Assembly: GCF_004123905.1 (NCBI RefSeq)
Contig: NZ_MZXW01000013.1
Location: 1 to 64,000 of the forward strand
Origin: Bradyrhizobium betae
Lineage (GTDB): Bacteria; Pseudomonadota; Alphaproteobacteria; Rhizobiales; Xanthobacteraceae
Length of the DNA stretch: 64,000 bases
Direction: 5' to 3'
The first letter of the stretch is position 1; every line of letters begins with the position of its first letter. The notes under the pieces are model-generated. The model worked only from the letters and a program-made list of their open reading frames with translations, made no database searches and had not been told where the DNA came from. The translations under genes were made by a program, and so were the position numbers. Shown here in pieces: positions 1-64,000 of this stretch.

Positions 1-280
1 CCTCTGCAGCATCCGGCCCGCGAACCGCCATGCCGAGAGTACCGGGTAGTGTCCCGGGCCTCGAGCGGCCGCGCGGCCCATGTCCACCGACGCTGTGGCC
101 GCGGCACACCGCGGCCGCGCCTGGACTCTCGAATGGGTCCGCGCGCGGCCCAGCGTGCCGGCGGAAGAGCATGCCGGTCTCCCCCGTCATTGCGAGCGCA
201 GCGAAGCAATCCAGAGTCTTTCCGCGGAGGGATTCTGGATTGCTTCGCTGCGCTCGCAATGACGGAGTTTGGAGATCCAG
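1..280. other. Intergenic region with a long palindrome
   Basis: I see no supported gene here. The first 180 bases are GC-rich with no conserved reading frame that I recognise. The right half is occupied by the 31-bp inverted repeat listed separately at 185-264. The region lies downstream of the minus-strand DUF2336 gene that ends at 281, so the palindrome may serve as its transcript end, although it has no T-run. Confidence 0.5.
185..264. repeat. Perfect 31-bp inverted repeat, family A copy 1
   Basis: The left arm at 185-215 and the right arm at 234-264 are exact reverse complements over 31 bases, around an 18-base loop. The arms contain the core GCGAGCGCAGCGAAGCAATC. A degenerate second copy is at 23733-23820. 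Similar intergenic palindromes are common in Bradyrhizobium and many other proteobacteria; I know of no assigned function. Confidence 0.9.
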
Positions 281-1456
281 CTAGGCCGCGATCAGATCAT
301 CATAAACCGGATCGATCGCGTCGTCCGCGACGATCTCATCGCAGAACAGCCTTGCCTCTTCGCGTGCCGACTCGGTGGCGAAGCGGCGGAGCAGGACCAT
401 CAGCGGCTCGGCGGCACCGCGGTCGGTCTCGCAATGGGTGAGTACGCGCTCGACCATGCGCCGGCGCAGCCGCGCCGCGCCGTCGTCGCTGTCGACGAAG
501 CCCTGCTCGTGGCAGGCGTCGAGCGCGACCTGGAATGCCGCAAACGTTGCCTCGGGCAGACCGGCGCGGCGGAGCAGCGCGTGCAGGCTGTTGCCACCGC
601 GGTCGTGCAGCAGCGCGGAAACGCGCGCCAGCGGCAGGTCGGCGAGTTCAGCGAGCGATGCGTCGAACAGATCGAGATTGCTCGACAGCAGTGCGCGCAG
701 GATCAGGCCCGCGGTCAGCTGGCCGGTGACACGCAAATGATGCACCAGGCCCTGCATGTCCTCGCCGCGCGAGCACGCTGCGATGTTCATGGTGGAGCGA
801 TCGCGCGCCTCGATCGTCACGCGCTCGGCACGGTCGGGGCTTAGCCAGTTCCGCGCCACGACGAATTGCGCCAGCGTCTCGGAAAGCTTGGCCACCAGCG
901 CGGCGCGCGTGGCGGCTGGCAGATCCTCCAGCACCAGCATCGCCTCGCGGATCGCGGCGAGATGGCCGTGACGCTCGACGATGCGATTCCAGGAGAACGG
1001 CGCAAGCTCGGCATGGGGATTTTCGATCAGCTCCAGCGCTGCCGCTGGGCAACCGACTTCTGCGATGGCGGCGCAGACCGATACCGGCAGTGCGATGCGG
1101 CGGGCGACCGCGCATTGCACCTCGTCATTGCCGGTCGCGACGATGTCGACGAGATCGGCATCTATCAGCAGCGGCGAATGTTCGAGCACGGGGAGCGCCA
1201 CGGTCGGCTGGTCCGCCGACAGCGCCCGCACGATCGACGCCGGGGCATCCGTGCTGCGCGCAAAAGCCTCGGCCATCGCCTGCCGCACCAGCGGCGAGGC
1301 ATCGTCGAGCAGCATCAGCAGCGCGCCTTCGGCCGCGACGCGGTCGTTATGGGAAAGGTCTGAGATCAGCCAGGCGCGAGCCAAGGCCCGCGTTGCCTCA
1401 GCCCGCTCGCCAGCGGGCGCCGTCCTGATCCAATTGATGAACTGCCGAACAATCAT
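281..1456 (-). CDS. DUF2336 domain-containing protein
   Basis: This 391-residue protein is almost entirely helical and Ala/Leu-rich. Repeated segments such as DDASPLVRQAMAEAFARS resemble HEAT-like repeats, as in the alphaproteobacterial DUF2336 family. The family is scattered across Rhizobiales and its molecular role is not established; some members sit near signalling or cell-cycle genes. There is no signal peptide or membrane segment, so it should be cytoplasmic. The start at 1456 gives an N-terminus of normal family type. A 7-bp inverted repeat lies about 33 bp upstream. It appears monocistronic. Family assignment is from recognised sequence character, not a profile search. Confidence 0.75.
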   Translation of the reverse strand: MIVRQFINWIRTAPAGERAEATRALARAWLISDLSHNDRVAAEGALLMLLDDASPLVRQAMAEAFARSTDAPASIVRALSADQPTVALPVLEHSPLLIDADLVDIVATGNDEVQCAVARRIALPVSVCAAIAEVGCPAAALELIENPHAELAPFSWNRIVERHGHLAAIREAMLVLEDLPAATRAALVAKLSETLAQFVVARNWLSPDRAERVTIEARDRSTMNIAACSRGEDMQGLVHHLRVTGQLTAGLILRALLSSNLDLFDASLAELADLPLARVSALLHDRGGNSLHALLRRAGLPEATFAAFQVALDACHEQGFVDSDDGAARLRRRMVERVLTHCETDRGAAEPLMVLLRRFATESAREEARLFCDEIVADDAIDPVYDDLIAA

Positions 1457-1488
1457 GGAGCTTCCGGCTTACACAACAAACGAAAAAT

Positions 1489-1505
1489 GGTGACGGCTCG
1501 TCACC
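1489..1505. promoter_or_regulatory. Inverted repeat upstream of the DUF2336 gene
   Basis: The arms GGTGACG (1489-1495) and CGTCACC (1499-1505) are exact complements separated by 3 bases. The site lies 33-49 bp upstream of the start codon at 1456, a plausible position for a dimeric regulator operator. No matching site was noticed elsewhere in the window. Confidence 0.35.
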
Positions 1506-1598
1506 TGCAACACAAAATAAACCACGACGCTTAACAAAGCGTTCACCATAACTGGCTGGTTTTATTGACGTTTTGTTAAGGGAACAAAGCTGCTGCCG

Positions 1599-1723
1599 CT
1601 CGTGCCCCGGACGCAGCGCAGCACGCAAGTGATGCACTGCTGAATCTCCGAGAGAGGTGCGCGCGGCTTGGGTCCCGGCGCTGCGCAGCAGCGTTTCACG
1701 CTGCAGCGCGTCCGGGACACGAG
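1599..1723. repeat. Family B repeat copy 1
   Basis: It starts with a CTCGTGCCCCGGACGCAGCG-type end and finishes with a GCGCGTCCGGGACACGAG-type end, so its termini are imperfect inverted complements. Internal segments read like GGTCCCGGCGCTGCGCAGCA. Copies with the same ends are at 23567-23701, 25421-25563, 29576-29697 and 30070-30158. All are intergenic. Confidence 0.8.
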
Positions 1724-1731
1724 AGTGAGTG

Positions 1732-2757
1732 TTAGCTCGAGAACGTGCCGCTACGATCGCTGAAGAGATCGAGCGGCTGCGGCGGGCGCACGTCCGGTGT
1801 CGGTGACGCGACGGACGTCAGCGAGGCGTTATTGCCCCACAATTTCTGGACAGTCGTCGAGACCGGCTGCGTGACATCGCCGGGCTGATAGATCGAGCGG
1901 AATGCGGGTGTGACCGGCGTGTTGTCTGCGACCGTCGTTGAAGCTGATGATGTCGCGCTCACCGGCGTGACGCCACGCGCATCCGGAAAGGTCTGGAGAT
2001 AAGCGGCGTTGTCGATGACAGGCGCGGTCGGCTGCACGCCATTGGCGCTCGCGACCTGCGTCGTCGACGGCGTGTCGCCATACATCGCCATCGCGCTGCG
2101 GGTCGTCTTCGAATTCGCCGCACTGGCGTAGCGCGCGTCGAGCACCGAATAGACTTCCGAGACGCTGCGGGCGCTACCGTCCCTGGCGTAGAAGATCGAG
2201 CGATTGGCGGAGGCCGCATTGGGAAACAGCCGCGCGCCGACCGCATGCGGATTGTCCTCGGCATTGGCGATCAGTTTTGCAGCGCCACCGACGCCCATGA
2301 AATGCGCCATGTAGAGTTCACTGTCGCTCGGCCGGCGGCCAAGCAGGCCGGTGAGCCTGAAACTGTTCGACTGCGTCAGCGCCGCGGCCATGCTGGATGC
2401 GGCTTCCGGATCGTCACGCAGCTTCATGATCGACCGCTTCATCACGGGATCATCGACGGTGTAAGTGCCCGACGAGGTCCTGGTGATGGCGTCGGAATAA
2501 TTGCCATAGCCGAGCTGGGTGCCCGCCTCTTTCACGGTGCCGAGCCAGGTCTGGTCGATGAACTGGTAGAGCCCGTGCGCGGACGAGGTGGCAGCCCCCG
2601 CCGCCGGATCGAAATCCGATTCCATCTTGGCGGTGGTCAGCATGTATTGGAAGCTGACGCCGGTCCGGCTGGAGACCTGCTTGATCGCACCGGCGACGCG
2701 TGCCCGCGACGGATCGAGACCCGCCGTCTGAGAGGCACTGGAGTTGTCGACCGACAT
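1732..2757 (-). CDS. Lytic transglycosylase SLT-domain protein
   Basis: The protein has 341 residues from the chosen ATG at 2757; a longer frame to 2820 adds only atypical sequence. The N-terminal third carries a transglycosylase fold signature, with AKMESDFDP (catalytic Glu near residue 46) followed by SAHGLYQFIDQTWL. Such enzymes cleave the MurNAc-GlcNAc bond of peptidoglycan. No signal peptide is evident at this start, so export might be non-classical or through a dedicated machine, as for the flagellum- or secretion-associated members. The C-terminal 130 residues are Ser/Thr/Pro-rich and probably disordered. The stop lies just beyond a family B repeat. Confidence 0.75.
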   Translation of the reverse strand: MSVDNSSASQTAGLDPSRARVAGAIKQVSSRTGVSFQYMLTTAKMESDFDPAAGAATSSAHGLYQFIDQTWLGTVKEAGTQLGYGNYSDAITRTSSGTYTVDDPVMKRSIMKLRDDPEAASSMAAALTQSNSFRLTGLLGRRPSDSELYMAHFMGVGGAAKLIANAEDNPHAVGARLFPNAASANRSIFYARDGSARSVSEVYSVLDARYASAANSKTTRSAMAMYGDTPSTTQVASANGVQPTAPVIDNAAYLQTFPDARGVTPVSATSSASTTVADNTPVTPAFRSIYQPGDVTQPVSTTVQKLWGNNASLTSVASPTPDVRPPQPLDLFSDRSGTFSS

Positions 2758-2906
2758 GATGAAGTGCCCGCCCCGCGCGGCGTTGAGCGACGCCGGCAAT
2801 TCGGCGCCCTGTCGTCTCACCGTGGGACAGGTATGGTTAATGCGGAGTTAATTTGGCTCTCACCGTCATTCCGGGGCGGACCACAGAAGCCCGGAATGAC
2901 AGCGGG

Positions 2907-3329
2907 CTATTTCTTGTAGACTGCGTCCGGATCGAACAGCCTGTCCGCATCGACGAACACCAGCTTCGCACCCCCGCCGTCAGCCTCGACCTTGCGATAG
3001 AAACAGGACCGGCGACCGGTATGGCAGGCCGCTCCGATCTGCTCGACACGAATCCAGACCGCGTCCTGATCGCAATCGGTGCGGATCTCGACCACGCGCT
3101 GGGTCTGACCTGAGGTCTCACCTTTTCGCCACAAGGCATTGCGCGAGCGGCTGAAGTACCAAGCCTCGCCCGTCGCAATGGTCTTGCGCAGCGCCTCGTC
3201 GTTCATGTGCGCGACCATGAGCACGTCGCCGGTGACAACGTCGGTCGCAACGACCGTCACGAGTCCGGCCGCGTCGAATTTGGGAAGGAAGGCGAGGCCT
3301 TCCTCGATCTCATGGGAGTGAGCGGACAC
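2907..3329 (-). CDS. hisI: Phosphoribosyl-AMP cyclohydrolase
   Basis: HisI opens the adenine ring of phosphoribosyl-AMP, the third step of histidine biosynthesis. The 140-residue protein has the family signature: [16 protein letters not shown] followed by [12 protein letters not shown], giving the Cys and Asp residues that bind zinc and magnesium. It is the stand-alone cyclohydrolase; no HisE pyrophosphohydrolase domain follows. It lies 27 bp downstream of folE on the same strand, a pairing of two cyclohydrolases that I recall from related genomes, and probably shares its transcript. Confidence 0.95.
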
Positions 3330-3356
3330 GACGATCTCGCCGGTTCATTCGCGAGG

Positions 3357-4034
3357 TCAGCGCGTGCCTCGCACCAGGGACAGGAAACGGGCCTGCTCCG
3401 CCGGATTGTCGCGGAACATGCCGGTGAAGCGGCTGGTGAAGGTGGAGGCGCCATGCTTGGCGACGCCGCGCACCGACATGCAGGTATGCTCGGCCTCGAT
3501 CAGCACCGCAACGCCGCGGGGCTTCATGATCTCGTCGATGGCCGCCGCGATCTGCGCCGTCATGTGCTCCTGGGTCTGGAGCCTGCGGGCGAAGATGTCG
3601 GTCAGGCGCGCGAGCTTCGACAGGCCGACGACGCGTTCCACCGGCGTGTAGGCAATGTGCGCCTTGCCGTAGAACGGCATCATGTGATGCTCGCATTGCG
3701 AGGTGAACTCGATGTCGCGCACCAGCACGAAGTCGTCATAGCCGGCGGTCTCGCCGAAGGTACGGTCGAGCACCTCGGCCGGGCACTGGTGGTAGCCCTG
3801 ATAAAGCTCGTCGAACGCCTCGACCACGCGGCGCGGCGTGTCGAGCAGGCCCTCGCGCCCGGTGTTCTCGCCGATATAGGCGAGCAGCGTCTTCACCGCG
3901 GCTTCCGCCTCGGCGCGCGCGGGGCGCGGCTGGTCGGCGCGGACGGCGGCCGCCAGGAACTCGGCAGGATCGAGCTCGGCCGGGCGGCTCTCGGGCTGCT
4001 TGCTCGGGCGGATCGGCTTGATTGTAGCGTCCAT
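3357..4034 (-). CDS. folE: GTP cyclohydrolase I
   Basis: FolE converts GTP to dihydroneopterin triphosphate, the entry step to tetrahydrofolate. The start at 4034 (MDATIKP) gives 225 residues; an upstream in-frame start at 4145 would add an atypical extension. The catalytic core is intact: [11 protein letters not shown] and CMSVRGV supply the zinc-binding Cys and His residues, and [10 protein letters not shown] is typical of the family. hisI follows on the same strand. The NifU/IscU-like gene diverges from it across about 240 bp. Confidence 0.95.
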
Positions 4035-4275
4035 GTCTACTCCGTTCGACGGCCTTGCGGCCGGAGTGTCACCGGCAGACGGGGCGGCAAGCCGCCGGAC
4101 GCCTGAAGAGCACAGTTTTGGCGAAAAAGGTCCCTGGGTCACCACGCCGGCAGCGCAGATCTGGACCGCCGCTGCCGCACCGCTGGACTGTTTTTCCGCC
4201 AGTTCCAGCCCTATATAGGACCGTGGACGGCGCCCGCCAAGGCCGATCCACTGCGGAAGTCCCGGACTCCATCAC

Positions 4276-4731
4276 ATGCTGAACGACATCTACAACAAGC
4301 GGATCATCGAACTGGCCGGGAATATTCCGCGCCTCGGACGGCTATCGGACGCCGATGCCACCGCCACCGCCCACTCCAAATTGTGCGGCTCGACCGTCAA
4401 GATCGACCTCAAGATGAGCGGCGACACCGTCACCGACTTCGCCCATGACGTGAAGGCCTGTGCGCTGGGTCAAGCCTCTTCATCCATCATGGCAAGTCAC
4501 ATCGTCGGCTCGACTGCGAGCGAACTCCGTGAGTTACGCGAAACCGTTCGCAAGATGCTGAAGGAGAACGGCGCGCCTCCTCAAGGCAAATGGGAAGAGA
4601 TCAAGTTCCTTGAGCCGGTCCGCGAGTACAAGGCGCGGCACGCCTCGACGCTCCTGACCTTCGATGCCGTGGTCGATGCCATCGGCCAGATCGAAGCCAA
4701 GGCCATGCAGCCGGCTGGGGCACAGGGCTAG
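4276..4731 (+). CDS. NifU/IscU-like iron-sulfur scaffold protein
   Basis: The 151-residue protein matches the NifU N-terminal/IscU scaffold fold, starting with the typical MLNDIYNKRIIELAGNIPR and carrying two of the three scaffold cysteines, in KLCGST (residue 37) and KACALGQA (residue 62). The third cysteine position, normally within an R-x-K-C-A-x-L type motif, reads ARHASTLLTF here, so His or Ala replaces Cys. It may be a specialised or regulatory scaffold rather than a general one; no other isc or suf genes are nearby. It is divergent from folE. Confidence 0.8.
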   Translation: MLNDIYNKRIIELAGNIPRLGRLSDADATATAHSKLCGSTVKIDLKMSGDTVTDFAHDVKACALGQASSSIMASHIVGSTASELRELRETVRKMLKENGAPPQGKWEEIKFLEPVREYKARHASTLLTFDAVVDAIGQIEAKAMQPAGAQG

Positions 4732-4769
4732 TCAGTCTGCGCTGAGGTCCGTCGGCGGCGCGCGAAGGT

Positions 4770-5663
4770 CTACTTCTGCGACGCCGCAATTGGCGCAGCC
4801 CCGGTCGGCACCGCGGCTTCCGCCGTCCTGGTCGACTTGGCCGGCTGTTCCTGTTCCGCGCCGAACCTGGCCTGCGTCTTCGGTGAAAGCTCTGCCATGG
4901 CCGGCGCTGTCACGTCCACATGTGGCAACACGTCGGCGACGAGATCAGTCGTCACGAGATTGGTGAGCTTCAGCTCGCCGGCGTCCAGCTCGTGCAGATC
5001 TTCCCAGGGCGGGACGCTGAGCGCGAGCGACAGAAGATCGCCGGCACCGCCCATGTCGAAGGTGTATTTGGCGAGCCGGCCGATATCGCGTTCCACGATC
5101 ATCAGGTCCTGCGCGCTGTAGCTCGCCGCTTTGGCGTCGTCGGCGCGGTCGCCCATCCAGATCTGGTGGACGCGGACATGCGCGGCCTCCGGCACGTAAC
5201 GCTTCTTGCCGGCCAGCAGCAGGAACACGCACATGGATTCGCAATAGGCCTCGGACGCGACCGCCGGACGGGCCGACTGCCCGCCGCGGTCCTGGAGGCT
5301 GATCCCGACCGTGGTCAAAAGCCCGAGATTGCGGAAGCGCCTGCCGAGTGTGATCGCGTCGTTGACGGAACCGCCGCTGGAATCCAGCACCACGGTGGCG
5401 CCGCCGAGCTGGCGTCCCCGAGAAAACTCCTCGAAATCCTTAGGCGTATCAGCCGTGATGATGCCGACCGCGCTGACCCAGCCGCGGCAGTTCGGCTCAC
5501 AGGCCACCCAGTTGAACTTCATCGGCAGCTTGCGCTCTTCGAGCGCGGCCCCGGCATGAGCCGTTGTGCCGGTCGTGGCGACAGCTCCGAAGAGCGCGGC
5601 GCCAAGTGCGGCGGCCCCAAGCAACAACCAACCGCGACGATCAAGGGAGTTCAGAAGTCTCAA
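4770..5663 (-). CDS. Exported ClpP-like (COG3904-type) protein
   Basis: After an N-terminal hydrophobic signal or anchor (GWLLLGAAALGAALFGAVA) the protein has a ClpP/crotonase-like core: VVLDSSGGSVNDAITLGRRF, then SEAYCESMCVFLLLAGKKR where the nucleophile region of ClpP-like enzymes lies, and AHVRVHQIWMG. This resembles the predicted periplasmic proteins grouped as COG3904. Whether it is a working peptidase is unknown. No ATG fits; a TTG at 5663 preceded by GGAAGGAAC seems the best start, and a TTG at 5687 is the alternative. The C-terminus is low complexity. Confidence 0.65.
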   Translation of the reverse strand: MRLLNSLDRRGWLLLGAAALGAALFGAVATTGTTAHAGAALEERKLPMKFNWVACEPNCRGWVSAVGIITADTPKDFEEFSRGRQLGGATVVLDSSGGSVNDAITLGRRFRNLGLLTTVGISLQDRGGQSARPAVASEAYCESMCVFLLLAGKKRYVPEAAHVRVHQIWMGDRADDAKAASYSAQDLMIVERDIGRLAKYTFDMGGAGDLLSLALSVPPWEDLHELDAGELKLTNLVTTDLVADVLPHVDVTAPAMAELSPKTQARFGAEQEQPAKSTRTAEAAVPTGAAPIAASQK

Positions 5664-5727
5664 TCTGGTTCCTTCCCCAAGCCCCAAAGGTCCCCTAACA
5701 ATCCTCGGCAGCGCCCTCTGAGTCCAT

Positions 5728-5741
5728 CATACGGGCGTATG
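5728..5741. promoter_or_regulatory. Short palindrome upstream of the ClpP-like gene
   Basis: CATACG (5728-5733) and CGTATG (5736-5741) form a perfect inverted repeat with a 2-base spacer, 65-78 bp upstream of the probable TTG start of the exported ClpP-like gene. It could be an operator; it stands alone in the window. Confidence 0.25.
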
Positions 5742-5911
5742 TTTCTACACACGGACGTCATAAAAATGGTATCCGGGGGACTACAGATCGTCCACAGGTA
5801 CTTGCTGCACTGCTCCCAAAAAGCACGATAAATATGGCGCAGAAACAACAACTTGCGGTTCCCTGCGCCGGAACCGCGCAATACCTCGCTCACGATCGCA
5901 GCACAGCGCAC

Positions 5912-6250
5912 ATGAAGCACTCAGCTTGCGAACATTGTTCCACTCCGGTCGAGAGCGCGCTGCGGCTGCCGCGCCGATTCGGACGCGCGCTGATCTGGCT
6001 CTACCGCCACACGCTCTCGCCGCTGGTCGGCTACAACTGCCGGCACCTGCCGACCTGCTCCGTCTATGGCGACGAGGCGATCGAGCGGTTCGGACTTTGG
6101 GCCGGCGGCTGGATGACGCTCGCGCGCCTGCTGCGCTGCAATCCCTTCGGCACCTCAGGCATCGACAACGTACCTCTGACCGCGCCGCAAGGCGCGCGCT
6201 GGTACCTGCCCTGGCGTTATGCCCGCTGGCGCGGCGTCAACGCGTCATAA
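5912..6250 (+). CDS. yidD: Membrane protein insertion efficiency factor YidD
   Basis: YidD is a small membrane-associated protein that helps YidC insert proteins. The conserved core is clear: LIWLYRHTLSPLVGYNCRHL, PTCSVYGDEAIERFG and LRCNPFG, with the paired cysteines of the family. The start at 5912 (MKHSACEH) gives 112 residues, close to family length; an in-frame ATG at 5834 would add 26 residues without a better ribosome site. Unlike the enterobacterial rnpA-yidD-yidC cluster, it stands alone here. Confidence 0.9.
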   Translation: MKHSACEHCSTPVESALRLPRRFGRALIWLYRHTLSPLVGYNCRHLPTCSVYGDEAIERFGLWAGGWMTLARLLRCNPFGTSGIDNVPLTAPQGARWYLPWRYARWRGVNAS

Positions 6251-6341
6251 GTATGCTGCGGTGCTTTGCGCATCGCTGCCCTGTGCGGAACCGGAACTTT
6301 CCCCTCGCGTTGTTGTGATGCTCCGCGGGGAGGAAACAACA

Positions 6342-6554
6342 ATGCGCTGGAAAATCAGCCCTCATTTTCACTTCAGGCTTGGCCCGCAGTCCAGTCCCAG
6401 CCGGCATCACCACGATCCCAGAACCATCGACATGCTCGCGATCATTGCCCTGCTTGCACTCGTGCTCGGTTCCGGCTGGTATCTGGCGACGAGCCTTGCA
6501 ACACCGCCCGGCACGACGGCTTTCATCGTGCCGAGCCAGAGCGTGCATTGGTAG
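6342..6554 (+). CDS. Small single-pass membrane protein
   Basis: The start at 6342 follows a strong ribosome site (GGGAGGAAAC, 6-7 bases upstream), which outranks the earlier in-frame ATG at 6219. The product has 70 residues: a His/Ser-rich N-terminus, one hydrophobic helix (MLAIIALLALVLGSGWYL) and a short tail. I do not recognise a family. The strong ribosome site and intact frame favour a real gene. Confidence 0.55.
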   Translation: MRWKISPHFHFRLGPQSSPSRHHHDPRTIDMLAIIALLALVLGSGWYLATSLATPPGTTAFIVPSQSVHW

Positions 6555-6563
6555 TGCCGGATC

Positions 6564-7520
6564 CTAGAGGTCCAGCACCAGCCGTTCCGTATCCGATCCC
6601 GAGACGCAGACCATGAGGTAGCGCTCGCGCTCGTACGGCGACAGGATGCGGTCGCGGTGCACCGGCTTGCCCTCGATCCATCCAACCTTGCAGGCGCCGC
6701 AGATGCCGCCGCAGCAGGAGGTCGCGATGTCGATGCCTCTTTCCTGCAACGCGGCCAGCATGGTCTGGCCGGCACGAACCTGGATCTCGGTCCCCGTGCG
6801 CGCCAGGGACAGCGTGAACGGTTTGGCGTCGGGATCAATGACCGGCGGCGGCGCGACGAAGCGCTCGATATGAACATTGGCAGCGGGCCAGGCTGCGGTC
6901 ACCCGCTCGAAATCGTCGGTCATGCCTTCAGGCCCGCAGCACGCGACCAGCGTGCCCGCTCCGTCCTCCCCGACCAGCGCCGCAAGATCAGGACGCCCGG
7001 TCAGGGACGTCCGATGCATCACGATCCGCCCCTTCTCGATCAGCGATCCGAGATGCGCTGCAAGCGGCACCTCCTCGCGTATGATCAGATGCAGCGTGAA
7101 ATCGGCCTGCTCCGTTCGTTCGAGATGTCGCGCCATGGACAGGAACGGCGTCACGCCGATGCCGCCAGCCACGAATACATAGCGCGCGATGCCCGCACCG
7201 GGATCGAGCCCGCCACGCGGCAGCGAGACGCCAATGACATCGCCAACCCGGACATCGTCGTGAAGCGCACGCGAGCCGCCGCGCCCGTCCGCCTCGCGCT
7301 TCACCGCAATGACGTAGCGCGTATTATCCGCCGGCTCGTTGCACAGCGAGTAAGTGCGCACGAGTCCGTTCGGCAGATGCAGATCGATATGCGCGCCAGG
7401 CTTGAACGGGGGCAATTCCCAACGGTCGGGATCAACCAGAGTGAACAGCTTGATCCCGCTACCTGCCTCCTCGATGCCGGCGACAACCGTCTTGACCGTC
7501 GTAATCGCGCGCACCTTCAT
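6564..7520 (-). CDS. PDR/VanB-family oxidoreductase (flavin reductase with 2Fe-2S domain)
   Basis: The domain order is that of phthalate dioxygenase reductases: a flavin-binding barrel (RTYSLCNEPAD, residues ~55-65), an NAD-binding domain (VFVAGGIGVTPFLSMARHL; CCGPEGM), and a C-terminal plant-type ferredoxin domain with cluster ligands in CCGGICGACKVGW and a later VC. It passes electrons from NAD(P)H through flavin and a 2Fe-2S cluster to a partner. The start at 7520 overlaps the MOSC stop at 7517 in an ATGA arrangement, so the two are translationally coupled. No oxygenase is adjacent; the MOSC protein may be the partner. Confidence 0.85.
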   Translation of the reverse strand: MKVRAITTVKTVVAGIEEAGSGIKLFTLVDPDRWELPPFKPGAHIDLHLPNGLVRTYSLCNEPADNTRYVIAVKREADGRGGSRALHDDVRVGDVIGVSLPRGGLDPGAGIARYVFVAGGIGVTPFLSMARHLERTEQADFTLHLIIREEVPLAAHLGSLIEKGRIVMHRTSLTGRPDLAALVGEDGAGTLVACCGPEGMTDDFERVTAAWPAANVHIERFVAPPPVIDPDAKPFTLSLARTGTEIQVRAGQTMLAALQERGIDIATSCCGGICGACKVGWIEGKPVHRDRILSPYERERYLMVCVSGSDTERLVLDL

Positions 7521-8038
7521 GCCGCATTCCGTACGGTGTCGCCAACCTTCACGATGCCGCCTTGCAGGATCTTGCAATTGAGGCCGGAGCGGTTGATCAG
7601 GGGATCGAAGATCGCCTTGCCGGTGATCTCCTCGATGTGCCGACAGGGAATCGATAACCGGGTCGCCTCCAGCAGAGTCTCGCCCAGCCAGAACTTGCGG
7701 CCGACGAGATGATTCAACGGCACGCCCTCGACCGTCACGTTGCGCCGATGCTCTTCGGCGCCGAGCTCGATGCCGGCATCACGCTTGAGCGCAACCAGCG
7801 TCTCGAGCTCGAACAACGTAACCTGACGGCCCTCTTCGGGCTTGTGCGAGTAAAACCCCTCTTCGTTGCCGATCATGTAGCGATCGCCTTCGATTCCCCT
7901 GCCGGCGACGAGATTGATCGATTCAGTTGCGCGCATCGGCAGGAACGCACGTGGGGTGAGATGAAGGAAGCGCACCACGCCGGTCCAGCCGAGCTGTGCT
8001 GCATTCTGCGCCGAACCGGCACTGATGGTATCGAGCAT
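7517..8038 (-). CDS. MOSC domain-containing protein
   Basis: MOSC domains bind or transfer sulfur to molybdenum cofactor; some (YcbX, YiiM) act in reduction of N-hydroxylated compounds. The 173-residue protein shows the family pattern: EGDRYMIGN, RQVTLFELE, HRRNVTVEGVPLNHLVG and SRSGLNCKI-like NRSGLNCKILQGG, with a Cys before HIEEITGK (SIPCRHIEE) at the expected functional position. It overlaps the reductase downstream and follows the transporter upstream by 55 bp, suggesting one transcript. Confidence 0.85.
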   Translation of the reverse strand: MLDTISAGSAQNAAQLGWTGVVRFLHLTPRAFLPMRATESINLVAGRGIEGDRYMIGNEEGFYSHKPEEGRQVTLFELETLVALKRDAGIELGAEEHRRNVTVEGVPLNHLVGRKFWLGETLLEATRLSIPCRHIEEITGKAIFDPLINRSGLNCKILQGGIVKVGDTVRNAA

Positions 8039-8093
8039 GACAAAATCCTTGTGTGAAGCGATGGCGCGCAGCTGATGGCCGCGCGCCGCGGGA

Positions 8094-9407
8094 TCAGGTC
8101 AGTTCCTTGTTCGCCATCTCCGGCGCGAAACTGGTCGCGGTCGCGGTGATGGCGGCGCAGCCGATCAGCAGCAGCGAGACCGGCCAGGTGGCACCACCGC
8201 TCCACGCCATCAGAGACGCGGCGATCAGCGGCGTCAACCCGCCGCTGATGGCCGCACCGACCTGAAACCCGAGCGAGGCACCGCTGTAGCGCAACCGCGC
8301 GGAGAACAGCTCGGAGTACCAGGGCGCGCCGATGCCGAACATCACCATCTGGCCGAAGGTGATCGCGATCACGATGGTGCAGATCACGATGGTGGGGTCG
8401 CGGGTATTGAGCAGCCAGAACAAAGGAAAAGCAAACAGGGCCGAGAACAAGCAGCTCGCATAGAACATCCTTTTGCGGCCCACGATGTCGGACAGCCAGC
8501 CGAACAAGGGAATGGCGAGCAGCGCGACCAGCGATGCGGCGAACGCGCCGTTCAGCACCACCCCGCGCGACAGCCCCAGATTGGCCGTGGCGTAGGACAT
8601 CACGAACACGCCGCCGATACTGGCATAGGCGATTTCCGAGATCTTCAGCCCGACTGCGGTGAAGAACGGCCGGCGATGGTGCTTGAAGATCTCCACCAGC
8701 GGCATCTTCGCGACGTCCTTCTTGGCCTGGACCTGACGGAACGCTGCGGTCTCCTCCATGTTGAGGCGGATATAGAGACCGACGCCGACCAGCAGGATCG
8801 AGAGCAGGAACGGAATGCGCCAGCCGTAGGTCATGAAGTCGCTCTCCGGCAGGCTCGCCACCAGCGCGAACATGCCGATCGCGGCGAGATTGCCGATGGG
8901 GTTGCCGACCTGGACCATGCTGCCGAGCAGGCCGCGGCGATGTGTCGGGCAGTTCTCGACCACCATCAGCACGGCGCCGCCCCATTCGCCGCCGAGGCCG
9001 ATGCCCTGGAGGAAGCGCAAGCCGATCAGAAGCAGCGGAGCCGCGATGCCGATCTGCTGATAGGTCGGCAGCAGGCCGATCAGGAAGGTGCCGATGCCCA
9101 TCACCATGATCGTGATCGCGAGCATCGCCTTGCGCCCGACCCGGTCGCCGTAATGACCGAAGATCGCAGCCCCGAGCGGCCGCGCCAGAAATCCGACGGC
9201 GTAGGTGCCGAAGGCGGCGATCGTAGCGAGCGTGGGATTGCCGGCGGCAAAGAAGACCTTGTTGAACACCAGCGCGGTCGCCGTGCCGTAGATGAGGAAG
9301 TCGTACCATTCGACCGCGGTGCCGATCACGCTCGACCACACGATCCGTCGCAAGCTCGCCGCCTCGTCCGGCGCTACGTTCAGGGTTACGTCGTCTGCTA
9401 CGGTCAT
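8094..9407 (-). CDS. MFS transporter, metabolite:H+ symporter (MHS) family
   Basis: The 437-residue protein has about 12 hydrophobic helices and the MHS-family hallmarks: SSVIGTAVEWYDFLIYGTAT in helix 1, a long loop with GHYGDRVGRKAML, and LRFLQGIGLGGEWGGAVLM. MHS proteins import organic acids, betaines or shikimate with protons; the substrate cannot be read here. The start at 9407 (MTVADD) has GGAGAG about 7 bases upstream; the ORF extends further to 9497 but that part is not conserved in style. It leads the MOSC-reductase group and diverges from the XRE-cupin gene. Confidence 0.88.
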   Translation of the reverse strand: MTVADDVTLNVAPDEAASLRRIVWSSVIGTAVEWYDFLIYGTATALVFNKVFFAAGNPTLATIAAFGTYAVGFLARPLGAAIFGHYGDRVGRKAMLAITIMVMGIGTFLIGLLPTYQQIGIAAPLLLIGLRFLQGIGLGGEWGGAVLMVVENCPTHRRGLLGSMVQVGNPIGNLAAIGMFALVASLPESDFMTYGWRIPFLLSILLVGVGLYIRLNMEETAAFRQVQAKKDVAKMPLVEIFKHHRRPFFTAVGLKISEIAYASIGGVFVMSYATANLGLSRGVVLNGAFAASLVALLAIPLFGWLSDIVGRKRMFYASCLFSALFAFPLFWLLNTRDPTIVICTIVIAITFGQMVMFGIGAPWYSELFSARLRYSGASLGFQVGAAISGGLTPLIAASLMAWSGGATWPVSLLLIGCAAITATATSFAPEMANKELT

Positions 9408-9527
9408 CGATCTCTCCAAAAGGTACCGGCGCCAGGGAAAAGCAGTTGGTTCGATCCGCGGAGCCCATCGGCAGCCGCGACGGTAAAAATCGATCATGTT
9501 TACTGATAGAAATCAACGCCACCGAAT

Positions 9528-9554
9528 GCGGCAAATGCCGCCGATCGCGGCAAA
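9528..9554. promoter_or_regulatory. Palindrome and half-site repeat between transporter and XRE-cupin genes
   Basis: GCGGCAAATGCCGC at 9528-9541 is a perfect palindrome around AA. The half-site GCGGCAAA recurs at 9547-9554, 19 bp from the first. The site lies about 120-147 bp upstream of the transporter start, in the divergent region, and is a good operator candidate for the XRE-cupin regulator. A second dyad, TCGCGATAT/ATATCCGCGA, is at 9587-9624. Confidence 0.45.
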
Positions 9555-9762
9555 GCGCTTAATTTGCACCATTTTTCAGCTATTTTTCGCGATATACTAG
9601 TGCACATGCTCACAATATCCGCGACCCTGCTTGAAATTTCCGCGCGTGAGTTTTCCTTTAGAATACAGCGCCGGGCCCCGAAATGAGCAGCGCGTGCCGC
9701 CGGGCTGGCAGTCGGGCCGCATCTGTTGCAAAAGAGGCCTCAGCGGTTCGGGAGATTCATGC

Positions 9763-10320
9763 GTGCTTGACGTCAGCAAAGCGACAGCGGTCGGGGCCAA
9801 TATCCGCCAGGCGCGGATTGCCAAGGGCCTGACGCTGGACCAGCTTGCAAAGCAGAGCGACCTCACGCGCGGCTACATCTCGCTGGTCGAGCGCAATTTG
9901 AAGATCCCCTCGCTGGCCGCGCTGCTGCGGATGGCCGCGGCCCTCGAGGTCAATGTCGCGAACTTCTTCGACCCGAACGCCGAGCCCGCGCCCCGCTACA
10001 CGCTGTTCCGCCGCGAAGGCGGCAAGGTCCCGCTGTTCCAGGACAATTTTGGCGTGGTGCCGCTCGCAACCGGCCGCACCCGCAAGATGATGGAGCCGTT
10101 CCTGCTCAGCCCGCCACACAAATCGGCGACGCGCGCCTCGCATGCGGGCGAGGAGCTGCTGTTCGTGATCAACGGCAAGATCGCAATCAAGCTCGACGGC
10201 GAGGAGCTGACGCTCGGCAAGGGCGACTGCCTGTATTTCTCAGGCGAGACGCCGCACGAAGTCAGGAGCCTCGGCCGGCAGAAGGCGGAGGTTCTGGTCG
10301 TCGTGGCCCAGAGCTCTTGA
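9763..10320 (+). CDS. XRE-family transcriptional regulator with C-terminal cupin
   Basis: Residues 10-65 form a helix-turn-helix (NIRQARIAKGLTLDQLAKQS, then RGYISLVERNLKIPS). Residues 110-185 form a cupin (HAGEELLFVINGKIAIKLDG; GDCLYFSGETPHEVRS) that probably senses a small ligand. The class includes PuuR- and SutR-like regulators of catabolic genes. A GTG at 9763 with GGGAG upstream is the likely start; the frame is open from 9631 but its upstream part looks non-coding. It diverges from the MHS transporter and probably controls that group. Confidence 0.85.
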   Translation: MLDVSKATAVGANIRQARIAKGLTLDQLAKQSDLTRGYISLVERNLKIPSLAALLRMAAALEVNVANFFDPNAEPAPRYTLFRREGGKVPLFQDNFGVVPLATGRTRKMMEPFLLSPPHKSATRASHAGEELLFVINGKIAIKLDGEELTLGKGDCLYFSGETPHEVRSLGRQKAEVLVVVAQSS

Positions 10321-10341
10321 CGCCGGGCCTCGGCAAATAGC

Positions 10342-11556
10342 CTAGCGGAACCAATAGAATCGCCCGGGCGGCGGCGGGATCGGCTCGGGCGGACGTAGCC
10401 GCTTCGGACGCACCGGCTTGGGCGGCGGCTCGGCGGATGAAGTGGTCTCCGCAGCCGGCTCGGTCTCGGTCCCCGGCACCTTCACGGACAGCAGCAGGTT
10501 CGACTCGTGCATGCGCCAGCGGTAGCCGACGCCGAAATCGATCGGCTGGGCGCGCGTGAACAGTTCGGCGTAGCGCTCCTGGTAGCGGCCGGGGAATTCG
10601 CCGATCGGCCCGAGATAACGGCCGAACGGGAAGAACCGCCACTGCCGCACATTGTAATTGGCAAGCGGGATGCCGGAATCGTCCTGGATGATGGTTGCGC
10701 TGTTGGCCAGCAGCCAGTCGCGGACAACCGCGAAGTCCCCCTTGTGCAGCAGATAGGACGCGCTCTTGAGCAGGCTGTTGCCGGGCCCGAGCGTCTCGCA
10801 GAATTTCAGGAAGCCGGTGTTGCGCGCGCCGGCATTGGAAAGGTCGGTCGAGAAATAATACAGCGTGCGCGCCTCGCCGTCGGAGCCTGCAAAGGTGATG
10901 CGGACGCCGTGCGTGGCGTTCGGTCCCGGATAGTCACTGCCGGTGTGCATCCCGCCCTTGGCATCGAGCGCGACCATCTCGACGTTGCGGATGGTCTTGC
11001 CGGAGCGCGCGAGGAAAACGTAGAGGATCGGCAAGGTGCCGTTGACCTGGTTGGCATGCAAATCGACCTTCATCTGCTTGGTGATGAAGAAGGAAAAGCT
11101 CAGGATCGAGCCGAGCGAGCGCTCGACATTGTAGAGCGCAGTGCCGACCGAACCGCGCGGCAGCCGCGTCAGGTCGGGCACGGCACCGACCGGCTCCAGC
11201 GCACCGAGCACGTAGGTGCTGGCCTTGGAATAGAAGGCGTTGGCGTAGAGGAAATCCGGGCCGCTGAACATGTAGAACATGGTCGGCCTGGGCGCGGCCA
11301 GGTTGACGTCGGACCAGGTGCGGATCTTGGCGAGCTGCCGCTGCTCGAGCTGGGCGAAGGCGCCGTCGAAGAATTTTGCGTGATGCTGCCAGCTGGGGTC
11401 CCTGGTCAGCGGCACCAGCGGCGAGTCCGCCGAGGGCTGCATGCCCGCGAGGAAACGCGCGGTGTCGTCGAAGGTGACGTCGGCGGCACGTACGGACGAG
11501 ACGGCCGCGGCCAGCAAGGCAAGTGCGACGGCCGCAATTCTTAAGGCTCCAAACAT
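10342..11556 (-). CDS. Exported protein of unknown function
   Basis: The 404-residue product has a clear signal peptide (MFGALRIAAVALALLAAAVS, cleavage after SVRA). The mature part begins VTFDDTARFLAGMQPSADSP and contains long regular segments such as PRPTMFYMFSGPDFLYANAF and YYFSTDLSNAGARNTGFL, ending in a Pro/Arg-rich tail. I recognise it as a conserved exported protein of Rhizobiales without known function; no catalytic motif is obvious. Its ATG lies 2 bp after the amino acid permease stop, so the two are surely co-transcribed. Confidence 0.75.
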   Translation of the reverse strand: MFGALRIAAVALALLAAAVSSVRAADVTFDDTARFLAGMQPSADSPLVPLTRDPSWQHHAKFFDGAFAQLEQRQLAKIRTWSDVNLAAPRPTMFYMFSGPDFLYANAFYSKASTYVLGALEPVGAVPDLTRLPRGSVGTALYNVERSLGSILSFSFFITKQMKVDLHANQVNGTLPILYVFLARSGKTIRNVEMVALDAKGGMHTGSDYPGPNATHGVRITFAGSDGEARTLYYFSTDLSNAGARNTGFLKFCETLGPGNSLLKSASYLLHKGDFAVVRDWLLANSATIIQDDSGIPLANYNVRQWRFFPFGRYLGPIGEFPGRYQERYAELFTRAQPIDFGVGYRWRMHESNLLLSVKVPGTETEPAAETTSSAEPPPKPVRPKRLRPPEPIPPPPGRFYWFR

Positions 11557-11558
11557 GT

Positions 11559-12926
11559 CTATTCGCGATTGTGTGAAGTGCCAGCGGCGACCGGCCGCCT
11601 GCGGAAAACAGCATAAATCAACAGGCCCGAGAGCATGACGAGCATCCCCGAGAGCGAATGCGTCGGCCGCTCCGTCAAAAGGTAGTACATCATGAAGGCG
11701 GTCACGAGCAGGAAAACGAGCGGCGTGAACGGGTATCCCCAGGCACGATAAGGCCTGGGCAGATCGGGATCGGTGATGCGCAGCTTGATGACGCCGGCGA
11801 CCGTGAAGAACGAGCAGAACAGCAGCGCGAACTGGATGAAGTCGAGCACCGCCTCGAAGCTGCGCGTGAACAGCAGCAGGTTGGCGACCGCGAGCTGAAA
11901 CAGGATGGCGTAGGCCGGCGCACCGCTCACCGACCGCTTCGAGAACACCCGCAGGGCCGGGATGTCCTCGCCCATCGTCATCATCACGCGCGGGCCGATC
12001 CACATCATCGCGCTGATCGACGAGATCAGGCCGAAGCAAATCATCGCGCCGACGATCCTGCCGCCGAGATTACCGAAGATCGCGCGGCCGGCGACGCTTG
12101 CGACGTCGAGCTGGCCGGCGAGTGCACTGACAGGCGTGGAGTAGAGAAACACCGCGTTCAGCGCGACGTACAGGACGAGCACGATCAGCGTCCCCGCGAG
12201 CAGCGCGCGCGGCAGATCCCGCTGCGGCATGTTCATCTCGCCGATGATATAGGTCGCGGCATTCCAGCCCGAGAACGAGTACATCACGAAGACGAGCCCG
12301 ATCGCGAACGGTGCACTGACGATATGCGCGAGATCGCCCGCCTGCGGCGTGAAGGCGATCGGCTGCGGCACGCCGATGACGAAGCCGGCGACCAGGAAGG
12401 CGACGATCAGCACGACCTTCAGGATGGTCGAGATCAGCTGGAAGGTCGAGGAGTGCCTGACGCCGGTCAGCTGTACGATCGAGACCAGCCATACCACGCC
12501 GATGGCGAGCGGGATCGGTGGCACATCAGGGACGACCGATTTGGCGTATTCGCCGAATGCCATCGCGGCAAGCGCCACGGGTGCCGCAAACCCCACCGTC
12601 GCCGAGACCCAGCCGGCGAGAAAGCCAAAGGCGGGATGATAGGCACGGCTGAGGAAATTGTATTCGCCGCTCGAGCGCGGAAACATCGCCCCTAGCTCGC
12701 TATACGAGAACACCCCGCACAGCGCGACAATGCCGCCGACGGTCCACAGCAACAGGATCGAGAAGCCGGACGGGATGTCCTTGACCTGAAAGCCGAGGCT
12801 GGTGAAGACGCCGACCCCGACCATGTCGGCAACGACGATGGCGGTTGCGACCAGAACGGAGACCCCGGAGCTACCTCCGGTCAGCCGCCCGGTCCAGGGC
12901 GCGGGTCCCGCATCTGATGCCGTCAT
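11559..12926 (-). CDS. APC-superfamily amino acid permease
   Basis: The 455-residue protein has about 12 hydrophobic helices. Helix 1 has the APC substrate-binding signature GVGVFTSLGFQVKDIPSG, and helix 6 carries FVMYSFSGWNAATYIIGEM, as expected for amino acid/polyamine transporters. LPRPYRAWGYPFTP near the C-terminus is typical of the family. The substrate is not predictable. It is followed at 2 bp by an exported protein of unknown role, suggesting a transport-linked unit. Confidence 0.88.
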   Translation of the reverse strand: MTASDAGPAPWTGRLTGGSSGVSVLVATAIVVADMVGVGVFTSLGFQVKDIPSGFSILLLWTVGGIVALCGVFSYSELGAMFPRSSGEYNFLSRAYHPAFGFLAGWVSATVGFAAPVALAAMAFGEYAKSVVPDVPPIPLAIGVVWLVSIVQLTGVRHSSTFQLISTILKVVLIVAFLVAGFVIGVPQPIAFTPQAGDLAHIVSAPFAIGLVFVMYSFSGWNAATYIIGEMNMPQRDLPRALLAGTLIVLVLYVALNAVFLYSTPVSALAGQLDVASVAGRAIFGNLGGRIVGAMICFGLISSISAMMWIGPRVMMTMGEDIPALRVFSKRSVSGAPAYAILFQLAVANLLLFTRSFEAVLDFIQFALLFCSFFTVAGVIKLRITDPDLPRPYRAWGYPFTPLVFLLVTAFMMYYLLTERPTHSLSGMLVMLSGLLIYAVFRRRPVAAGTSHNRE

Positions 12927-13225
12927 CGGGGTCCTTAAACCTCAGGCGTCACGCCACGTGGAAGCATCGTGCATTTGGTCCAGTCAATTCAAGCAGGGTT
13001 AACAAGGGTTAAATGAGGCAGCGGAAATAGGTAATTAGGAACCTCTAATGCACGGTGGCGGGCAATAAACCTGCGGAAACACCGGAGAATCCCGTTTCTG
13101 ATCCCCACAATCAGGACACGATTACGTGGTCCTTTTGAGCGTTCCGGATGTGGGGAGTTTCTCCGGACACTTAACGTCGCCTAAACGCCAGTCGGCTCAA
13201 TTGCCTAGAGATTGCCGATGGACGT
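12927..13225. other. Intergenic region, divergent promoters
   Basis: These 299 bases separate the minus-strand permease from the plus-strand lipoprotein hydrolase. The right part contains the nested hairpin listed at 13082-13166. I see no open frame that looks like a gene. Confidence 0.5.
13082..13166 (+). ncRNA. Candidate structured RNA: three nested helices
   Basis: Three complementary pairs are nested: CCGGAGAA (13082-13089) with TTCTCCGG (13159-13166); TCCCCACA (13102-13109) with TGTGGGGA (13149-13156); and AGGACACG (13113-13120) with CGTGGTCCT (13125-13133, one bulged G) around an ATTA loop. The arrangement resembles an mRNA leader or small RNA rather than a protein site. It ends 59 bp before the GTG start of the lipoprotein hydrolase. 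Strand is assigned from that gene. I match it to no known riboswitch class. Confidence 0.45.
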
Positions 13226-14581
13226 GTGACTTGGGTCGTGACTTGGGGTCATGGGTGGATGGTCGGGGCCGTTCCGAATCTGAGAGCTGCTAGTCGTGCC
13301 GATCGGACGTCGTCCGATGCGCGCGGTCGTGCGCTCCGGATCGGCCTGATCTCAGCCTTGGTGCCGTTGTCGCTGACGCTGGTTCAATGCGGCAAGGCGC
13401 CGAACCCGGCGGCACTCGCGGCGAACTCGCAGGCCAATGTCCAGGTGGTCGCCAAAACCAATCCTCAACAAGTCGCAAGCGGTGATACGTTCGAGGACCG
13501 CTTCCCTGCCCCGCAGTTCAAAGAACGCTTCCCGTCCGCGAGCGAGAGTTTTCTGCAACGGCAGACGTCGGACTTCTCGCCCAAGCGCGCCGTACAGCAG
13601 CAACCGCAGCAGGCGCCGTACAAGGTGGCCTCGCTCGCACCGCAAGTCCCCTATCAGCGTCCGGCCCGTGACGACCTGACGACGCTGGTCAGCATGAAGT
13701 CGTCGGCCTTCCCCTATTTCGGCAACAACCCCGCTTCCGACGCGCCTTTCCTCAACATCTCCAAGGGCGACCGCCGTGGCCACCGCAGCTATTCGGGGCG
13801 CGTCTACTGGCAGGACGAGACCTACAGCGACAGCCGCGTGCTGGTTCACATCCCCGAGCATTTCGACGTGCGCAAGCCGGGCGTGATCGTGCTGTTCTTC
13901 CACGGCAATGGCGCGACGCTCGAGCGTGACGTGCGCGACCGGCAGCTGGTGCCGCAGCAGGTCACCGATTCCGGCGCCAATGCCATCCTGCTCGCGCCGC
14001 AGATGGCGATCGATGCCGCCGATTCCAGCGCCGGAAAATTCTGGCAGCCCGGCGGCCTCAAGCGCTTCATGGAAGAGTCCGCGAGCCATCTGGCCCGCCT
14101 CACAGGAGATCCCAACAGCGCCCGCGCCTTCGCCAACATGCCGATCGTCATCGTCGGCTACAGCGGCGGCTTCCTGCCGACCGCCTGGAGCCTCGAGGTC
14201 GGCGGCATCAGCGACCGCGTCCGCGGCGTCGTGCTGCTCGACGCCGTCTATGGCGAAATGGACAAGTTCGCCTCTTGGATCGAGAGCCATCGCTCCGGCT
14301 TCTTCGTCAGCTCTTACACACGCGGCACAGCACGGCGCGATCGCGAACTGATGAGCATGCTTCGTCAGAAGGGCATCGGCGTGTCCGAGGACATGGACGG
14401 CCCCTTGCGCCCCGGCAGCGTGGTGTTCGTCGGGACCGGCGACGGCATCACCCATCGCGACTACGTCAACCGCGCGTGGACGCAATATCCGCTGAAGGAC
14501 GTGCTGGTGAAGATGTCGGCAACGCCCGCACTGGCGCTGACGCGCGTGGCGGCGACCACTTCCTCCGCATCGAGCCGTTAG
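13226..14581 (+). CDS. Lipoprotein-type alpha/beta hydrolase
   Basis: The N-terminus has a hydrophobic stretch ending in a lipobox-like LTLVQCGKAPN, so the protein is probably lipid-anchored. A Gln/Pro-rich linker is followed by an alpha/beta hydrolase fold: VIVLFFHGNG for the oxyanion region, IVIVGYSGGF with the nucleophile Ser in a G-x-S-x-G motif, and FVGTGDGITHRDYV near the C-terminus as a possible Asp/His region. The substrate is unknown. A GTG at 13226 opens the frame; an ATG at 13259 is an equally good start and gives a shorter, more typical lipoprotein signal. It lies downstream of a candidate structured leader. Confidence 0.72.
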   Translation: MTWVVTWGHGWMVGAVPNLRAASRADRTSSDARGRALRIGLISALVPLSLTLVQCGKAPNPAALAANSQANVQVVAKTNPQQVASGDTFEDRFPAPQFKERFPSASESFLQRQTSDFSPKRAVQQQPQQAPYKVASLAPQVPYQRPARDDLTTLVSMKSSAFPYFGNNPASDAPFLNISKGDRRGHRSYSGRVYWQDETYSDSRVLVHIPEHFDVRKPGVIVLFFHGNGATLERDVRDRQLVPQQVTDSGANAILLAPQMAIDAADSSAGKFWQPGGLKRFMEESASHLARLTGDPNSARAFANMPIVIVGYSGGFLPTAWSLEVGGISDRVRGVVLLDAVYGEMDKFASWIESHRSGFFVSSYTRGTARRDRELMSMLRQKGIGVSEDMDGPLRPGSVVFVGTGDGITHRDYVNRAWTQYPLKDVLVKMSATPALALTRVAATTSSASSR

Positions 14582-14753
14582 GCTCGCATATTGCGCCAAC
14601 CGGGATTTGGCCGCGCTGCCTGCAATTATCTCAGGCTTTGATCAAAAATGTGATGTTGATGGCCGACATCCCCGGGGGCCACCGGATTGTTTCCGCTGGC
14701 AACGATCATAATTTGCCGGCCAAGTTGGTATTGGAATTCCGCGGGGACAGCGA

Positions 14754-15080
14754 GTGCGTCAGGGACTATACAAGGTCGACTTCCACACGGTTCATGGAAC
14801 CGGCTCCGGCGTCGTCTATGTGACCGACGGAAAGATGCGCGGCGGCAATTCCGCTTTCGCCTTCATCGGCACCTACACCGGCGAAGGCGACAGCATCAAG
14901 GTCAAGATCTCGACGCAGCGCTACAACGACGATCCGTCCTTCAAGCCGCTGTTCGGGAACGACAGGATCACGCTGACGCTCACCGGCCGGGAGGACGGCG
15001 ACACGGCGGAGTTCGAAGGCACCGCCCTGCAAGTACCGGGCGTTGCCTTCAGGGCCGTGCTGAGCCGGATCAGCGACTGA
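14754..15080 (+). CDS. GrlR-family regulatory protein
   Basis: The 108-residue protein has the GrlR-like beta-barrel pattern: GLYKVDFHTVHGTGSGVVYV at the start, GGNSAFAFIGTYTGEGD, then FGNDRITLTLTGREDGDTAEFEGTA segments. GrlR represses the LEE type III secretion genes in enteropathogens by binding GrlA; rhizobial homologues occur without that system and their partners are unknown. The start is GTG with GGGGAC upstream. No type III genes are visible here. It converges on the Cys-motif exported protein. Confidence 0.72.
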   Translation: MRQGLYKVDFHTVHGTGSGVVYVTDGKMRGGNSAFAFIGTYTGEGDSIKVKISTQRYNDDPSFKPLFGNDRITLTLTGREDGDTAEFEGTALQVPGVAFRAVLSRISD

Positions 15081-15086
15081 GTTGCT

Positions 15087-15485
15087 TCAGGTCTTGGGCA
15101 GCTTCGGAATGCTCTCGGCAAAACCGTTGTAGCAGGCCAGCCGCTCATCCTCTTCCTTGAAGAAACGGCAATCGGCGTAGCCCTTGGCCTTGGCCGGCTT
15201 CGGCTTTGGCGCCGGTGGCATCACCCCATCGTAGCAGTTGAGGCGGTCCTTGGTGCCGTCGTCGATGTCGAGGCAGGCCTGGAGCCGCGCCGCGACCGAT
15301 TGCGGCTTGCCCTTCGGCGCCGCGGCAGGCTTGGCCGCGGCCTCTTTGGTCCCCGCCTTGGTCCCCTTGGGCTTGACCTGCACCAGCGGCTTGTCCCCCA
15401 CCATCGGTGGCTTGTCGGTTTGCGCAAACGCGGAGGCTGAATAGAGCACCGCGGCAACCGCCAGAATCATCCTCATTTCAGTCAA
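15087..15485 (-). CDS. Small exported protein with repeated Cys motifs
   Basis: A signal peptide (MILAVAAVLYSASAFAQ) precedes a Lys/Pro/Ala-rich linker and two similar modules: LQACLDIDDGTKDRLNCYDG and DCRFFKEEDERLACYNGFAE. Each has a Cys, about 9-10 residues, R-L-x-C-Y-[DN]-G, which resembles the short Cys-RLxCYD motif in VasI-type (type VI-associated) and other exported proteins. The four cysteines probably form two disulfides in the periplasm. I know no function. The gene ends 6 bp from the convergent GrlR-like gene. Confidence 0.6.
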   Translation of the reverse strand: MTEMRMILAVAAVLYSASAFAQTDKPPMVGDKPLVQVKPKGTKAGTKEAAAKPAAAPKGKPQSVAARLQACLDIDDGTKDRLNCYDGVMPPAPKPKPAKAKGYADCRFFKEEDERLACYNGFAESIPKLPKT

Positions 15486-15566
15486 CTCTCTTTGGTCCCC
15501 ATGCCTCGCCTTCTAGCGCTCTGACGCGCGGTTTGCCAAGCGCCTTGCGCACAGGAAAACGCGGGA

Positions 15567-16742
15567 TCAGGCCGTGGCGGCCACAGTCGGCCGGGGCCGG
15601 GTCAGGATCACCAGGACCAGCGCCGCCACGACGAAGCCGACGGCGACGAAGCCGAGCGGATGCAGCAGCTCGCGGGCGAACAGCAATCCGCCGATGGCGG
15701 AGCCGAGGGCCTGGCCGATATAGAGGACGGAGGTGTTGAGCGCGACAGTCGCCGATGCCAGCTGCGGCGCGGCCGCGACCAGCCGCACCTGCTGCATCGA
15801 ATTGGTCGAGGCAAAGCCGAGACCCCAGATCGCGACCGCGAGCGCCATCAATGCGATGGTGCCGGCGCTCAGCGCCCAGCCCGTGATCCCCACCAGCAGC
15901 AGGCAGGTGAACAGCAGCGAGGTGCGATAAGGCCCCCAGGTGTCGACGATGCGAGTCGCGATCACGACGCCGAGGAAGCCGCACACGCCGTAAATGCCGA
16001 ACACCATGCCGATCGCATCGGGGCTGGCATCGGTGAGCTTCTTGAGCAGCGGGCCCATGAAGGTGAACACCACGAACTGCCCGGACATTTGCAGCATCGT
16101 GATCGCAAGCAACAGCAGGATCGTCCTATTCCGCCCGACCGCGCTCCAGGTCTTCAAATCCACCGGCGCGCCCTTCAGGCCCGCCGGCAGGCGCAGCAGC
16201 AACAACAGGAAGCTGATGCAGCCGAGCGCACCGATCCCGCCATGGGCCGCGCGCCAGCCATAGCGGCTGGCGATGAAGGTGATCAGCGGCAGGCCGACGG
16301 CAGCAGCCAGCGACCAGCCGAGAAAGATGTAGGCGATCGTACTGCCGCGCCGCTTGACCGGCACAATCAACGCCGCCGTGCCCGCTGCCTGCGGCGTATA
16401 GAGCGCACCGACCGCGAGCATCACCAGGCGGATGACCAGGAGGCTCGCATAGTCGGGCGCGAAGGCCGAGGCGAGATTGCCCAAAGCGAGCACCGCAAGA
16501 GTCGTCGTCAGCAGCGTCCGCCGTTCGATGCGGCTGGTCAGCCACGCCGTCAGCGGCGAGCCGATGCACAGCGTGACCGCGCCGAAGGTGATCAGCAGCG
16601 CGGCCGCATGGATGCTGATGCCGAGCCCCGCCGACAATTCCGGCAGCATGCCCGCCGGCGCCAGCACCGAGCAGCCGGTGACGAGATTGCCGAGCATCAG
16701 GGCGGTTGGCGCGAAACGGCCGACGGCGGGCGGATTTTCCAT
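15567..16742 (-). CDS. MFS transporter (drug or arabinose efflux type)
   Basis: The 391-residue protein starts at 16742 (MENPPAVGRF) and has 12 hydrophobic helices with the MFS motif A-like TAWLTSRIERRTLLTTTL between helices 2 and 3. The overall layout fits the YnfM/AraJ/PbuE group of exporters. Substrate is unknown. The open frame continues far upstream through the antisense strand of thrS, but this is an effect of base composition; the ATG at 16742 gives the right family length. It diverges from thrS. Confidence 0.85.
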   Translation of the reverse strand: MENPPAVGRFAPTALMLGNLVTGCSVLAPAGMLPELSAGLGISIHAAALLITFGAVTLCIGSPLTAWLTSRIERRTLLTTTLAVLALGNLASAFAPDYASLLVIRLVMLAVGALYTPQAAGTAALIVPVKRRGSTIAYIFLGWSLAAAVGLPLITFIASRYGWRAAHGGIGALGCISFLLLLLRLPAGLKGAPVDLKTWSAVGRNRTILLLLAITMLQMSGQFVVFTFMGPLLKKLTDASPDAIGMVFGIYGVCGFLGVVIATRIVDTWGPYRTSLLFTCLLLVGITGWALSAGTIALMALAVAIWGLGFASTNSMQQVRLVAAAPQLASATVALNTSVLYIGQALGSAIGGLLFARELLHPLGFVAVGFVVAALVLVILTRPRPTVAATA

Positions 16743-16845
16743 GCAAGTGCATGTAGAGCAGCCGCGCAGCCTGTTAAAGGGCGCAGTGCGAAATAGTTGG
16801 AGCACCGCCCCGGCTTTTGCGCGCCACTTTCTTGGAAATGCCGGA

Positions 16846-16873
16846 TTGCGCAGGCCGAATCGCCTGATATATC
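16846..16873 (+). promoter_or_regulatory. Putative promoter of thrS
   Basis: TTGCGC (16846-16851) and TATATC (16868-16873) are separated by 16 bp, close to a housekeeping sigma-70 promoter. Transcription would start near 16880, about 50 bp before the thrS start codon. Confidence 0.4.
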
Positions 16874-16888
16874 GCTCGTTCCCGCTTA

Positions 16889-16906
16889 CCTGCGCTCGTT
16901 CGCAGG
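16889..16906 (+). promoter_or_regulatory. Hairpin next to the thrS ribosome-binding site
   Basis: CCTGCG (16889-16894) pairs with CGCAGG (16901-16906) around a 6-base loop, ending about 10 bases before the thrS ribosome site (TTCAGGAG). In E. coli, thrS is translationally autoregulated by leader hairpins that mimic tRNA; this small hairpin could have a comparable role, but no tRNA-like loop is evident. Confidence 0.3.
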
Positions 16907-16928
16907 AGTGAGCTTCAGGAGAAAAGCA

Positions 16929-18971
16929 ATGACCGACCAGAACAAATCCGAATCCGGTTTCCAATACAGCCTGAGCAATCTCAAGCCCGTGACCCCCGCC
17001 GCCAAGGTTACCCTCACCTTCCCCGACGGCGCCCAGCGCCAATATGACCAGAACATCACAGGCCTCGATATCGCCAAGGGCATCTCGCCGTCGCTGGCCA
17101 AGCGCACCGTTGCGATGGCGCTCGACGGCGTGGTCGTCGACCTCGACGATCCCATCGAAGCCGACGCCAAGATCGAGCTGATCAACCGCGACGATCCGCG
17201 CGCGCTCGAGCTGATCCGCCACGACTGCGCGCACGTGCTCGCCGAAGCCGTGCAGACGCTGTGGCCGGGCACCCAGGTCACCATCGGCCCGGTGATCGAG
17301 AACGGCTTCTACTACGACTTCTTCCGCAACGAGCCGTTCACGCCGGAAGACTTTGCGGCCATCGAGAAGAAGATGCGCGAGATCATCGCGCGCGACAAAC
17401 CCTTTACCAAGGAAGTCTGGGACCGCGAGAAGACCAAACAGGTGTTTCGCGACAAGGGCGAGGCCTTCAAGGTCGAGCTGGTCGATGCGATCCCCGGCAA
17501 CGAGCCGATCAAGATCTACTACCAGGGCGACTGGTTCGATCTCTGCCGCGGCCCGCACATGACCTCGACCGGCAAGGTCGGCAACGCCTTCAAGCTGATG
17601 AAGGTGGCCGGCGCCTATTGGCGCGGCGACAGCAACAACCCGATGCTGACCCGCATCTATGGCACCGCCTTCGCCAAGCAGGAGGACCTCGACGCTTATC
17701 TGAAGCAGATCGAGGAAGCCGAAAAACGCGACCATCGCAAGCTCGGGCGCGAGCTCGACCTCTTCCATTTCCAGGAGGAAGGTCCGGGCGTCGTGTTCTG
17801 GCACGCCAAGGGCTGGACCATCTTCCAGCAGCTGATCGCCTATATGCGCCGGCGCCTCGCCGGCGACTACAGCGAGGTCAACGCGCCGCAGATCCTCGAC
17901 AAGTCGCTGTGGGAGACCTCGGGCCATTGGGGCTGGTACCGCGAGAACATGTTCGCGGCGCAGTCGGCCGGCGATGAGGCCGAGGACAAGCGCTGGTTTG
18001 CGCTGAAGCCGATGAACTGCCCCGGCCACGTGCAGATCTTCAAGCATGGCCTGAAGAGCTATCGCGACCTGCCGCTGCGCCTTGCCGAGTTCGGCGTGGT
18101 GCATCGCTACGAGCCCTCCGGCGCCATGCACGGCTTGATGCGCGTGCGCGGCTTCACCCAGGACGACGCCCACGTCTTCTGCATGGAGGACCAGCTCGCC
18201 GACGAGTGCCTGAAGATCAACGATTTGATCCTGTCGACCTACGCCGATTTCGGCTTCACCGGCGATCTCACGGTCAAGCTGTCGACCCGGCCGGACAAGC
18301 GCGTCGGCACCGATGCGATGTGGGATCACGCCGAGCGCGTGATGGCGACGGTGCTGAGCCAGATCCAGGCGCAGAACAACCACATCAAGACCGAGATCAA
18401 TCCGGGCGAAGGCGCCTTCTACGGGCCGAAGTTCGAATATGTGCTGCGCGACGCCATCGGCCGCGACTGGCAGTGCGGCACCACGCAGGTCGACTTCAAT
18501 CTGCCGGAGCGGTTCGGTGCGTTCTACATCGACCATGACAGCGGCAAGAAGGCGCCGGTGATGGTGCACCGCGCGATCTGCGGTTCGATGGAACGCTTCA
18601 TCGGCATTCTGATCGAGCACTATGCCGGCAACTTCCCGCTCTGGCTGTCGCCGGTGCAGGTGGTGGTCACCACCATCACCTCGGAAGCCGATGAATATGC
18701 CAAGCAGGTGCTGGAGCAGGTCCGGCGCGCCGGGCTGCGGGCCGAGATCGATCTTCGCAACGAGAAGATCAACTACAAGGTCCGCGAGCACTCGCTGGCC
18801 AAGATCCCGGCGCTGCTGGTGTGCGGCAAGAAGGAGGCCGAGACGCAGTCGGTCTCCGTCCGCCGGCTCGGCAGCGACGGCCAGAAGGTGATGACGACGG
18901 TGGAGGCGCTTGCGGCCCTCGTCGACGAAGCCACCCCGCCGGATGTCCGGCGGGCGCGCGACGCGGCCTGA
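16929..18971 (+). CDS. thrS: Threonine--tRNA ligase
   Basis: ThrS charges tRNA-Thr and edits mischarged serine. The 680-residue protein shows the whole architecture: an N-terminal TGS domain ([15 protein letters not shown]), an editing domain with [18 protein letters not shown] and [13 protein letters not shown], the class II catalytic core with [20 protein letters not shown] and [37 protein letters not shown] as motif 3, and an anticodon-binding domain. The start at 16929 has AGGAG upstream; the ORF extends to 16797 but that part is leader. It probably has its own promoter and diverges from an MFS gene. Confidence 0.97.
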
Positions 18972-19064
18972 TCCCTGAAATTGGTCTAAATTCGCTTTCG
19001 GTTGCGGGCGTGCATGCTTATCTGGGCATGGCACGCCCGACGACCAGCCGAAGAGGATATCGCA

Positions 19065-19628
19065 GTGCCTGACGCCATCGAACTCCTGAAGACCCGCCGC
19101 TCGGTCAAGCCGCGCGAGATGACCGGGCCCGGTCCCTCCCCGGCCGAGCTCGAGACGATCCTCACCATCGGCGCGCGCGTGCCCGATCACGGCAAGCTCG
19201 CGCCCTGGCGCTTCATCATTTTCGAGGGCGATGCCCGGATGCGCGCCGGCGAGGTGATCGCCAAGGTGTTTGCCCGCAAGAATCCCGGCGCGCCCGCGGC
19301 CGACGTCGAGACCGAGCGCAAGCGGCTCATGGACGCGCCGCTGGTGATCGGCATCGTCAGCTTCACCAAGCCGCATCCAAAGGTGCCGGCGTGGGAGCAG
19401 GAACTGTCGGCGGGCGCCAGCGCCATGAACATCGTCACGGCCGCGACCGCGCTCGGCTACGGCGCCTGCTGGCTGACAGGCTGGGCGTGTTTCGACCGCG
19501 ACGTGCTCGACGGCCTCGGCCTCAAGCCGGACGAGAAGCTTGCCGGCTTCATCCACGTGGGCACGCCGACCAAGCCGAGCGAGGACCGTCCGCGACCGTT
19601 CCTTTCGGAAATCGTGACGCGTTTTTAA
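19065..19628 (+). CDS. Nitroreductase family protein (YdjA-like)
   Basis: The 187-residue protein has the small FMN-dependent nitroreductase fold: ELLKTRRSVKPREMTGPGPS at the N-terminus (FMN phosphate contact by the RRS), VPDHGKLAPWRFIIFEGD, and LGYGACWLTGWACFDRDVLD followed by GFIHVGTPTKP. It resembles the YdjA subgroup. The GTG at 19065 has AGAGGA upstream and matches family length. It follows thrS by 93 bp on the same strand and may be transcribed from it. Confidence 0.88.
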   Translation: MPDAIELLKTRRSVKPREMTGPGPSPAELETILTIGARVPDHGKLAPWRFIIFEGDARMRAGEVIAKVFARKNPGAPAADVETERKRLMDAPLVIGIVSFTKPHPKVPAWEQELSAGASAMNIVTAATALGYGACWLTGWACFDRDVLDGLGLKPDEKLAGFIHVGTPTKPSEDRPRPFLSEIVTRF

Positions 19629-19691
19629 TCGAAGTCTTGTTGACGCCTCTGACGTCTTGCGGCTTTGTTCCCGGCGAGGGAGGAAGCCCGG

Positions 19692-20960
19692 ATGAAGCGT
19701 CGTGAATTTCTGGTCGGGGCCGCGCTGCTCGCCGGCACGATGGCGCGCAGCCGCGCGGCCGACATCCCCGCCCCATCGGCCGCAGGGCTCGATCGCATCA
19801 CCGCGTTTTTTGACAACGAGGTGACGAGCGGTCGCCTGCCGGGCGCGGTGGTCCTCGTCCAGCAGCACGGCAAGCCGGTCTACCTCAAGAATTTTGGCGT
19901 CCGCGACACCCGAACCGGCCTTGCGATGACGCCGGACACGATCTTCGCCATCCATTCGATGACCAAGCCGATCACCTGCCTCGGCGCGATGATGCTGATC
20001 GACGAGGGCAAGCTTGCGCTCACCGACCCCGTGTCGAAATATATTCCCCTCTTCGCCGACACCAAGGTGGGCATCGAGATCACCAAGCCCGACGGTCCGA
20101 CGACGATCGAACTCGAGCCGCCGGTCCGTCCCGTCAACATCGAGGATCTGCTGCGGCACACCTCTGGCATCAGCTACGATTATATCGGCGCGCCATGGGT
20201 CATGGACGTTTATCTGGCCGCCAAGATCTTCGACGGCCCTTTCAACAACAGGCAATTCGCCGACCGCATCGCGAAGCTCCCGCTGACGCGTCAGCCCGGC
20301 ACGCTGTGGCGCTACGGTCATTCCACCGATGTGCTCGGCGCTGTCATCGAGATCATCTCGGGCCAGACGCTGTACGAATTCCTGAAAGCACGCATCCTCG
20401 ATCCGCTCGGCATGAGCAGCACCAAATTCGTGCTGAAGACGCCGGAGGAGCGCACACGCATGGCGCGGCCGCTGCCGAACGACCCGGTCCTGCTGGCCGG
20501 CGAGCGCGACCGTCTCGACCATCCCGAATGGGAATCCGGCGGCGGCGGCCTGCTCTCTACCATCACCGACTATCAACGCTTCTCGCAGATGCTGCTCAAT
20601 GGCGGCGAATTCGAAGGCAAGCGTTACCTCAGCCCCGCAGCCTTCAAAGCCATGACGACCGATCATATCGGGCCCGGCTCCGGCGTCGGCCGCGATTACT
20701 TCTATTTCCCGGGCGACGGTTTCGGCTATGGCTACGGCATTGGCGTGCGTACCGATCCCGGCAACGCGAAGCCGCCGGCGGCGGGCTCCATCGGCGAGTT
20801 GAAATGGGACTCAGGGAGCGGCACCTATTTCGGCGTCGATCCCAAGCTCGACATGGTCTACCTCTTGATGCAGCAGACCCAGAACGAGCGCAGCCGCATC
20901 ACGCCTGCCTTCAAGGAGCTGGTCTACGGCACCTTCCCGCCCGAGCTACGCCGCCCGTGA
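19692..20960 (+). CDS. Exported beta-lactamase-fold serine hydrolase
   Basis: The start at 19692 follows GGGAGGA and gives a twin-Arg-like signal (MKRREFLVGAALLAGTMARS). The 422-residue protein has the class C beta-lactamase/esterase motif SMTK at residues 89-92, with a YGHS tyrosine motif (in LWRYGHSTDVLG) and a Gly-rich segment late in the sequence. Such proteins are esterases, peptidases or penicillin-binding types; resistance activity is not implied. The gene converges on, and overlaps by 15 bp, the GGDEF-EAL gene. Confidence 0.85.
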   Translation: MKRREFLVGAALLAGTMARSRAADIPAPSAAGLDRITAFFDNEVTSGRLPGAVVLVQQHGKPVYLKNFGVRDTRTGLAMTPDTIFAIHSMTKPITCLGAMMLIDEGKLALTDPVSKYIPLFADTKVGIEITKPDGPTTIELEPPVRPVNIEDLLRHTSGISYDYIGAPWVMDVYLAAKIFDGPFNNRQFADRIAKLPLTRQPGTLWRYGHSTDVLGAVIEIISGQTLYEFLKARILDPLGMSSTKFVLKTPEERTRMARPLPNDPVLLAGERDRLDHPEWESGGGGLLSTITDYQRFSQMLLNGGEFEGKRYLSPAAFKAMTTDHIGPGSGVGRDYFYFPGDGFGYGYGIGVRTDPGNAKPPAAGSIGELKWDSGSGTYFGVDPKLDMVYLLMQQTQNERSRITPAFKELVYGTFPPELRRP

Positions 20961-23408
20961 GGCACGCTGGCCGAAATCGGCCAGCAGCTTGGCGATGTCG
21001 GCGGCGGGCCGAGCCGCGCTGAACAGAAAACCCTGCACCTCGTTGCACCCTTCGGCGCGCAACCAGTCGAGCTGATCCTCGGTCTCGACGCCTTCCGCGG
21101 TCGTGGTGATGTTGAGGCTGCGGCCGAGCCCGGAGATCGCGCGCACGATCGCGCCGCAATCGGGCCGCTCTGCCAGATCCTTCACGAAGGAACGGTCGAT
21201 CTTGATCTTGTCGAACGGGAAGCTGCGCAGATAACTCAGGCTGGAATAGCCAGTGCCGAAATCGTCCATGGAGATGCTGACCCCGAGCTCGCGCAGTTGA
21301 TGCAGGATCGCGAGATTGGCGTCGGTTTCGGCCAGGAAGATCGACTCGGTGATCTCCAGCTCGAGCCGCTTCGGCGACAGGCCGGATTGCGCCAGCGCCG
21401 AGATCACGATCTGCACGAGGTTGCGGCTGCGGAATTGCGCCGGCGACAGATTGACCGCGACCTTGATGTCGACAGGCCATTTCACCGCTTCGGCGCAGGC
21501 CTCGCGCAGCACCCACTCGCCAAGCTGGGTGATGAGGCCGATGTCTTCCGCGACCGGGATGAACTCCGCCGGCGAGATCATGCCCTTGTCGGGGTGACGC
21601 CAGCGCAGCAGTGACTCGAAGCCGGAGATGCGGTCGGAGGCGATCGAGACCAGCGGCTGGTAGTGCAGCTCGAACTCGCCATTGGCGAACGCACGGCGCA
21701 GGTCGAGCTCCATGTCGCGGCGCTTCTGCGCCTGGAGGTCCATCTCGCGCTCGAAGAAATGATGCACGCCGCCGCCGTCGGACTTCGCCCGGTACAGCGC
21801 CATGTCGGCATTGCGCATCAACGCTTCCGGCGTCGTGCCGTCCCCCGGCGACAGCGCGATGCCGATGCTGGCCCCGATCACCATCTCCTGGCCATCGATC
21901 TCGTAGGGTGCGCGCAGCAAGTCGATCAGCAAGGTCGCGCAGGCGCTGGCCTCGTTCGGCGAGACGTCAGCAGCAAGAATCACCGCGAACTCATCGCCGC
22001 CAAGGCGTGCGGCGAGATTGGCTCCACGGACCGCGATCGTCAGGCGTTCGGCAACCTCCTTCAACAGGCGGTCGCCCACGGGATGGCCGAAGGAATCGTT
22101 GATGTTCTTGAACAGGTCGAGATCGATATAGAGCACGCCGACGCGCTTGCCGCCGGCCTGGTCGAGCGCCTGCTTCAGACGCTCCTGGAAATATTCGCGG
22201 TTCGGCAGGTCGGTCAGCCCATCATGATGCGCCATGTGGGCGATCCGCGCCTCGGCCTTGCGCCGCTCGGTGATGTCGACCACCGCGACCAGATAGCCGT
22301 CGCGATCGTCGAAGGCGACGCGGCGGCCGAAGGTCAGCACCTCGATCTCGCTGCCGTCGGCGCACAGGTGCCGCCAGTTGCGCGAGGAATGATAGGTGTC
22401 GCCGACGCGTTCGAGCGCCTCGGCATGGCTGTCCCACTCGTCCTCTGGCCAGATCTCGGGCAGCTTCATGCGCAGGAAGGTGGCGCGGCTATAGCCGTAA
22501 TGCTGGACCGCGGCATCGTTGACGCTGAGAAATTCCTTGGTCTCGGCGTCGAACACCCACATCGGCATCGGGTTGTTGTCGAACAGCAGGCGGAACGAGG
22601 CGTCGCGTCGCTTGAATGCGGTGACGTCGGAGATCGTCAGCGAGACCACGTCGGCGAAAGCGGTGGCGCTGAGGCGAAGATTGCGGTCCTCGTGCTCGAT
22701 CTCGAGCTGCTCGCCGCGGCCGCCGGAGACGGTCTTGAACAGGAATTTGATGATGTCGGGCGCGGCGAGCAAGGTGTCGCCCTCGCCGATCCGGCGCCAC
22801 AACAGGCCGGCGCCCGCAGCCTTCAGCAGCAGCCCCGCGCTCTTGTTGTGGTGGACCACCTGAAGATCGAACGGCCTGCCTTCGGCATCGCGCAACGTCG
22901 CCAGCGAGACCACGGCGTCATCGGTCGATGAGAAAATCGCGTCGAGGAGATTGTACTGCGCGCCGCGCTCGTTGATGTAGGCGCCGACCAGCGTGGCGCC
23001 CCAGCGCGAGGCGGTCGGCAGCGCCAGCAAATCATAGGTCCGGACCATGCCGTCGCGCACGCAATGCGCGCTGGCCTGGTGCGGTCGTCCGTTGTTCAGC
23101 GCGTTCGCCACCGCTTCCGACAGCGCGGTCGCGCAATCCGGCGATAGCTCCGCGACCGGAATGTCCCAGCGCTCCTCGCCGAGCCATTTCTGCACGTAGC
23201 GTCCGCTGCGCGACAGCTCGAGCGCGCCGTCATTCTTCAGCAGCGCGATGTGATCGGCGAGCCGCCCGAGGCTGCCCAGCATCACGTCCTCATAGCGCGG
23301 CAGCCGTTCGCCCGGCTTCAACGCGGCACGCCATTTGCGTTGAAGCACCGGGATGTCATCGAACATTTCGGTGGCCGGTTTTCCCGGCATCTTCTTCGCG
23401 GCAGTCAT
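20946..23408 (-). CDS. PAS-GGDEF-EAL protein for cyclic di-GMP turnover
   Basis: The 820-residue protein (start 23408, with GGGGAC upstream) has an N-terminal PAS-like region, a clear PAS domain (FRLLFDNNPMPMWVFDAETK), a GGDEF domain with intact ARLGGDEFAVI, and an EAL domain with FESLLRW, where Glu is kept but Ala is Ser. LELEITESIF, DDFGTGYSSL and KIDRSFVKDL are intact. A dual enzyme, or a phosphodiesterase controlled by GTP, is plausible. No transmembrane segment is seen, so the signal is probably cytoplasmic. It is monocistronic. Confidence 0.93.
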   Translation of the reverse strand: MTAAKKMPGKPATEMFDDIPVLQRKWRAALKPGERLPRYEDVMLGSLGRLADHIALLKNDGALELSRSGRYVQKWLGEERWDIPVAELSPDCATALSEAVANALNNGRPHQASAHCVRDGMVRTYDLLALPTASRWGATLVGAYINERGAQYNLLDAIFSSTDDAVVSLATLRDAEGRPFDLQVVHHNKSAGLLLKAAGAGLLWRRIGEGDTLLAAPDIIKFLFKTVSGGRGEQLEIEHEDRNLRLSATAFADVVSLTISDVTAFKRRDASFRLLFDNNPMPMWVFDAETKEFLSVNDAAVQHYGYSRATFLRMKLPEIWPEDEWDSHAEALERVGDTYHSSRNWRHLCADGSEIEVLTFGRRVAFDDRDGYLVAVVDITERRKAEARIAHMAHHDGLTDLPNREYFQERLKQALDQAGGKRVGVLYIDLDLFKNINDSFGHPVGDRLLKEVAERLTIAVRGANLAARLGGDEFAVILAADVSPNEASACATLLIDLLRAPYEIDGQEMVIGASIGIALSPGDGTTPEALMRNADMALYRAKSDGGGVHHFFEREMDLQAQKRRDMELDLRRAFANGEFELHYQPLVSIASDRISGFESLLRWRHPDKGMISPAEFIPVAEDIGLITQLGEWVLREACAEAVKWPVDIKVAVNLSPAQFRSRNLVQIVISALAQSGLSPKRLELEITESIFLAETDANLAILHQLRELGVSISMDDFGTGYSSLSYLRSFPFDKIKIDRSFVKDLAERPDCGAIVRAISGLGRSLNITTTAEGVETEDQLDWLRAEGCNEVQGFLFSAARPAADIAKLLADFGQRASRAA

Positions 23409-23566
23409 TGCAGTCCCCAACGCACTTTCCCCGCGCATCCAATGCGCCGCGCGCTTAATGCCGTGTAAAAAGGACGCAGTTGCGCGTTCCATTCGGCGAT
23501 TATGACAGTTTTAAGTCCGGCGTTGGTTAGCGCGCGTTAGAGACTATGACAGCTGCTTAAAATGCT

Positions 23567-23701
23567 CTCGTGTCCCGGACGCGCTGCAACGCGTAAGCAT
23601 TGCTGCGCAGAGCCGGGACCCAGCAGGCCGCGCGCTCGACGTCGCATGGGCCCCGGCTCTGCAGCGCACCGCTGCGCGCTGCGCTGCGTCCGGGGCACGA
23701 G
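23567..23701. repeat. Family B repeat copy 2
   Basis: It begins CTCGTGTCCCGGACGCGCTG and ends with GCGTCCGGGGCACGAG, complementary ends as in copies at 1599-1723 and 25421-25563. It contains GAGCCGGGACCCAG and GGGCCCCGGCTCTGCAGCG, which are themselves related in opposite orientation. Confidence 0.85.
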
Positions 23702-23732
23702 CGCGGTGTTTGGCGCAAGACTGCCTCCACGT

Positions 23733-23820
23733 CGTCATTGGCGAGCGCAGCGAAGCAATCCAGAATCCCTCCGCGGAAACAGTCTGGATTGCTTCGTCGC
23801 AAGGGCTCCTCGCAATGACG
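23733..23820. repeat. Family A inverted repeat copy 2 (degenerate)
   Basis: The left arm at 23733-23764 matches the left arm at 185-215 with one extra G. The right arm at 23783-23820 is diverged by a small insertion (CTTCGTCGCAAGGGCTCC instead of CTTCGCTGCGC). It lies 31 bp from a family B copy. Confidence 0.85.
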
Positions 23821-23921
23821 GAGTGTGGGGGTGACGGCGCCGGTTTACCATTCGCATCTTCATCGCAGACACACCTTCGCATCCTCGCGGCGCATTTCGC
23901 CCGAGCTTTGCTTCGTTGCCT

Positions 23922-24425
23922 TGCCCTCAATTGAAAGAGGGCGCAGGGAAGACCGGGAGCCCGCTGGCACCCGAGGTCCACTGTGCGAAGGTGCAGTAAG
24001 ATGTTTGCACAGCGGCATACAGGTGTAGCCAGGACATCCGGCCTTCCCTGCGCAGTGGTTTGACGGCTTATGTCGTGCTCTCCCCGGGGAGCGATGCACT
24101 ATTGCCCCCGTCGCCTTACAGATAACTGATGCGCGCACCCGGTCGGGCGCTCACATCACCGCAAGACTTGACGCACAGACCCCGGGCGTCAGGACCACAC
24201 GATTTTGCCGTACGCCGATCACACCGGTCGTGCGCGCGACGTCTTCGCTCACGGTTGCCCGCCCTGCGAAAACCTTCGCGCCGATGTGACCCACGTCCAC
24301 CGCCGCCCGGCCCGCGTTCGTGACGATCGCGATACGCCCCTCTTCCTTGGGCCGGGTTGCGGCGATGGATACGCCGTTTCCGAATTTCGGTAAAGTGGAA
24401 TATTTTTGCGACCGGGCATTGACCG
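23922..24425. repeat. Long conserved intergenic element
   Basis: About 500 bases that resemble, from memory, a widespread intergenic element of Bradyrhizobium, Rhodopseudomonas and Afipia, often mis-annotated as small hypothetical proteins. Visible landmarks: a GCCCTC/GAGGGC hairpin at the left end, the perfect palindrome CTCCCCGGGGAG at 24080-24091, and a segment around 24310 containing GCCCGCGTTCGTGACGATCG. No reading frame is consistently protein-like. It may be a structured RNA gene or a non-autonomous mobile repeat. Confidence 0.5.
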
Positions 24426-24496
24426 GCAGCTTGGGTGTTTTGCCCGTCGGACAACGCAAGATCTCGTAGCCCGGATGGAGCCGAGCACGCGCGCCG

Positions 24497-24691
24497 CTAG
24501 TCCTCGCTGGACGCTGCGGAGCGGTTGCGGAGATAGGCCTGCGACAACAGGAAGAACAATGCGCGCTCGCCATGATATTTGGCGGCCGGCCGGGTGCGCT
24601 CGAACCCGTCGGCAAATATCTTGCCGGACTGGTCACACACCTGCCACCGCCAACCAAACCGTTTGCGCCTGGTAAGAATCACTTCGAACAT
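24497..24691 (-). CDS. Small hypothetical protein
   Basis: The 64-residue frame from 24691 reads MFEVILTRRKRFGWRWQVCD at its start, then KIFADGFERTRPAAKYHGER and LFFLLSQ. This resembles small proteins of unknown function that I recall as conserved in Bradyrhizobium. An upstream ATG at 24775 would add 28 residues of less convincing sequence. It lies immediately beyond the long intergenic element, on the minus strand. No domain is recognised. Confidence 0.5.
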   Translation of the reverse strand: MFEVILTRRKRFGWRWQVCDQSGKIFADGFERTRPAAKYHGERALFFLLSQAYLRNRSAASSED

Positions 24692-24990
24692 GCCGACCGG
24701 CTGGGTCCCCTGCTCCTGCCGGTCTCGCAAGCGCACGCTTGCTCCGGCCTCCCCCGTTAGACGGATGCCCGACATATAACGCAGCAGGATGGAAAGAGAA
24801 TAAAATTGATTATCGGAATTACGTATCTTCCACCGGCCATGACGAAGTCACGACGTGTCTGGAATAAGCCGATGCTGCCGGTGTTTGGCGGCCTTCGATA
24901 CAGCTTGATAGCGCTGCCAAAGGTATTCAAATCGGAACACAGGCGCAGAGGTCCGGTAAGCAAATGCTCACCGGACCTCAATGGCAGATT

Positions 24991-25563
<573 letters not shown>

Positions 25564-25585
25564 AGCTACAGCTAGGCAAGCAGGA

Positions 25586-26659
25586 TCAGCGCGCGACGAC
25601 TTCGACTTCGCCGTCGACGCCGTTGACGACGTTGAAACCGCGCTCGTAGACCTTGCCCTCGTTCTTGGCGATGGCGCGGTATTCGCCTTCGGAGAGCACG
25701 ACGCGGGGGAAGGCGCCGATCGATTCCTTGATGACGTCGCCGCCGGGGGTCAGCACCGACCAGGCGGTGTTGGCGAGCGCCTCGCCGCCCCTGTCGCTGA
25801 CGAGCTTGAGCGTGATCACGGCGGCGCGGTGGGTGATGGTGACGTCGGTGAGCTTGCCGGCCTGGACGCGGATGTCCGAGCGCACCACCGAATTGGCGTC
25901 GCCATAATTTGAGACGATGTAGTAGGTCCCCTCCGGGATCAGCACGACATCGCCGGCGGCGACGTTCGGCACCAGCGAGGCGCGCTCGCCGGATTCGAAC
26001 TGGCTGCCTTTGTAGATCGCGAACGAGATCTGGTTCTGCGGAATGCGGCTGGTGCCGACGCGGCCCTCGATGCGCAGGCCGCCGGCCGGCAGCACGAAGG
26101 ATTCGCGATCGGTCTCGGCCTTCAGGCTGACGGTGCGCACCGCGCTGACGAGGCCGAAGGCGACGTGCACGACGTAATTGCCGGGCGGCAGCACGATGTT
26201 GGGCGTGGCGTTGCGGTCCTCGCGGATCAGCTTGAAGGTGCCGTTCTCGTCGGGACGGTCGGCGAAGACCCGCCAGACCAGGCCGCTGGTGATCGCCGGG
26301 GTGTCCTTGCCGTATTTCGCGGTCAGCGACAGCACGCCCTGTCCGGGCACGGCCGCGTTGAGCGGTGGGGCCGATGGCACGGTCGTGACGGCGGGCGGCG
26401 GCATGCTCGGCGTCACCGGCTGCGTCAGGGTCGGCGGCAGGCTCGGGGGGCCGGCGCCCGGACCGGAGGGTGGCGCGAGGCTGACGGCGCCGCCGGGGTC
26501 GGGCACCGAGGCGGGCGGCACCGGCGGCGGACGATCGGTGAAAAGCTGCGCCTGCGCAGCGCCTTGAGTGAGGGTAACAAGGCACGCAGCAAGGATCAGC
26601 GCCGGCAGCAGCCTGCCGCTGCGCCGCCATCTGATGATGCCGTCACCCCCGCGTGTCAT
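25586..26659 (-). CDS. Exported Pro-rich beta-sheet protein
   Basis: The 357-residue product has a basic N-terminus and signal peptide (LLPALILAACLVTLTQGAAQ), a Pro-rich linker to about residue 105, and several repeated beta-type segments: NIVLPPGNYVVHVAFG, VVLIPEGTYYIVSNYGD and VVLSEGEYRAIAKNEG. The repeated pattern of a hydrophobic strand, PEG or PGN, and Y-x-V/I suggests repeated carboxypeptidase-regulatory-like or PEGA-like domains. Function is unknown. It diverges from the patatin gene. Confidence 0.65.
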   Translation of the reverse strand: MTRGGDGIIRWRRSGRLLPALILAACLVTLTQGAAQAQLFTDRPPPVPPASVPDPGGAVSLAPPSGPGAGPPSLPPTLTQPVTPSMPPPAVTTVPSAPPLNAAVPGQGVLSLTAKYGKDTPAITSGLVWRVFADRPDENGTFKLIREDRNATPNIVLPPGNYVVHVAFGLVSAVRTVSLKAETDRESFVLPAGGLRIEGRVGTSRIPQNQISFAIYKGSQFESGERASLVPNVAAGDVVLIPEGTYYIVSNYGDANSVVRSDIRVQAGKLTDVTITHRAAVITLKLVSDRGGEALANTAWSVLTPGGDVIKESIGAFPRVVLSEGEYRAIAKNEGKVYERGFNVVNGVDGEVEVVAR

Positions 26660-26908
26660 GTCACCTGCTTTTCACCGAAAACGCGGCGAATTCAAGCCTC
26701 TGATACCCCAGGAAATACGGCCTTGATACTGTTCTATGGAACCCGGTTGACGCCTGCGTGATTAGACTAGCAGCAACCGCCCTCGCCATACTCCTGCCCA
26801 GCGCCTTCCCCAAAGCGGCATAAACCATGCTTCGCGCCGGTTCTGGCGGACGGCAAATGCGGTGCCTAGTCTGATGACGCGGGCTGGCCCCGGCGTAGGA
26901 GAGTTTCA

Positions 26909-27940
26909 GTGCTGGACATCTTGAAAGGTCGGGGCGCGAACGGCTCGAACGGCGAGAAGATTGGCCTTGGCACCACCCGCCGCCCGGTCCTCGGCCTTGC
27001 GCTGGGCGGCGGCGCGGCGCGCGGCTTTGCCCATATCGGAATCCTGAGGACCCTGGCGGCCAACGGCATCGTGCCCGATGTCGTGGTCGGGACCTCGATC
27101 GGCGCCGTGGTCGGCGGCCTCCATGCGGCCGGCCGGCTCGATACGCTGGAGGCGTGGGGACGCAGTCTGCAGGGGGGGATGCGCAACATCCTCGGCTATC
27201 TCGACATCCGCCTCAACGGCTCCGGCCTGCTCGGCGGCGAGAAGTTGGCTAACCGCCTCGAGGAAGCGGTTGGCGAGACCCTGATCGAGGACCTCCCCAT
27301 CAAGTTCGCCGCCGTCGCGACCGAGGTCCGTACCGGGCATGAGATCTGGCTGACGCGTGGCCGCTTGGTCGACGCGATGCGCGCCTCTTATGCCCTGCCC
27401 GGCATCTTCCAGCCCATGCTGATCGGCGACCGCTGGCTGGTCGACGGCGCTCTGGTCAATCCCGTGCCGGTCTCAGCCGCCCGCGCCCTCGGCGCCGAAA
27501 TCGTCATCGCGGCAAATCTTTCCAGCGACATCTTCACCCATTCCACGACGATCTATTCGCACGGCGCGATGCCAGTGCCGGTCGCGGCCGAGCCGGAGGA
27601 GCCGACCGCCAAGCGGCGCTTTCCGCGGCTGTTCTCGGCGGAGAAAGCCATGAAGCGCGAGTTCTTCGGCAGCGGCGGACGGCCCGGCATCTCCTCGGTG
27701 ATGGTCGACGCCTTCAACATCATGCAGGACCGCATCACCCGCGCGCGCCTCGCCGGCGATCCGCCGGACCTTTTGATCACGCCGCGGGTCGGCCAGTTCG
27801 GCTGGTTCGACTTCCACCGCTCCGAAGACCTGATCGCGCACGGCACGCGCGCCGCCGAGCGCGCGCTGGACTCGATCCAGGAAGCGATCGCGGTGCTCGC
27901 ACCGGCGCCCGCGGGCAACGCGCCCAAAGCGGACGCGTGA
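26909..27940 (+). CDS. Patatin-like phospholipase (RssA type)
   Basis: The 343-residue protein has the bacterial patatin signature: ALGGGAARGFAHIGIL (oxyanion hole), VVGTSIGAVVGGL with the nucleophile Ser in G-T-S-I-G, and the catalytic Asp in WLVDGALVNPVPV. It should hydrolyse acyl lipids; RssA/YchK is the closest well-known type. There is no signal peptide. The start is GTG at 26909 with AGGAG 8 bases upstream. It converges on the CBS gene with an 8-bp gap. Confidence 0.9.
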   Translation: MLDILKGRGANGSNGEKIGLGTTRRPVLGLALGGGAARGFAHIGILRTLAANGIVPDVVVGTSIGAVVGGLHAAGRLDTLEAWGRSLQGGMRNILGYLDIRLNGSGLLGGEKLANRLEEAVGETLIEDLPIKFAAVATEVRTGHEIWLTRGRLVDAMRASYALPGIFQPMLIGDRWLVDGALVNPVPVSAARALGAEIVIAANLSSDIFTHSTTIYSHGAMPVPVAAEPEEPTAKRRFPRLFSAEKAMKREFFGSGGRPGISSVMVDAFNIMQDRITRARLAGDPPDLLITPRVGQFGWFDFHRSEDLIAHGTRAAERALDSIQEAIAVLAPAPAGNAPKADA

Positions 27941-27947
27941 AGTTCGC

Positions 27948-28376
27948 TCAGGCCGTCTTGATGTAGTCGCGCAGGGCTTCCTGCTCGTTCTCGTATTCCT
28001 GCACGCGGCGCTTGACGATGTCACCGATCGAGATCAGGCCGACCACCTTGCCGTTGTCGACCACAGGCAGATGGCGGAACTTGCCTGTCGTCATCATCTC
28101 CATGAGCTCGGCGACCGTGTCGGTCTCCTTGCAGGTGACGACCTTGCGGGTCATGACCTGAGAGACCGGCTCCTCCAGCGCGGCGGCGCCGCGCTCGCCG
28201 ACCACGCGCACGATGTCGCGCTCTGACAGGATGCCGTCGAGCCGGCTCTGGTCCATCACCAGCACCGCGCCGATCTTCTTCTCACCGAGCAGCTTTGCCG
28301 CAGCCGACAGCTTGGCGTCCGGCTCGACGCTCATGATCTGGTGGCCCTTGGCATTGAGAATGGAACGTACCGTCAT
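27948..28376 (-). CDS. Tandem CBS-domain protein
   Basis: The 142-residue protein (start at 28376, with AGGGAGA upstream) consists of two CBS domains: VRSILNAKGHQIMSVEPDAK-LGAVLVMD and VSQVMTRKVVTCKETDTVAE-FRHLPVVDNGKVVGLISIGD. CBS pairs bind adenosyl nucleotides and act as energy sensors. The free-standing form is common in Rhizobiales without a known target. An in-frame start at 28439 would add 21 residues and has no ribosome site. Confidence 0.9.
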   Translation of the reverse strand: MTVRSILNAKGHQIMSVEPDAKLSAAAKLLGEKKIGAVLVMDQSRLDGILSERDIVRVVGERGAAALEEPVSQVMTRKVVTCKETDTVAELMEMMTTGKFRHLPVVDNGKVVGLISIGDIVKRRVQEYENEQEALRDYIKTA

Positions 28377-28502
28377 TGTCGTCTCCCTGAATCGGAGCCA
28401 GCCGCTTTTCGCGGCCCGGACTTGTTCGCGAGTCTTCAACTAACAGTTTCAGCGCCGGTTTCACGCTCGTGCGCTTTGCGAAGCATTGCTTCGTTATTGT
28501 TT

Positions 28503-28551
28503 GAGCATGATCTTACCGGAAAACCGCTGCACACTTTTCCGGATCATGCTC
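28503..28551. repeat. REP-like palindrome
   Basis: The arms GAGCATGAT and ATCATGCTC, with inner CCGGAAAA/TTTTCCGG, form an imperfect 49-base palindrome. Very similar intergenic palindromes are frequent in Bradyrhizobium and Rhodopseudomonas. It lies between the CBS and rhomboid genes and could end the rhomboid transcript. Confidence 0.8.
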
Positions 28552-28623
28552 GAGCAGCTTGTCGCTTCGGAACATTCTTCTCGCGAATGATGGATGAATT
28601 CAGGCCGCGCTGCAAGCGCCGCT

Positions 28624-29442
28624 TCAAATACGGTCTGAAACGTCCTGTGATGACGCATCCGCAGCATCACTTCGCATGCGCGGCACGGGATCGAACAGCG
28701 CGAACAGCAGGAGCCCTGCGAAGAAGCCGCCGATATGGGCTTGCCAGGCGACACTCGTGGTCTCGGCATCGACCCCGATCGCGCCGACGCCGAAGATGAT
28801 GTTGACGCCGAACCACACCGCCAGGAAGCCGACCACCCGCCCGTCGCGCAGCGCGCGCGACAGCGGCAGGGCTGGAACCTTTGCGGCGGTATCGGCGTCC
28901 GAGCGGGTGAACGACAGGAAGCTGCCGCGACCGAACGCGAAGCGGATCGCGGCTGCCATCGCACCCGACACCGAGGCCGAGGCGCCGATCATCGGCGCCA
29001 CCGCATGCTCATGGGTGACGAGATGGGCGAGCGCACCGGCCGCCGCCGTCACCGCCATGAACAGGAAGAACCTGACAGCGCCAAAGCGTCGCGCCAGCGC
29101 GCTGCCGAACGGCAGCAGCCACATCACGTTGAAGCCGATATGGGTGAGATTGGCGTGCAGCAGCGAATAGGTGACGAAGGTCCAGACCTTCGCACCGGCC
29201 CCGCCGGGGATCTGCAAGTTCAGCAGCGAGGAATCGTAGCGCCTCGGGATGAAGCCGAAGACGTCGATGGTCCAGTTCTCGAGCTCCGGCGGCAGCAGCA
29301 CCCGCAGATGGATCACCGCCAGCAGCACGATATAGGCGGTCAGCGCCGCCGGCAGCGTCAGGATCGGCTCGCGCGGAGCCTCCTCGGTGACGGCCGGCAG
29401 CTCCGGAGCTTGCGGCGACGAATCTTGTGGCGGGGAATCCAA
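28624..29442 (-). CDS. Rhomboid-family intramembrane serine protease
   Basis: The 272-residue protein has about six hydrophobic helices and the rhomboid hallmarks: LTHIGFNVMWLLPFG with the conserved Asn, APMIGASASVSGAMAA with the catalytic Ser in G-A-S, and WQAHIGGFFAGLLLF with the His. It cuts membrane proteins inside the bilayer. The N-terminal 30 residues are Pro/Glu-rich and cytoplasmic. The C-terminal tail after the last helix is short and polar. Confidence 0.9.
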   Translation of the reverse strand: MDSPPQDSSPQAPELPAVTEEAPREPILTLPAALTAYIVLLAVIHLRVLLPPELENWTIDVFGFIPRRYDSSLLNLQIPGGAGAKVWTFVTYSLLHANLTHIGFNVMWLLPFGSALARRFGAVRFFLFMAVTAAAGALAHLVTHEHAVAPMIGASASVSGAMAAAIRFAFGRGSFLSFTRSDADTAAKVPALPLSRALRDGRVVGFLAVWFGVNIIFGVGAIGVDAETTSVAWQAHIGGFFAGLLLFALFDPVPRMRSDAADASSQDVSDRI

Positions 29443-29757
29443 GGCAGCTTCGCTTTCAGGCGCGATCGGAGCGACAGGCTTAACGACAAGCCTTGGAGAT
29501 AGTCGCCTTTGCCGGCCTTGCGCAAGTGCACAAAAGGAATTCGTGAACTAGGGCTCGTTTGAACCCCGGCGAGACGCTGGGTCCCGGCCCAGCAGTGCAT
29601 CGCTGGGGCACTGCACTGCGTCCGGGACACGGAGATATTGCCGGCCTGGGCTGGTCTCGTGTCCCGGACAAGTGACGCGCCGCAGAGCCGGGACCTAGAT
29701 TGGCGGCAAGCTCTAACCGTGCAATTTTAGGTAGTTCAACCTTCCGGGTTTACACCC
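29443..29757. other. Intergenic region with repeat fragments
   Basis: It contains the family B fragments listed at 29576-29697 and otherwise nothing that I can support. It lies upstream of both the rhomboid gene (minus) and the GIY-YIG pseudogene (plus). Confidence 0.5.
29576..29697. repeat. Family B repeat, two partial copies (copy 4)
   Basis: A partial copy at 29576-29632 ends CTGCGTCCGGGACACGG; a second at 29656-29697 starts CTCGTGTCCCGGACAAGTGA and includes GAGCCGGGACC. They resemble broken or recombined units. They flank the left side of the GIY-YIG pseudogene. Confidence 0.75.
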
Positions 29758-30068
29758 ATGCAAACCGCGTTCTTCGTCTACATCCTCGCGAGCAGACGAA
29801 ACGGCACATTATATATTGATATATTGGCGTCACCAACGACCTCGCGCGCGGGATGGCCGCGCACAAGGCCAAGCTCGTCCCCGGGTTTACGAAGCAGTAC
29901 GGGGTGACTTTGCTGGTCAATTTCGAGACCTACGGCTCCATCCTCGAAGCAAGGGCGCGCGAGAATTCGCTGAAGCGATGGCGGCGTGCCTGGAAGCTCA
30001 AACTGATAGAAGACCTCAATCCAGACTGGCGCAACCTCACCGATGAATTGAATTCGCTGGCGGGCTGA
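29758..30068 (+). pseudogene. GIY-YIG nuclease, frameshifted by an 8-base duplication
   Basis: An ATG at 29758 encodes MQTAFFVYILASRRNGTLYI, the start of a small UPF0213-like GIY-YIG nuclease. The frame should continue IGVTNDLARGMAAHKAKLVP but the 8 bases at 29818-29825 (GATATATT) are extra. They repeat the preceding 29810-29817 (TATATATT) at 7 of 8 positions. Removing them restores the frame into KAKLVPGFTKQYGVTLLVNF through SLKRWRRAWKLKLIEDLNPD to the stop at 30066-30068. As it stands the nuclease motif is broken. Family B repeats lie on both sides. Confidence 0.85.
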
Positions 30069-30069
30069 C

Positions 30070-30158
30070 TGGGTCCCGGCACTTGTTGTGTTTGCGACAT
30101 GGGCCCCGGCTCTGCAGCGCACCGCTGAAGAAGCGCTGCGCTGCGTCCGGGGCACGAG
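30070..30158. repeat. Family B repeat copy 5
   Basis: It starts at the stop codon of the GIY-YIG pseudogene with TGGGTCCCGGCACTTG, contains GGGCCCCGGCTCTGCAGCGC as in copy 2, and ends with GCGTCCGGGGCACGAG. The left terminal part found in copies 1-3 is missing. Confidence 0.8.
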
Positions 30159-30164
30159 AGTGTG

Positions 30165-30345
30165 CCCCGCAAAAGGAAAAGGCAGGGCCCTGGGAAAGCC
30201 CTGCCTGTCCTTGTCGGCCTTCCGGCACCAGAGGAATGAAGGTGTATCCCCACCCCTCCCCGGCCCGTGGCCAAACTGTTTGACGCCTGTGTACAGGCCT
30301 CGCCGAGAACCTGGAGAAAGCGGCGAGGCTTGCGACCGCGATCAC
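30165..30345 (-). ncRNA. Candidate small RNA with terminator
   Basis: Read on the minus strand, the region begins near 30345, forms a 9-bp hairpin (GCCTCGCCG with CGGCGAGGC), then a GCCTGT/ACAGGC stem, a G-rich stretch, and ends with a 9-bp stem (AGGCAGGGC, GCCCTGCCT; 30180-30206) followed by TTTTCCTTTT, which fits a rho-independent terminator. No reading frame is convincing. I could not match it to 6S, SRP or tmRNA. It is a candidate only. Confidence 0.4.
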
Positions 30346-30544
30346 CATAGCAGCGGGGCGGCGGGCGGGAAGCGCGTAGTTAATTTAACGTTAACGACGC
30401 AAAGACCGGCTTAACGGGTGCGAAAACGCCCCTGCGGCATGGACGCTGCAAATCCCCTCCTGCACAACAACACAGGGATCGCGGGTGCACTGAAGCGGGA
30501 CAGGTCTGTCCCGCGAGGTTGCGCCCCGGGGTTAGCGTTCGGTC

Positions 30545-31099
30545 ATGAAACATCCGTCGAGCCGCGAGTTCTTCGCATATTGGGACAAGAAGCGCGGCAC
30601 TGCGCGGGCCCCTGACCGGGCAGATATCGATCCGGCCGCGGTCCGCGGCCTGCTCGGCGACATTTTCGTCCTCTCCTGCGAGCAAAATCTCGGCTTCCCG
30701 TTCCGCGTCGCCGGCACGCGCGTCTGCGCGCTTGCCGGAACGGATCTCAAGGACTCGAGCTTCACTGCGCTGTTCAACGAGGCGAGCCGCCGCGAGATCG
30801 AGGAGATCACGACCATCGTGGCCGACGAGAGGCTCGGCGCCATCGCCGGCGTCACGGCCGCGCGCGAGGACGGCAGCAAGGCGCATCTCGAGCTGCTGCT
30901 GCTGCCCTTCAACGCCCGACCGCATACGCCTGTCAGCGTGACAGGCGTGCTCGCGCCGTTCGACGACGAATGCGGCGCGCTTGGTCGCTTCACCCTCACC
31001 TCCTGGCGCTATCTGCATCAGCCGGAGAAACTATTGCCGCGCGCGATCCGCAAATTGCAGATCGCACGCGGGCTCATGGTGTATGAGGGGTTGAGGTAG
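30545..31099 (+). CDS. PAS_5-domain protein
   Basis: The 184-residue protein is of the alphaproteobacterial PAS_5 type: HPSSREFFAYWDKKRGTARA, IDPAAVRGLLGDIFVLSCEQ, FPFRVAGTRVCALAGTDLKD, ending RKLQIARGLMVYEGLR. These stand-alone PAS-like proteins are multi-copy in Rhizobiales and their ligand is not known. A 19-codon relic of a second copy is at 33248-33307. There is no membrane segment or effector domain. The ribosome site is weak. Confidence 0.85.
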   Translation: MKHPSSREFFAYWDKKRGTARAPDRADIDPAAVRGLLGDIFVLSCEQNLGFPFRVAGTRVCALAGTDLKDSSFTALFNEASRREIEEITTIVADERLGAIAGVTAAREDGSKAHLELLLLPFNARPHTPVSVTGVLAPFDDECGALGRFTLTSWRYLHQPEKLLPRAIRKLQIARGLMVYEGLR

Positions 31100-31281
31100 A
31101 GCAACGCGCGTGCCGTCCGCGCAGCGTGCGCAAACGGCCCATTATCATCGCTGGATCAGATCGCGGATGGACGCGCCGGCGCGTGGACTTGCGATCCATC
31201 ATGGGAACCTTACCCGTCATGGCAGGTTTTCCCTGTCTGCCGGGCAAGTGTCTGCACGGCAACGCGGCCCGACCGGAGTCG

Positions 31282-32121
31282 ATGCGTTTGCTAGCCGCCG
31301 GGCCTCCGTCGAGGGACGGTTACCCCGTGGTGGAGCACGCGACCAGAGTTGGTAATCGCCTGTTAGCTGCATTACCGCCGGCCGACTTCGCCTTGCTTGC
31401 ACCGCATCTGCGGAAAGTACCGCTTCTCCACGATGCAGTCCTCGTTCGGTCGGGCGACCGGATCGAACACCTGTACTTCCCCTGCAGCGGCGCGATCGCC
31501 TTCATCATGGAGTTGCCGAACGGGCAGACGGCCGCGACCGCCGTCATCGGCAACGACGGCGCCGTCGGACTCATGACGGCGCTCGGCCCCCACCGCTCAC
31601 CCATGACGGCCGTCGTCCGCGTCGCCGGCACCGCATTGCAAATCTCGCCCGCGCGATTCCAGACGGCGCTCGAACGCAGTCCCGCCCTCCGAAGTCTGGT
31701 TCAGCTTCTCTCCAGGGCGCTGATGACGCAAGTCCAGCACGTCGCGGCCTGCAATGCGCTGCACTCCGTCGAAGCCCGCCTGGCCCGCTGGCTCCTTCAC
31801 ATTCACGACCGGACGGATGGCGGCGGCGACGTTCTGCCCCTGACGCAAGAGACGTTGTCGGAACTGCTCGGCGTCCGGCGTACCACGGTCACGCACGTCG
31901 TGAGCGCACTTCGCACGTCAAGGGCCCTGAAATCCAGTCGGCGCGGCCAACTCGATATCGACAGGCAGCGGCTCGAGGTCATCGCATGCGAGTGTTACAA
32001 GGTGATGAGCCGCCGGATCGATCGGATCGTTTCGCAGGATGCCGTCAGGCTGCTTCACGCCGCGCCGGCACGGAGCGGCTGCCCGCCCCCGGACTTCCCG
32101 TTCGCCAAGACCGACTCGTAG
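31282..32121 (+). CDS. Crp/Fnr-family transcriptional regulator
   Basis: The protein has an N-terminal cyclic-nucleotide-binding-like domain (LLAALPPADFALLAPHLRKV, IEHLYFPCSGAIAFIMELPN, VIGNDGAVGLMTALG) and a C-terminal winged helix (VEARLARWLLHIHDR, LTQETLSELLGVRRTTVTHV). It lacks the Cys set of oxygen-sensing Fnr. This subgroup is common in Bradyrhizobium with unknown signals. I place the start at 31282, after GGAG; the frame is open from 31126 with other ATGs at 31201 and 31219, so the N-terminus is uncertain. It overlaps a convergent small gene. Confidence 0.8.
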   Translation: MRLLAAGPPSRDGYPVVEHATRVGNRLLAALPPADFALLAPHLRKVPLLHDAVLVRSGDRIEHLYFPCSGAIAFIMELPNGQTAATAVIGNDGAVGLMTALGPHRSPMTAVVRVAGTALQISPARFQTALERSPALRSLVQLLSRALMTQVQHVAACNALHSVEARLARWLLHIHDRTDGGGDVLPLTQETLSELLGVRRTTVTHVVSALRTSRALKSSRRGQLDIDRQRLEVIACECYKVMSRRIDRIVSQDAVRLLHAAPARSGCPPPDFPFAKTDS

Positions 32122-32282
32122 ACCCAGGCCTCTCTGGCGAACCACTCGTGCGTCGCCGCGCAGATCCCGCAATATGTGCGCGAAAAGAACACTGCACTGC
32201 ATCGAAATCGGTCGCGATCCATCTCGATGCCCGTCGAAATCGCGCGGCCCGTTTCCGGGCATTTGATCATCACTATACCCAT
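32055..32282 (-). CDS. Small Cys-rich (zinc-ribbon-like) protein
   Basis: This 75-residue protein starts at 32282 after a strong GGAGGAG site: MGIVMIKCPETGRAISTGIE, then RDRFRCSAVFF, RTYCGICAATHEWFAREAW. The C-P, RC and C-G-I-C pattern suggests a zinc ribbon, and I recall similar MIKCP-TG-ISTG proteins as frequent small hypotheticals in Bradyrhizobium. Its 3' end overlaps the Crp-like gene by 67 bp on the opposite strand, so the two mRNAs are complementary there. Function unknown. Confidence 0.65.
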   Translation of the reverse strand: MGIVMIKCPETGRAISTGIEMDRDRFRCSAVFFSRTYCGICAATHEWFAREAWVYESVLANGKSGGGQPLRAGAA

Positions 32283-32399
32283 CCTGAACTCCTCCAGCTT
32301 GGCATCACCTCACGGCAAGGTGGGGCCGCCATCGGCTGGACGGCGTCTCTTCTGGCGAAGACGCTCGCCCAGCCGATTCACGCGGCCGGTAGCCTCGAT

Positions 32400-32891
32400 T
32401 CAAGCAGCCCTGTGCAGAACCCGGTTGAAGCTCTTCTTGATCGGCTCGGCCGTCTCGGTCGCGACCTTCTGGGCAAGGTCCCAAAGCTCCCGGTTCTGGC
32501 CGGAAGCCGCTTCAAAGGTCTTGCGGCCGTGGGTGGTGGAGAGGGTCACGACATCCGCAAACGACCTCGCATCCGCAAGCTGGGACAGGAATTCCAGCGC
32601 GGAGCTGGTATTGATGTTTGATATTTCGATCATCTTGGTGCCGTAATCGGCGGCACGCGTGGCATTGGTCGAACAGGCTTCGCGGAGAGCTTCGGTGATC
32701 TCCTCGGAAGCCGCCTTCATCTGCTCGAAATTTGCTTTGGCCCGCGCGGCGCCCTGCTCGGCGAGATCGCCGAAGATCGCCTGGATGTTGAAAAATGGCA
32801 TCTCGAACTTGAGCTTTGCATCACCGTTCGCCACCCCATCCAGCGGCGTGGCTTTCGTTTCGGCTTTCACATTGGCATCATTCATCGTCAT
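32400..32891 (-). CDS. Phasin-family protein
   Basis: The 163-residue protein is helical and lacks Cys in its core except one. MPFFNIQAIFGDLAEQGAAR-KANFEQMKAASEEITEALRE and YGTKMIEISNINTSSALEFL are typical of the phasin family that coats polyhydroxybutyrate granules. It is amphipathic with no signal peptide. The ribosome site AAGGGA precedes the first ATG at 32891; a second ATG is 6 bases inside. No phb genes are adjacent. Confidence 0.9.
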   Translation of the reverse strand: MTMNDANVKAETKATPLDGVANGDAKLKFEMPFFNIQAIFGDLAEQGAARAKANFEQMKAASEEITEALREACSTNATRAADYGTKMIEISNINTSSALEFLSQLADARSFADVVTLSTTHGRKTFEAASGQNRELWDLAQKVATETAEPIKKSFNRVLHRAA

Positions 32892-33247
32892 TCATCCCTT
32901 TCACGCGAAACCAGATAATGGACTGAAGACCCCCGGAAGCTCCCAGATGCGGGCCGCACCCGGAAACCAGTGCCCCTACTCTCAAAATGGAAGGATGCTG
33001 CCGCTGCTCTGCGGCTCTCGCCCCTGCCGAAGCCGACTATGACCAACCAAGGTCGGGCCTTCAGTTCGCTTTCGGACTCTCAACTTGAATAAATTCGATT
33101 TGAGCGACGAAGCGGCACAGGCGGCGTTTTTACTTCTTTGAAGTTGCCGCAAATGCTTCCGCCAACTTGAGATCAACTCCGGCGAGCGGCTCGGAGATGC
33201 CGGTGCCCGGAGCCGTTTGAGCCTGCCCGGAATGCTTTGCCGCCTGC
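32892..33247. other. Intergenic region
   Basis: About 350 bases between the phasin gene and the PAS_5 relic. A minus-strand frame ending at 33130 is open but has no recognisable sequence or ribosome site, so I do not call it. The phasin promoter is presumably here. Confidence 0.4.
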
Positions 33248-33307
33248 ACCGCGATCGGCAAATTGCCGGTCACACGCGGGCCGATGGTGTATGAGGGGCT
33301 GCGATAG
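33248..33307 (+). pseudogene. C-terminal relic of a PAS_5 gene
   Basis: The 19 codons before the stop at 33305-33307 read TAIGKLPVTRGPMVYEGLR. The intact PAS_5 protein at 30545 ends RAIRKLQIARGLMVYEGLR, 14 of 19 identical by eye, and both end at the same residue. The upstream frame is closed by a TGA at 33218-33220. Only the tail of a former paralogue remains. Confidence 0.75.
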
Positions 33308-33363
33308 CTTCCGTCTGAGCGATCGCCGCGACCTCGATGCAACCTCATTTGGGCGAAACAGCC

Positions 33364-33792
33364 ATGTCCGACATCATCAATTTCGGCTCACTTCAGCTCC
33401 GCTTCCTGCACAGCAAGGAAGACACCGCCGGCAGCGTCGACATCTTCGAAATGACGCTGCAGCCGAATGCGCGGATGCCCATCCCGCATTATCACGACCG
33501 ATGGGATGAGACGATCTACGGGCTCGGTGGCATCTCGACCTGGACGATCGACGGCCAGGAGATCGAGGTCCGCCCCGGCGAATCCGTATTCATCAAGCGC
33601 GGCGTCGTACACGGCTTCACCAACCGGTCAGCCGGGCCTGCGACATGCCTGTGCATCCTGAGCCCCGGCGTGCTGGGACCGCAATATTTCAAGGAGATGG
33701 CCGCGCTCCTGTCGGCCGGCGCGCCACCCGATCCGGCGAAGATGAAAGAGACAATGTTGCGCTACGGTCTGGTGCCGGCGCCGCCTGCTTAA
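33364..33792 (+). CDS. Cupin-domain protein
   Basis: The 142-residue protein is a single cupin: IPHYHDRWDETIYGLGGIST carries the His-x-His and Glu metal ligands of motif 1, and PGESVFIKRGVVHGFTNRSA the motif 2 His. Function may be dioxygenase, isomerase or sensor; the family alone does not tell. The start at 33364 (MSDIIN) is preferred over the ATG at 33337. It follows directly after the PAS_5 relic. Confidence 0.82.
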   Translation: MSDIINFGSLQLRFLHSKEDTAGSVDIFEMTLQPNARMPIPHYHDRWDETIYGLGGISTWTIDGQEIEVRPGESVFIKRGVVHGFTNRSAGPATCLCILSPGVLGPQYFKEMAALLSAGAPPDPAKMKETMLRYGLVPAPPA

Positions 33793-33852
33793 AACGCGCG
33801 ATGCGAGGACAGGCTGCGTGGTGCAACCCGTCCCGCGTATCTCGGAGATCGC

Positions 33853-34242
33853 TTACGGCATCGCCAGATGCCAGGCGCCGTTCAGAAAACCATCGCCGGT
33901 GATGTCGCCGGGCTTGGTGTCCTTGGCAAATGTGTAGAGCGGCTTGCCCTTGTGGGCCCACTGCTTCGAACCGTCGTCGCGGGTGATGACGGTGTAGCCG
34001 TCGGCGGCGGCATCGCTGGCCTCGGCTTTCAGCGCCGGCCAGTTCGTCGCACACGGACCGTTGCAGACCGACTTGCCGTCCGCGTCCTTGTCGAAGGTGT
34101 AGAGCGACATGCCCTTGGCGTCGGTGAGCACGTTGCCCTTGTCGGTCTTGCCGGTCTTGGTCGGCGGCGCGGCGAAGGCGGCGGGAACGATTGCGAGCAA
34201 TGCAGCGAGCGTGAGCGCGAGGCGGATCGGGGATGTCGTCAT
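33853..34242 (-). CDS. Exported COG4315-type repeat protein
   Basis: A signal peptide (LALTLAALLAIVPAAFA) is followed by two copies of a short repeat: GMSLYTFDKDADGKSVCNGP and GKPLYTFAKDTKPGDITGDG, each with an LYTF motif and an Asp/Lys-rich turn. This is the predicted lipoprotein family with Y-x-[FWY]-x-x-D repeats. CNGPCATNWPAL is typical. Function is not known. The start at 34242 follows AGGAGAC; an upstream extension to 34317 is unlikely. Confidence 0.82.
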   Translation of the reverse strand: MTTSPIRLALTLAALLAIVPAAFAAPPTKTGKTDKGNVLTDAKGMSLYTFDKDADGKSVCNGPCATNWPALKAEASDAAADGYTVITRDDGSKQWAHKGKPLYTFAKDTKPGDITGDGFLNGAWHLAMP

Positions 34243-34380
34243 GGTGTCTCCTGTCATGCAATTGGCTTGCAGGAGTAGGACGCCGCACGAGCCGTGGTAT
34301 TCCTTACGCCGCGCCAACGATATTTTTCGCTACGCGCAGCTTCGCTACGGAATAAACTGGATGACGTGAGACGGACCGAT

Positions 34381-34887
34381 ATGACCAAGCCGCATTGGCG
34401 CCCCGCGCGCGTATCCGACCTGCCGGCGATCAGCGCGATCGCGACGCGCATCCATCCCGGCCTGCCGGAACGTCCCGACGTGTTCGCGGAAAAGATGCGG
34501 CTCTATCCCGAAGGCTGCCGCGTGCTCATCGCGGACGATGAGATCGTTGGTTACGGCCTTGCGCATCCCTGGAGACAGCACCGGATTCCGCTACTCGACG
34601 ATTTCCTCGAACGACTCCCCGTCGACGCGGATTGCCTCTACGTGCACGACGTTGCCGTGCTGCCCGATTTTCGCGGCGGCGCTTCGCGCGCTTACGTTGC
34701 TGATATCGAGGGGCTGGCGCGCGCTTCCGGCATCGCAATGCTCGCACTCGTGTCGGTCTACGCCACGCGGCCGCTGTGGGAGCGTCTCGGCTTTCGGCCG
34801 GTCACGGCGGATGCGGAGCTACGCGCAAAGCTTGCATCCTACGGCGACAGCGCGACCTACATGCTCCGCGACCTCGCTGCGACGTAA
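34381..34887 (+). CDS. GNAT-family acetyltransferase
   Basis: The 168-residue protein has the GNAT fold: a N-terminal RPARVSDLPAISAIATRIHP, YVHDVAVLPDFRGGASRAYV which corresponds to the acetyl-CoA pyrophosphate loop (R-G-G instead of the usual R-G-x-G-[IV]-G), and LVSVYATRPLWERLGF at the C-terminal strand. The acceptor is unknown. The start at 34381 is chosen because the upstream part of the frame looks like leader. It diverges from the COG4315 gene. Confidence 0.82.
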   Translation: MTKPHWRPARVSDLPAISAIATRIHPGLPERPDVFAEKMRLYPEGCRVLIADDEIVGYGLAHPWRQHRIPLLDDFLERLPVDADCLYVHDVAVLPDFRGGASRAYVADIEGLARASGIAMLALVSVYATRPLWERLGFRPVTADAELRAKLASYGDSATYMLRDLAAT

Positions 34888-35014
34888 CGCCCAGCCCAGG
34901 CCGGCCCGGCTCACGCGGGCGTGAAGCGCCCGCCTCGAACCTGACACAGCCAGGCCCCGTCGAAGCTGTGTGCGAGCCGTTCCGGTCTCGCTACACCGAG
35001 GCTGGAGAATTTCC

Positions 35015-35308
35015 ATGAAACTCACATTGTCGAAAGTTGGATTGTTTGCACTCGCTGCGACCGCCGCCTTCAGCGCGACCAGCGCCAACGCCGCGCAGGT
35101 CCATACCTATGGCTGCGAGTTCGCCTTCTTCGAAGGCTGCGCCGGCCTCATCGAAGCGCCGCAGCAGGGCGGACGCCGCGTTCGCACCGACCGGGATACT
35201 TCGCCCATCTACATGAAGCAGACCGACCCCCGCTACAATTCGGCGATGCGTGATGCCGGCGGTGGTGGCGGCGGAGGTGGTGGTGGTGGCGGCGGTGGCG
35301 GCCGCTGA
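35015..35308 (+). CDS. Small exported Gly-rich protein
   Basis: The 97-residue product starts at 35015 after GGAGAA with a signal peptide (LFALAATAAFSATSANAA). The mature part has HTYGCEFAFFEGCAGLIEAP with two Cys, then a polar region and a C-terminal run of glycines. The gene is followed by a strong terminator at 35330-35366. I do not recognise a family; the poly-Gly tail may vary in length between strains. Confidence 0.6.
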   Translation: MKLTLSKVGLFALAATAAFSATSANAAQVHTYGCEFAFFEGCAGLIEAPQQGGRRVRTDRDTSPIYMKQTDPRYNSAMRDAGGGGGGGGGGGGGGGR

Positions 35309-35329
35309 GGTCACACGCCCCCCGAGATC

Positions 35330-35366
35330 ATGATGCCGCCGGCGCGATCCGGCGGCATCATTGTTG
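35330..35366 (+). terminator. Probable terminator after the Gly-rich protein gene
   Basis: A perfect 13-bp stem (35330-35342 with 35349-35361; core GATGCCGCCGG) encloses a 6-base loop and is followed by TGTTGT. It lies between the convergent Gly-rich and helicase genes and may serve both. Confidence 0.65.
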
Positions 35367-35387
35367 TCTGCGCTAGCAGGCGGCCGT

Positions 35388-37463
35388 TCAGCCGCGATGC
35401 TTCTTCTTCGCCTTCTTTCCGGGCGCGCCCTTCCCGGGCCACGGCGTGACTGAAGGCTCCGCGTGGCCCGGCTTGTTCTTGTGTTTCTTTTTCTTTCCGA
35501 ACGACGGCGCATCATCGAATTTCGGCGCGCGCTCACCGTGCGGCTTGCCCCGTGGCTTGAATTCACTTTTGTCGCGCGGGCGATCATCGCGCCGTTCACG
35601 ATGATCGATGTCGCGGCTCTCGTGCCGGGGGGGGTGTGATCGCTCTTCTGCAGGCGCTTGCCGCTGCGGCGCGTCCGCCATCGGCTCGAGGCGGATATTG
35701 TCTTCCTTGTCCGGACGCTTGATCTTGGCAGCGAAGGATTCCGCGACCCGCTCGGAAATCTCGAACTCGGTCGTCGTGTCCATGATCTTGATGGCGCCGA
35801 TGTCGCCCTTGTCAATGCCGCCGCGACGGCAAATCATCGGCAGAAGCCAGCGCGCTTCCGCGTTCTTTCTTCGTCCAATGTTGGCCCGGAACCAGACGGT
35901 GGCCTCCCCCATGCCGTGTTTCGGCGACGATTTCCCCGATTTGGGTCGAGGCCTTTCGGCGCGATCATCGCCGCGCGAATTGCGGGCATCGTCGCGCGGC
36001 GTCCGGTCGTCGCGCGGCGTGCGGACATTGTCGCGACCGCGATCGTCGCGCGGCCGGCCAGCCCGCTCGCCGGGATCGAGGATGTCTTCCGGTGACGGCA
36101 GTCGCGCCCGATAGAGTCGCGCGAGTGCGGCGGCGATATCCTCAGCCGACCGCTCGGCCAGCAGCGCCTGCGCCAGCACCAGATCGTCGGGAGCGGTCTC
36201 TTCCGTGAACAACACGTCCTTCATACGGTCGTGATCGAGCTTGCGGATTTCTTCCGCTTGCGGTGCTGTCCCCCAGACCGCGTCGATCCCCGAGACATTC
36301 AGCAGCATTTCCGCACGCCGCCGTCGTATCGGCGGCACCAGCAAGACGCTTGTCCCCTTTCGTCCCGCGCGCCCCGTTCGACCCGAACGATGCTGCATGA
36401 CCTCGGCGTCGTTCGGCAGATCGGCGTGAATGACGAGATCGAGGCTCGGCAGGTCGATGCCGCGGGCGGCAACGTCGGTCGCCACGCAGACGCGGGCGCG
36501 CCCGTCGCGCAGCGACTGCAGCGCCATGGTCCGCTCGTTCTGTGTCAATTCGCCTGACAAGGCGACAACAGAGAAGCCGCGCTCCAGCAGCGCCGCCTGC
36601 AAATGCCTGACGTGATCGCGCGTGCTGCAAAACACCAGCGCGCTCGGCGCCTCGTAGAAACGCAGCACGTTGACGACCGCGTGCTCGGCATCGGCGGGCG
36701 CGATCCGGATCGCGCGGTACTCGATATCGGCGTGACCGCCTTCGTCGCCGGCGACCTCGATCCGGAACGCCTGCTGCTGATACTGCTTGGTCAGCGCGAC
36801 GATGCCGCGCGGAAACGTCGCCGAGAACATCAGGGTGCGGCGCGACTCCGGCGTGGTCTTGAGGATGAATTCCATGTCCTCGCGAAAGCCGAGATTGAGC
36901 ATCTCGTCGGCCTCGTCGAGAACGACGACCTTCAATTCCGAAATGTCGAGGCGGTTACGTCGCAAATGGTCGCACAACCGGCCGGGCGTGCCGACGACGA
37001 TATGGGCACCCACGGCAAGCTCGCGCTGCTCGCGCCGCGGATCCATGCCGCCGACGCAGGAGACGACGCGCCCGTCTGCGTGCTCATACAGCCAGGCCAG
37101 TTCGCGATGGACCTGAAGGGCCAGCTCGCGGGTCGGCGCCACGATCAAGGCAAGCGGCGCGCCCGCCCGCTCGAACCGCTCGGCGTCACCGAGCAGATCC
37201 CTGGCCATGGCCAGACCATAGGCCAGCGTCTTGCCGGAGCCGGTCTGGGCCGAAACCAGGAGGTCACGGTCGGCTGCCTCGTCCGCAAGCACAGCGAGCT
37301 GAACGGGGGTCGGACGGTCGTAATTGCGCTCAGCCAATGCACGGGCGAGCGGCGGGGTCAGGGCCGGAAAAGACACGAGATGGAAAACCTTGGTTAATTC
37401 AGGCGCGGAACGGCGAACCGAGGGGGCCGGAGACGCCGCACTCGCGGCAGAAGGCCCAGTCAC
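35388..37463 (-). CDS. DEAD-box ATP-dependent RNA helicase
   Basis: The 691-residue protein has two RecA domains with intact motifs: SAQTGSGKTLAYGLAMA (Walker A), APTRELALQVHR, VVLDEADEMLN (DEAD), MFSATFP, ATDVAARGIDLP and HRSGRTGRAGRKGT. A later region (VWFRANIGRRKNAEARWLLP, then KGDIGAIKIMDTTTEFEISE) fits the DbpA-type RNA-binding domain, and the last 100 residues are basic and disordered. It is likely to act in ribosome assembly or RNA decay. It may be cold-inducible, but no cold-box is seen. Confidence 0.93.
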   Translation of the reverse strand: MTGPSAASAASPAPSVRRSAPELTKVFHLVSFPALTPPLARALAERNYDRPTPVQLAVLADEAADRDLLVSAQTGSGKTLAYGLAMARDLLGDAERFERAGAPLALIVAPTRELALQVHRELAWLYEHADGRVVSCVGGMDPRREQRELAVGAHIVVGTPGRLCDHLRRNRLDISELKVVVLDEADEMLNLGFREDMEFILKTTPESRRTLMFSATFPRGIVALTKQYQQQAFRIEVAGDEGGHADIEYRAIRIAPADAEHAVVNVLRFYEAPSALVFCSTRDHVRHLQAALLERGFSVVALSGELTQNERTMALQSLRDGRARVCVATDVAARGIDLPSLDLVIHADLPNDAEVMQHRSGRTGRAGRKGTSVLLVPPIRRRRAEMLLNVSGIDAVWGTAPQAEEIRKLDHDRMKDVLFTEETAPDDLVLAQALLAERSAEDIAAALARLYRARLPSPEDILDPGERAGRPRDDRGRDNVRTPRDDRTPRDDARNSRGDDRAERPRPKSGKSSPKHGMGEATVWFRANIGRRKNAEARWLLPMICRRGGIDKGDIGAIKIMDTTTEFEISERVAESFAAKIKRPDKEDNIRLEPMADAPQRQAPAEERSHPPRHESRDIDHRERRDDRPRDKSEFKPRGKPHGERAPKFDDAPSFGKKKKHKNKPGHAEPSVTPWPGKGAPGKKAKKKHRG

Positions 37464-37798
37464 ACGCGTGACGATTTGATTTGGACGCTCTTTACGCCAA
37501 GCGCGGGCAAATCACCATGCTTATGATGCATGGCGTCGCCGACACGGTGAACAGGCTCGCAGGTGCTCCATTCGGCGTTCTGGAGTCATTTTATTTCGTC
37601 TGGAGCGCTTTTGGGCGAGATCGGCAGATTTCGCGGCCACCTGGCTTAACTTGCAAGCAGGGACGGTTCGATCGAGTCCGAACCATCGGATCGGCAAATT
37701 GCATTAGGCTCCGGGCACGATCGAGGCGACCATGGACCTGCGACACCGGCTCGATATCGCATTGGTGACTCGCGAGCAGGCAAACAGGTGAACAAGCA
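37464..37798. other. Intergenic region
   Basis: 335 bases between the helicase start (minus) and the NTF2-like gene (plus). I see no supported gene, repeat or terminator. It must hold both promoters. Confidence 0.4.
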
Positions 37799-38164
37799 AT
37801 GTCCGACAAAAAGACCACAGAGGCTACTTTGGCGGATCTCAATCGCAATTACGTCCGCGCGGTTGACGAAGACGACGTAGCCTGGTTCGACGCCAATCTC
37901 GCGGCGGACTTTCGCAACACCAATCCGGACGGCACACTGATCGACCGGTCGACATTCCTGGTGCAGATCGGCCGCGGCTCGGCGGTGCGCGACATTCGCG
38001 AGCACGACGTGATCATCCGCGTGCTCGGGGACTTCGCCATCATTCATGCACGCACCAGCTATCGTAAGCCGGACGGCGGCAAGGGTGCTGGCCGGTACAC
38101 GGACGATTGGCAATTCCGGGACGGACGTTGGCAGTGCGTCTCTGCTCACGTGTCGCGCGCATAA
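37799..38164 (+). CDS. SnoaL/NTF2-like protein
   Basis: The 121-residue protein has the cone-shaped NTF2-like fold pattern: LADLNRNYVRAVDEDDVAWF, then FLVQIGRGSAVRDIREHDVI, and ends DDWQFRDGRWQCVSAHVSRA. The family includes enzymes and binding proteins; the DUF4440/SnoaL-like type has no fixed function. The ATG at 37799 lies just after a GCAA stretch; the ribosome site is weak. Confidence 0.8.
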   Translation: MSDKKTTEATLADLNRNYVRAVDEDDVAWFDANLAADFRNTNPDGTLIDRSTFLVQIGRGSAVRDIREHDVIIRVLGDFAIIHARTSYRKPDGGKGAGRYTDDWQFRDGRWQCVSAHVSRA

Positions 38165-38282
38165 GGGAGACGGTCGCAGGCGATACCCGTTACTCCGCCA
38201 CTGTAACGCGGATGGATGCTGGACTTGTCCTATGCGTCATCCGATCCCACATCGTGTCTCACGAGAAACTCATGGGGGACAC

Positions 38283-38636
38283 ATGGCCGACAGCATATCG
38301 CTTGCCGACAAGCTCGCGACCTTCGAGGATCTGTGGTCGCCGCGGACGGTCACGACCTTCAACGATTGCGACGTCATGGTGGTGAAGGTGAAGGGCGAAT
38401 TCACCTGGCACAAGCACGACGACACCGACGACTTCTTCCTCGTCCTGAAAGGCAAGCTGGACATCGAACTACGGGATCGCACGGTAACGCTCGGTCCGGG
38501 CGAACTCTACGTCGTGCCCAAAGGTGTCGAACATCGCCCGGTGGCGCGCGAGGAGGTTCATTTGATGCTGATCGAACCGACCGGCACGCCGAACACGGGT
38601 GACAAGGCCACCGCCGCAGCACGCAAGCTCGCGTAG
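38283..38636 (+). CDS. Small cupin protein
   Basis: The 117-residue protein is a single cupin: FTWHKHDDTDDFFLVLKGKL gives the His-x-His and Glu/Asp ligands, and GPGELYVVPKGVEHRPVARE the second-motif His. It resembles mannose-6-phosphate isomerase-like cupins. The start at 38283 follows GGGGGAC and is in frame with a longer ORF that reaches 38046 but overlaps the SnoaL-like gene. Spacing to that gene is 118 bp, so they may share a transcript. Confidence 0.82.
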   Translation: MADSISLADKLATFEDLWSPRTVTTFNDCDVMVVKVKGEFTWHKHDDTDDFFLVLKGKLDIELRDRTVTLGPGELYVVPKGVEHRPVAREEVHLMLIEPTGTPNTGDKATAAARKLA

Positions 38637-38656
38637 AGGAGGCGAACGCGCCGGTC

Positions 38657-39169
38657 TTAATCCCTGGAGGTCGCCAGCCTGCTGAAGCTGCCGACCAGCT
38701 TGGCTCTCGCCCGCGCAACGGCGTCCTTCGCTGCAAGGCTCAAGGCGCGGATGGCACGCCAGGCTTCGGTTGCTTGCAGCCATGCCTTCACTTCGGCGAA
38801 TTTCCCATAGGCCCAGGCGAAAGCCGGAATCCGCATCAGCTTGTCACGCGTGAGATGGAACAGGCGCTCGACCAGCACCAGCTTGAGCAACTCCCCGACG
38901 ATGAACGTTGCCGCGCCGCTCACGAACTGACCAGTTGCCGCAAGGTAAGCGGCCACCGGCTTGATCGGCTCCAGAATGATCACGGGCACGGAAAACAGGG
39001 CGAGCGAGGGATAAGGCGGCAGCGATCTGATCCAGGCGCGCAACCGCTTGAATTCGAGATGCCGCCCTATCCAGCTCGAGATTGGTCTCGCCACGGCCAT
39101 GAAGACGGCATCCACCAGGAAGTAGATGGCAGCCAGGATGTAAGTGACGGGTTTCAGGATTTGCTTCAC
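38657..39169 (-). CDS. Membrane-associated protein of unknown function
   Basis: The 170-residue protein starts from GTG at 39169 after GGGAGAGG. It has hydrophobic stretches (KPVTYILAAIYFLVDAVFMA, SLALFSVPVIILEPIKPVAA and FVSGAATFIVGELLKLVLVE), about three membrane segments, and a basic C-terminal helix region. I recall similar rhizobial proteins without assigned function. No catalytic motif is visible. The open frame extends to 39409 but without a plausible start. Confidence 0.65.
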   Translation of the reverse strand: MKQILKPVTYILAAIYFLVDAVFMAVARPISSWIGRHLEFKRLRAWIRSLPPYPSLALFSVPVIILEPIKPVAAYLAATGQFVSGAATFIVGELLKLVLVERLFHLTRDKLMRIPAFAWAYGKFAEVKAWLQATEAWRAIRALSLAAKDAVARARAKLVGSFSRLATSRD

Positions 39170-39279
39170 GATACCTCTCCCACGAACTGAAAGCCGGAAC
39201 TGGGGCCTAAGTTTCACCTCAGCGTGAATAGTTCGCGGATTTCCGATGGAACTTTTTGGGCTACGGCTGGCCTGCGCGC

Positions 39280-39687
39280 TCAGATCTCGGCGTAGATCTC
39301 CAGCAGATTGCCGTCGGGGTCGCGAAAGAACAGCGTCCGATGGCCAAACGACTGGTTCGTCGGCGGCGACAGCAGCGCCACGCCCTGCCGCACGAGTTCG
39401 TCGGCGCATGCATCGACCTCCGTTGCGGATACCTTGAAGGCCAGTTGCAGCGAGGCACTCCCTGCCGGCGTCGGGGCATCGGCGGCGGTGCGGCTCGGCC
39501 TGGCCAGCGCCAGCGTGTTTCTGCCGAGGCCATACTCGATCCAGTTCGGCGACAGCTCACGCAGCAGGGATAAGGCGAGAACGTTTTCGTAGAACCGACG
39601 CATCGCCGTCATGTCGCGCACGAAGATGACGGTGTAGTCGATCGCGCGGATGGCGCGGAAGGGGGAACGCTGCCTACTGGACTCCAT
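39280..39687 (-). CDS. VOC-family (glyoxalase/dioxygenase-like) protein
   Basis: The 135-residue protein is one vicinal-oxygen-chelate unit: IDYTVIFVRDMTAMRRFYEN at the start and FFRDPDGNLLEIYAEI with the metal-binding Glu at the end. The first-strand ligand His is replaced by Tyr (IDYTVIF), so metal binding may be altered. Its ATG overlaps the TGA of the upstream serine hydrolase (TGATG), so it is translationally coupled to it, suggesting related roles. Confidence 0.85.
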   Translation of the reverse strand: MESSRQRSPFRAIRAIDYTVIFVRDMTAMRRFYENVLALSLLRELSPNWIEYGLGRNTLALARPSRTAADAPTPAGSASLQLAFKVSATEVDACADELVRQGVALLSPPTNQSFGHRTLFFRDPDGNLLEIYAEI

Positions 39688-41444
39688 CAGTGACCACTTT
39701 CCTGCTCCATCACGCGGTCGGCGACGAAGATGCCGTTCGGCTGGTGGAAGACGATCTGGTCGATACGCTCCCCCTCCCCGCGAAACTCGACGGCAAAACC
39801 CTCCAGCTCGGCGATGCGAAACCCGCGGCCCTGCTGCGGCTCCAGGCGATAGGCCGGCTGGTAGTCCGGCTTCAGAATAAGCCTGCCTTCGCTGTCCAGG
39901 GTAACGCGATGGGTGATGGCGCCGCTCTTGAACTGCCCGACGCAGCGTGTGCGGAATGCAGGATCGACGCAGTCGCCGGCCGCACGGCGCTCGAACACGA
40001 TGTCCTTGACCATCGGCTCCAGCGGCACCGACAGGTGCACAATGTTGCCCTCACGGTCGGTCTGGAAGGTGATGGGGACATTATCAGGATGGAGCTGGTC
40101 GATGATCTCCGGCGTGACGAACGTCTCGAAATGCCGGTGCGACAGCGGCGCGCCCATGCCGCGCCACGACCAATGCAGTGCGCCGTCCCGCTCGCGGATC
40201 GAGATCACACCATAGGCGGGATGGGCATAGTCGGCCGCATAGGCCGACAATTCATGCGCCGGCGTGGTGTCCTTGTGACGCGCCTTCTCGCGCGCCTCCT
40301 TGTCGGCCGGGATGTGGGCGATGAAATCGTCGCGCTGCTTGCGGAAGCGCGAGAGCCAGTCGACCGGCTCCCGGCCGCGCAGCCGGTCGATGATATACAA
40401 TGACAGAATCAGCGGTATCCCGCTTGAGCTGCGGTTGGTCAGCACGGCGACGCCGATGCCGGCCTCCGGCACCAAGGCCATCAGCGAGCCCCAGCCGTTC
40501 CAGCCGCCGCTGTGCGATACCATGCGCTCGCCCCGATAGGTGTGGGACTGAAGCCCTAACCCATAATGTATGTGGTGGCCGTTCTCGGAAAATTCCGACT
40601 TGCCGACCAGCGCCAGCGGCGCGTGCAGTTGCTCCACCAGCGTAGCCGGAAGCAGGCGCTCGCCTTCGAACTCGCCCTTGCCGAGATGCAGCCGCATCCA
40701 GTTGGCGAGATCGGCGACAGACGTGTTGATGGCGCCTGCGGCCGTGGTGCGGATCGGCAGCCGCAGCGCCGGAGACCGCGTGTCGACGTCGATCTTGTAG
40801 GGCCGCGCCGGCTCCGCTCCAGCTTCGAGCTCATCGAGAGAGAAACTGATGTTCATGCCGAGCCGGTCGGTCAGGCGCTCGCGCACGAAGGCCTCAAAGC
40901 TCTTCCCGCTCAGCCGCTCTATCAGGAGACCGGCGGCGTTGTAGCAGAGATTGCTGTATTGCCAGGCGCCGCGGATGTCGCGGCTCAATTCGAGGTGCCG
41001 CATCAGCGGCAGCATTTCGGCCGGCGAGAGATCGCCGGGCATATGAACCCAATCATGCCGCGGCAGCCCCGATTGATGGCTGAGCAGGTCGCGAATGGTG
41101 ACGCGTTCGGTCGCGACCGCGTCCGAGAGGCGAAACTCCGGCAGATAGTCGCGGACCGGCTTGCTCCAGTCGAGGACGCCGTCATTTTGCAGCAACGCGA
41201 TGGCGGTGGCGGTGAACGACTTGGTAATCGAGCAGATCACGAAATGCGTGTGCGGCGTCACCGGCAGATCGGCCTCGACATCGCGCTGGCCGTAGGCGCG
41301 CGTGAGCGCGACCTTGCCATCCTGCACGATGGCGAGAGCAGCGCCCGGCACCTTCCAGACCGCCATCGCTTCCGCGGCGAGCCGATCGATGTCGGGAATG
41401 AGGGATGCCAGGGAAGCGTCGGGAATCTCTAATGATTTGTTCAT
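39687..41444 (-). CDS. Serine hydrolase of the beta-lactamase class C fold
   Basis: The 585-residue protein has the catalytic SITK in VICSITKSFTATAIAL, the YSN in WQYSNLCYNAAGLL, and a third motif HSGG in MVSHSGGWNGWG. A large C-terminal part after about residue 400 is of the DUF3471 type found on penicillin-binding and esterase proteins. No signal peptide is seen. It is the first gene of a pair with the VOC protein, coupled by a 1-base overlap. An esterase or peptidase with unknown substrate is most likely. Confidence 0.85.
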   Translation of the reverse strand: MNKSLEIPDASLASLIPDIDRLAAEAMAVWKVPGAALAIVQDGKVALTRAYGQRDVEADLPVTPHTHFVICSITKSFTATAIALLQNDGVLDWSKPVRDYLPEFRLSDAVATERVTIRDLLSHQSGLPRHDWVHMPGDLSPAEMLPLMRHLELSRDIRGAWQYSNLCYNAAGLLIERLSGKSFEAFVRERLTDRLGMNISFSLDELEAGAEPARPYKIDVDTRSPALRLPIRTTAAGAINTSVADLANWMRLHLGKGEFEGERLLPATLVEQLHAPLALVGKSEFSENGHHIHYGLGLQSHTYRGERMVSHSGGWNGWGSLMALVPEAGIGVAVLTNRSSSGIPLILSLYIIDRLRGREPVDWLSRFRKQRDDFIAHIPADKEAREKARHKDTTPAHELSAYAADYAHPAYGVISIRERDGALHWSWRGMGAPLSHRHFETFVTPEIIDQLHPDNVPITFQTDREGNIVHLSVPLEPMVKDIVFERRAAGDCVDPAFRTRCVGQFKSGAITHRVTLDSEGRLILKPDYQPAYRLEPQQGRGFRIAELEGFAVEFRGEGERIDQIVFHQPNGIFVADRVMEQESGH

Positions 41445-41565
41445 GACACCTGCGGGCTTTGCGAGGTGCGCAGGCTAGCGGCTTCAACGTAAAATGGAAG
41501 TCACGGCCACGCTTTTTTTTGCGATAGCGTGCCTTCTCTCGGCGAGAGGAGCCTGAGATGCAAAT

Positions 41566-42717
41566 CTAATCCACCAATTCCGGCCACGGCACGATGGTCG
41601 ACTTTACCGTCTTCATCGCCATCGCATCCCTCACCGCCTGCGCGACGCCCGCTTCCGTGAACGGATAGATCGTCTGCATCTTCAGCCAGGGATATTTGTC
41701 ACGGGTGCGGTAGAGCATGTCGACGCCGAGCGGGAGATCATTACCGGTAAAACCCCAGGACCCGAGCACGTTGAGGTCCTTGGTGCAGATACGGTGCCAG
41801 GACGTCTCGATCGAGCCGGCATCGGTGAACTGGCCCATCTCGACATAGGTGCCGCCGTCGCGCAGCATCTCGATGCCCTCGGGGCCGGCAGTCGGATGGC
41901 CCGAGCAATCCATCACCAGATCGGCGCCGAAGCCACCGACAATATCCCGCACGCGCGCAATGCGCTCTTGCGGCGATTTGATCTCTTCGATGTTCACCGT
42001 CGCCTCCGCGCCGAACTCGCGCGCGAGCTTGAGCCGCGGCTCTTCCGGCGCGCCGACGCAGATCACGCGCCCCGCTCCCATCTCCTTCGCGGCGGCAACC
42101 GCCAGAATGCCGATCGGGCCCGAGCCCTGGATCACCACCGTGCCGCCCCAGGAAAAACCGCCGGCGCGGCTCGCGCGGTTGAAGGCGCGGATGCAGGACG
42201 TCAGCGGCTCGGACAACGCGCCGAGCCGCAGCGACATGTCGTCGGGCAGCTTGTAGATTTTTGTGCCCGGCAGCATCTCGAGATCGACATAGACATATTC
42301 GGCCCAGCCGCCCCACATGTGCGGCGCCTTGTCGAAACCGAGATAGCGGCCGTAATAGACCGGCGTCAGGCATTTGTTGGCGGTTTGGGGATAATGGATG
42401 CAGTAATAGCAGCGGCCGCAGGGCATCAGCGGCGGGATCATCACTTTTGATCCGACCTTCAGCGGCTTGCTCATGAAATCCTCGGTGAATTCATCGCCGC
42501 ATTCGACGATGACACCGCCGAGTTCGTGGCCGAGCGTGAACGGCCATGGCAGCGGCTTCGGCCAGTGACCTTTCAGGATATGCAGATCGGTGCCGCAAAC
42601 GCCGCAGGCGCCGACCTTGATCAGCGCGGCCTTCTTGCCGACCTTCGGCCATGGCACGGTGCGGATGACGGGCTCGCTGCCCGGGCCTGCGTGGGTGCAG
42701 ACGCGGATCTGGTCCAT
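41566..42717 (-). CDS. Zinc-binding alcohol dehydrogenase family protein
   Basis: The 383-residue protein is a medium-chain dehydrogenase: catalytic-zinc CGVCGTDLHILKGHW and TLGHELGGVIVECG, structural-zinc CGRCYYCIHYPQTANKC, and the Rossmann motif VVIQGSGPIGILAVAAAKEM. It resembles the threonine/sorbitol dehydrogenase group. Both zinc sites are intact. The alcohol is not predictable. It diverges from the desaturase gene. Confidence 0.9.
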   Translation of the reverse strand: MDQIRVCTHAGPGSEPVIRTVPWPKVGKKAALIKVGACGVCGTDLHILKGHWPKPLPWPFTLGHELGGVIVECGDEFTEDFMSKPLKVGSKVMIPPLMPCGRCYYCIHYPQTANKCLTPVYYGRYLGFDKAPHMWGGWAEYVYVDLEMLPGTKIYKLPDDMSLRLGALSEPLTSCIRAFNRASRAGGFSWGGTVVIQGSGPIGILAVAAAKEMGAGRVICVGAPEEPRLKLAREFGAEATVNIEEIKSPQERIARVRDIVGGFGADLVMDCSGHPTAGPEGIEMLRDGGTYVEMGQFTDAGSIETSWHRICTKDLNVLGSWGFTGNDLPLGVDMLYRTRDKYPWLKMQTIYPFTEAGVAQAVRDAMAMKTVKSTIVPWPELVD

Positions 42718-42889
42718 GGCTGTTTCCTCACTGCCCGCTTGTTATGATTGATGGTGCGGATCCGGGATCAGCCTATGACAGCATCGCGACATTGGAAATA
42801 CCAAGGCGGACGTTGACACGCCGCAGTTGTATCCGCAGGCTGGACGTGCCGCAGCGACGCCTGCTTCGGAACTCTGCCGGGATCACACC

Positions 42890-43828
42890 ATGGATTTGCG
42901 ACCGGGCTCGGAACGAATTGTCGTCACGCCTGACACCGATCCGCTGGAGGGCACCGTGCGCTGGGCGCCGGACAAATCGCTGTGGCTCGCGGGCATGACG
43001 GCGGTCGCTATCGTGCTTGGACCGGCCTGCTTCTCCTGGTCGGCGTTCGCGCTGTTCATCGCGATCAGTGCCGTCACGCTCTGCTGCGGCCATTCGGTCG
43101 GCATGCATCGCAAGCTGATCCATGCGAGCTTCGACTGTCCGCTCTGGCTCGAACATCTGCTCGTTTATCTCGGCACGCTGGTCGGCATGGCCGGCCCGTT
43201 CGGCATGATCCGCCTGCACGATTTCCGCGACTGGGCGCAACGCCAGCCCGCGTGCCACGACTATTCCCGTCATAGTGCCGGCTTCTGGCGCGATGCGTGG
43301 TGGCAATTGCATTGCCGGCTGGTGTTGCGTCATCCGCCGGACTTCAGACTCGAGCCGCGGCTCGCCAATGACCGCTTCTACGCCCTGGTCGAGCGCACCT
43401 GGATGTTGCAGCAATTGCCGTGGGCCATGCTCTTCTTCGCAATCGGCGGCGTGGACTGGCTGGTGTGGGGCATTTGTGTGCGGGTCAGCGTCTGCGTGAC
43501 CGGACACTGGCTGGTCGGCCATTTCTCCCACACCAGAGGCGAGCAGGTCTGGGTCATAGATGGCGTCGCGGCCCAGGGCTACAATGTCCGTCTCGCGGCG
43601 CTGATCAGCATGGGCGAGAATTGGCACAACAACCATCACGCCTATCCCGGCTCGGCGAAGCTCGGACTGTTGCCGGGACAGGTCGATCCGGGCTGGTGGC
43701 TGATCCGGTCGCTTGAGGCCGTCGGGCTCATCTGGAATGTCAGGACGCCCGATAATCTGCCGGAGCGAGCAGGCCTGCGGCGGCTGACGGGTGCGAAGTT
43801 GCGCGACGGAGTAGCCGATGCTGCGTGA
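42890..43828 (+). CDS. Membrane fatty acid desaturase
   Basis: The 312-residue protein (start 42890, MDLRPG) has about four hydrophobic helices and three His-rich regions: HSVGMHRKLIH, a middle region HDFRDWAQRQPACHDYSRH, and NWHNNHHAYPG with the H-x-x-H-H of delta-9 acyl-CoA/lipid desaturases. The middle box departs from the classical H-R-x-H-H. It should be a diiron membrane desaturase or a relative. Its last 11 bases overlap the GNAT gene. Confidence 0.8.
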   Translation: MDLRPGSERIVVTPDTDPLEGTVRWAPDKSLWLAGMTAVAIVLGPACFSWSAFALFIAISAVTLCCGHSVGMHRKLIHASFDCPLWLEHLLVYLGTLVGMAGPFGMIRLHDFRDWAQRQPACHDYSRHSAGFWRDAWWQLHCRLVLRHPPDFRLEPRLANDRFYALVERTWMLQQLPWAMLFFAIGGVDWLVWGICVRVSVCVTGHWLVGHFSHTRGEQVWVIDGVAAQGYNVRLAALISMGENWHNNHHAYPGSAKLGLLPGQVDPGWWLIRSLEAVGLIWNVRTPDNLPERAGLRRLTGAKLRDGVADAA

Positions 43829-44297
43829 CTATCGCGAAGAGGATGCCGAGCCGATCGTACGCGTCGCGCTGGCTGCGTTCGCGGAGTTCGAGCCGCATTT
43901 TTCCGATTGGCCGCTGTTCAATGCCAATGTCGCGAAGATGCCGCAGCTTTCCAGGACCGGCGAGATCATCGTCGCCGAAGATGATGGCCAGATCGTCGGC
44001 GCTGTCGCCTATGTCGGGCCGCGAGCGCCGAAGCCGGCGTTCTTCGATCCGGCATGGCCTGTTATCCGCATGCTGGTGGTCGATCCCTTGGCGCGCGGCA
44101 AGGGCGTCGGCCGGCAACTGACGGAAGAATGCCTGCGCCGCGCCGAGCGCGATCAGGCGGCCGTCATTGCGCTCCACACGACGCCGATCATGACGGTGGC
44201 GCTGCCGATGTATCTGCGAATGGGATTTGCCAGGGTTCGCGACGCGCCGGATATTTTGGGCGTGCCGTATGGGGTGTATGTGAAGGCGCTGGGGTAG
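43818..44297 (+). CDS. GNAT-family acetyltransferase
   Basis: The 159-residue protein has the GNAT core VIRMLVVDPLARGKGVGRQL, with R-G-K-G-V-G as the acetyl-CoA loop, and LPMYLRMGFARVRDAPDILG at the C-terminus. It starts inside the desaturase gene by an 11-bp overlap, so the two are surely one transcript; the acceptor is unknown. It is intact. Confidence 0.88.
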   Translation: MLRDYREEDAEPIVRVALAAFAEFEPHFSDWPLFNANVAKMPQLSRTGEIIVAEDDGQIVGAVAYVGPRAPKPAFFDPAWPVIRMLVVDPLARGKGVGRQLTEECLRRAERDQAAVIALHTTPIMTVALPMYLRMGFARVRDAPDILGVPYGVYVKALG

Positions 44298-44307
44298 AGG
44301 CGACCTC

Positions 44308-44372
44308 GTAGCTTTGCATGAAGCGCAACGTCATGCGGGAGCGGCCCTGGATGTCGCTGCGCTCATCCGGGC
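44308..44372. repeat. Degenerate REP-like repeat
   Basis: On the minus strand the segment contains CCCGGATGAGCGCAGCGACA, which resembles a Bradyrhizobium repeat built on CCGGATGAGCGAAGCGACAT. It fills part of the gap between the acetyltransferase and LysE genes. Only one copy is seen in this window. Confidence 0.5.
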
Positions 44373-44503
44373 ATGGACTCAACGCCCAATCCGTCCATCC
44401 TGCCAATTCAGAAAATCAATGCCGCTCATCGAAATAAATGGTTTCTCTGTTGGAGGAGAGCCAGCTAGTCCTCGCCCTGCCACGCGTCGGAAGGGGTTTC
44501 GCA

Positions 44504-45103
44504 ATGGACATGGTCGCACTCGGCATATTCCTGACTGCGGCCGTGGGATTGCTGGGTTCGCCGGGTCCCGCGATCGCGGCGCTCATCGCGGTCGGTCGCG
44601 CCCGGGGCTTTGTCGGGGGGCTGCCGTACTTTCTCGGACTTCAGGTGGGGCTCGCCATCGCCGCCGGCGTGACCGCTGCAGGACTGTTTTCGCTGCTGGC
44701 GGCGTTTCCGTCGGCACTGCGTATCATGACGATCGCCGCCACGGTCTACCTCATCTATCTCGCCTACAAGATCGCATCGTCCCCTGTCGGAGACACCGCC
44801 GAGGAACGCAGTCGCACACACGCCTCGCCTGCGGCCGGATTTCTCCTGGGCATGACGAACCCGAAGGCGTATCTGGCCTTCGCGTCCCTGCTGGCGTCAT
44901 ACACCTTGATCAAGGAGAGCGCGCAACACGACACGCTTGCGAAGTGGTTCCTGCTGGTCGTGGTCATGATCGTGGTCGACATCATCTGGCTCTATGTCGG
45001 GGTGTTCCTGCGTCGATTGCGGCTGTCGCCGAGTAGCGAGCGCGCGCTCAACGTCACGCTCGGACTGATGGTGCTGATCGCGGCCGGATTGGCGTTCGTT
45101 TAG
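44504..45103 (+). CDS. LysE-family exporter
   Basis: The 199-residue protein has about six hydrophobic helices and LysE/RhtB hallmarks: LLGSPGPAIAALIAVGRARG, then FLGLQVGLAIAAGV, and FLLGMTNPKAYLAFASLLAS. It should export amino acids or similar small molecules. The start at 44504 has AAGGGG upstream; the ORF extends to 44438 with a poorer start. Confidence 0.88.
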   Translation: MDMVALGIFLTAAVGLLGSPGPAIAALIAVGRARGFVGGLPYFLGLQVGLAIAAGVTAAGLFSLLAAFPSALRIMTIAATVYLIYLAYKIASSPVGDTAEERSRTHASPAAGFLLGMTNPKAYLAFASLLASYTLIKESAQHDTLAKWFLLVVVMIVVDIIWLYVGVFLRRLRLSPSSERALNVTLGLMVLIAAGLAFV

Positions 45104-45156
45104 CCCGTAGCAAGAACCACAGCCAAGTGTCTTGAGCGGTCGGCGGCGAACGTGTA

Positions 45157-46434
45157 ATGCCGCAACAGTCCTTTCCTGGTGCCCGCTTGAACCCCCTGCC
45201 CCAAAATCCCGTGGTCGCGTCCGGATCGTTCGCAGCGATGAAGTCGGTGCCGTACCGGCTCCAGTTCATCGCTTACGTACTGGCGATGATGGCCGACAAT
45301 ATCGAGCATGTGATCAGCTATTGGGTGGTGTTCCAGAAATTCCATTCGCCGACGCTGGGAGGCTTTGCCGTGCTGTCGCACTGGCTGCCGTTCCTGCTGT
45401 TCTCGGTCGCGGTCGGCGGGCTTGCCGACCGGGTCGATCCGCGCCGCATCATCCAGTGCGGCATGCTGCTGTTCATATTGGCCTCGGCCGGCTGGGGCTT
45501 CTTCTTCATCACCGACACCATCCAGATGTGGCACGCGATGCTGCTGCTGGTGATCCATGGCTGCGCCGGCGTGCTGTGGCAGACACCGAACCAGTTGCTG
45601 CTCTACGACCTCGTCGGCCCCGCTGATCTTCCGAGCGCAGTGCGGCTGAACGCGATGGCGCGCTATCTCGGCATTCTGGTCGGACCTGCCGTCGGCGGAA
45701 TCATCATGCTGACGCTAGGCACCTCGCACGGCATCATCTTCAACACGCTGTTCTATCTGCCGATGCTGCTGTGGCTGTTCTGGGCGCCGGTGCGCGACAG
45801 CAGCGTGGCCGTGCGGCGCTTTGCGGTACGCGGCTTTGCCGACATCATGCTGACCATCCGCGCCATCGGCACGCAGCCGGTGCTGACCGCGATGACGTGG
45901 CTCGCCGGCCTCACCTCCTTCATGATCGGCAATGCCTATCATGCGCAGATGCCGGGCTTTGCCGGCGATCTCGGCCATGGCGATCCCGGCGTGTCCTATA
46001 GCGTGCTGCTCGCGGCCGACGCTGCCGGTGCGCTGCTCGCCGGCATCGCGCTGGAATCGTGGGGGCGGCTGAAAGGCACGCCGCGCACCGCGATCACACT
46101 GGCGATGCTGTGGAGCGTGGCGCTGCTCGGCTTTGCGGCAGTGAAAATCTATCCGGTCGCGATCGTGCTGCTGTTCTTTGCGGGTTTCTTCGAGCTGTCG
46201 TTCAACACCATGGCGCAGGCGCTGGTACAGCTGAACGCGCCGCACGACATCCGCGGCCGCGTCGTCGGCCTCTACAACATGGCAGGCCTCGGGATGCGGG
46301 CCTTCAGCGGCATCACCGTCGGCGTCTTTGGCGCTGCGATCGGCATTCACTGGTCGCTCGGGCTCTCGGCCGTCGTGCTGCTGGCGCTGCTGTGTCTGCT
46401 GTATCAGCGCGCGACGAGGAAGGCAGAAGGTTGA
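45157..46434 (+). CDS. MFS transporter (enterobactin-exporter-like)
   Basis: The 425-residue protein has 12 hydrophobic helices and LADRVDPRRIIQCGMLLFIL as motif A, with ADLPSAVRLNAMARYLGILV and LNAPHDIRGRVVGLYNMAGL that are typical of the EntS-like MFS_3 group. The likely role is export of a siderophore or drug-like compound, but no siderophore genes are near. A second MFS gene follows after 52 bp. Confidence 0.87.
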   Translation: MPQQSFPGARLNPLPQNPVVASGSFAAMKSVPYRLQFIAYVLAMMADNIEHVISYWVVFQKFHSPTLGGFAVLSHWLPFLLFSVAVGGLADRVDPRRIIQCGMLLFILASAGWGFFFITDTIQMWHAMLLLVIHGCAGVLWQTPNQLLLYDLVGPADLPSAVRLNAMARYLGILVGPAVGGIIMLTLGTSHGIIFNTLFYLPMLLWLFWAPVRDSSVAVRRFAVRGFADIMLTIRAIGTQPVLTAMTWLAGLTSFMIGNAYHAQMPGFAGDLGHGDPGVSYSVLLAADAAGALLAGIALESWGRLKGTPRTAITLAMLWSVALLGFAAVKIYPVAIVLLFFAGFFELSFNTMAQALVQLNAPHDIRGRVVGLYNMAGLGMRAFSGITVGVFGAAIGIHWSLGLSAVVLLALLCLLYQRATRKAEG

Positions 46435-46486
46435 CTCTCGTCCTTCCGCACCGCACCTTCGACTGAGGGCTTGGGGAGATGACGCG

Positions 46487-47653
46487 TTGCGCAATCGCTG
46501 GGGCATTCTTGCGATCCTGTTCGTCGTGCGCCTCACCATCGCGTTCCAGTTCCAGAGCGTGGCAGCGGTCGCGCCGCTGCTGCAACAGAGTTTTGGCGTC
46601 GGGCTCGCCGATATCGGCATCCTGATCGGGCTATATTTCACGCCGGGCATTGTGCTGGCGCTGCCGGGCGGCGCGATCGGCCGAACGCTTGGCGACAAAC
46701 CCACGACGATCGCAGCGCTGCTGCTGATGACGGCGGGCAGCCTCGTCATGGCCACCACCGATGTCTGGGGCTGGCAGATGGCGGGCCGCCTCACCTCCGG
46801 AGCCGGCGGCGTGCTGCTGACGGTGCAGCTCACCAAGATGGGCACCGACTGGTTTGCCGGGAAAGAGATCGCAACCGCGATGGCGATCTTCGTCAACTCC
46901 TGGCCGGCCGGCGTTGCGATCTCGCTGCTGGTGCTGCCGGCGATCGGCACCGCCTATGGCGCGGGCGCCGTGTTCCTGGCCGCCGGCGCGCTGACCGCGA
47001 TCGGCATTCTCTTGATCATGTTCTACCAGCCGCCGCCGGGCGCAACGGCCAGTGCGACCGGCTCAGGCCGGCTTGATCGCCTCGCGCTGCTGGCGGTGAT
47101 CGTCGCCGGCATGATCTGGGGCCTCTATAATGTCGGCTTCGCCATGATCTTCTCGTTCGGGCCCTCCCTGCTCGCCGAGCGCGGCTGGAGCATCGCGGCG
47201 GCCGGCTCGGCGATCAGCGTCGTGATGTGGCTGTCGGTGATCTCGGTGCCGGCCGGCGGCTATCTCGCCGATCGCTTCAAGCGGCCCTTGATATTGGCGA
47301 TTGCCGCCAGCCTCACGGTGGCCGCCCTGCTGGCCTGGCTGACCCGGTCCGATGCGGTGATCACGATCCTCGTCCTGATCGGCCTGGTCGGCGGACATCC
47401 CGCGGGCCCGATCATGAGCCTCGCCGCCCGCGTGCTCGCCCCGGAGACACGGGCGATCGGCATGGGCGTGTTCTACACGCTGTTCTATGCCGCGATGATG
47501 CTGGGGCCGGCGGTGGCGGGGCGGCTCGCTAAAACGGCGGGGACCGCGGCGGCCGCGCTGGACCTCGGCGCGCTTGCGGTGCTGGCTTGTCCGCCCCTGA
47601 TGTGGCTTTTTGAACGCATTGTGTCTGTCCGTAAACGACGCGCCCAATCCTAA
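46487..47653 (+). CDS. MFS transporter (cyanate/NreB-like)
   Basis: About 388 residues with 12 helices: FVVRLTIAFQFQSVAAVAPL, LALPGGAIGRTLGDKPTTIA (motif A-like), and VPAGGYLADRFKRPLILAIA. No ATG fits; the TTG at 46487 (GGGGAGATG upstream) is the best start, since the frame before it overlaps the previous gene's tail and looks shadow-like. It resembles CynX-type permeases. It is probably in one transcript with the MFS gene upstream. Confidence 0.75.
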   Translation: MRNRWGILAILFVVRLTIAFQFQSVAAVAPLLQQSFGVGLADIGILIGLYFTPGIVLALPGGAIGRTLGDKPTTIAALLLMTAGSLVMATTDVWGWQMAGRLTSGAGGVLLTVQLTKMGTDWFAGKEIATAMAIFVNSWPAGVAISLLVLPAIGTAYGAGAVFLAAGALTAIGILLIMFYQPPPGATASATGSGRLDRLALLAVIVAGMIWGLYNVGFAMIFSFGPSLLAERGWSIAAAGSAISVVMWLSVISVPAGGYLADRFKRPLILAIAASLTVAALLAWLTRSDAVITILVLIGLVGGHPAGPIMSLAARVLAPETRAIGMGVFYTLFYAAMMLGPAVAGRLAKTAGTAAAALDLGALAVLACPPLMWLFERIVSVRKRRAQS

Positions 47654-47721
47654 CGCGGCATTAACCCTGTGCACCTTAGGGTCGTCCCGGACTCCGCCAG
47701 GCGGGGGGTCAGGTTGTGAAA

Positions 47722-48333
47722 ATGGCGTTGGCGAACAAAAAATTTCTTCCGGCCGCCGAGGAACGACGGCGTTTCCAGCGGGTGAAGGTTCACCTGCTCG
47801 GCCGCTACATGCTGCCGGACCGCCGTGAATTCCCCTGCCAGGTGATCAACATGTCGCCGGGTGGCCTCGCCCTGCTCGCCCCCGGCATCGGCAATGTCGG
47901 CGACCGCGTGGTCGCCTATCTCGACCATATTGGCCGCGTCGAGGGCAAGATCACCCGCATCATCGACAATGGCTTCGCCATGACGGTCGGTGCGACGCCC
48001 AGGAAGCGGGACAAGCTCGCGGCCCAGCTGACCTGGCTCGCCAACCGCGACATCCTCAATCTGCCGGAGGACCGCCGCCACGACCGTATCGTGCCGCGCA
48101 ACCCGATCGCGGTGCTGACACTCGAGGACGGCACCAAGATGACCTGCCGCATCATCGACCTTTCTCTGTCCGGCGCTGCCATCGCCGCGGAGAACCGCCC
48201 GCCGCTCAAATCGACGGTTCTGCTCGGCCGGGTCCAGGGCCGCGTGGTCCGAAATCTCGAAGACGGCTTCGCGCTGGAGTTCTTGCACTCGCAGCCGATC
48301 GAGACACTCGAAGAGAGCGTTACCGCGCGGTAA
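47722..48333 (+). CDS. Tandem PilZ-domain protein
   Basis: The 203-residue protein has two PilZ domains. The first carries RRRFQRVKVHLLGRYMLPDR and CQVINMSPGGLALLAP; the second carries DRRHDRIVPRNPIAVLTLED and CRIIDLSLSGAAIAAE. Both have the R-x-x-x-R and [DN]-x-S-x-x-G signatures for cyclic di-GMP. It is cytoplasmic and probably works as a receptor. A strong terminator follows. A GTG at 47716 is an alternative start. Confidence 0.88.
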   Translation: MALANKKFLPAAEERRRFQRVKVHLLGRYMLPDRREFPCQVINMSPGGLALLAPGIGNVGDRVVAYLDHIGRVEGKITRIIDNGFAMTVGATPRKRDKLAAQLTWLANRDILNLPEDRRHDRIVPRNPIAVLTLEDGTKMTCRIIDLSLSGAAIAAENRPPLKSTVLLGRVQGRVVRNLEDGFALEFLHSQPIETLEESVTAR

Positions 48334-48371
48334 AGCGCGACAACGCCAAAACCACTGGATTTCCAGCCCTG

Positions 48372-48405
48372 AAGGCGGCCTCCGCGATGCGGACGCCGCC
48401 TTTTT
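48372..48405 (+). terminator. Rho-independent terminator after the PilZ gene
   Basis: AAGGCGGC pairs with GCCGCCTT, with an additional TCCG/CGGA stem, around a short loop, followed by TTTTT at 48401-48405. It lies about 40 bp after the PilZ stop. Confidence 0.8.
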
Positions 48406-48664
48406 CGTGCGCTGAGACAGGCCCCGCGTGAGTTAACGCACCGGCCTTTCCGCGCGCAAACGACGGTTCCGCCAGCGTTTCCGCGTTAATCGATAAAGTT
48501 TGAATCAATTGCAGTATTCTCTAATTTTAGTCGAATTCGATTCAAGTATAGATCGAATTTGCCTCGCCTTTTACTTGCATTCGTCTCGACTTGACTTGGC
48601 TGACTTAGCGCCAACTCAAAAGCTGCGTGCGCAATGTGGTCCCCAACAAGAAACGGGGGCCGCA

Positions 48665-49291
48665 GTGTTGGATTTCAGGGGACAGGGGAAGGGTTTGGCG
48701 CTGGCCGCCATGCTCTTCGGGATCAGCGCGACAGCGCAGGCCGGTGAGAGCCGTCTGCTCTACGCAAGCCTCGGCGACACCACGCGGGCGCCGATCGGCT
48801 GGGTCGAGTTTTGTGCGGACAATGCCGCGCAGTGCCAGAGCGGGCCGACGCAGCCGCGCGACATCGTGATGTCGCAGACGGCGTGGCGCGACCTCGTCAA
48901 GGTCAATCGCTGGGTCAACGAGACCGTCAAGCCTTTGACCGACCAGGAGCACTGGGGCGTGATCGAGAAGTGGTCGCTGCCGACTGACGGTTACGGCGAC
49001 TGTGAAGACTACGTGCTGTTGAAGCGCAAGATGCTGATCGACGCCGGATGGCCGCGCGAGGCCCTGCTCATCACCGTCGTGCGTGACAAGAAGGGCGAAG
49101 GACACGCGGTGCTGACGGTGAAGACCGACAAGGGCGAGTTCGTTCTCGACAATCAGAACGAGAACGTCATTGCCTGGACGGAGACCGGCTACCGCTTCGT
49201 CAAGCGCCAGTCGCAGGGCGATCCCAACGTCTGGGTCTCGCTCGGCGATACCAAGCCGGCGGTCTCCACCGCCAGCGCAAGAGATCAATAG
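48665..49291 (+). CDS. Transglutaminase-like cysteine peptidase (BTLCP)
   Basis: The 208-residue protein begins with GTG at 48665 and has a signal peptide (LALAAMLFGISATAQA). The catalytic triad is visible: Cys in DGYGDCEDYVLLKRK, His in GEGHAVLTVKT, Asp in FVLDNQNENVIAW. The BTLCP family (DUF920) is periplasmic and related to LapG, which cuts adhesins under cyclic di-GMP control through LapD. It follows a tandem PilZ gene but has its own upstream region. A terminator is at 49359-49396. Confidence 0.87.
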   Translation: MLDFRGQGKGLALAAMLFGISATAQAGESRLLYASLGDTTRAPIGWVEFCADNAAQCQSGPTQPRDIVMSQTAWRDLVKVNRWVNETVKPLTDQEHWGVIEKWSLPTDGYGDCEDYVLLKRKMLIDAGWPREALLITVVRDKKGEGHAVLTVKTDKGEFVLDNQNENVIAWTETGYRFVKRQSQGDPNVWVSLGDTKPAVSTASARDQ

Positions 49292-49358
49292 GAACGAGAC
49301 AACAGGTTACGCGACCCGGTCACATCCCCACCCCTCCCCGTCCCAGACCGGTTCGCGC

Positions 49359-49396
49359 GCGCCCAGCCATCCCCCAATGGCTGGGCGCAACTTTTT
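49359..49396 (+). terminator. Rho-independent terminator after the BTLCP gene
   Basis: A perfect 12-bp stem, GCGCCCAGCCAT (49359-49370) with ATGGCTGGGCGC (49377-49388), has a 6-base loop and is followed by AACTTTTTT. It separates the plus-strand BTLCP gene from the convergent CYTH-CHAD gene. Confidence 0.85.
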
Positions 49397-49409
49397 TGGG
49401 AATGCGCGA

Positions 49410-51182
49410 TCAGTCCAGCGACGACCACGGCACGCGCGCGGCGGTGAAATCGCGCCATGAGCTTTGCAGCGCGGGCTGCACGCCGACCGATGCGCGGGCC
49501 TGCCAGCCGGCGATGGCGGCAGCCGCAATGGCGCTGTCCGGTTCGGTGCCGAGCCCGTCGAGCAGCGATGCCGTGACCGCCATGTCGTTGAAGGCGCCGA
49601 GCTCCTCCTGGAGGCCAGCGAGCCGTCGCGAGAATTTTCGCGCGCATCTGCGATCGGCAAACAGCGGCAGCAGGAACTCGCTGAGATAGCGCAGCCGCTT
49701 GGTCGCGAGCCGCACCCGGTGCAGCTGTTCGGCGGGAAGCGACTTGAAGCGGCGGCCGCGCTTGAGCACCTTCGCGTACTGCTCGGACAAAATGCGCTGC
49801 GCGAAATTGACGGCGGGCTCGGCGAGCTGGCCGAGATCTTCGGCGGCAACGCCGTTGCGCCAGCCCCGCGTCTCGATCCAGTTTCCGAGACTGATCAGGA
49901 AGACGGCGCAGCGGCGATCGGCAAGCGCATGATGCGCCTTGCGGTAGGCTTCGGACTGACGCTTGCCCGCGGCCTTGCCCAGCGCGTCAAAGCCGGCGAC
50001 CGAAGGACAAGCCGTTGCGATCGTCGGCAAGGTCTGGAGCTGGAACACGTCCCAGTCGCGCGCGGCGGAGAGGTCCTGCGCCAGCCATTTCGCTTCCGAC
50101 CGCAGCGCATCGAGATTGCTGAGCGCGCCGACCGATCGCATCAAATCGAGCGCAGAGCGCAGCCGGCGCAGCGAGACGCGCAGCTGGTGCACACCTTCCG
50201 GATTGCGCCCGTCCTCCGCCGCCGGCAGCGACTGAAGCAGATGGAAAAAGCAGGAGCGCAGGATCGTCGCGAAAGCCTCATCCACCGTGACCGATGCATC
50301 GAGGCGGAGTTTGCGCGGGCGTCGCGCCGCTGGCGGCTTGTCGGCGGCGAGATCAAAGCCTCGCGCCGACTTGGTGCGGATCGACGGCTTCACCGCCCCC
50401 TGCTCCGCAAGCAGCGAGGCGATCTCGTAGATCGTGCTTGCGGCGCCGCTCTTGAGCTCCAGTTCGATCTCGCTCACCGGCAGCGAGCGATGGCCGGCCG
50501 TCAGCTCACCCTGGTCGAAGGCAATCTCGACCGTACCGGACGGAAGATCAATCATCCGCGCGTGACGATGGATGTCGGCGGTGAAGACGGCTGCGAGAGG
50601 ATGCGCTTCGAGATGGCTGCGAAGCTTCTCCGGGATGAAGGGCATCGCCAGCGCGAGATCGGGCGCAAGCGACGGCACGCTCGCCTCCCACTCGCCGCGG
50701 CGCAGCGGATCGTCCGCGGCCTCGGTCTTCACGGTCTGTACGAAGCGCGCGCCGCTCTGGCGTACGCGCAGACTGAGGCCGTTACGTCGAAGCAGGCGCT
50801 CGGGCGTGTCGTAATAGACAGATTTGAGATGTTTTCGCGAGCCCTTGTTGCGCGCGTTGGCCGCGATGACAGGTGCAGCGTTGAAATGCGCCATGCGATC
50901 GGCATCGACGAGAAGCTTGAGCTCGATTTCACCGGCGGACCGCGCAGCAGCGTTCGACGGGGTCGGTTCCGGTGCAGGCGTCACGTCCAGCGACGGCGTC
51001 TGATCAATCACGGCGCCCTCGACGATCGCAGGTTCCGCGCCTCGCTCGGCCGGTTCAATGTGCCTGAGGAAGCCGGCAACGACTTGCGTTCTCTTGTTGT
51101 CCTTGGGGACAGGATTCCCGTCCGGCGCGCCCACAGTTTTGCGACCCGGCGTAGCGTCTGATTTTAGCATTTCCGATGACAT
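49410..51182 (-). CDS. CYTH-CHAD protein (inorganic triphosphatase/polyphosphate type)
   Basis: The protein (590 residues from 51182) has an N-terminal disordered part, a CYTH domain with the ExExK motif in GEIELKLLVDADR and SVYYDTPERLLRRNGLSLRV, and a CHAD domain with His-rich helices: VHQLRVSLRRLRSALDLMRS and LHRVRLATKRLRYLSEFLLP. CYTH hydrolyses triphosphates and CHAD binds polyphosphate, so the fusion should act on inorganic tri- or polyphosphate. The start may be 51209 or 51182. Confidence 0.9.
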   Translation of the reverse strand: MSSEMLKSDATPGRKTVGAPDGNPVPKDNKRTQVVAGFLRHIEPAERGAEPAIVEGAVIDQTPSLDVTPAPEPTPSNAAARSAGEIELKLLVDADRMAHFNAAPVIAANARNKGSRKHLKSVYYDTPERLLRRNGLSLRVRQSGARFVQTVKTEAADDPLRRGEWEASVPSLAPDLALAMPFIPEKLRSHLEAHPLAAVFTADIHRHARMIDLPSGTVEIAFDQGELTAGHRSLPVSEIELELKSGAASTIYEIASLLAEQGAVKPSIRTKSARGFDLAADKPPAARRPRKLRLDASVTVDEAFATILRSCFFHLLQSLPAAEDGRNPEGVHQLRVSLRRLRSALDLMRSVGALSNLDALRSEAKWLAQDLSAARDWDVFQLQTLPTIATACPSVAGFDALGKAAGKRQSEAYRKAHHALADRRCAVFLISLGNWIETRGWRNGVAAEDLGQLAEPAVNFAQRILSEQYAKVLKRGRRFKSLPAEQLHRVRLATKRLRYLSEFLLPLFADRRCARKFSRRLAGLQEELGAFNDMAVTASLLDGLGTEPDSAIAAAAIAGWQARASVGVQPALQSSWRDFTAARVPWSSLD

Positions 51183-51209
51183 GACGGTTTGATGACAGAG
51201 CGACAGCAT

Positions 51210-51418
51210 ATAGCTGGTGCGGCCCGCGAGGAATAGTCACGTTAACTCCCGGCGCGCGATCGTCCACACGTAGTGCCCGGCGCTAATATCCGGCAAGGCC
51301 TGTCATAATTGGGCTCGGCATGACGAATTGAATTGCCGTCATGTACTGTAAGTGATCGAATTGACAACGAATCTCGCGGTTCCCGAAAGCGAGATGAACG
51401 CGTCAGCGAGCTTGACTC
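51210..51418. other. Intergenic region
   Basis: About 210 bases upstream of the CYTH-CHAD gene. I see no gene, repeat or clear promoter. Confidence 0.4.
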
Positions 51419-51580
51419 ATGCTAGCCGAAAAATTCTTTCTGGTTCTGGAGACGCTTCGAAGTCACGCCTCCGATGACATGCCCGCGATTGTGACGAGCC
51501 GTCTTGTCACAAATCCTGCGCGGCCTCCCGCGGTTCCCGAGGCCGAGTCTGGTTCACGGCGCAAAAAGCCGGTGCCCTGA
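51419..51580 (+). CDS. Small hypothetical protein
   Basis: This 53-residue frame starts MLAEKFFLVLETLRSHASDD and ends with a basic SRRKKPVP. The MLAEKFFLVLETL start resembles small proteins that I recall from Bradyrhizobium, so the frame may be real despite its weak ribosome site. The first 13 residues could form an amphipathic helix. It lies in the 425-bp gap between CYTH-CHAD and the amidohydrolase. Function unknown. Confidence 0.45.
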   Translation: MLAEKFFLVLETLRSHASDDMPAIVTSRLVTNPARPPAVPEAESGSRRKKPVP

Positions 51581-51634
51581 GAGCGGGACTAGAAGCGATC
51601 CAAAGTCGCAAGATCACGCCCGCATCTGCGCGCG

Positions 51635-52990
51635 TCAGCGCGGCACGATGTTCTTGTAGACCTTGCCTCCCTTCATGATCACGACGAAATTCTTCGCCGG
51701 ATCCTCGACGAGAGCGATGTTCTCGAGCGGATTGCCATCGACCAGCAGGAGATCGGCGAGCGCCCCCTCCTCGACCACGCCGAGTTTGCCCGGATAGGGA
51801 TTTCGCAGGCCTGACAGGTTCAGCAATTCGGCATTGATCGAGGTCGCCATGGCCAGCGCTTCGGCAGGCGTATACCAGCGCGTCAGCGCGGCCAGCATCG
51901 AGCCCTGCCTGTCCGCCAGCGCCTTCGAGAACAGCACGTCGGTTCCGAACGCGGTCTTGATGTTGTACTTCTTCGCCAGCGCGTAGACGCGGTCGGTGCC
52001 GGCAACCACCTGCCGCATCTTGGCCTGCTCCGACGGTCCCAGCGCCGCAGCGCCGGAGATATCCAGGAACGGCTGCGTACTGAGCCAGACGCCCTTCTCC
52101 GCAATCAATTTTGCACTCGCCTCGTCCATGAGATGGCCGTGCTCGATGCATCTCACGCCGGCCGCGATCGAACGCTGAATCGCGACCGGCGTGTAGGCGT
52201 GCGTGGCAACGTAAGTGCCCCAATTGTCGGCGGCTTCGACCGCGGCGCGGAGTTCGGGCTCGGTGAAGGTAGAGACGTCAAGCGGGCTGAATGGCGACGC
52301 GACGCCGCCGCCCGCGGTGAGCTTGACCTGCGAGGCGCCCAGCATCAGCTGCTCGCGCGCACGCACGCGGACTTCGTCCGGACTGTCGGCGACCATGCTG
52401 CCGCCAATCACTTCCATGCGGCTGAGCATGCCACCAATCGTGCGCGGCAGATCGGAAAGCTGCCGGAAGTCGCCATGACCGCTGGTGACGGTGATGATGG
52501 CGCCGGAGGGATAGATCCGGGGGCCGGCGACGAGATCCTCGTCGATGGCCTGTTTCAGTCCGAAGCTCGGCCCGCCCATGTCGCGCACGGTGGTGAAGCC
52601 GCGCATCAGCGTCGCGGTCGCCTCGCTTGCGGCGAGCAGGTTGTTGTAGCCGATATCGCCCGCGAGCGAGGCCATCGGCGTTGGACGGACCAGCATCGCA
52701 TGCCAATGCGCATCGATCAGTCCCGGCATCAGAACGCGCCCGCCGCCCTCGATCACCTGACCGGTGGCGATGATGTCGCCAACCGAGATCTTCTCGATTG
52801 TCCTGTCCCGGACGAGAACATTGGACGCGGCCGAAAGCGCAGCGTTCTTTCCGTCGAAAATCCTGATGTTGCGGAACAGGACTGAGGAGTCTTGCTGGGC
52901 CGACGCCGGTGAGAGACCAAGGCTCGCTCCAACGAAACCAAGCACCGCAGCGGCGCGCGCGAGCGTCACCGGCATAGGCCAACTCAACAT
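51635..52990 (-). CDS. Exported amidohydrolase (imidazolonepropionase-like)
   Basis: A signal peptide (LARAAAVLGFVGASLGLSPA, cleavage near SAQQ) precedes a metal-dependent amidohydrolase of about 420 residues. Metal ligands are visible: H-x-H in LIDAHWHAMLVR, Lys in GASQVKLTAGGG, His in VATHAYTPVAIQ and CIEHGHLMDEAS, and Asp in AFGTDVLFSKAL. Substrates of such periplasmic members include dipeptides, hydantoins or organophosphates; it cannot be set here. It follows the HdeD gene by 18 bp and probably shares a transcript. Confidence 0.88.
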   Translation of the reverse strand: MLSWPMPVTLARAAAVLGFVGASLGLSPASAQQDSSVLFRNIRIFDGKNAALSAASNVLVRDRTIEKISVGDIIATGQVIEGGGRVLMPGLIDAHWHAMLVRPTPMASLAGDIGYNNLLAASEATATLMRGFTTVRDMGGPSFGLKQAIDEDLVAGPRIYPSGAIITVTSGHGDFRQLSDLPRTIGGMLSRMEVIGGSMVADSPDEVRVRAREQLMLGASQVKLTAGGGVASPFSPLDVSTFTEPELRAAVEAADNWGTYVATHAYTPVAIQRSIAAGVRCIEHGHLMDEASAKLIAEKGVWLSTQPFLDISGAAALGPSEQAKMRQVVAGTDRVYALAKKYNIKTAFGTDVLFSKALADRQGSMLAALTRWYTPAEALAMATSINAELLNLSGLRNPYPGKLGVVEEGALADLLLVDGNPLENIALVEDPAKNFVVIMKGGKVYKNIVPR

Positions 52991-53008
52991 GTTCAGTCTC
53001 CGCGGCAC

Positions 53009-53569
53009 TTACGCAGGTCTGGCCAAAGCGAGCCATGCAAAGGTCATCCACCCGATGCCGTGCGATAACAGGTCGATACCGAGCAGCAAGCCCAGCACCC
53101 ACACGCCTGTCGTGGGAAAGCCCGTGAGAATGATGAGTCCCGCCAGAACGCCGAACAGGCCGGAGGCCACCATGATCCCGCCGCCCTGCTGCCAGCGGCC
53201 GATGCCGATCAGCATGCGCACCACGCCGGAGGCGAGCAGCGCAATGCCGAGCACGTAAGTGAGCAGCAGCGCTCCCGTCAGCGGCTGGCTGACCAGCACG
53301 ATGCCGAACGCAATGTAGAGGATGCCGAGTATGATCTGCCAGACGAAGCCGCCCCAGCCCTTGGTCCAGAACGCGTGAAATATCTCGAAGGCGCCCGCGG
53401 CGATCGCCATCCAGCCGATGAACAGCGCGCTGACGACGGTAAAGAACGCGACGTCGCCCAGCACCATCAGCCCCGCGAACACCATGAAGAGACCAAGCAG
53501 CACGCAGACCCAACGGGGCGGCTGCGGGCCGGTCGCGCCCATCGGCGCGCTATGGTCGTAGGTCGTCAT
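53009..53569 (-). CDS. HdeD-family membrane protein
   Basis: The 186-residue protein has six hydrophobic helices and the DUF308/HdeD pattern: LLGLFMVFAGLMVLGDVAFF, ALFIGWMAIAAGAFEIFHAF and ILGILYIAFGIVLVSQPLTG. In E. coli HdeD is linked to acid resistance at high density. The role here is inferred only from the family. It precedes the amidohydrolase gene on the same strand. Confidence 0.88.
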   Translation of the reverse strand: MTTYDHSAPMGATGPQPPRWVCVLLGLFMVFAGLMVLGDVAFFTVVSALFIGWMAIAAGAFEIFHAFWTKGWGGFVWQIILGILYIAFGIVLVSQPLTGALLLTYVLGIALLASGVVRMLIGIGRWQQGGGIMVASGLFGVLAGLIILTGFPTTGVWVLGLLLGIDLLSHGIGWMTFAWLALARPA

Positions 53570-53584
53570 GTCGTCCTCCCCGGT

Positions 53585-53947
53585 TTATCTCCAGCGCCAT
53601 CCGCAATGACGGCGGCCACGATGCCACCAGCACTCCCAACGCCGACGCCGCCGGTGCCATGACGGCGGTCGTGGCGGCGGACGGTGTGGCGGCCGATGCG
53701 GCGGACGATTTGGCGGCCGATGCGGTGGGCGATGACCTGGTGCCGGCAACGGACGGGCCGTCTGCTGCGCATAGTCACGGCCGGCAGGCTCACGCTTGCC
53801 TGCAACGGGTTGATCGATTGGCGACAGCTCCGGCAAGAGTTCGGGCAGGGCTGCGGCATCGCGTGACCACAGGCTCACGCCTGCTCCCGCGAGGATCACG
53901 CCTCCGAACAGCGTCCGCAGCGCGGCGCGCCGATCCATCTCACTCAT
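53585..53947 (-). CDS. Exported Pro/His/Arg-rich protein
   Basis: The 120-residue product from 53947 begins MSEMDRRAALRTLFGGVILA with a twin-Arg-like DRRAALRTLFG signal, then a region of repeated R-P-P-H/N units (about 53650-53750) and a Trp/Arg-rich end (HRRRRRWECWWHRGRRHCGW). The composition and the terminal WECWWHRGR suggest an exported, cell-envelope or nucleic-acid-binding peptide. Similar proteins occur in Bradyrhizobium; function is unknown. It is 15 bp from HdeD. Confidence 0.65.
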   Translation of the reverse strand: MSEMDRRAALRTLFGGVILAGAGVSLWSRDAAALPELLPELSPIDQPVAGKREPAGRDYAQQTARPLPAPGHRPPHRPPNRPPHRPPHRPPPRPPSWHRRRRRWECWWHRGRRHCGWRWR

Positions 53948-54293
53948 TGGTTTCATTCCCGGCGTTCTCCTTCGCGAAATCCCCTTGCCCTTTGTCGTCA
54001 ACTCAGGTTTTCGCAGCGGCCTCATCGTTGGAAATCTCGCAGAACGGATTCAACTGATGTCGGCTCCGTTCCAGAACTCGACGCTGAGGGCAGTTGATTC
54101 CGCGGATCAAGCAGAGTCAATTTGCAACCATAAGACGATTATGCAGCCCTGCCATACGACTCCCTGCAAGATGCATCGAGTACGCAATGCAGCAGGAATT
54201 CTTGGCACATGCGTAAGTGACACTGTCCCGCATGCGTCGAACTCTAATCAAAAGGCAGATAGCGCGCTGTAACCTTCGTCAACGCCAGATTGC
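53948..54293. other. Intergenic region
   Basis: About 350 bases with no supported gene. It lies upstream of the exported Pro/Arg-rich gene and ends at the orphan C-terminal fragment. Confidence 0.4.
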
Positions 54294-54386
54294 AACGCGC
54301 TTGCACTGGAGTACGATCCCGCGCGGGCTGCGCAGAAGATCATGGGGCAGAAGGAAGTGCTCGAAGACAAATCCGGCATCAAGTGA
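54294..54386 (+). pseudogene. Orphan C-terminal coding fragment
   Basis: The frame ending at the TGA 54384-54386 reads NALALEYDPARAAQKIMGQK followed by EVLEDKSGIK. It has the charged, helical look of a real protein end, but the frame is closed by a TAA at 54270-54272 and has no start. I could not identify the parent family. It looks like a decayed remnant; a chance frame remains possible. Confidence 0.45.
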
Positions 54387-54398
54387 ACGAGGCGTAAC

Positions 54399-54608
54399 AT
54401 GGTGGCACAAACGAGTGACGGATACGTTCTGCTGACCAAGAAGCTCGGCGGACTCTTCGCAATCATATTGGGATGCCTGCTGACGGCCGTCGGCGTGACA
54501 TTCGAATATGGCGGCACGACTTTCGTCGGCGTGCTGCTGCTGATACTTGGAGCCGGCCTGCTCGTGCTGAAGATCATCAGACGAAACCGAGAGCCTCCGT
54601 TGACCTAG
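54399..54608 (+). CDS. Small membrane protein
   Basis: The 69-residue product has two hydrophobic helices: LGGLFAIILGCLLTAVGVTF and FVGVLLLILGAGLLVLKII, with a basic tail (RRNREPP). The start at 54399 follows GAGGCG. I recognise this type as a common small membrane hypothetical of Bradyrhizobium. Function unknown. Confidence 0.6.
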   Translation: MVAQTSDGYVLLTKKLGGLFAIILGCLLTAVGVTFEYGGTTFVGVLLLILGAGLLVLKIIRRNREPPLT

Positions 54609-54690
54609 CCTGCGGCCACGGCTCGTTCACGCCCCGGGCGCGCCCCAGGCCGCATCTCGGCGGCGGGATCCTTCAAGAACAGCTCGCCTC

Positions 54691-54765
54691 ATTCCCGACA
54701 ATCGGAACGAGAACGTCGCTGCCTGGACGGACACCGGCTACCACTTCAACTGCGCTGTTGACTGA
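54691..54765 (+). pseudogene. C-terminal relic of a transglutaminase-like peptidase
   Basis: The frame to the stop at 54763-54765 reads PDNRNENVAAWTDTGYHFN, close to LDNQNENVIAWTETGYRFV of the intact peptidase at 48665-49291. The DNA is also alike over about 55 bases, for example AACGAGAACGTC and GCCTGGACGG. Nothing else of the gene remains, and the Cys and His are gone. Confidence 0.8.
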
Positions 54766-54816
54766 TCCAGCGGTTGCTTCATTGGGTACCGCCACAGGCA
54801 ATCACAAGGAGCTGCC

Positions 54817-55629
54817 ATGGCGTCGTTCCGCCCCGTCATCGCATTGTCCAGGGGTCTCGAAGTCCTGCGGGTGATCAATCAGGAACGGCAGTCGACCGTC
54901 GGCTCGCTGCACAAAGCGACGGGGCTGAACAAGGCAACGATCGTGCGCATGCTCGAGACGCTGGAGCATGAAGGCTATGTGGTCCGCCGGACCGAGCCCG
55001 CCAGCTACGCGCCAACGGGACGGGCGCTGCTGCTCAGCGCGGGCTATGACGAGCCCACCTGGATTGGCGGCATTGCCGAACCCATCCTGAACAAGTTCCG
55101 CAAACAGATCCATTGGCCATCAGACATCGCCGTACTCGATCAGGAGTCCATGGTCATCGCCCATACGACGCGGGTGGACGGCTCCCTGCTGTTCAGCCGT
55201 CCGCCCGGTTTTCGCTTTCCCGTTCTGGGCACCTCGATGGGACGCGCCTATCTCGCCTTCTGCGAGCCCGCCGAGCGGGAGCGCATCGTCGCCCGCCTTG
55301 CCCTCAGTCCCGAGCCCTGGAACGATCTGGCACGCAATCCCGGCAGGCTCGCCAAGGTGCTCCGCACGATCCGCAACGCCGGATTCGCGGTCATGGACGA
55401 GAGCTACAGCCGCCACGTTTTCGGCGGCGCAGTTTGGGCCATCGGCGTTCCCGTCGTTCTGCGGGATCGCCTGTTCGCCAGCATGAACGTGATGATGCTC
55501 CGCGAAGCGGTCAGCACGGAGGACGGCGCACGTCGCTTCGTACCGCCGATGAAGAAAGTCGCCTCCGCGCTTGCCGAGGCGCTTGGCGCCAAGCTTGCCG
55601 CGCCGAGCACTCTTTCTGCCCAAAGCTAG
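54817..55629 (+). CDS. IclR-family transcriptional regulator
   Basis: The 270-residue protein has an N-terminal winged helix (ALSRGLEVLRVINQERQSTV, LHKATGLNKATIVRMLETLE) and a C-terminal IclR effector domain (VFGGAVWAIGVPVVLRDRLF). The start at 54817 follows AAGGAG. It probably controls the adjacent TTT receptor gene, which is broken, or a distant catabolic operon; the effector is likely a small acid. Confidence 0.9.
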   Translation: MASFRPVIALSRGLEVLRVINQERQSTVGSLHKATGLNKATIVRMLETLEHEGYVVRRTEPASYAPTGRALLLSAGYDEPTWIGGIAEPILNKFRKQIHWPSDIAVLDQESMVIAHTTRVDGSLLFSRPPGFRFPVLGTSMGRAYLAFCEPAERERIVARLALSPEPWNDLARNPGRLAKVLRTIRNAGFAVMDESYSRHVFGGAVWAIGVPVVLRDRLFASMNVMMLREAVSTEDGARRFVPPMKKVASALAEALGAKLAAPSTLSAQS

Positions 55630-55744
55630 CCATTTCATACAGTGAAACGGCATTTCTATTTCTTGACGCTCTTGCTGGCCCGTGTGACACGTCTTCCCGG
55701 CGGCCGCTGGCCACCCAATGACGCAATGACAAGGGGAGGCCGAA

Positions 55745-56721
55745 GTGTGGACATGCGCCAGAATTGTGGGTGCCGCAATTGCATGTCTGACGCTGGCCTC
55801 TGCTGAAACGGCTTGGGCCGAAGTCTGGCCGACCCGGGCAATCAGGATCGTCGTCTCCACGCCGGCAGGCGGCATCACCGATGCCTTCGCCCGCGCCTAT
55901 GGCGACTATATCTCGCAGAAGCTCGGCCAGCCGGTCATCGTCGAAAACAAGACCGGGGCCAGCGGTGCGCTGGCGGCGCAATCGGTGAAGGATTCCGCGG
56001 CGGACGGCTATACGCTGATGTACACGATCTCATCCACCCTGCTCGGTAACCGGCTGCTGCTGAAATCGCTGGCCTATGATCCGGACAAGGATTTCGCAAT
56101 TGTCGCGGTGACGCCTTCAGGACACCTGCCGTTGGTGGCCCATACGGCCACCGGTGCAAAGACGCTGGAAGAGTTCGTCGCCTATGCGCGCGCCAACAAG
56201 GTCACGGCCGGCTCGTACGCATCGGCTCGTTCGCACACATTGCGATCGCCCAGCTCAACCGGCAATTCGGCCTCGACATTTCCATCGTGCATTACCGCGG
56301 CGAAGCCCCGATGTGGCAGGATTTCGCAGCCGGCGTCATCCAGGCGGCGGTCGGCAGCTATCAGGCCGCGCTTCCGGTGCTCGATACCGGCGTCGGCCGC
56401 GCAATTGCCGTGCCGACACCGGTGCGCATGAAGAAGCTGCCCGAAACCAGGACGTTTATCGAGCAAGGCGTCACCGGCAATGTCTTCCAGCTCACCAGCT
56501 TCACAACGCTGGTGGCGCCCGCTGCGACGCCAACAGACCGGATCGAACTGCTCGCCAAATTGATGGTTGAAGGCGGCAAGACGGAGCGCGTGCAGAAACT
56601 GCTCGAAGCATTCGGAGTCGACTCGCCGGCAATGGATCGCGCATCCTCGGTTGCGCTGTACGAAAAGGAAGGGCCGATCTGGCTCAAGTCGATCAAGTCT
56701 CTCGGATTGGAGCCGCAATAG
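55745..56721 (+). pseudogene. Tripartite tricarboxylate transporter receptor, frameshifted
   Basis: A GTG at 55745 with GGGGAGG upstream begins a signal peptide and the TTT/Bug receptor VWPTRAIRIVVSTPAGGITD, then GQPVIVENKTGASGALAAQS and DGYTLMYTISSTLLG. Near 56220 one base is missing: the frame is TAGSYA then should read IGSFAHIAIAQLNRQFGLDI, which is in the next frame. It continues HYRGEAPMWQDFAAGVIQAA to LKSIKSLGLEPQ and stops at 56719-56721. The rest is intact, so the break may be recent or a sequencing error. Confidence 0.85.
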
Positions 56722-56757
56722 TCCTGGCCGAATCCTGGTGCGGACGCTTCGTCGGGC

Positions 56758-57465
56758 TCACACGCCGAGCACGTCGGCGAGCCGCAATTCGTCGGCGGCC
56801 GGGTCTTTCAAAAACAGTTCAGCCTCGATCTCGTTCAGATGCGACAGCATCTGCGCGCGCGCGGACTGCCTGTCGCGCTTGCGGATCGCGCTAACGATGC
56901 CGGCGTGATGATCGGTGCCGCAGGCCGGCGTGTCGTGACGGCGGTAGAGCAGGATGATCAGCGAGGAACGCGCGATCAGTTCTTTCAGGAAACCGAGATA
57001 GATGCTGTGGCCAGACATCTCGGCGACGAGCTTGTGAAATTCGCCGGAGAGACGGACCGACGCCCTCGCGTCGCCACGCAGCTCCGCCTCGCGCTCTTCG
57101 GTGAGATGCTGCTGGAGACGAGCGAGCCAGGCCGGCGAGACCGCCTCGATCGCGTGGTCGACGATGGTGGGCTCGATCAGGCGGCGCGCCTCGAACACTT
57201 CGCGGGCATCGGCCGGCGTCGGGCGTGCAACGAAGGCGCCGCGGTTCTTCTCGATGTTGACGATGCCCTCATGCGCGAGCTGCTGGAGCGCGGTACGGAC
57301 CAGCGTGCGGCTGGCGCCATAGATCTCGCCGATCTCGTCCTCGCCGAGCTTCGTGCCCGGCAGCAGGCGATGCTCGAGGATCGCCGCGGTCACGCCCTCC
57401 CTGATACGGCTGACGCGATCACTCGCATCTGGCGCATCGGATTTTTGGCGGGTCTTGGCGGCCAT
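56758..57465 (-). CDS. GntR-family regulator (FadR/FCD type)
   Basis: The 235-residue protein (start 57465, MAAKTRQK) has a winged helix (VTAAILEHRLLPGTKLGEDE, YGASRTLVRTALQQLAHEGI) and an FCD ligand domain with metal-binding candidates in GEFHKLVAEMSGHS and DHHAGIVSAI. It diverges from the ABC importer and probably represses it, with an inducer among the importer's substrates. A half-site-like TATACAA occurs at 57556-57562 in the intervening DNA. Confidence 0.9.
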   Translation of the reverse strand: MAAKTRQKSDAPDASDRVSRIREGVTAAILEHRLLPGTKLGEDEIGEIYGASRTLVRTALQQLAHEGIVNIEKNRGAFVARPTPADAREVFEARRLIEPTIVDHAIEAVSPAWLARLQQHLTEEREAELRGDARASVRLSGEFHKLVAEMSGHSIYLGFLKELIARSSLIILLYRRHDTPACGTDHHAGIVSAIRKRDRQSARAQMLSHLNEIEAELFLKDPAADELRLADVLGV

Positions 57466-57734
57466 TGGTTGGAGGATTCGGGTTTGAGGACTCGATCGTC
57501 GACGTCTGGCCTCGAATGTTAGTCGACGAGCTGTATCCAATCACAGGCGAAACTTTATACAATCTGCGCCCATTTTGTGTGCATATTATTGCCCGTTCGG
57601 CGAGCCGTGCTGCTGCGCCGGATTTGATCTAACGACCTGACTCCACTGCACAGTTTTGCAATTCGGCAGTTTCCGCGCGGTTGGCACGGACCTTGCGGAG
57701 AAAGCCGGAGCATCGCCCTCCCAGCGGACACGCC

Positions 57735-58721
57735 ATGGCCACTCCTGCCGCTCTCGAACTGGTCGCCGTCACCAAGCGCTACGACACGACGCTGGCGGTC
57801 GACACCGTCAATCTGAAGATCCCGGCCGGCACCTATTGCTGCCTGCTCGGCCCGTCCGGCTGCGGCAAGACCTCGACCTTGCGCATGATCGCCGGCCACG
57901 AGGCAGTCAGCGAAGGCGACATCATCCTGGGCGCGCAGAACGTCACCGATCTGGAGCCGGCCAAGCGCGGCACGGCCATGATGTTCCAGTCCTATGCGCT
58001 GTTTCCGCATTTGACCGTGCTCGACAATGTCGCGTTTGCCCTGAAAATGCGCGGCATCGACCGCATGACGCGGCACAAGCGCGCCGGCGAATTGCTCGAG
58101 CTCGTCGCCATGAGCCCCTATGCCGGCCGCCTCCCCGCGCAGCTCTCCGGCGGCCAGCAGCAGCGCGTCGCGCTCGCGCGTGCGCTGATCACCGAGCCGC
58201 AGATCCTGTTGCTCGACGAGCCGCTGTCGGCGCTCGATCCGTTCCTGCGGGTGAGGATGCGCGGCGAGCTCAAACGGCTGCAGCGGGAGCTCGGCATCAG
58301 CTTCATCCAGGTCACCCACGGCCAGGAAGAGGCGATGGCGCTTGCCGACCACATCGTGGTGATGAACCATGGCAAGATCGAGCAGCAGGGCTCGGCCCGC
58401 GACATCTTCCACCATCCCCGCACCGAATTCGTGGCCCGCTTCATCGGCGGCCACAACGTCCTCAGCGACGACGGCAACCTCATCGCCGTGCGCGCCGATC
58501 AGCTCGGCATCGTGCCGTTCACTGACGGCGCGTACGGCGCGCCGGCGCTGCTGACCCAAACCGAGTACCAGGGCTCCTACATCGCCGTCTCGCTCACGCT
58601 CGACGACGGCACCGCCCTGTTCTCCCACCTTCCCGAGGCCACCTTCGACGTCCACCCGTTCCGCCCGGGCGATCGCGTGCTGGCCACCTGGGATCCCGCC
58701 AAGGCGCAGCGCCTGCAATAG
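57735..58721 (+). CDS. ABC transporter ATP-binding protein (PotA-like)
   Basis: The 328-residue ATPase has LLGPSGCGKTSTLRMIAGHE (Walker A), AQLSGGQQQRVALARALI (signature), ILLLDEPLSALDPFLRVRMR (Walker B) and FIQVTHGQEEAMALAD (switch His). The C-terminal 90 residues form a TOBE domain typical of CUT1/POPT importers. The start at 57735 (MATPAAL) is chosen. It is the first gene of a four-gene importer with a racemase. Confidence 0.94.
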   Translation: MATPAALELVAVTKRYDTTLAVDTVNLKIPAGTYCCLLGPSGCGKTSTLRMIAGHEAVSEGDIILGAQNVTDLEPAKRGTAMMFQSYALFPHLTVLDNVAFALKMRGIDRMTRHKRAGELLELVAMSPYAGRLPAQLSGGQQQRVALARALITEPQILLLDEPLSALDPFLRVRMRGELKRLQRELGISFIQVTHGQEEAMALADHIVVMNHGKIEQQGSARDIFHHPRTEFVARFIGGHNVLSDDGNLIAVRADQLGIVPFTDGAYGAPALLTQTEYQGSYIAVSLTLDDGTALFSHLPEATFDVHPFRPGDRVLATWDPAKAQRLQ

Positions 58722-58764
58722 CGCCGTCATTTTAGAAAATGCGCAACACAGAGGAGTGAGCGAT

Positions 58765-60054
58765 ATGACCGAGACGACCAAAAAGACCGGCGTCAGCCGC
58801 CGCACGCTATTGAAGAGCACCGCGGGTCTCGCGGGCCTTGCCGCCGGCTCCGGCGCCATCACCGGATTTCCCTATGTGAAGTCGGCCGATGCGAAGGTGC
58901 TGCGCTATCTCGGCACCGCCGTGAACGAAGGCGACGACATCTCCAAGCAGTGCCTGAAAGACACCGGCATCAAGATCGAATACATCACCGCGACCACCGA
59001 CGACGTCACCAAGCGCGTGATGACCCAGCCGAACTCCTTCGACGTGCTGGACACCGAATATTTCTCGCTGAAGAAGCTGGTGCCGTCGGGCAACATCCTT
59101 GCCCTCGACGCCAAGAAGATCAAGGAATTCGACAACATCACGCCCGTTTTCACCAAGGGTGAGACGCCCGGCGGCAAGAAGATCGGCAATCAGGGCACCG
59201 CGCCCTGGAAAGTGCTCTATCTCGAAGGCAAGGACTCCAAGACCTTCTCCAAGACGGCGACCGAGTTCGTCACGCTGATCCCGACCGTCTACAACGCCGA
59301 TACGCTCGGCATCCGCCCTGACATCATCAAGCGCCCGATCAACTCCTGGGCTGAACTTCTCAACCCCGAGTTCAAGGGCAAGGCCTCGATCCTCAACATC
59401 CCCTCGATCGGCATCATGGATGCCGCGATGGTCGTGGAAGCCACCGGCAAGTACAAATATGCCGACAAGGGCAACATGACCAAGGAAGAGATCGATCTCA
59501 CCATGAAGGTGATGACCGAAGCCAAGAAGGCCGGCCAGTTCCGCGCGTTCTGGAAGGACTTCAACGAGAGCGTCAACCTGATGGCCTCGGGCGAAACCGT
59601 GATCCAGTCGATGTGGTCGCCGGCAGTGACGAAGGTTCGCTCGATGGGGATCGCCTGCACCTTCCAGCCGCTCAAGGAAGGCTATCGCTCCTGGGCCTCG
59701 GGCTTCTGTGTCTCCAAGGGCGTGTCGGGTCAAAAGCTCGAATGGGCCTACGAGTTCGTCAACTGGTTCCTGTCAGGCTATGCCGGCGCCTATCTCAACC
59801 GCCAAGGCTACTACTCCGCCGTGCTTTCCACTGCCAAGGCGCACATGGAGCCGTACGAGTGGGCCTACTGGATGGAAGGCAAGCCGGCCGAGAAGGACAT
59901 CAAGGCGCCCGACGGCTCGCTGCTGGAGAAGGCTGGTGCCGTGCGCGACGGCGGCTCCTATGAGGACCGCATGGGCGGCGTCGCCTGCTGGAACGCGGTG
60001 ATGGACGAGAACGACTACATGGTCCGCAAGTGGAACGAGTTCATCGCGGCGTGA
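58765..60054 (+). CDS. ABC transporter substrate-binding protein (PotD-like)
   Basis: The 429-residue protein has a twin-arginine signal (SRRTLLKSTAGLAGLAAG) and an extracellular solute-binding family fold (EYITATTDDVTKRVMTQPNS, WAELLNPEFKGKASILNIPS, ESVNLMASGETVIQSMWSPA). It delivers ligand to the two permeases. The start at 58765 follows GAGGAG with 8-9 bases. The class carries polyamines, opines or putrescine-like and other cations, but the racemase suggests another substrate. Confidence 0.92.
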   Translation: MTETTKKTGVSRRTLLKSTAGLAGLAAGSGAITGFPYVKSADAKVLRYLGTAVNEGDDISKQCLKDTGIKIEYITATTDDVTKRVMTQPNSFDVLDTEYFSLKKLVPSGNILALDAKKIKEFDNITPVFTKGETPGGKKIGNQGTAPWKVLYLEGKDSKTFSKTATEFVTLIPTVYNADTLGIRPDIIKRPINSWAELLNPEFKGKASILNIPSIGIMDAAMVVEATGKYKYADKGNMTKEEIDLTMKVMTEAKKAGQFRAFWKDFNESVNLMASGETVIQSMWSPAVTKVRSMGIACTFQPLKEGYRSWASGFCVSKGVSGQKLEWAYEFVNWFLSGYAGAYLNRQGYYSAVLSTAKAHMEPYEWAYWMEGKPAEKDIKAPDGSLLEKAGAVRDGGSYEDRMGGVACWNAVMDENDYMVRKWNEFIAA

Positions 60055-61013
60055 TGGACATGTCGGAAGAAGTTTTGCAACAGGCGTCCCCGGGCTTGAT
60101 CCCGGGGTCGGGCACAGCGCGCGCGGCAAAGCCGACGCGCCTGTCGCCGTCTTTCATCTCCTGGCTTCAGGCCGGGCCGATGATGCTGGTGTTTCTCGCC
60201 TTCTTCCTCATTCCGCTCGTCTTTGTCATCATCGTCTCGTTCTGGGACTACAACGAATACCAGTTGCTGCCGGCGTTCTCCGGCCGCGGCTACACCGACA
60301 CGTTCGAGGGCTGCATCGCGCAGCTGCCCGATCTCTGCACCATCGCCAAGACCTATCTGAAGACGCTGAAGCTCTGCTTCCTGGTCTGGGTGATCACGCT
60401 CTTCATCGGCTTCTGGGTCGCCTACTTCCTCGCCTTCCACGTCAAGTCCAAGACCTGGCAGATGGGATTGTCGCTGCTCTGCACGATCCCGTTCTGGACC
60501 TCCAACGTGATCCGTATGATCGCCTGGATTCCGCTGCTCGGCCGCAACGGCCTCGTCAACTCCGGACTGGTGAAGACCGGGCTGATCAACCATCCCCTGG
60601 AATGGCTGCTGTTCTCCGAATTCTCCGTGGTGCTCGCGCTGGTCCACCTCTTCACCTTCTTCATGGTGGTGCCGATCTTTAACTCGATGGTGCGCATCGA
60701 CAAATCGCTGATCGAGGCCGCCTATGATGCCGGCGCGACCGGATTCCAGACGCTCGTGAACGTCATCATTCCGCTCGCCAAGCCCGGCATCGTGATCGGC
60801 TCGATCTTCGTCATCACCATCGTGATGGGCGACTTCATCACCATCGGCGTGATGGGCGGCCAGCAGATCGCCGCCGCGGGCAAGATCATCGAGACGCGGG
60901 TGAACGCGCTGCAATTCCCGGCCGCCGCGGCCAACGCCGTGATCCTGCTCGTCATCACCTTCCTGATCATCACCATGATGTCGCGCATCGTCGACATCAA
61001 GAAGGAGCTGTAG
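60054..61013 (+). CDS. ABC transporter permease (PotB-like)
   Basis: The 319-residue protein has six hydrophobic helices and the EAA loop EAAYDAGATGFQTLVNVIIP. Its ATG overlaps the TGA of the binding-protein gene (TGATG). The N-terminal 35 residues include SPGLIPGSGTARA, coded by a palindrome (60088-60107) that looks like a repeat inserted in frame. It pairs with the next permease. Confidence 0.93.
   Translation: MDMSEEVLQQASPGLIPGSGTARAAKPTRLSPSFISWLQAGPMMLVFLAFFLIPLVFVIIVSFWDYNEYQLLPAFSGRGYTDTFEGCIAQLPDLCTIAKTYLKTLKLCFLVWVITLFIGFWVAYFLAFHVKSKTWQMGLSLLCTIPFWTSNVIRMIAWIPLLGRNGLVNSGLVKTGLINHPLEWLLFSEFSVVLALVHLFTFFMVVPIFNSMVRIDKSLIEAAYDAGATGFQTLVNVIIPLAKPGIVIGSIFVITIVMGDFITIGVMGGQQIAAAGKIIETRVNALQFPAAAANAVILLVITFLIITMMSRIVDIKKEL
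60088..60107. repeat. Palindrome inside the permease coding sequence
   Basis: CCCCGGG (60088-60094) and CCCGGGG (60101-60107) form a perfect 7-bp stem around CTTGAT, in frame at codons ~12-18 of the permease. It resembles intergenic CCCGGGCTTGA-CCCGGG elements of alphaproteobacteria. Confidence 0.5.
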
Positions 61014-61016
61014 AGC

Positions 61017-61895
61017 ATGAAGGAAGGACGCCCCCGCTCTTTCTACGTGCTCGCGATCTTCTTCGCGGCCTACACGCTGTTTCTCTACGGCCCGATGATC
61101 GCGATCTACGTACTGTCGTTCCAGGGACCGCAGGGCGGCCTCACCTTCCCGATGAACGGCGTGTCGACCTTCTGGATCGCAAAACTGTTCCAGGGCACCG
61201 GCATCGTCGATCTCGGCGCGGCATTCCGCCGTTCGCTGCTGCTGGGCGTGATCGTGATGATCGTCACCGTCGTGCTGTCGGTCGCCGCCGGCATGGCGTT
61301 CCGCCGCAAGTTCAAGGCGCAAAGCATCTTGTTCTATTCGGCGATCGCGAGCCTGATCGTTCCCTCGATCATCACCTCGCTCGGCATCTCGCTTGAATTT
61401 CGTATCATCGACGATCTGATCAAGGCGCATTGGAACGAGAATTTCGAGACCTCGATGGGCCTGCTGACCTCCGGCCTTGGCGCGCACCTGACCTGGACGC
61501 TGCCGTTCGGCCTGCTCATCATGTTTGCGATCTTCAACCGCTTTGATCCCCGGCTCGAGGAAGCCGCGCGCGATCTTGGTGCGACGCCGTGGCAGGCCTT
61601 CCGCCACGTCGTGCTGCCGATCATCCTGCCATCGGTGATCGGCATCGGCCTGTTCGGCTTCACGCTGTCCTGGGACGAGCTCGCGCGCTCCAGCCAGGCG
61701 ATCGGCGCGGTGAATACATTGCCGCTCGATCTCCAGGGCCTCACCACCACCGTGACCAACCCCGACATCTATGCGCTCGGCACCATCATCTCCGCAGTGT
61801 CCTTTGCGGTGATCACGCTTGCGCTCGGCACCATCCACATGCTCAACAAGCGGCAGGCGGCCAAGGGCTCGGACGCCGGCAAAGGGCTCGTCTAA
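61017..61895 (+). CDS. ABC transporter permease (PotC-like)
   Basis: The 292-residue protein has six hydrophobic helices and the EAA loop EEAARDLGATPWQAFRHVVL-P. Together with the previous gene it forms the membrane channel. It starts 3 bp after the previous stop and is followed at 5 bp by the racemase gene. Confidence 0.93.
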   Translation: MKEGRPRSFYVLAIFFAAYTLFLYGPMIAIYVLSFQGPQGGLTFPMNGVSTFWIAKLFQGTGIVDLGAAFRRSLLLGVIVMIVTVVLSVAAGMAFRRKFKAQSILFYSAIASLIVPSIITSLGISLEFRIIDDLIKAHWNENFETSMGLLTSGLGAHLTWTLPFGLLIMFAIFNRFDPRLEEAARDLGATPWQAFRHVVLPIILPSVIGIGLFGFTLSWDELARSSQAIGAVNTLPLDLQGLTTTVTNPDIYALGTIISAVSFAVITLALGTIHMLNKRQAAKGSDAGKGLV

Positions 61896-61900
61896 CTGCG

Positions 61901-62632
61901 ATGCGACTTCACGTCGTCAATCCCAACACCACCACGTCGATGACGGCGAAGATCGCCGCGGCTGCGCGCAGCGTCGCGCTGCCCGACACCATGATCGACG
62001 CGCGCCAGCCGACGATGGGCCCGGTCTCGATCGAGGGATTTTACGACGAAGCCTTCGCCGTCCCCGGCATGCTCGGCTGCATCCGCGAGGCCGATCGCGA
62101 CGGCGCGAATGCGCATATCATCGCCTGCTTCGACGACACCGGCCTCGATGCCGCACGCGCCGCCGCAAATGCGCCGGTGATCGGCATCGGCGAAGCCGGC
62201 TTTCACATGGCGAGCCTGATCGCCGCGCGCTTTGCCGTGGTGACGACGCTCGGTGTCTCCATCGTGCCGATCGAATATAATCTGAAGAAGTACGGCCTCG
62301 CTGAGCGCTGCGCCCGCGTCCGCGCCGCGGAAGTCCCGGTGCTGGCCTTGGAAGAGCGCAACACCGACGCGCTGGCAAAAATCTCCACCGAGATCACCGC
62401 CGCGATCCGCGACGACCGCGCCGAGGCCATCGTGCTCGGCTGCGCCGGCATGGCCGATCTCGCCGCCGAGCTCGGCGCCACGCACGGCCTGCCCGTGATC
62501 GACGGCGTCGCCGCCGCAGTGACGCTGGCAGAATCCCTGGTACGGCTGGGGCTGAAGACGTCCCGGCTCGGACCCTATGCCTCGCCGCGCTCGAAGATCT
62601 ATTCCGGGCCGTTTTCGTCGTTTCAGCCGTAG
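61901..62632 (+). CDS. Asp/Glu/hydantoin racemase family protein
   Basis: The 243-residue protein belongs to the hydantoin/Asp-Glu racemase family: MRLHVVNPNTTTSMTAKIAA at the N-terminus, IIACFDDTGLDAARAAANAP with the first catalytic Cys, and EAIVLGCAGMADLAAELGAT with the second. Both Cys are present, so it should interconvert enantiomers of a hydantoin, allantoin or a related acid. It is the last gene of the ABC importer unit, 5 bp after the permease, which argues that the importer carries its substrate. Confidence 0.88.
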   Translation: MRLHVVNPNTTTSMTAKIAAAARSVALPDTMIDARQPTMGPVSIEGFYDEAFAVPGMLGCIREADRDGANAHIIACFDDTGLDAARAAANAPVIGIGEAGFHMASLIAARFAVVTTLGVSIVPIEYNLKKYGLAERCARVRAAEVPVLALEERNTDALAKISTEITAAIRDDRAEAIVLGCAGMADLAAELGATHGLPVIDGVAAAVTLAESLVRLGLKTSRLGPYASPRSKIYSGPFSSFQP

Positions 62633-62642
62633 GCTGACCATG

Positions 62643-62672
62643 CCGGCAGCCCCCTCGGGCGAGGACTGCCGG
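62643..62672. terminator. Hairpin between convergent genes
   Basis: CCGGCAG (62643-62649) pairs with CTGCCGG (62666-62672) with an inner CCTC/GAGG, between the racemase stop and the convergent catalase-fusion stop. No T-run follows, so termination would be weak. Confidence 0.4.
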
Positions 62673-62687
62673 AGGTCAACAAGTGTC

Positions 62688-63959
62688 CTATTCGGTTTGC
62701 TCGACCGCAGCCGGCATCTTCGCGACCGACATCAGGGAACGAGCGACCTGATTGAGCAACTGATCCGCGTTTTCCTCTTCCGCCAGCGACTTCGACAACA
62801 AGCTGACGATGGCGCTGTGACGCAGCTGTTGGGCTAGGTTGCGCGCGGTGCTGTAGCCGGCAATCTCGTAGTGCTCCACGCGTTGCGCCGCACCTATCAA
62901 CGCAAGGTCGGCGGCAGCATCTTCTTTGTCCTCGCCTTCGGCCATGATGTCCTGGCCTTCCTCGACCAGCCCCATCATCCCCTTGCATGGCTTCGCCCGG
63001 GCGGTTTTTCCGAGCAGCTCGAAGCATTCATTGATGCGCTCGATCTGGGTCTCGGTTTCGCCAAGGTGCTGTTCGAACAGCTCGCGCAATTGATCAAAGC
63101 GAGCCGCTTCCGCCATTTTTGGCAGCGCCTTGGTCAATTGTTTTTCCGCGTGCAGAAGATCGCGGAGCTCGTCGAGCAACAGATCGCCGAGGCCAGCCTC
63201 GTCTGCCGGCGGCGAGCTTTCAGTTACGATGGCCGTTGCCGGACCGGGCTCACCAGCCTGGATCGCGGGCGAATCCGTGAAGACCCAATCGCCGCCCTCG
63301 TTCCAGGGGCCGCGGGTGTCGATCTCGCCGTGATCGCCGGCGCCGGTCGAATCGTTGAAGAACTGATCGACGAGGCCAGGCGTCGGCGCGATACGCCCGA
63401 TGCTGAAGGCCGGCTTGCCCATGCTCTCCAGCGCCAGCGAGAACGCCTTCATGTGGGTGATCTCACGCGTCATCAGGAATTGCAGCGCGTCCTTGGTGCC
63501 GGCGTCGTCGCAAAAATTGATCAGCCGTTCGTAGACGATCTTGGCGCGCGCTTCCGCCGCGATGTTGCTGCGCAGGTCGACGTCCAGCTCGCCGGTGATC
63601 TTCAGATAGTCGGCGGTCCAGGCATTTCCTTGCGAATTGAACAGATTGACGCCGCCGCCGCCCGCGATCGCAATCAACGGATCGGCCTCGGCGGCCTGCC
63701 GGTCGAACTTCGAAGGCTTGAGATGCATCCGTGCCAGCGTGCCGACGATCTCCAGATGGCTCAGCTCTTCAGTGCCGATGTCCATCAACAGGTCCTTGCG
63801 ATCTGGGTCTTCGCAATTGAGACCCTGAATCGAATACTGCATGGCCGCTGCCAGTTCGCCGTTGGCGCCGCCGAACTGCTCGAGCAGCATGTTGCCGAAC
63901 CGCGGATCCGGCTCATCGACGCGAACGGTGAACATGAGTTTCTTGACGTGGTGATACAT
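62688..63959 (-). CDS. Manganese catalase fused to YciE-like ferritin domain
   Basis: The 423-residue protein has two four-helix modules. Residues 1-230 are a manganese catalase: Glu35 (GANGELAAAMQY), Glu65/His68 (TEELSHLEIVG), Glu136 (AAEARAKIVYE) and His169 (TREITHMKAF) match the dimanganese ligands. Residues 255-415 are a YciE/DUF892 ferritin-like domain (LLLDELRDLLHAEKQLTKAL, RVEHYEIAGYSTARN). It should remove hydrogen peroxide, with the second domain perhaps binding iron. No signal peptide. The catalase alone is normally ~280-300 residues. Confidence 0.88.
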   Translation of the reverse strand: MYHHVKKLMFTVRVDEPDPRFGNMLLEQFGGANGELAAAMQYSIQGLNCEDPDRKDLLMDIGTEELSHLEIVGTLARMHLKPSKFDRQAAEADPLIAIAGGGGVNLFNSQGNAWTADYLKITGELDVDLRSNIAAEARAKIVYERLINFCDDAGTKDALQFLMTREITHMKAFSLALESMGKPAFSIGRIAPTPGLVDQFFNDSTGAGDHGEIDTRGPWNEGGDWVFTDSPAIQAGEPGPATAIVTESSPPADEAGLGDLLLDELRDLLHAEKQLTKALPKMAEAARFDQLRELFEQHLGETETQIERINECFELLGKTARAKPCKGMMGLVEEGQDIMAEGEDKEDAAADLALIGAAQRVEHYEIAGYSTARNLAQQLRHSAIVSLLSKSLAEEENADQLLNQVARSLMSVAKMPAAVEQTE

Positions 63960-64000
63960 GTGGAAGTGCCCTGGGCTTGAAGGAAGATGAATTCCGAACG

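Follow-up and report, generated by a model that had tools for sequence, protein, structure and literature searches.

Several described systems resemble the locus studied here. RAYTs come as one enzyme lineage per repeat family. Free-standing GIY-YIG homing endonuclease genes combine a GIY-YIG catalytic domain, a solitary gene and presence/absence polymorphism, and GIY-YIG enzymes in general hydrolyse DNA with no covalent intermediate. In Neisseria, the Ssn family, said to have appeared in Nat Commun in 2025, reportedly consists of site-specific GIY-YIG nucleases that cut single-stranded copies of a matching repeat (NTS); it is said to have many homologues, each with its own sequence, and the emphasis was reportedly on DNA uptake. 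A further system is known from its repeats. CGTC-tagged REPs (Di Nocera 2013), which consist of a CGTC tag and a palindromic stem, are widespread and predominant in alphaproteobacteria, with Bradyrhizobium assigned CGTC-1 and CGTC-3, and according to that survey they "apparently lack a dedicated transposase" (PMC3733652).

Here, we analysed a locus of Bradyrhizobium betae at which a broken small GIY-YIG gene lies between REP palindromes. The window, that is, the whole stretch of DNA analysed, comprises bases 1-64000 (64 kb) of contig 55 of an 8.62-Mb genome.

A broken GIY-YIG gene between REP-B palindromes

A GIY-YIG frame opens on the forward strand at the ATG at 29758 (MQTAFFVYILASRRNGTLYI...) and is interrupted within the YIG motif. 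ORF translation gives a 5' frame of 49 aa (29758..29907), while the remainder of the nuclease (29820..30068, forward strand) is shifted to another frame and terminates at the TGA at 30066-30068; in a profile search of the genome, the PF01541 match of this gene carries an internal stop. Sequence comparison placed the frameshift in a perfect 8-bp tandem duplication (29811..29826, forward strand), whose unit ATATATTG is exactly repeated at 29811-29818 and 29819-29826. The earlier note had spoken of an 8-base near-tandem duplication; the break of the frame is real, but the duplication is perfect and had been placed one base too low.

Among intact paralogues, L002 comes closest to the window copy, with 76% DNA identity, and the remainder of the window nuclease is 81% identical to the L002 protein over 81 aa. 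This comparison revealed a second probable lesion: a near-invariant arginine (R27 in L002 numbering), shared by 98% of 117 relatives, is replaced by Gly in the window copy. The alignment columns that we take as catalytic, assigned from the GIY-YIG motif, are conserved at a level of at least 0.95 in the 117 relatives. A stand-alone GIY-YIG domain with intact catalytic residues is present in the intact relatives and not in the window copy. Frameshift and loss of R27 together predict that the window copy is dead.

The duplication itself looks like ordinary slippage. Three perfect tandem duplications of 8-12 bp (unit of at least three letters) occur in the 64-kb window, the one in the nuclease gene included, and the other two measure 8-9 bp. 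Slippage or repair at a cut site had both been put forward for its origin. An origin at a cut site is not supported: the duplication lies in an AT-rich coding stretch outside any repeat, and there are two similar duplications elsewhere in the window.

REP-B material borders the gene on both sides, as had been stated earlier. On the left, a full palindromic unit (29578..29634, forward strand; DNA hairpin of -18.7 kcal/mol, z -3.6) is followed by a truncated unit in the opposite orientation (29655..29697, reverse strand), whose short hairpin folds no better than shuffles (z -0.1). On the right, a fragment (30070..30086, forward strand) precedes a full unit (30099..30158, forward strand; -24.7 kcal/mol, z -5.0). 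Both full units out-folded 200 of 200 shuffles. The right-hand repeat had been said to start at the nuclease stop codon; it does adjoin the codon, but begins two bases beyond its end. Family B has the stem GTCCCGG/CCGGGAC and the tail CCA, and its head is CTCGT, not CGTC. A 15-mer REP-B pattern has 119 copies in the own genome and the reversed pattern none. Repeat comparison also located REP-B units without a nuclease gene at 1597..1725, 23565..23704 and 25412..25566 of the window. A REP-A dimer (CGTCATTGCGAGCG..GCAATCC) at 184..265 forms a near-perfect 82-base hairpin; other genomes yielded the GIY-YIG partner of this family, the own one did not. REP-A is also present at 23741-23796.

The whole module is present or absent among relatives

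Comparison with the empty alleles of relatives (L130, L131; site status in 54 genomes) identified the whole module as a 630-bp insertion (29540..30169), bounded by a left (29531..29539) and a right (30170..30178) copy of the target-site duplication CAAAAGGAA. Open reading frames and synteny define the neighbours: on the left a gene that we presume to be rhomboid-like (28624..29442, reverse strand), on the right one that we take to be PAS-like (30545..31099, forward strand).

Among the best 30 loci for this site, five carry the gene or what remains of it, one (L117) has REP-B alone, and 24 lack the gene. The five carriers are the own broken copy, three full-length genes (L120, L125, L126) and one with an internal deletion (L143). 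Relative to the empty alleles, the inserts measure 630 bp in the window, 702 bp in L120, 723 bp in L125, 576 bp in L126 and 392-393 bp in L143, and the direct target copies that bound them, with mismatches allowed, 9 bp in the window and in L120, 15 bp in L125, 19 bp in L126 and 16-17 bp in L143. The displayed empty alleles contain no REP, and the filled alleles import REPs between the target duplications. These comparisons show that the whole repeat-gene-repeat unit was gained or lost at this site with a short target duplication. The direct duplications suggest a staggered or gap-filled insertion, one site making no rule.

In all 54 genomes scored for this site, the gene or a remnant was found in seven, including the distant G053 and G004; nine others had at least two REP-B signatures, 16 a single short match, which may be chance, and 22 none, so that 38 of the 54 genomes show no clear trace of the module. 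The distribution (7 of 54 positive), which may reflect one insertion or several, needs at least seven changes on a single-gene tree.

The surroundings of the site have features of their own. Between the divergent rhomboid-like and PAS-like genes, 30171-30215 comprises an A/G-rich stretch and then a hairpin (AAAAGGAAAAGGCAGGGCCC..GCCCTGCC); this element is conserved in 15 aligned alleles, the module sits at its edge, and it is possibly a terminator or a small RNA. A 58-nt direct repeat, 84% identical between copies, is found at the 3' end of the PAS-like gene (31042-31099) and at 33250-33307, where the second copy probably closes a paralogue of that gene.

At two further sites, the gene or a remnant was found in 9 of 30 loci (M20) and 11 of 30 loci (rmuC). 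Some gene-less alleles at both sites hold a single repeat unit or a dimer in place of REP-gene-REP. In the filled alleles, the gene lies between complete direct-orientation repeat copies and not within a split repeat; recombination between these copies thus explains the single-repeat alleles as losses, and loss by this route fits both sites. A clean target duplication was found at none of the M20, rmuC and ABC sites, nor in a wider comparison of 55 regions, each up to 20 kb long. Near L356 17472, L368 17376 and L369 16420, relatives differ in whether they carry REP dimers of other families, with no consistent target duplication. Because some REP dimers vary in this way without a visible duplication, target duplication cannot be called a rule. 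The rmuC-MFS interval (L176-L205) is a hot spot whose content differs between genomes: some have GIY-YIG modules there, in which two different repeat families occur, others have solo REP dimers belonging to two or more families, and others again show no evident repeat.

Palindromic repeats around small GIY-YIG genes

Five PF01541 matches were found in the own genome: a 693-aa frame (L004), presumably UvrC by its size, the broken window gene and three small intact genes. All three intact genes are bracketed by palindromic repeats, each of a different family: TGTCGTCGCCCGGCTTGACCGGGCGACCCAG (family C) at L001, REP-B at L002 and CGTCATCCTGAGGTGCGAG..CTCGAAGGATG (family D) at L003. A tyrosine (HUH) transposase domain was not found in these three proteins, for which PF01541 alone was reported at E 0.001. 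The longest open frame of L001 (1432-1782) starts within the flanking repeat, at a GTG of the REP, which could thus contribute the start region of the gene. PF01541 matches occurred in 60 of 60 genomes of the genus that were searched, with 2 to 9 in each.

The closest named relatives of the own-genome nucleases, among the best 80 of 529 relatives, are from Bradyrhizobium. The flanks of the same best 80 of 529 were scanned, four loci being dropped for flanks shorter than 150 bp, which left 76 loci at 44 sites. Each locus was scored for local similarity, in inverted orientation, of its two 250-bp flanks, with a threshold of 20. This was reached at 56 of 76 loci and 30 of 44 sites, compared with 0 of 2672 other places on the same contigs; it was also reached by 2 of 847 other predicted genes, and by 0 of 242 among those shorter than 200 aa. 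The earlier note had expected repeats near such genes far more often than near random ones, which these counts bear out; that the repeats would also be family-specific (see below) had not been foreseen. Loci that by title lie outside Alphaproteobacteria and score at least 20 include Lutibacter L087, Arenibacter L103, the Zixiibacteriota MAG L110 and the gammaproteobacterial MAG L115; L052, titled Frankia, does so as well, with repeats of Bradyrhizobium type. The threshold was missed by 20 of the 76 loci and 14 of the 44 sites; L076, L084, L091, L092, L107 and L114 scored below 20.

A YGTC-tagged hairpin was found on both sides at 72 of 117 loci (control places, 49 of 1465) and on either side at 87 of 117 (control places, 359 of 1465), and the commonest tail of these hairpins across the 117 loci is CCA. 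A separate small GIY-YIG subfamily (L006-L021, L025, L029), which has the best Pfam scores in the genus, gave flank scores of at most 10.5 in 18 of 18 loci; it was picked out after the scores had been seen and, being one orthologous site in 18 genomes, counts as one control observation. Where compared, 15 of its 18 proteins share at least 75% mutual identity and at most 46% identity with the REP-flanked proteins compared.

Each nuclease lineage keeps its own repeat family in the loci compared

The relation between protein and repeat was examined at 117 loci, which remained from 160 with a match after 33 had been removed because they contained stops or because match or flanks were short, and 10 more as duplicates. 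Pairs of non-syntenic loci whose proteins were at least 0.85 identical shared a flank repeat in 33 of 33 cases (6491 pairs overall, which are not mutually independent and are drawn from a limited set of sites). Sharing fell to 82% of 109 pairs at an identity of 0.75-0.85, to 37% at 0.65-0.75, to 4% at 0.55-0.65 and to at most 1% under 0.55. The correlation between identity and sharing was 0.267, which 0 of 499 permutations reached (highest permuted value, 0.104). Within genomes, 17 of 18 paralogue pairs had no repeat in common.

Individual lineages gave the same picture. All 15 A-type genes, defined by at least 70% identity to the A nuclease (13 full-length, 2 partial; 7 distinct sites), have REP-A on both flanks, and the one 56%-identical relative examined has REP-A on one side only. 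All 11 full-length B-type genes are flanked by REP-B left and right in a near-fixed layout, the left repeat 68-73 nt before the match and the right one 7-19 nt after it, as seen at two sites (M20 with 8 genes, the window site with 3). At the level of these alignments, nuclease lineage and repeat family are thereby shown to be specifically paired.

Repeat copy number and gene presence

Copies were counted with one exact pattern per family, which misses diverged repeat copies. Genomes with an intact B gene contain 24-127 REP-B copies (median 78; 11 genomes) and those without one 0-67 (median 8; 49 genomes; p 2.4e-6, kinship ignored); genomes with a broken B remnant were scored in the latter group (G018, 57 copies; G053, 19; G004, 1). 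Within a clade of 28 genomes, chosen after the tree had been seen, the values were 78 versus 30 (p 0.0016, kinship ignored). The REP-D median was 23.5 in 12 genomes with gene or remnant, of which two have a stop within the gene, versus 1.5 in 48 others (p 4.4e-6, kinship ignored). For REP-A, the difference was small, with a median of 89 with the gene (15 genomes) versus 65 without it (45; p 0.04, kinship ignored).

Tree-corrected tests on independent pairs were underpowered. At a threshold of at least 7 REP-D copies, 4.9 of 8 pairs went with the gene and none against it (median p 0.06), with weaker values of 4.1 and 3.6 at thresholds of 10 and 15; REP-B offered four usable pairs and no significance. 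By these counts, copy number is shown to track the gene for lineages B and D, and hardly for REP-A. The earlier expectation that gene-less genomes would have few repeats is accordingly upheld for B and D and finds weak support for A.

Repeats plainly persist without the nuclease gene. The own genome (G000) contains 185 copies of the REP-A core pattern, and an A-type nuclease, present in 15 of the 60 genomes searched, was not found in it; REP-A is likewise abundant without the A nuclease in G057 (282 copies). In G041, 43 REP-D copies were counted, and a search did not find the D gene.

Discussion

We consider it probable that the window feature is a decayed nuclease/REP module, similar to RAYT/REP systems but built around a hydrolytic nuclease. 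Such a module would consist of one solitary GIY-YIG endonuclease, about 98 aa long, with the palindromic repeats of its own lineage around it. The nuclease would recognise its own repeat and cut it, the most likely substrate being a hairpin of single-stranded DNA, and repair by the host would afterwards move or copy repeat units and whole modules. Movement of the repeats by the nuclease is our inference from these comparisons. Since GIY-YIG hydrolysis proceeds without a covalent intermediate, joining or integration would need an extra host step, unlike in RAYTs. Gene-less repeats would then be non-autonomous derivatives, as REPs are for RAYT transposases, and the intact paralogue L002 could act on the REP-B copies of the own genome.

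Because each nuclease lineage appears to keep its own repeat family, these enzymes may spread a very common and unexplained bacterial repeat. We put forward, tentatively and with somewhat less confidence than the reading of the locus itself, that the dedicated mobilisers long missing for the CGTC REP superfamily are small GIY-YIG nucleases. With one repeat family per lineage, they would form a second, chemically distinct REP mobility system in several phyla, parallel to RAYT/REP and operating by hydrolytic hairpin cutting and host repair.

The best-surviving alternative, which we nevertheless regard as unlikely, is a genome-dynamics nuclease of the Ssn type that cuts single-stranded repeat copies, for example in DNA uptake. 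The repeats would then be recombination-modulating recognition sites and not mobile, and their position beside the gene would serve regulation or follow from joint travel of gene and site. The association of nuclease and repeat and the pairing data fit this explanation equally well, and what is reported of the Ssn family in Neisseria speaks for it. Alone, however, it explains neither module insertion with target duplication nor the copy-number link; it is also compatible with mobility, so that the two explanations are not exclusive.

A homing endonuclease gene that invades REPs spread by something else, with the REPs as its landing sites, appears more improbable still. The single repeat unit or dimer held by some gene-less M20 and rmuC alleles is what such landing sites could look like. 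At the window site, however, the insertion does not interrupt a site that is intact in the empty alleles: the target is duplicated, the displayed empty alleles are REP-free, and the filled ones bring their REPs along between the target duplications. At the M20 and rmuC sites, which are ambiguous in this respect, the genes lie between complete direct copies with no split repeat. For B and D, moreover, copy number goes with the gene. That small orphan genes merely adjoin REPs by chance is hardly credible, even though REPs are common and mostly intergenic (PMC3733652): the controls speak strongly against it (0 of 2672 places; 2 of 847 genes, none of the 242 under 200 aa), the pairing is lineage-specific, and repeats are absent from another GIY-YIG subfamily, which sits at a single conserved site.

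Returning to the mobile nuclease/REP module as the preferred reading, among the literature matches listed, apparently no paper ties GIY-YIG nucleases to REPs or RAYTs. In view of what is reported of the Ssn family, that such nucleases pair with repeats has probably been published before, whereas the link to the REP class, the matching of nucleases and repeats family by family in Bradyrhizobium, the empty sites for whole modules and the relation of copy number to the gene are possibly new. A family-by-family enzyme partner makes the missing-transposase question testable with a few cloned nucleases and repeats. If the proposal is true, bacterial genomes would have a second route to gain REPs, by an enzyme incapable of ordinary transposition chemistry, and the Ssn nucleases would be placed within repeat biology.

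Comparison with known systems places these modules as follows. The closest solved relatives by sequence are the UPF0213 proteins (PDB 1zg2, 1ywl), which are annotated as hypothetical and for which we know of no link to repeats. With homing endonuclease genes, the modules have in common the GIY-YIG domain, the solitary gene and the presence/absence polymorphism, but they carry their own repeats and interrupt no coding target. Like the Ssn nucleases, as far as these are reportedly described, they combine a stand-alone GIY-YIG nuclease with a many-copy matching repeat that is also found near the gene; whole-module insertion, empty sites and the copy-number link are features seen by sequence comparison in the Bradyrhizobium modules. 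Families A, C and D resemble CGTC REPs in their YGTC tag, palindromic stem and commonest tail CCA, and the loci as a set, by the hairpin counts given above, match the CGTC REP pattern of an unpaired CGTC or near-CGTC tag, a stem of 8-9 bp and a CCA tail, while family B retains the stem and the CCA tail without a clean CGTC tag. GIY-YIG genes are regular neighbours of the repeats studied here, whereas the 2013 survey reports no dedicated transposase (PMC3733652). Finally, the modules resemble the REP/RAYT systems of GTAG REPs in that a solitary enzyme gene is bracketed by its own repeat family, gene-less repeats are abundant and each enzyme lineage goes with one repeat family, but differ from them in their tag sequences and in having a GIY-YIG hydrolase in the place of a tyrosine (HUH) transposase.
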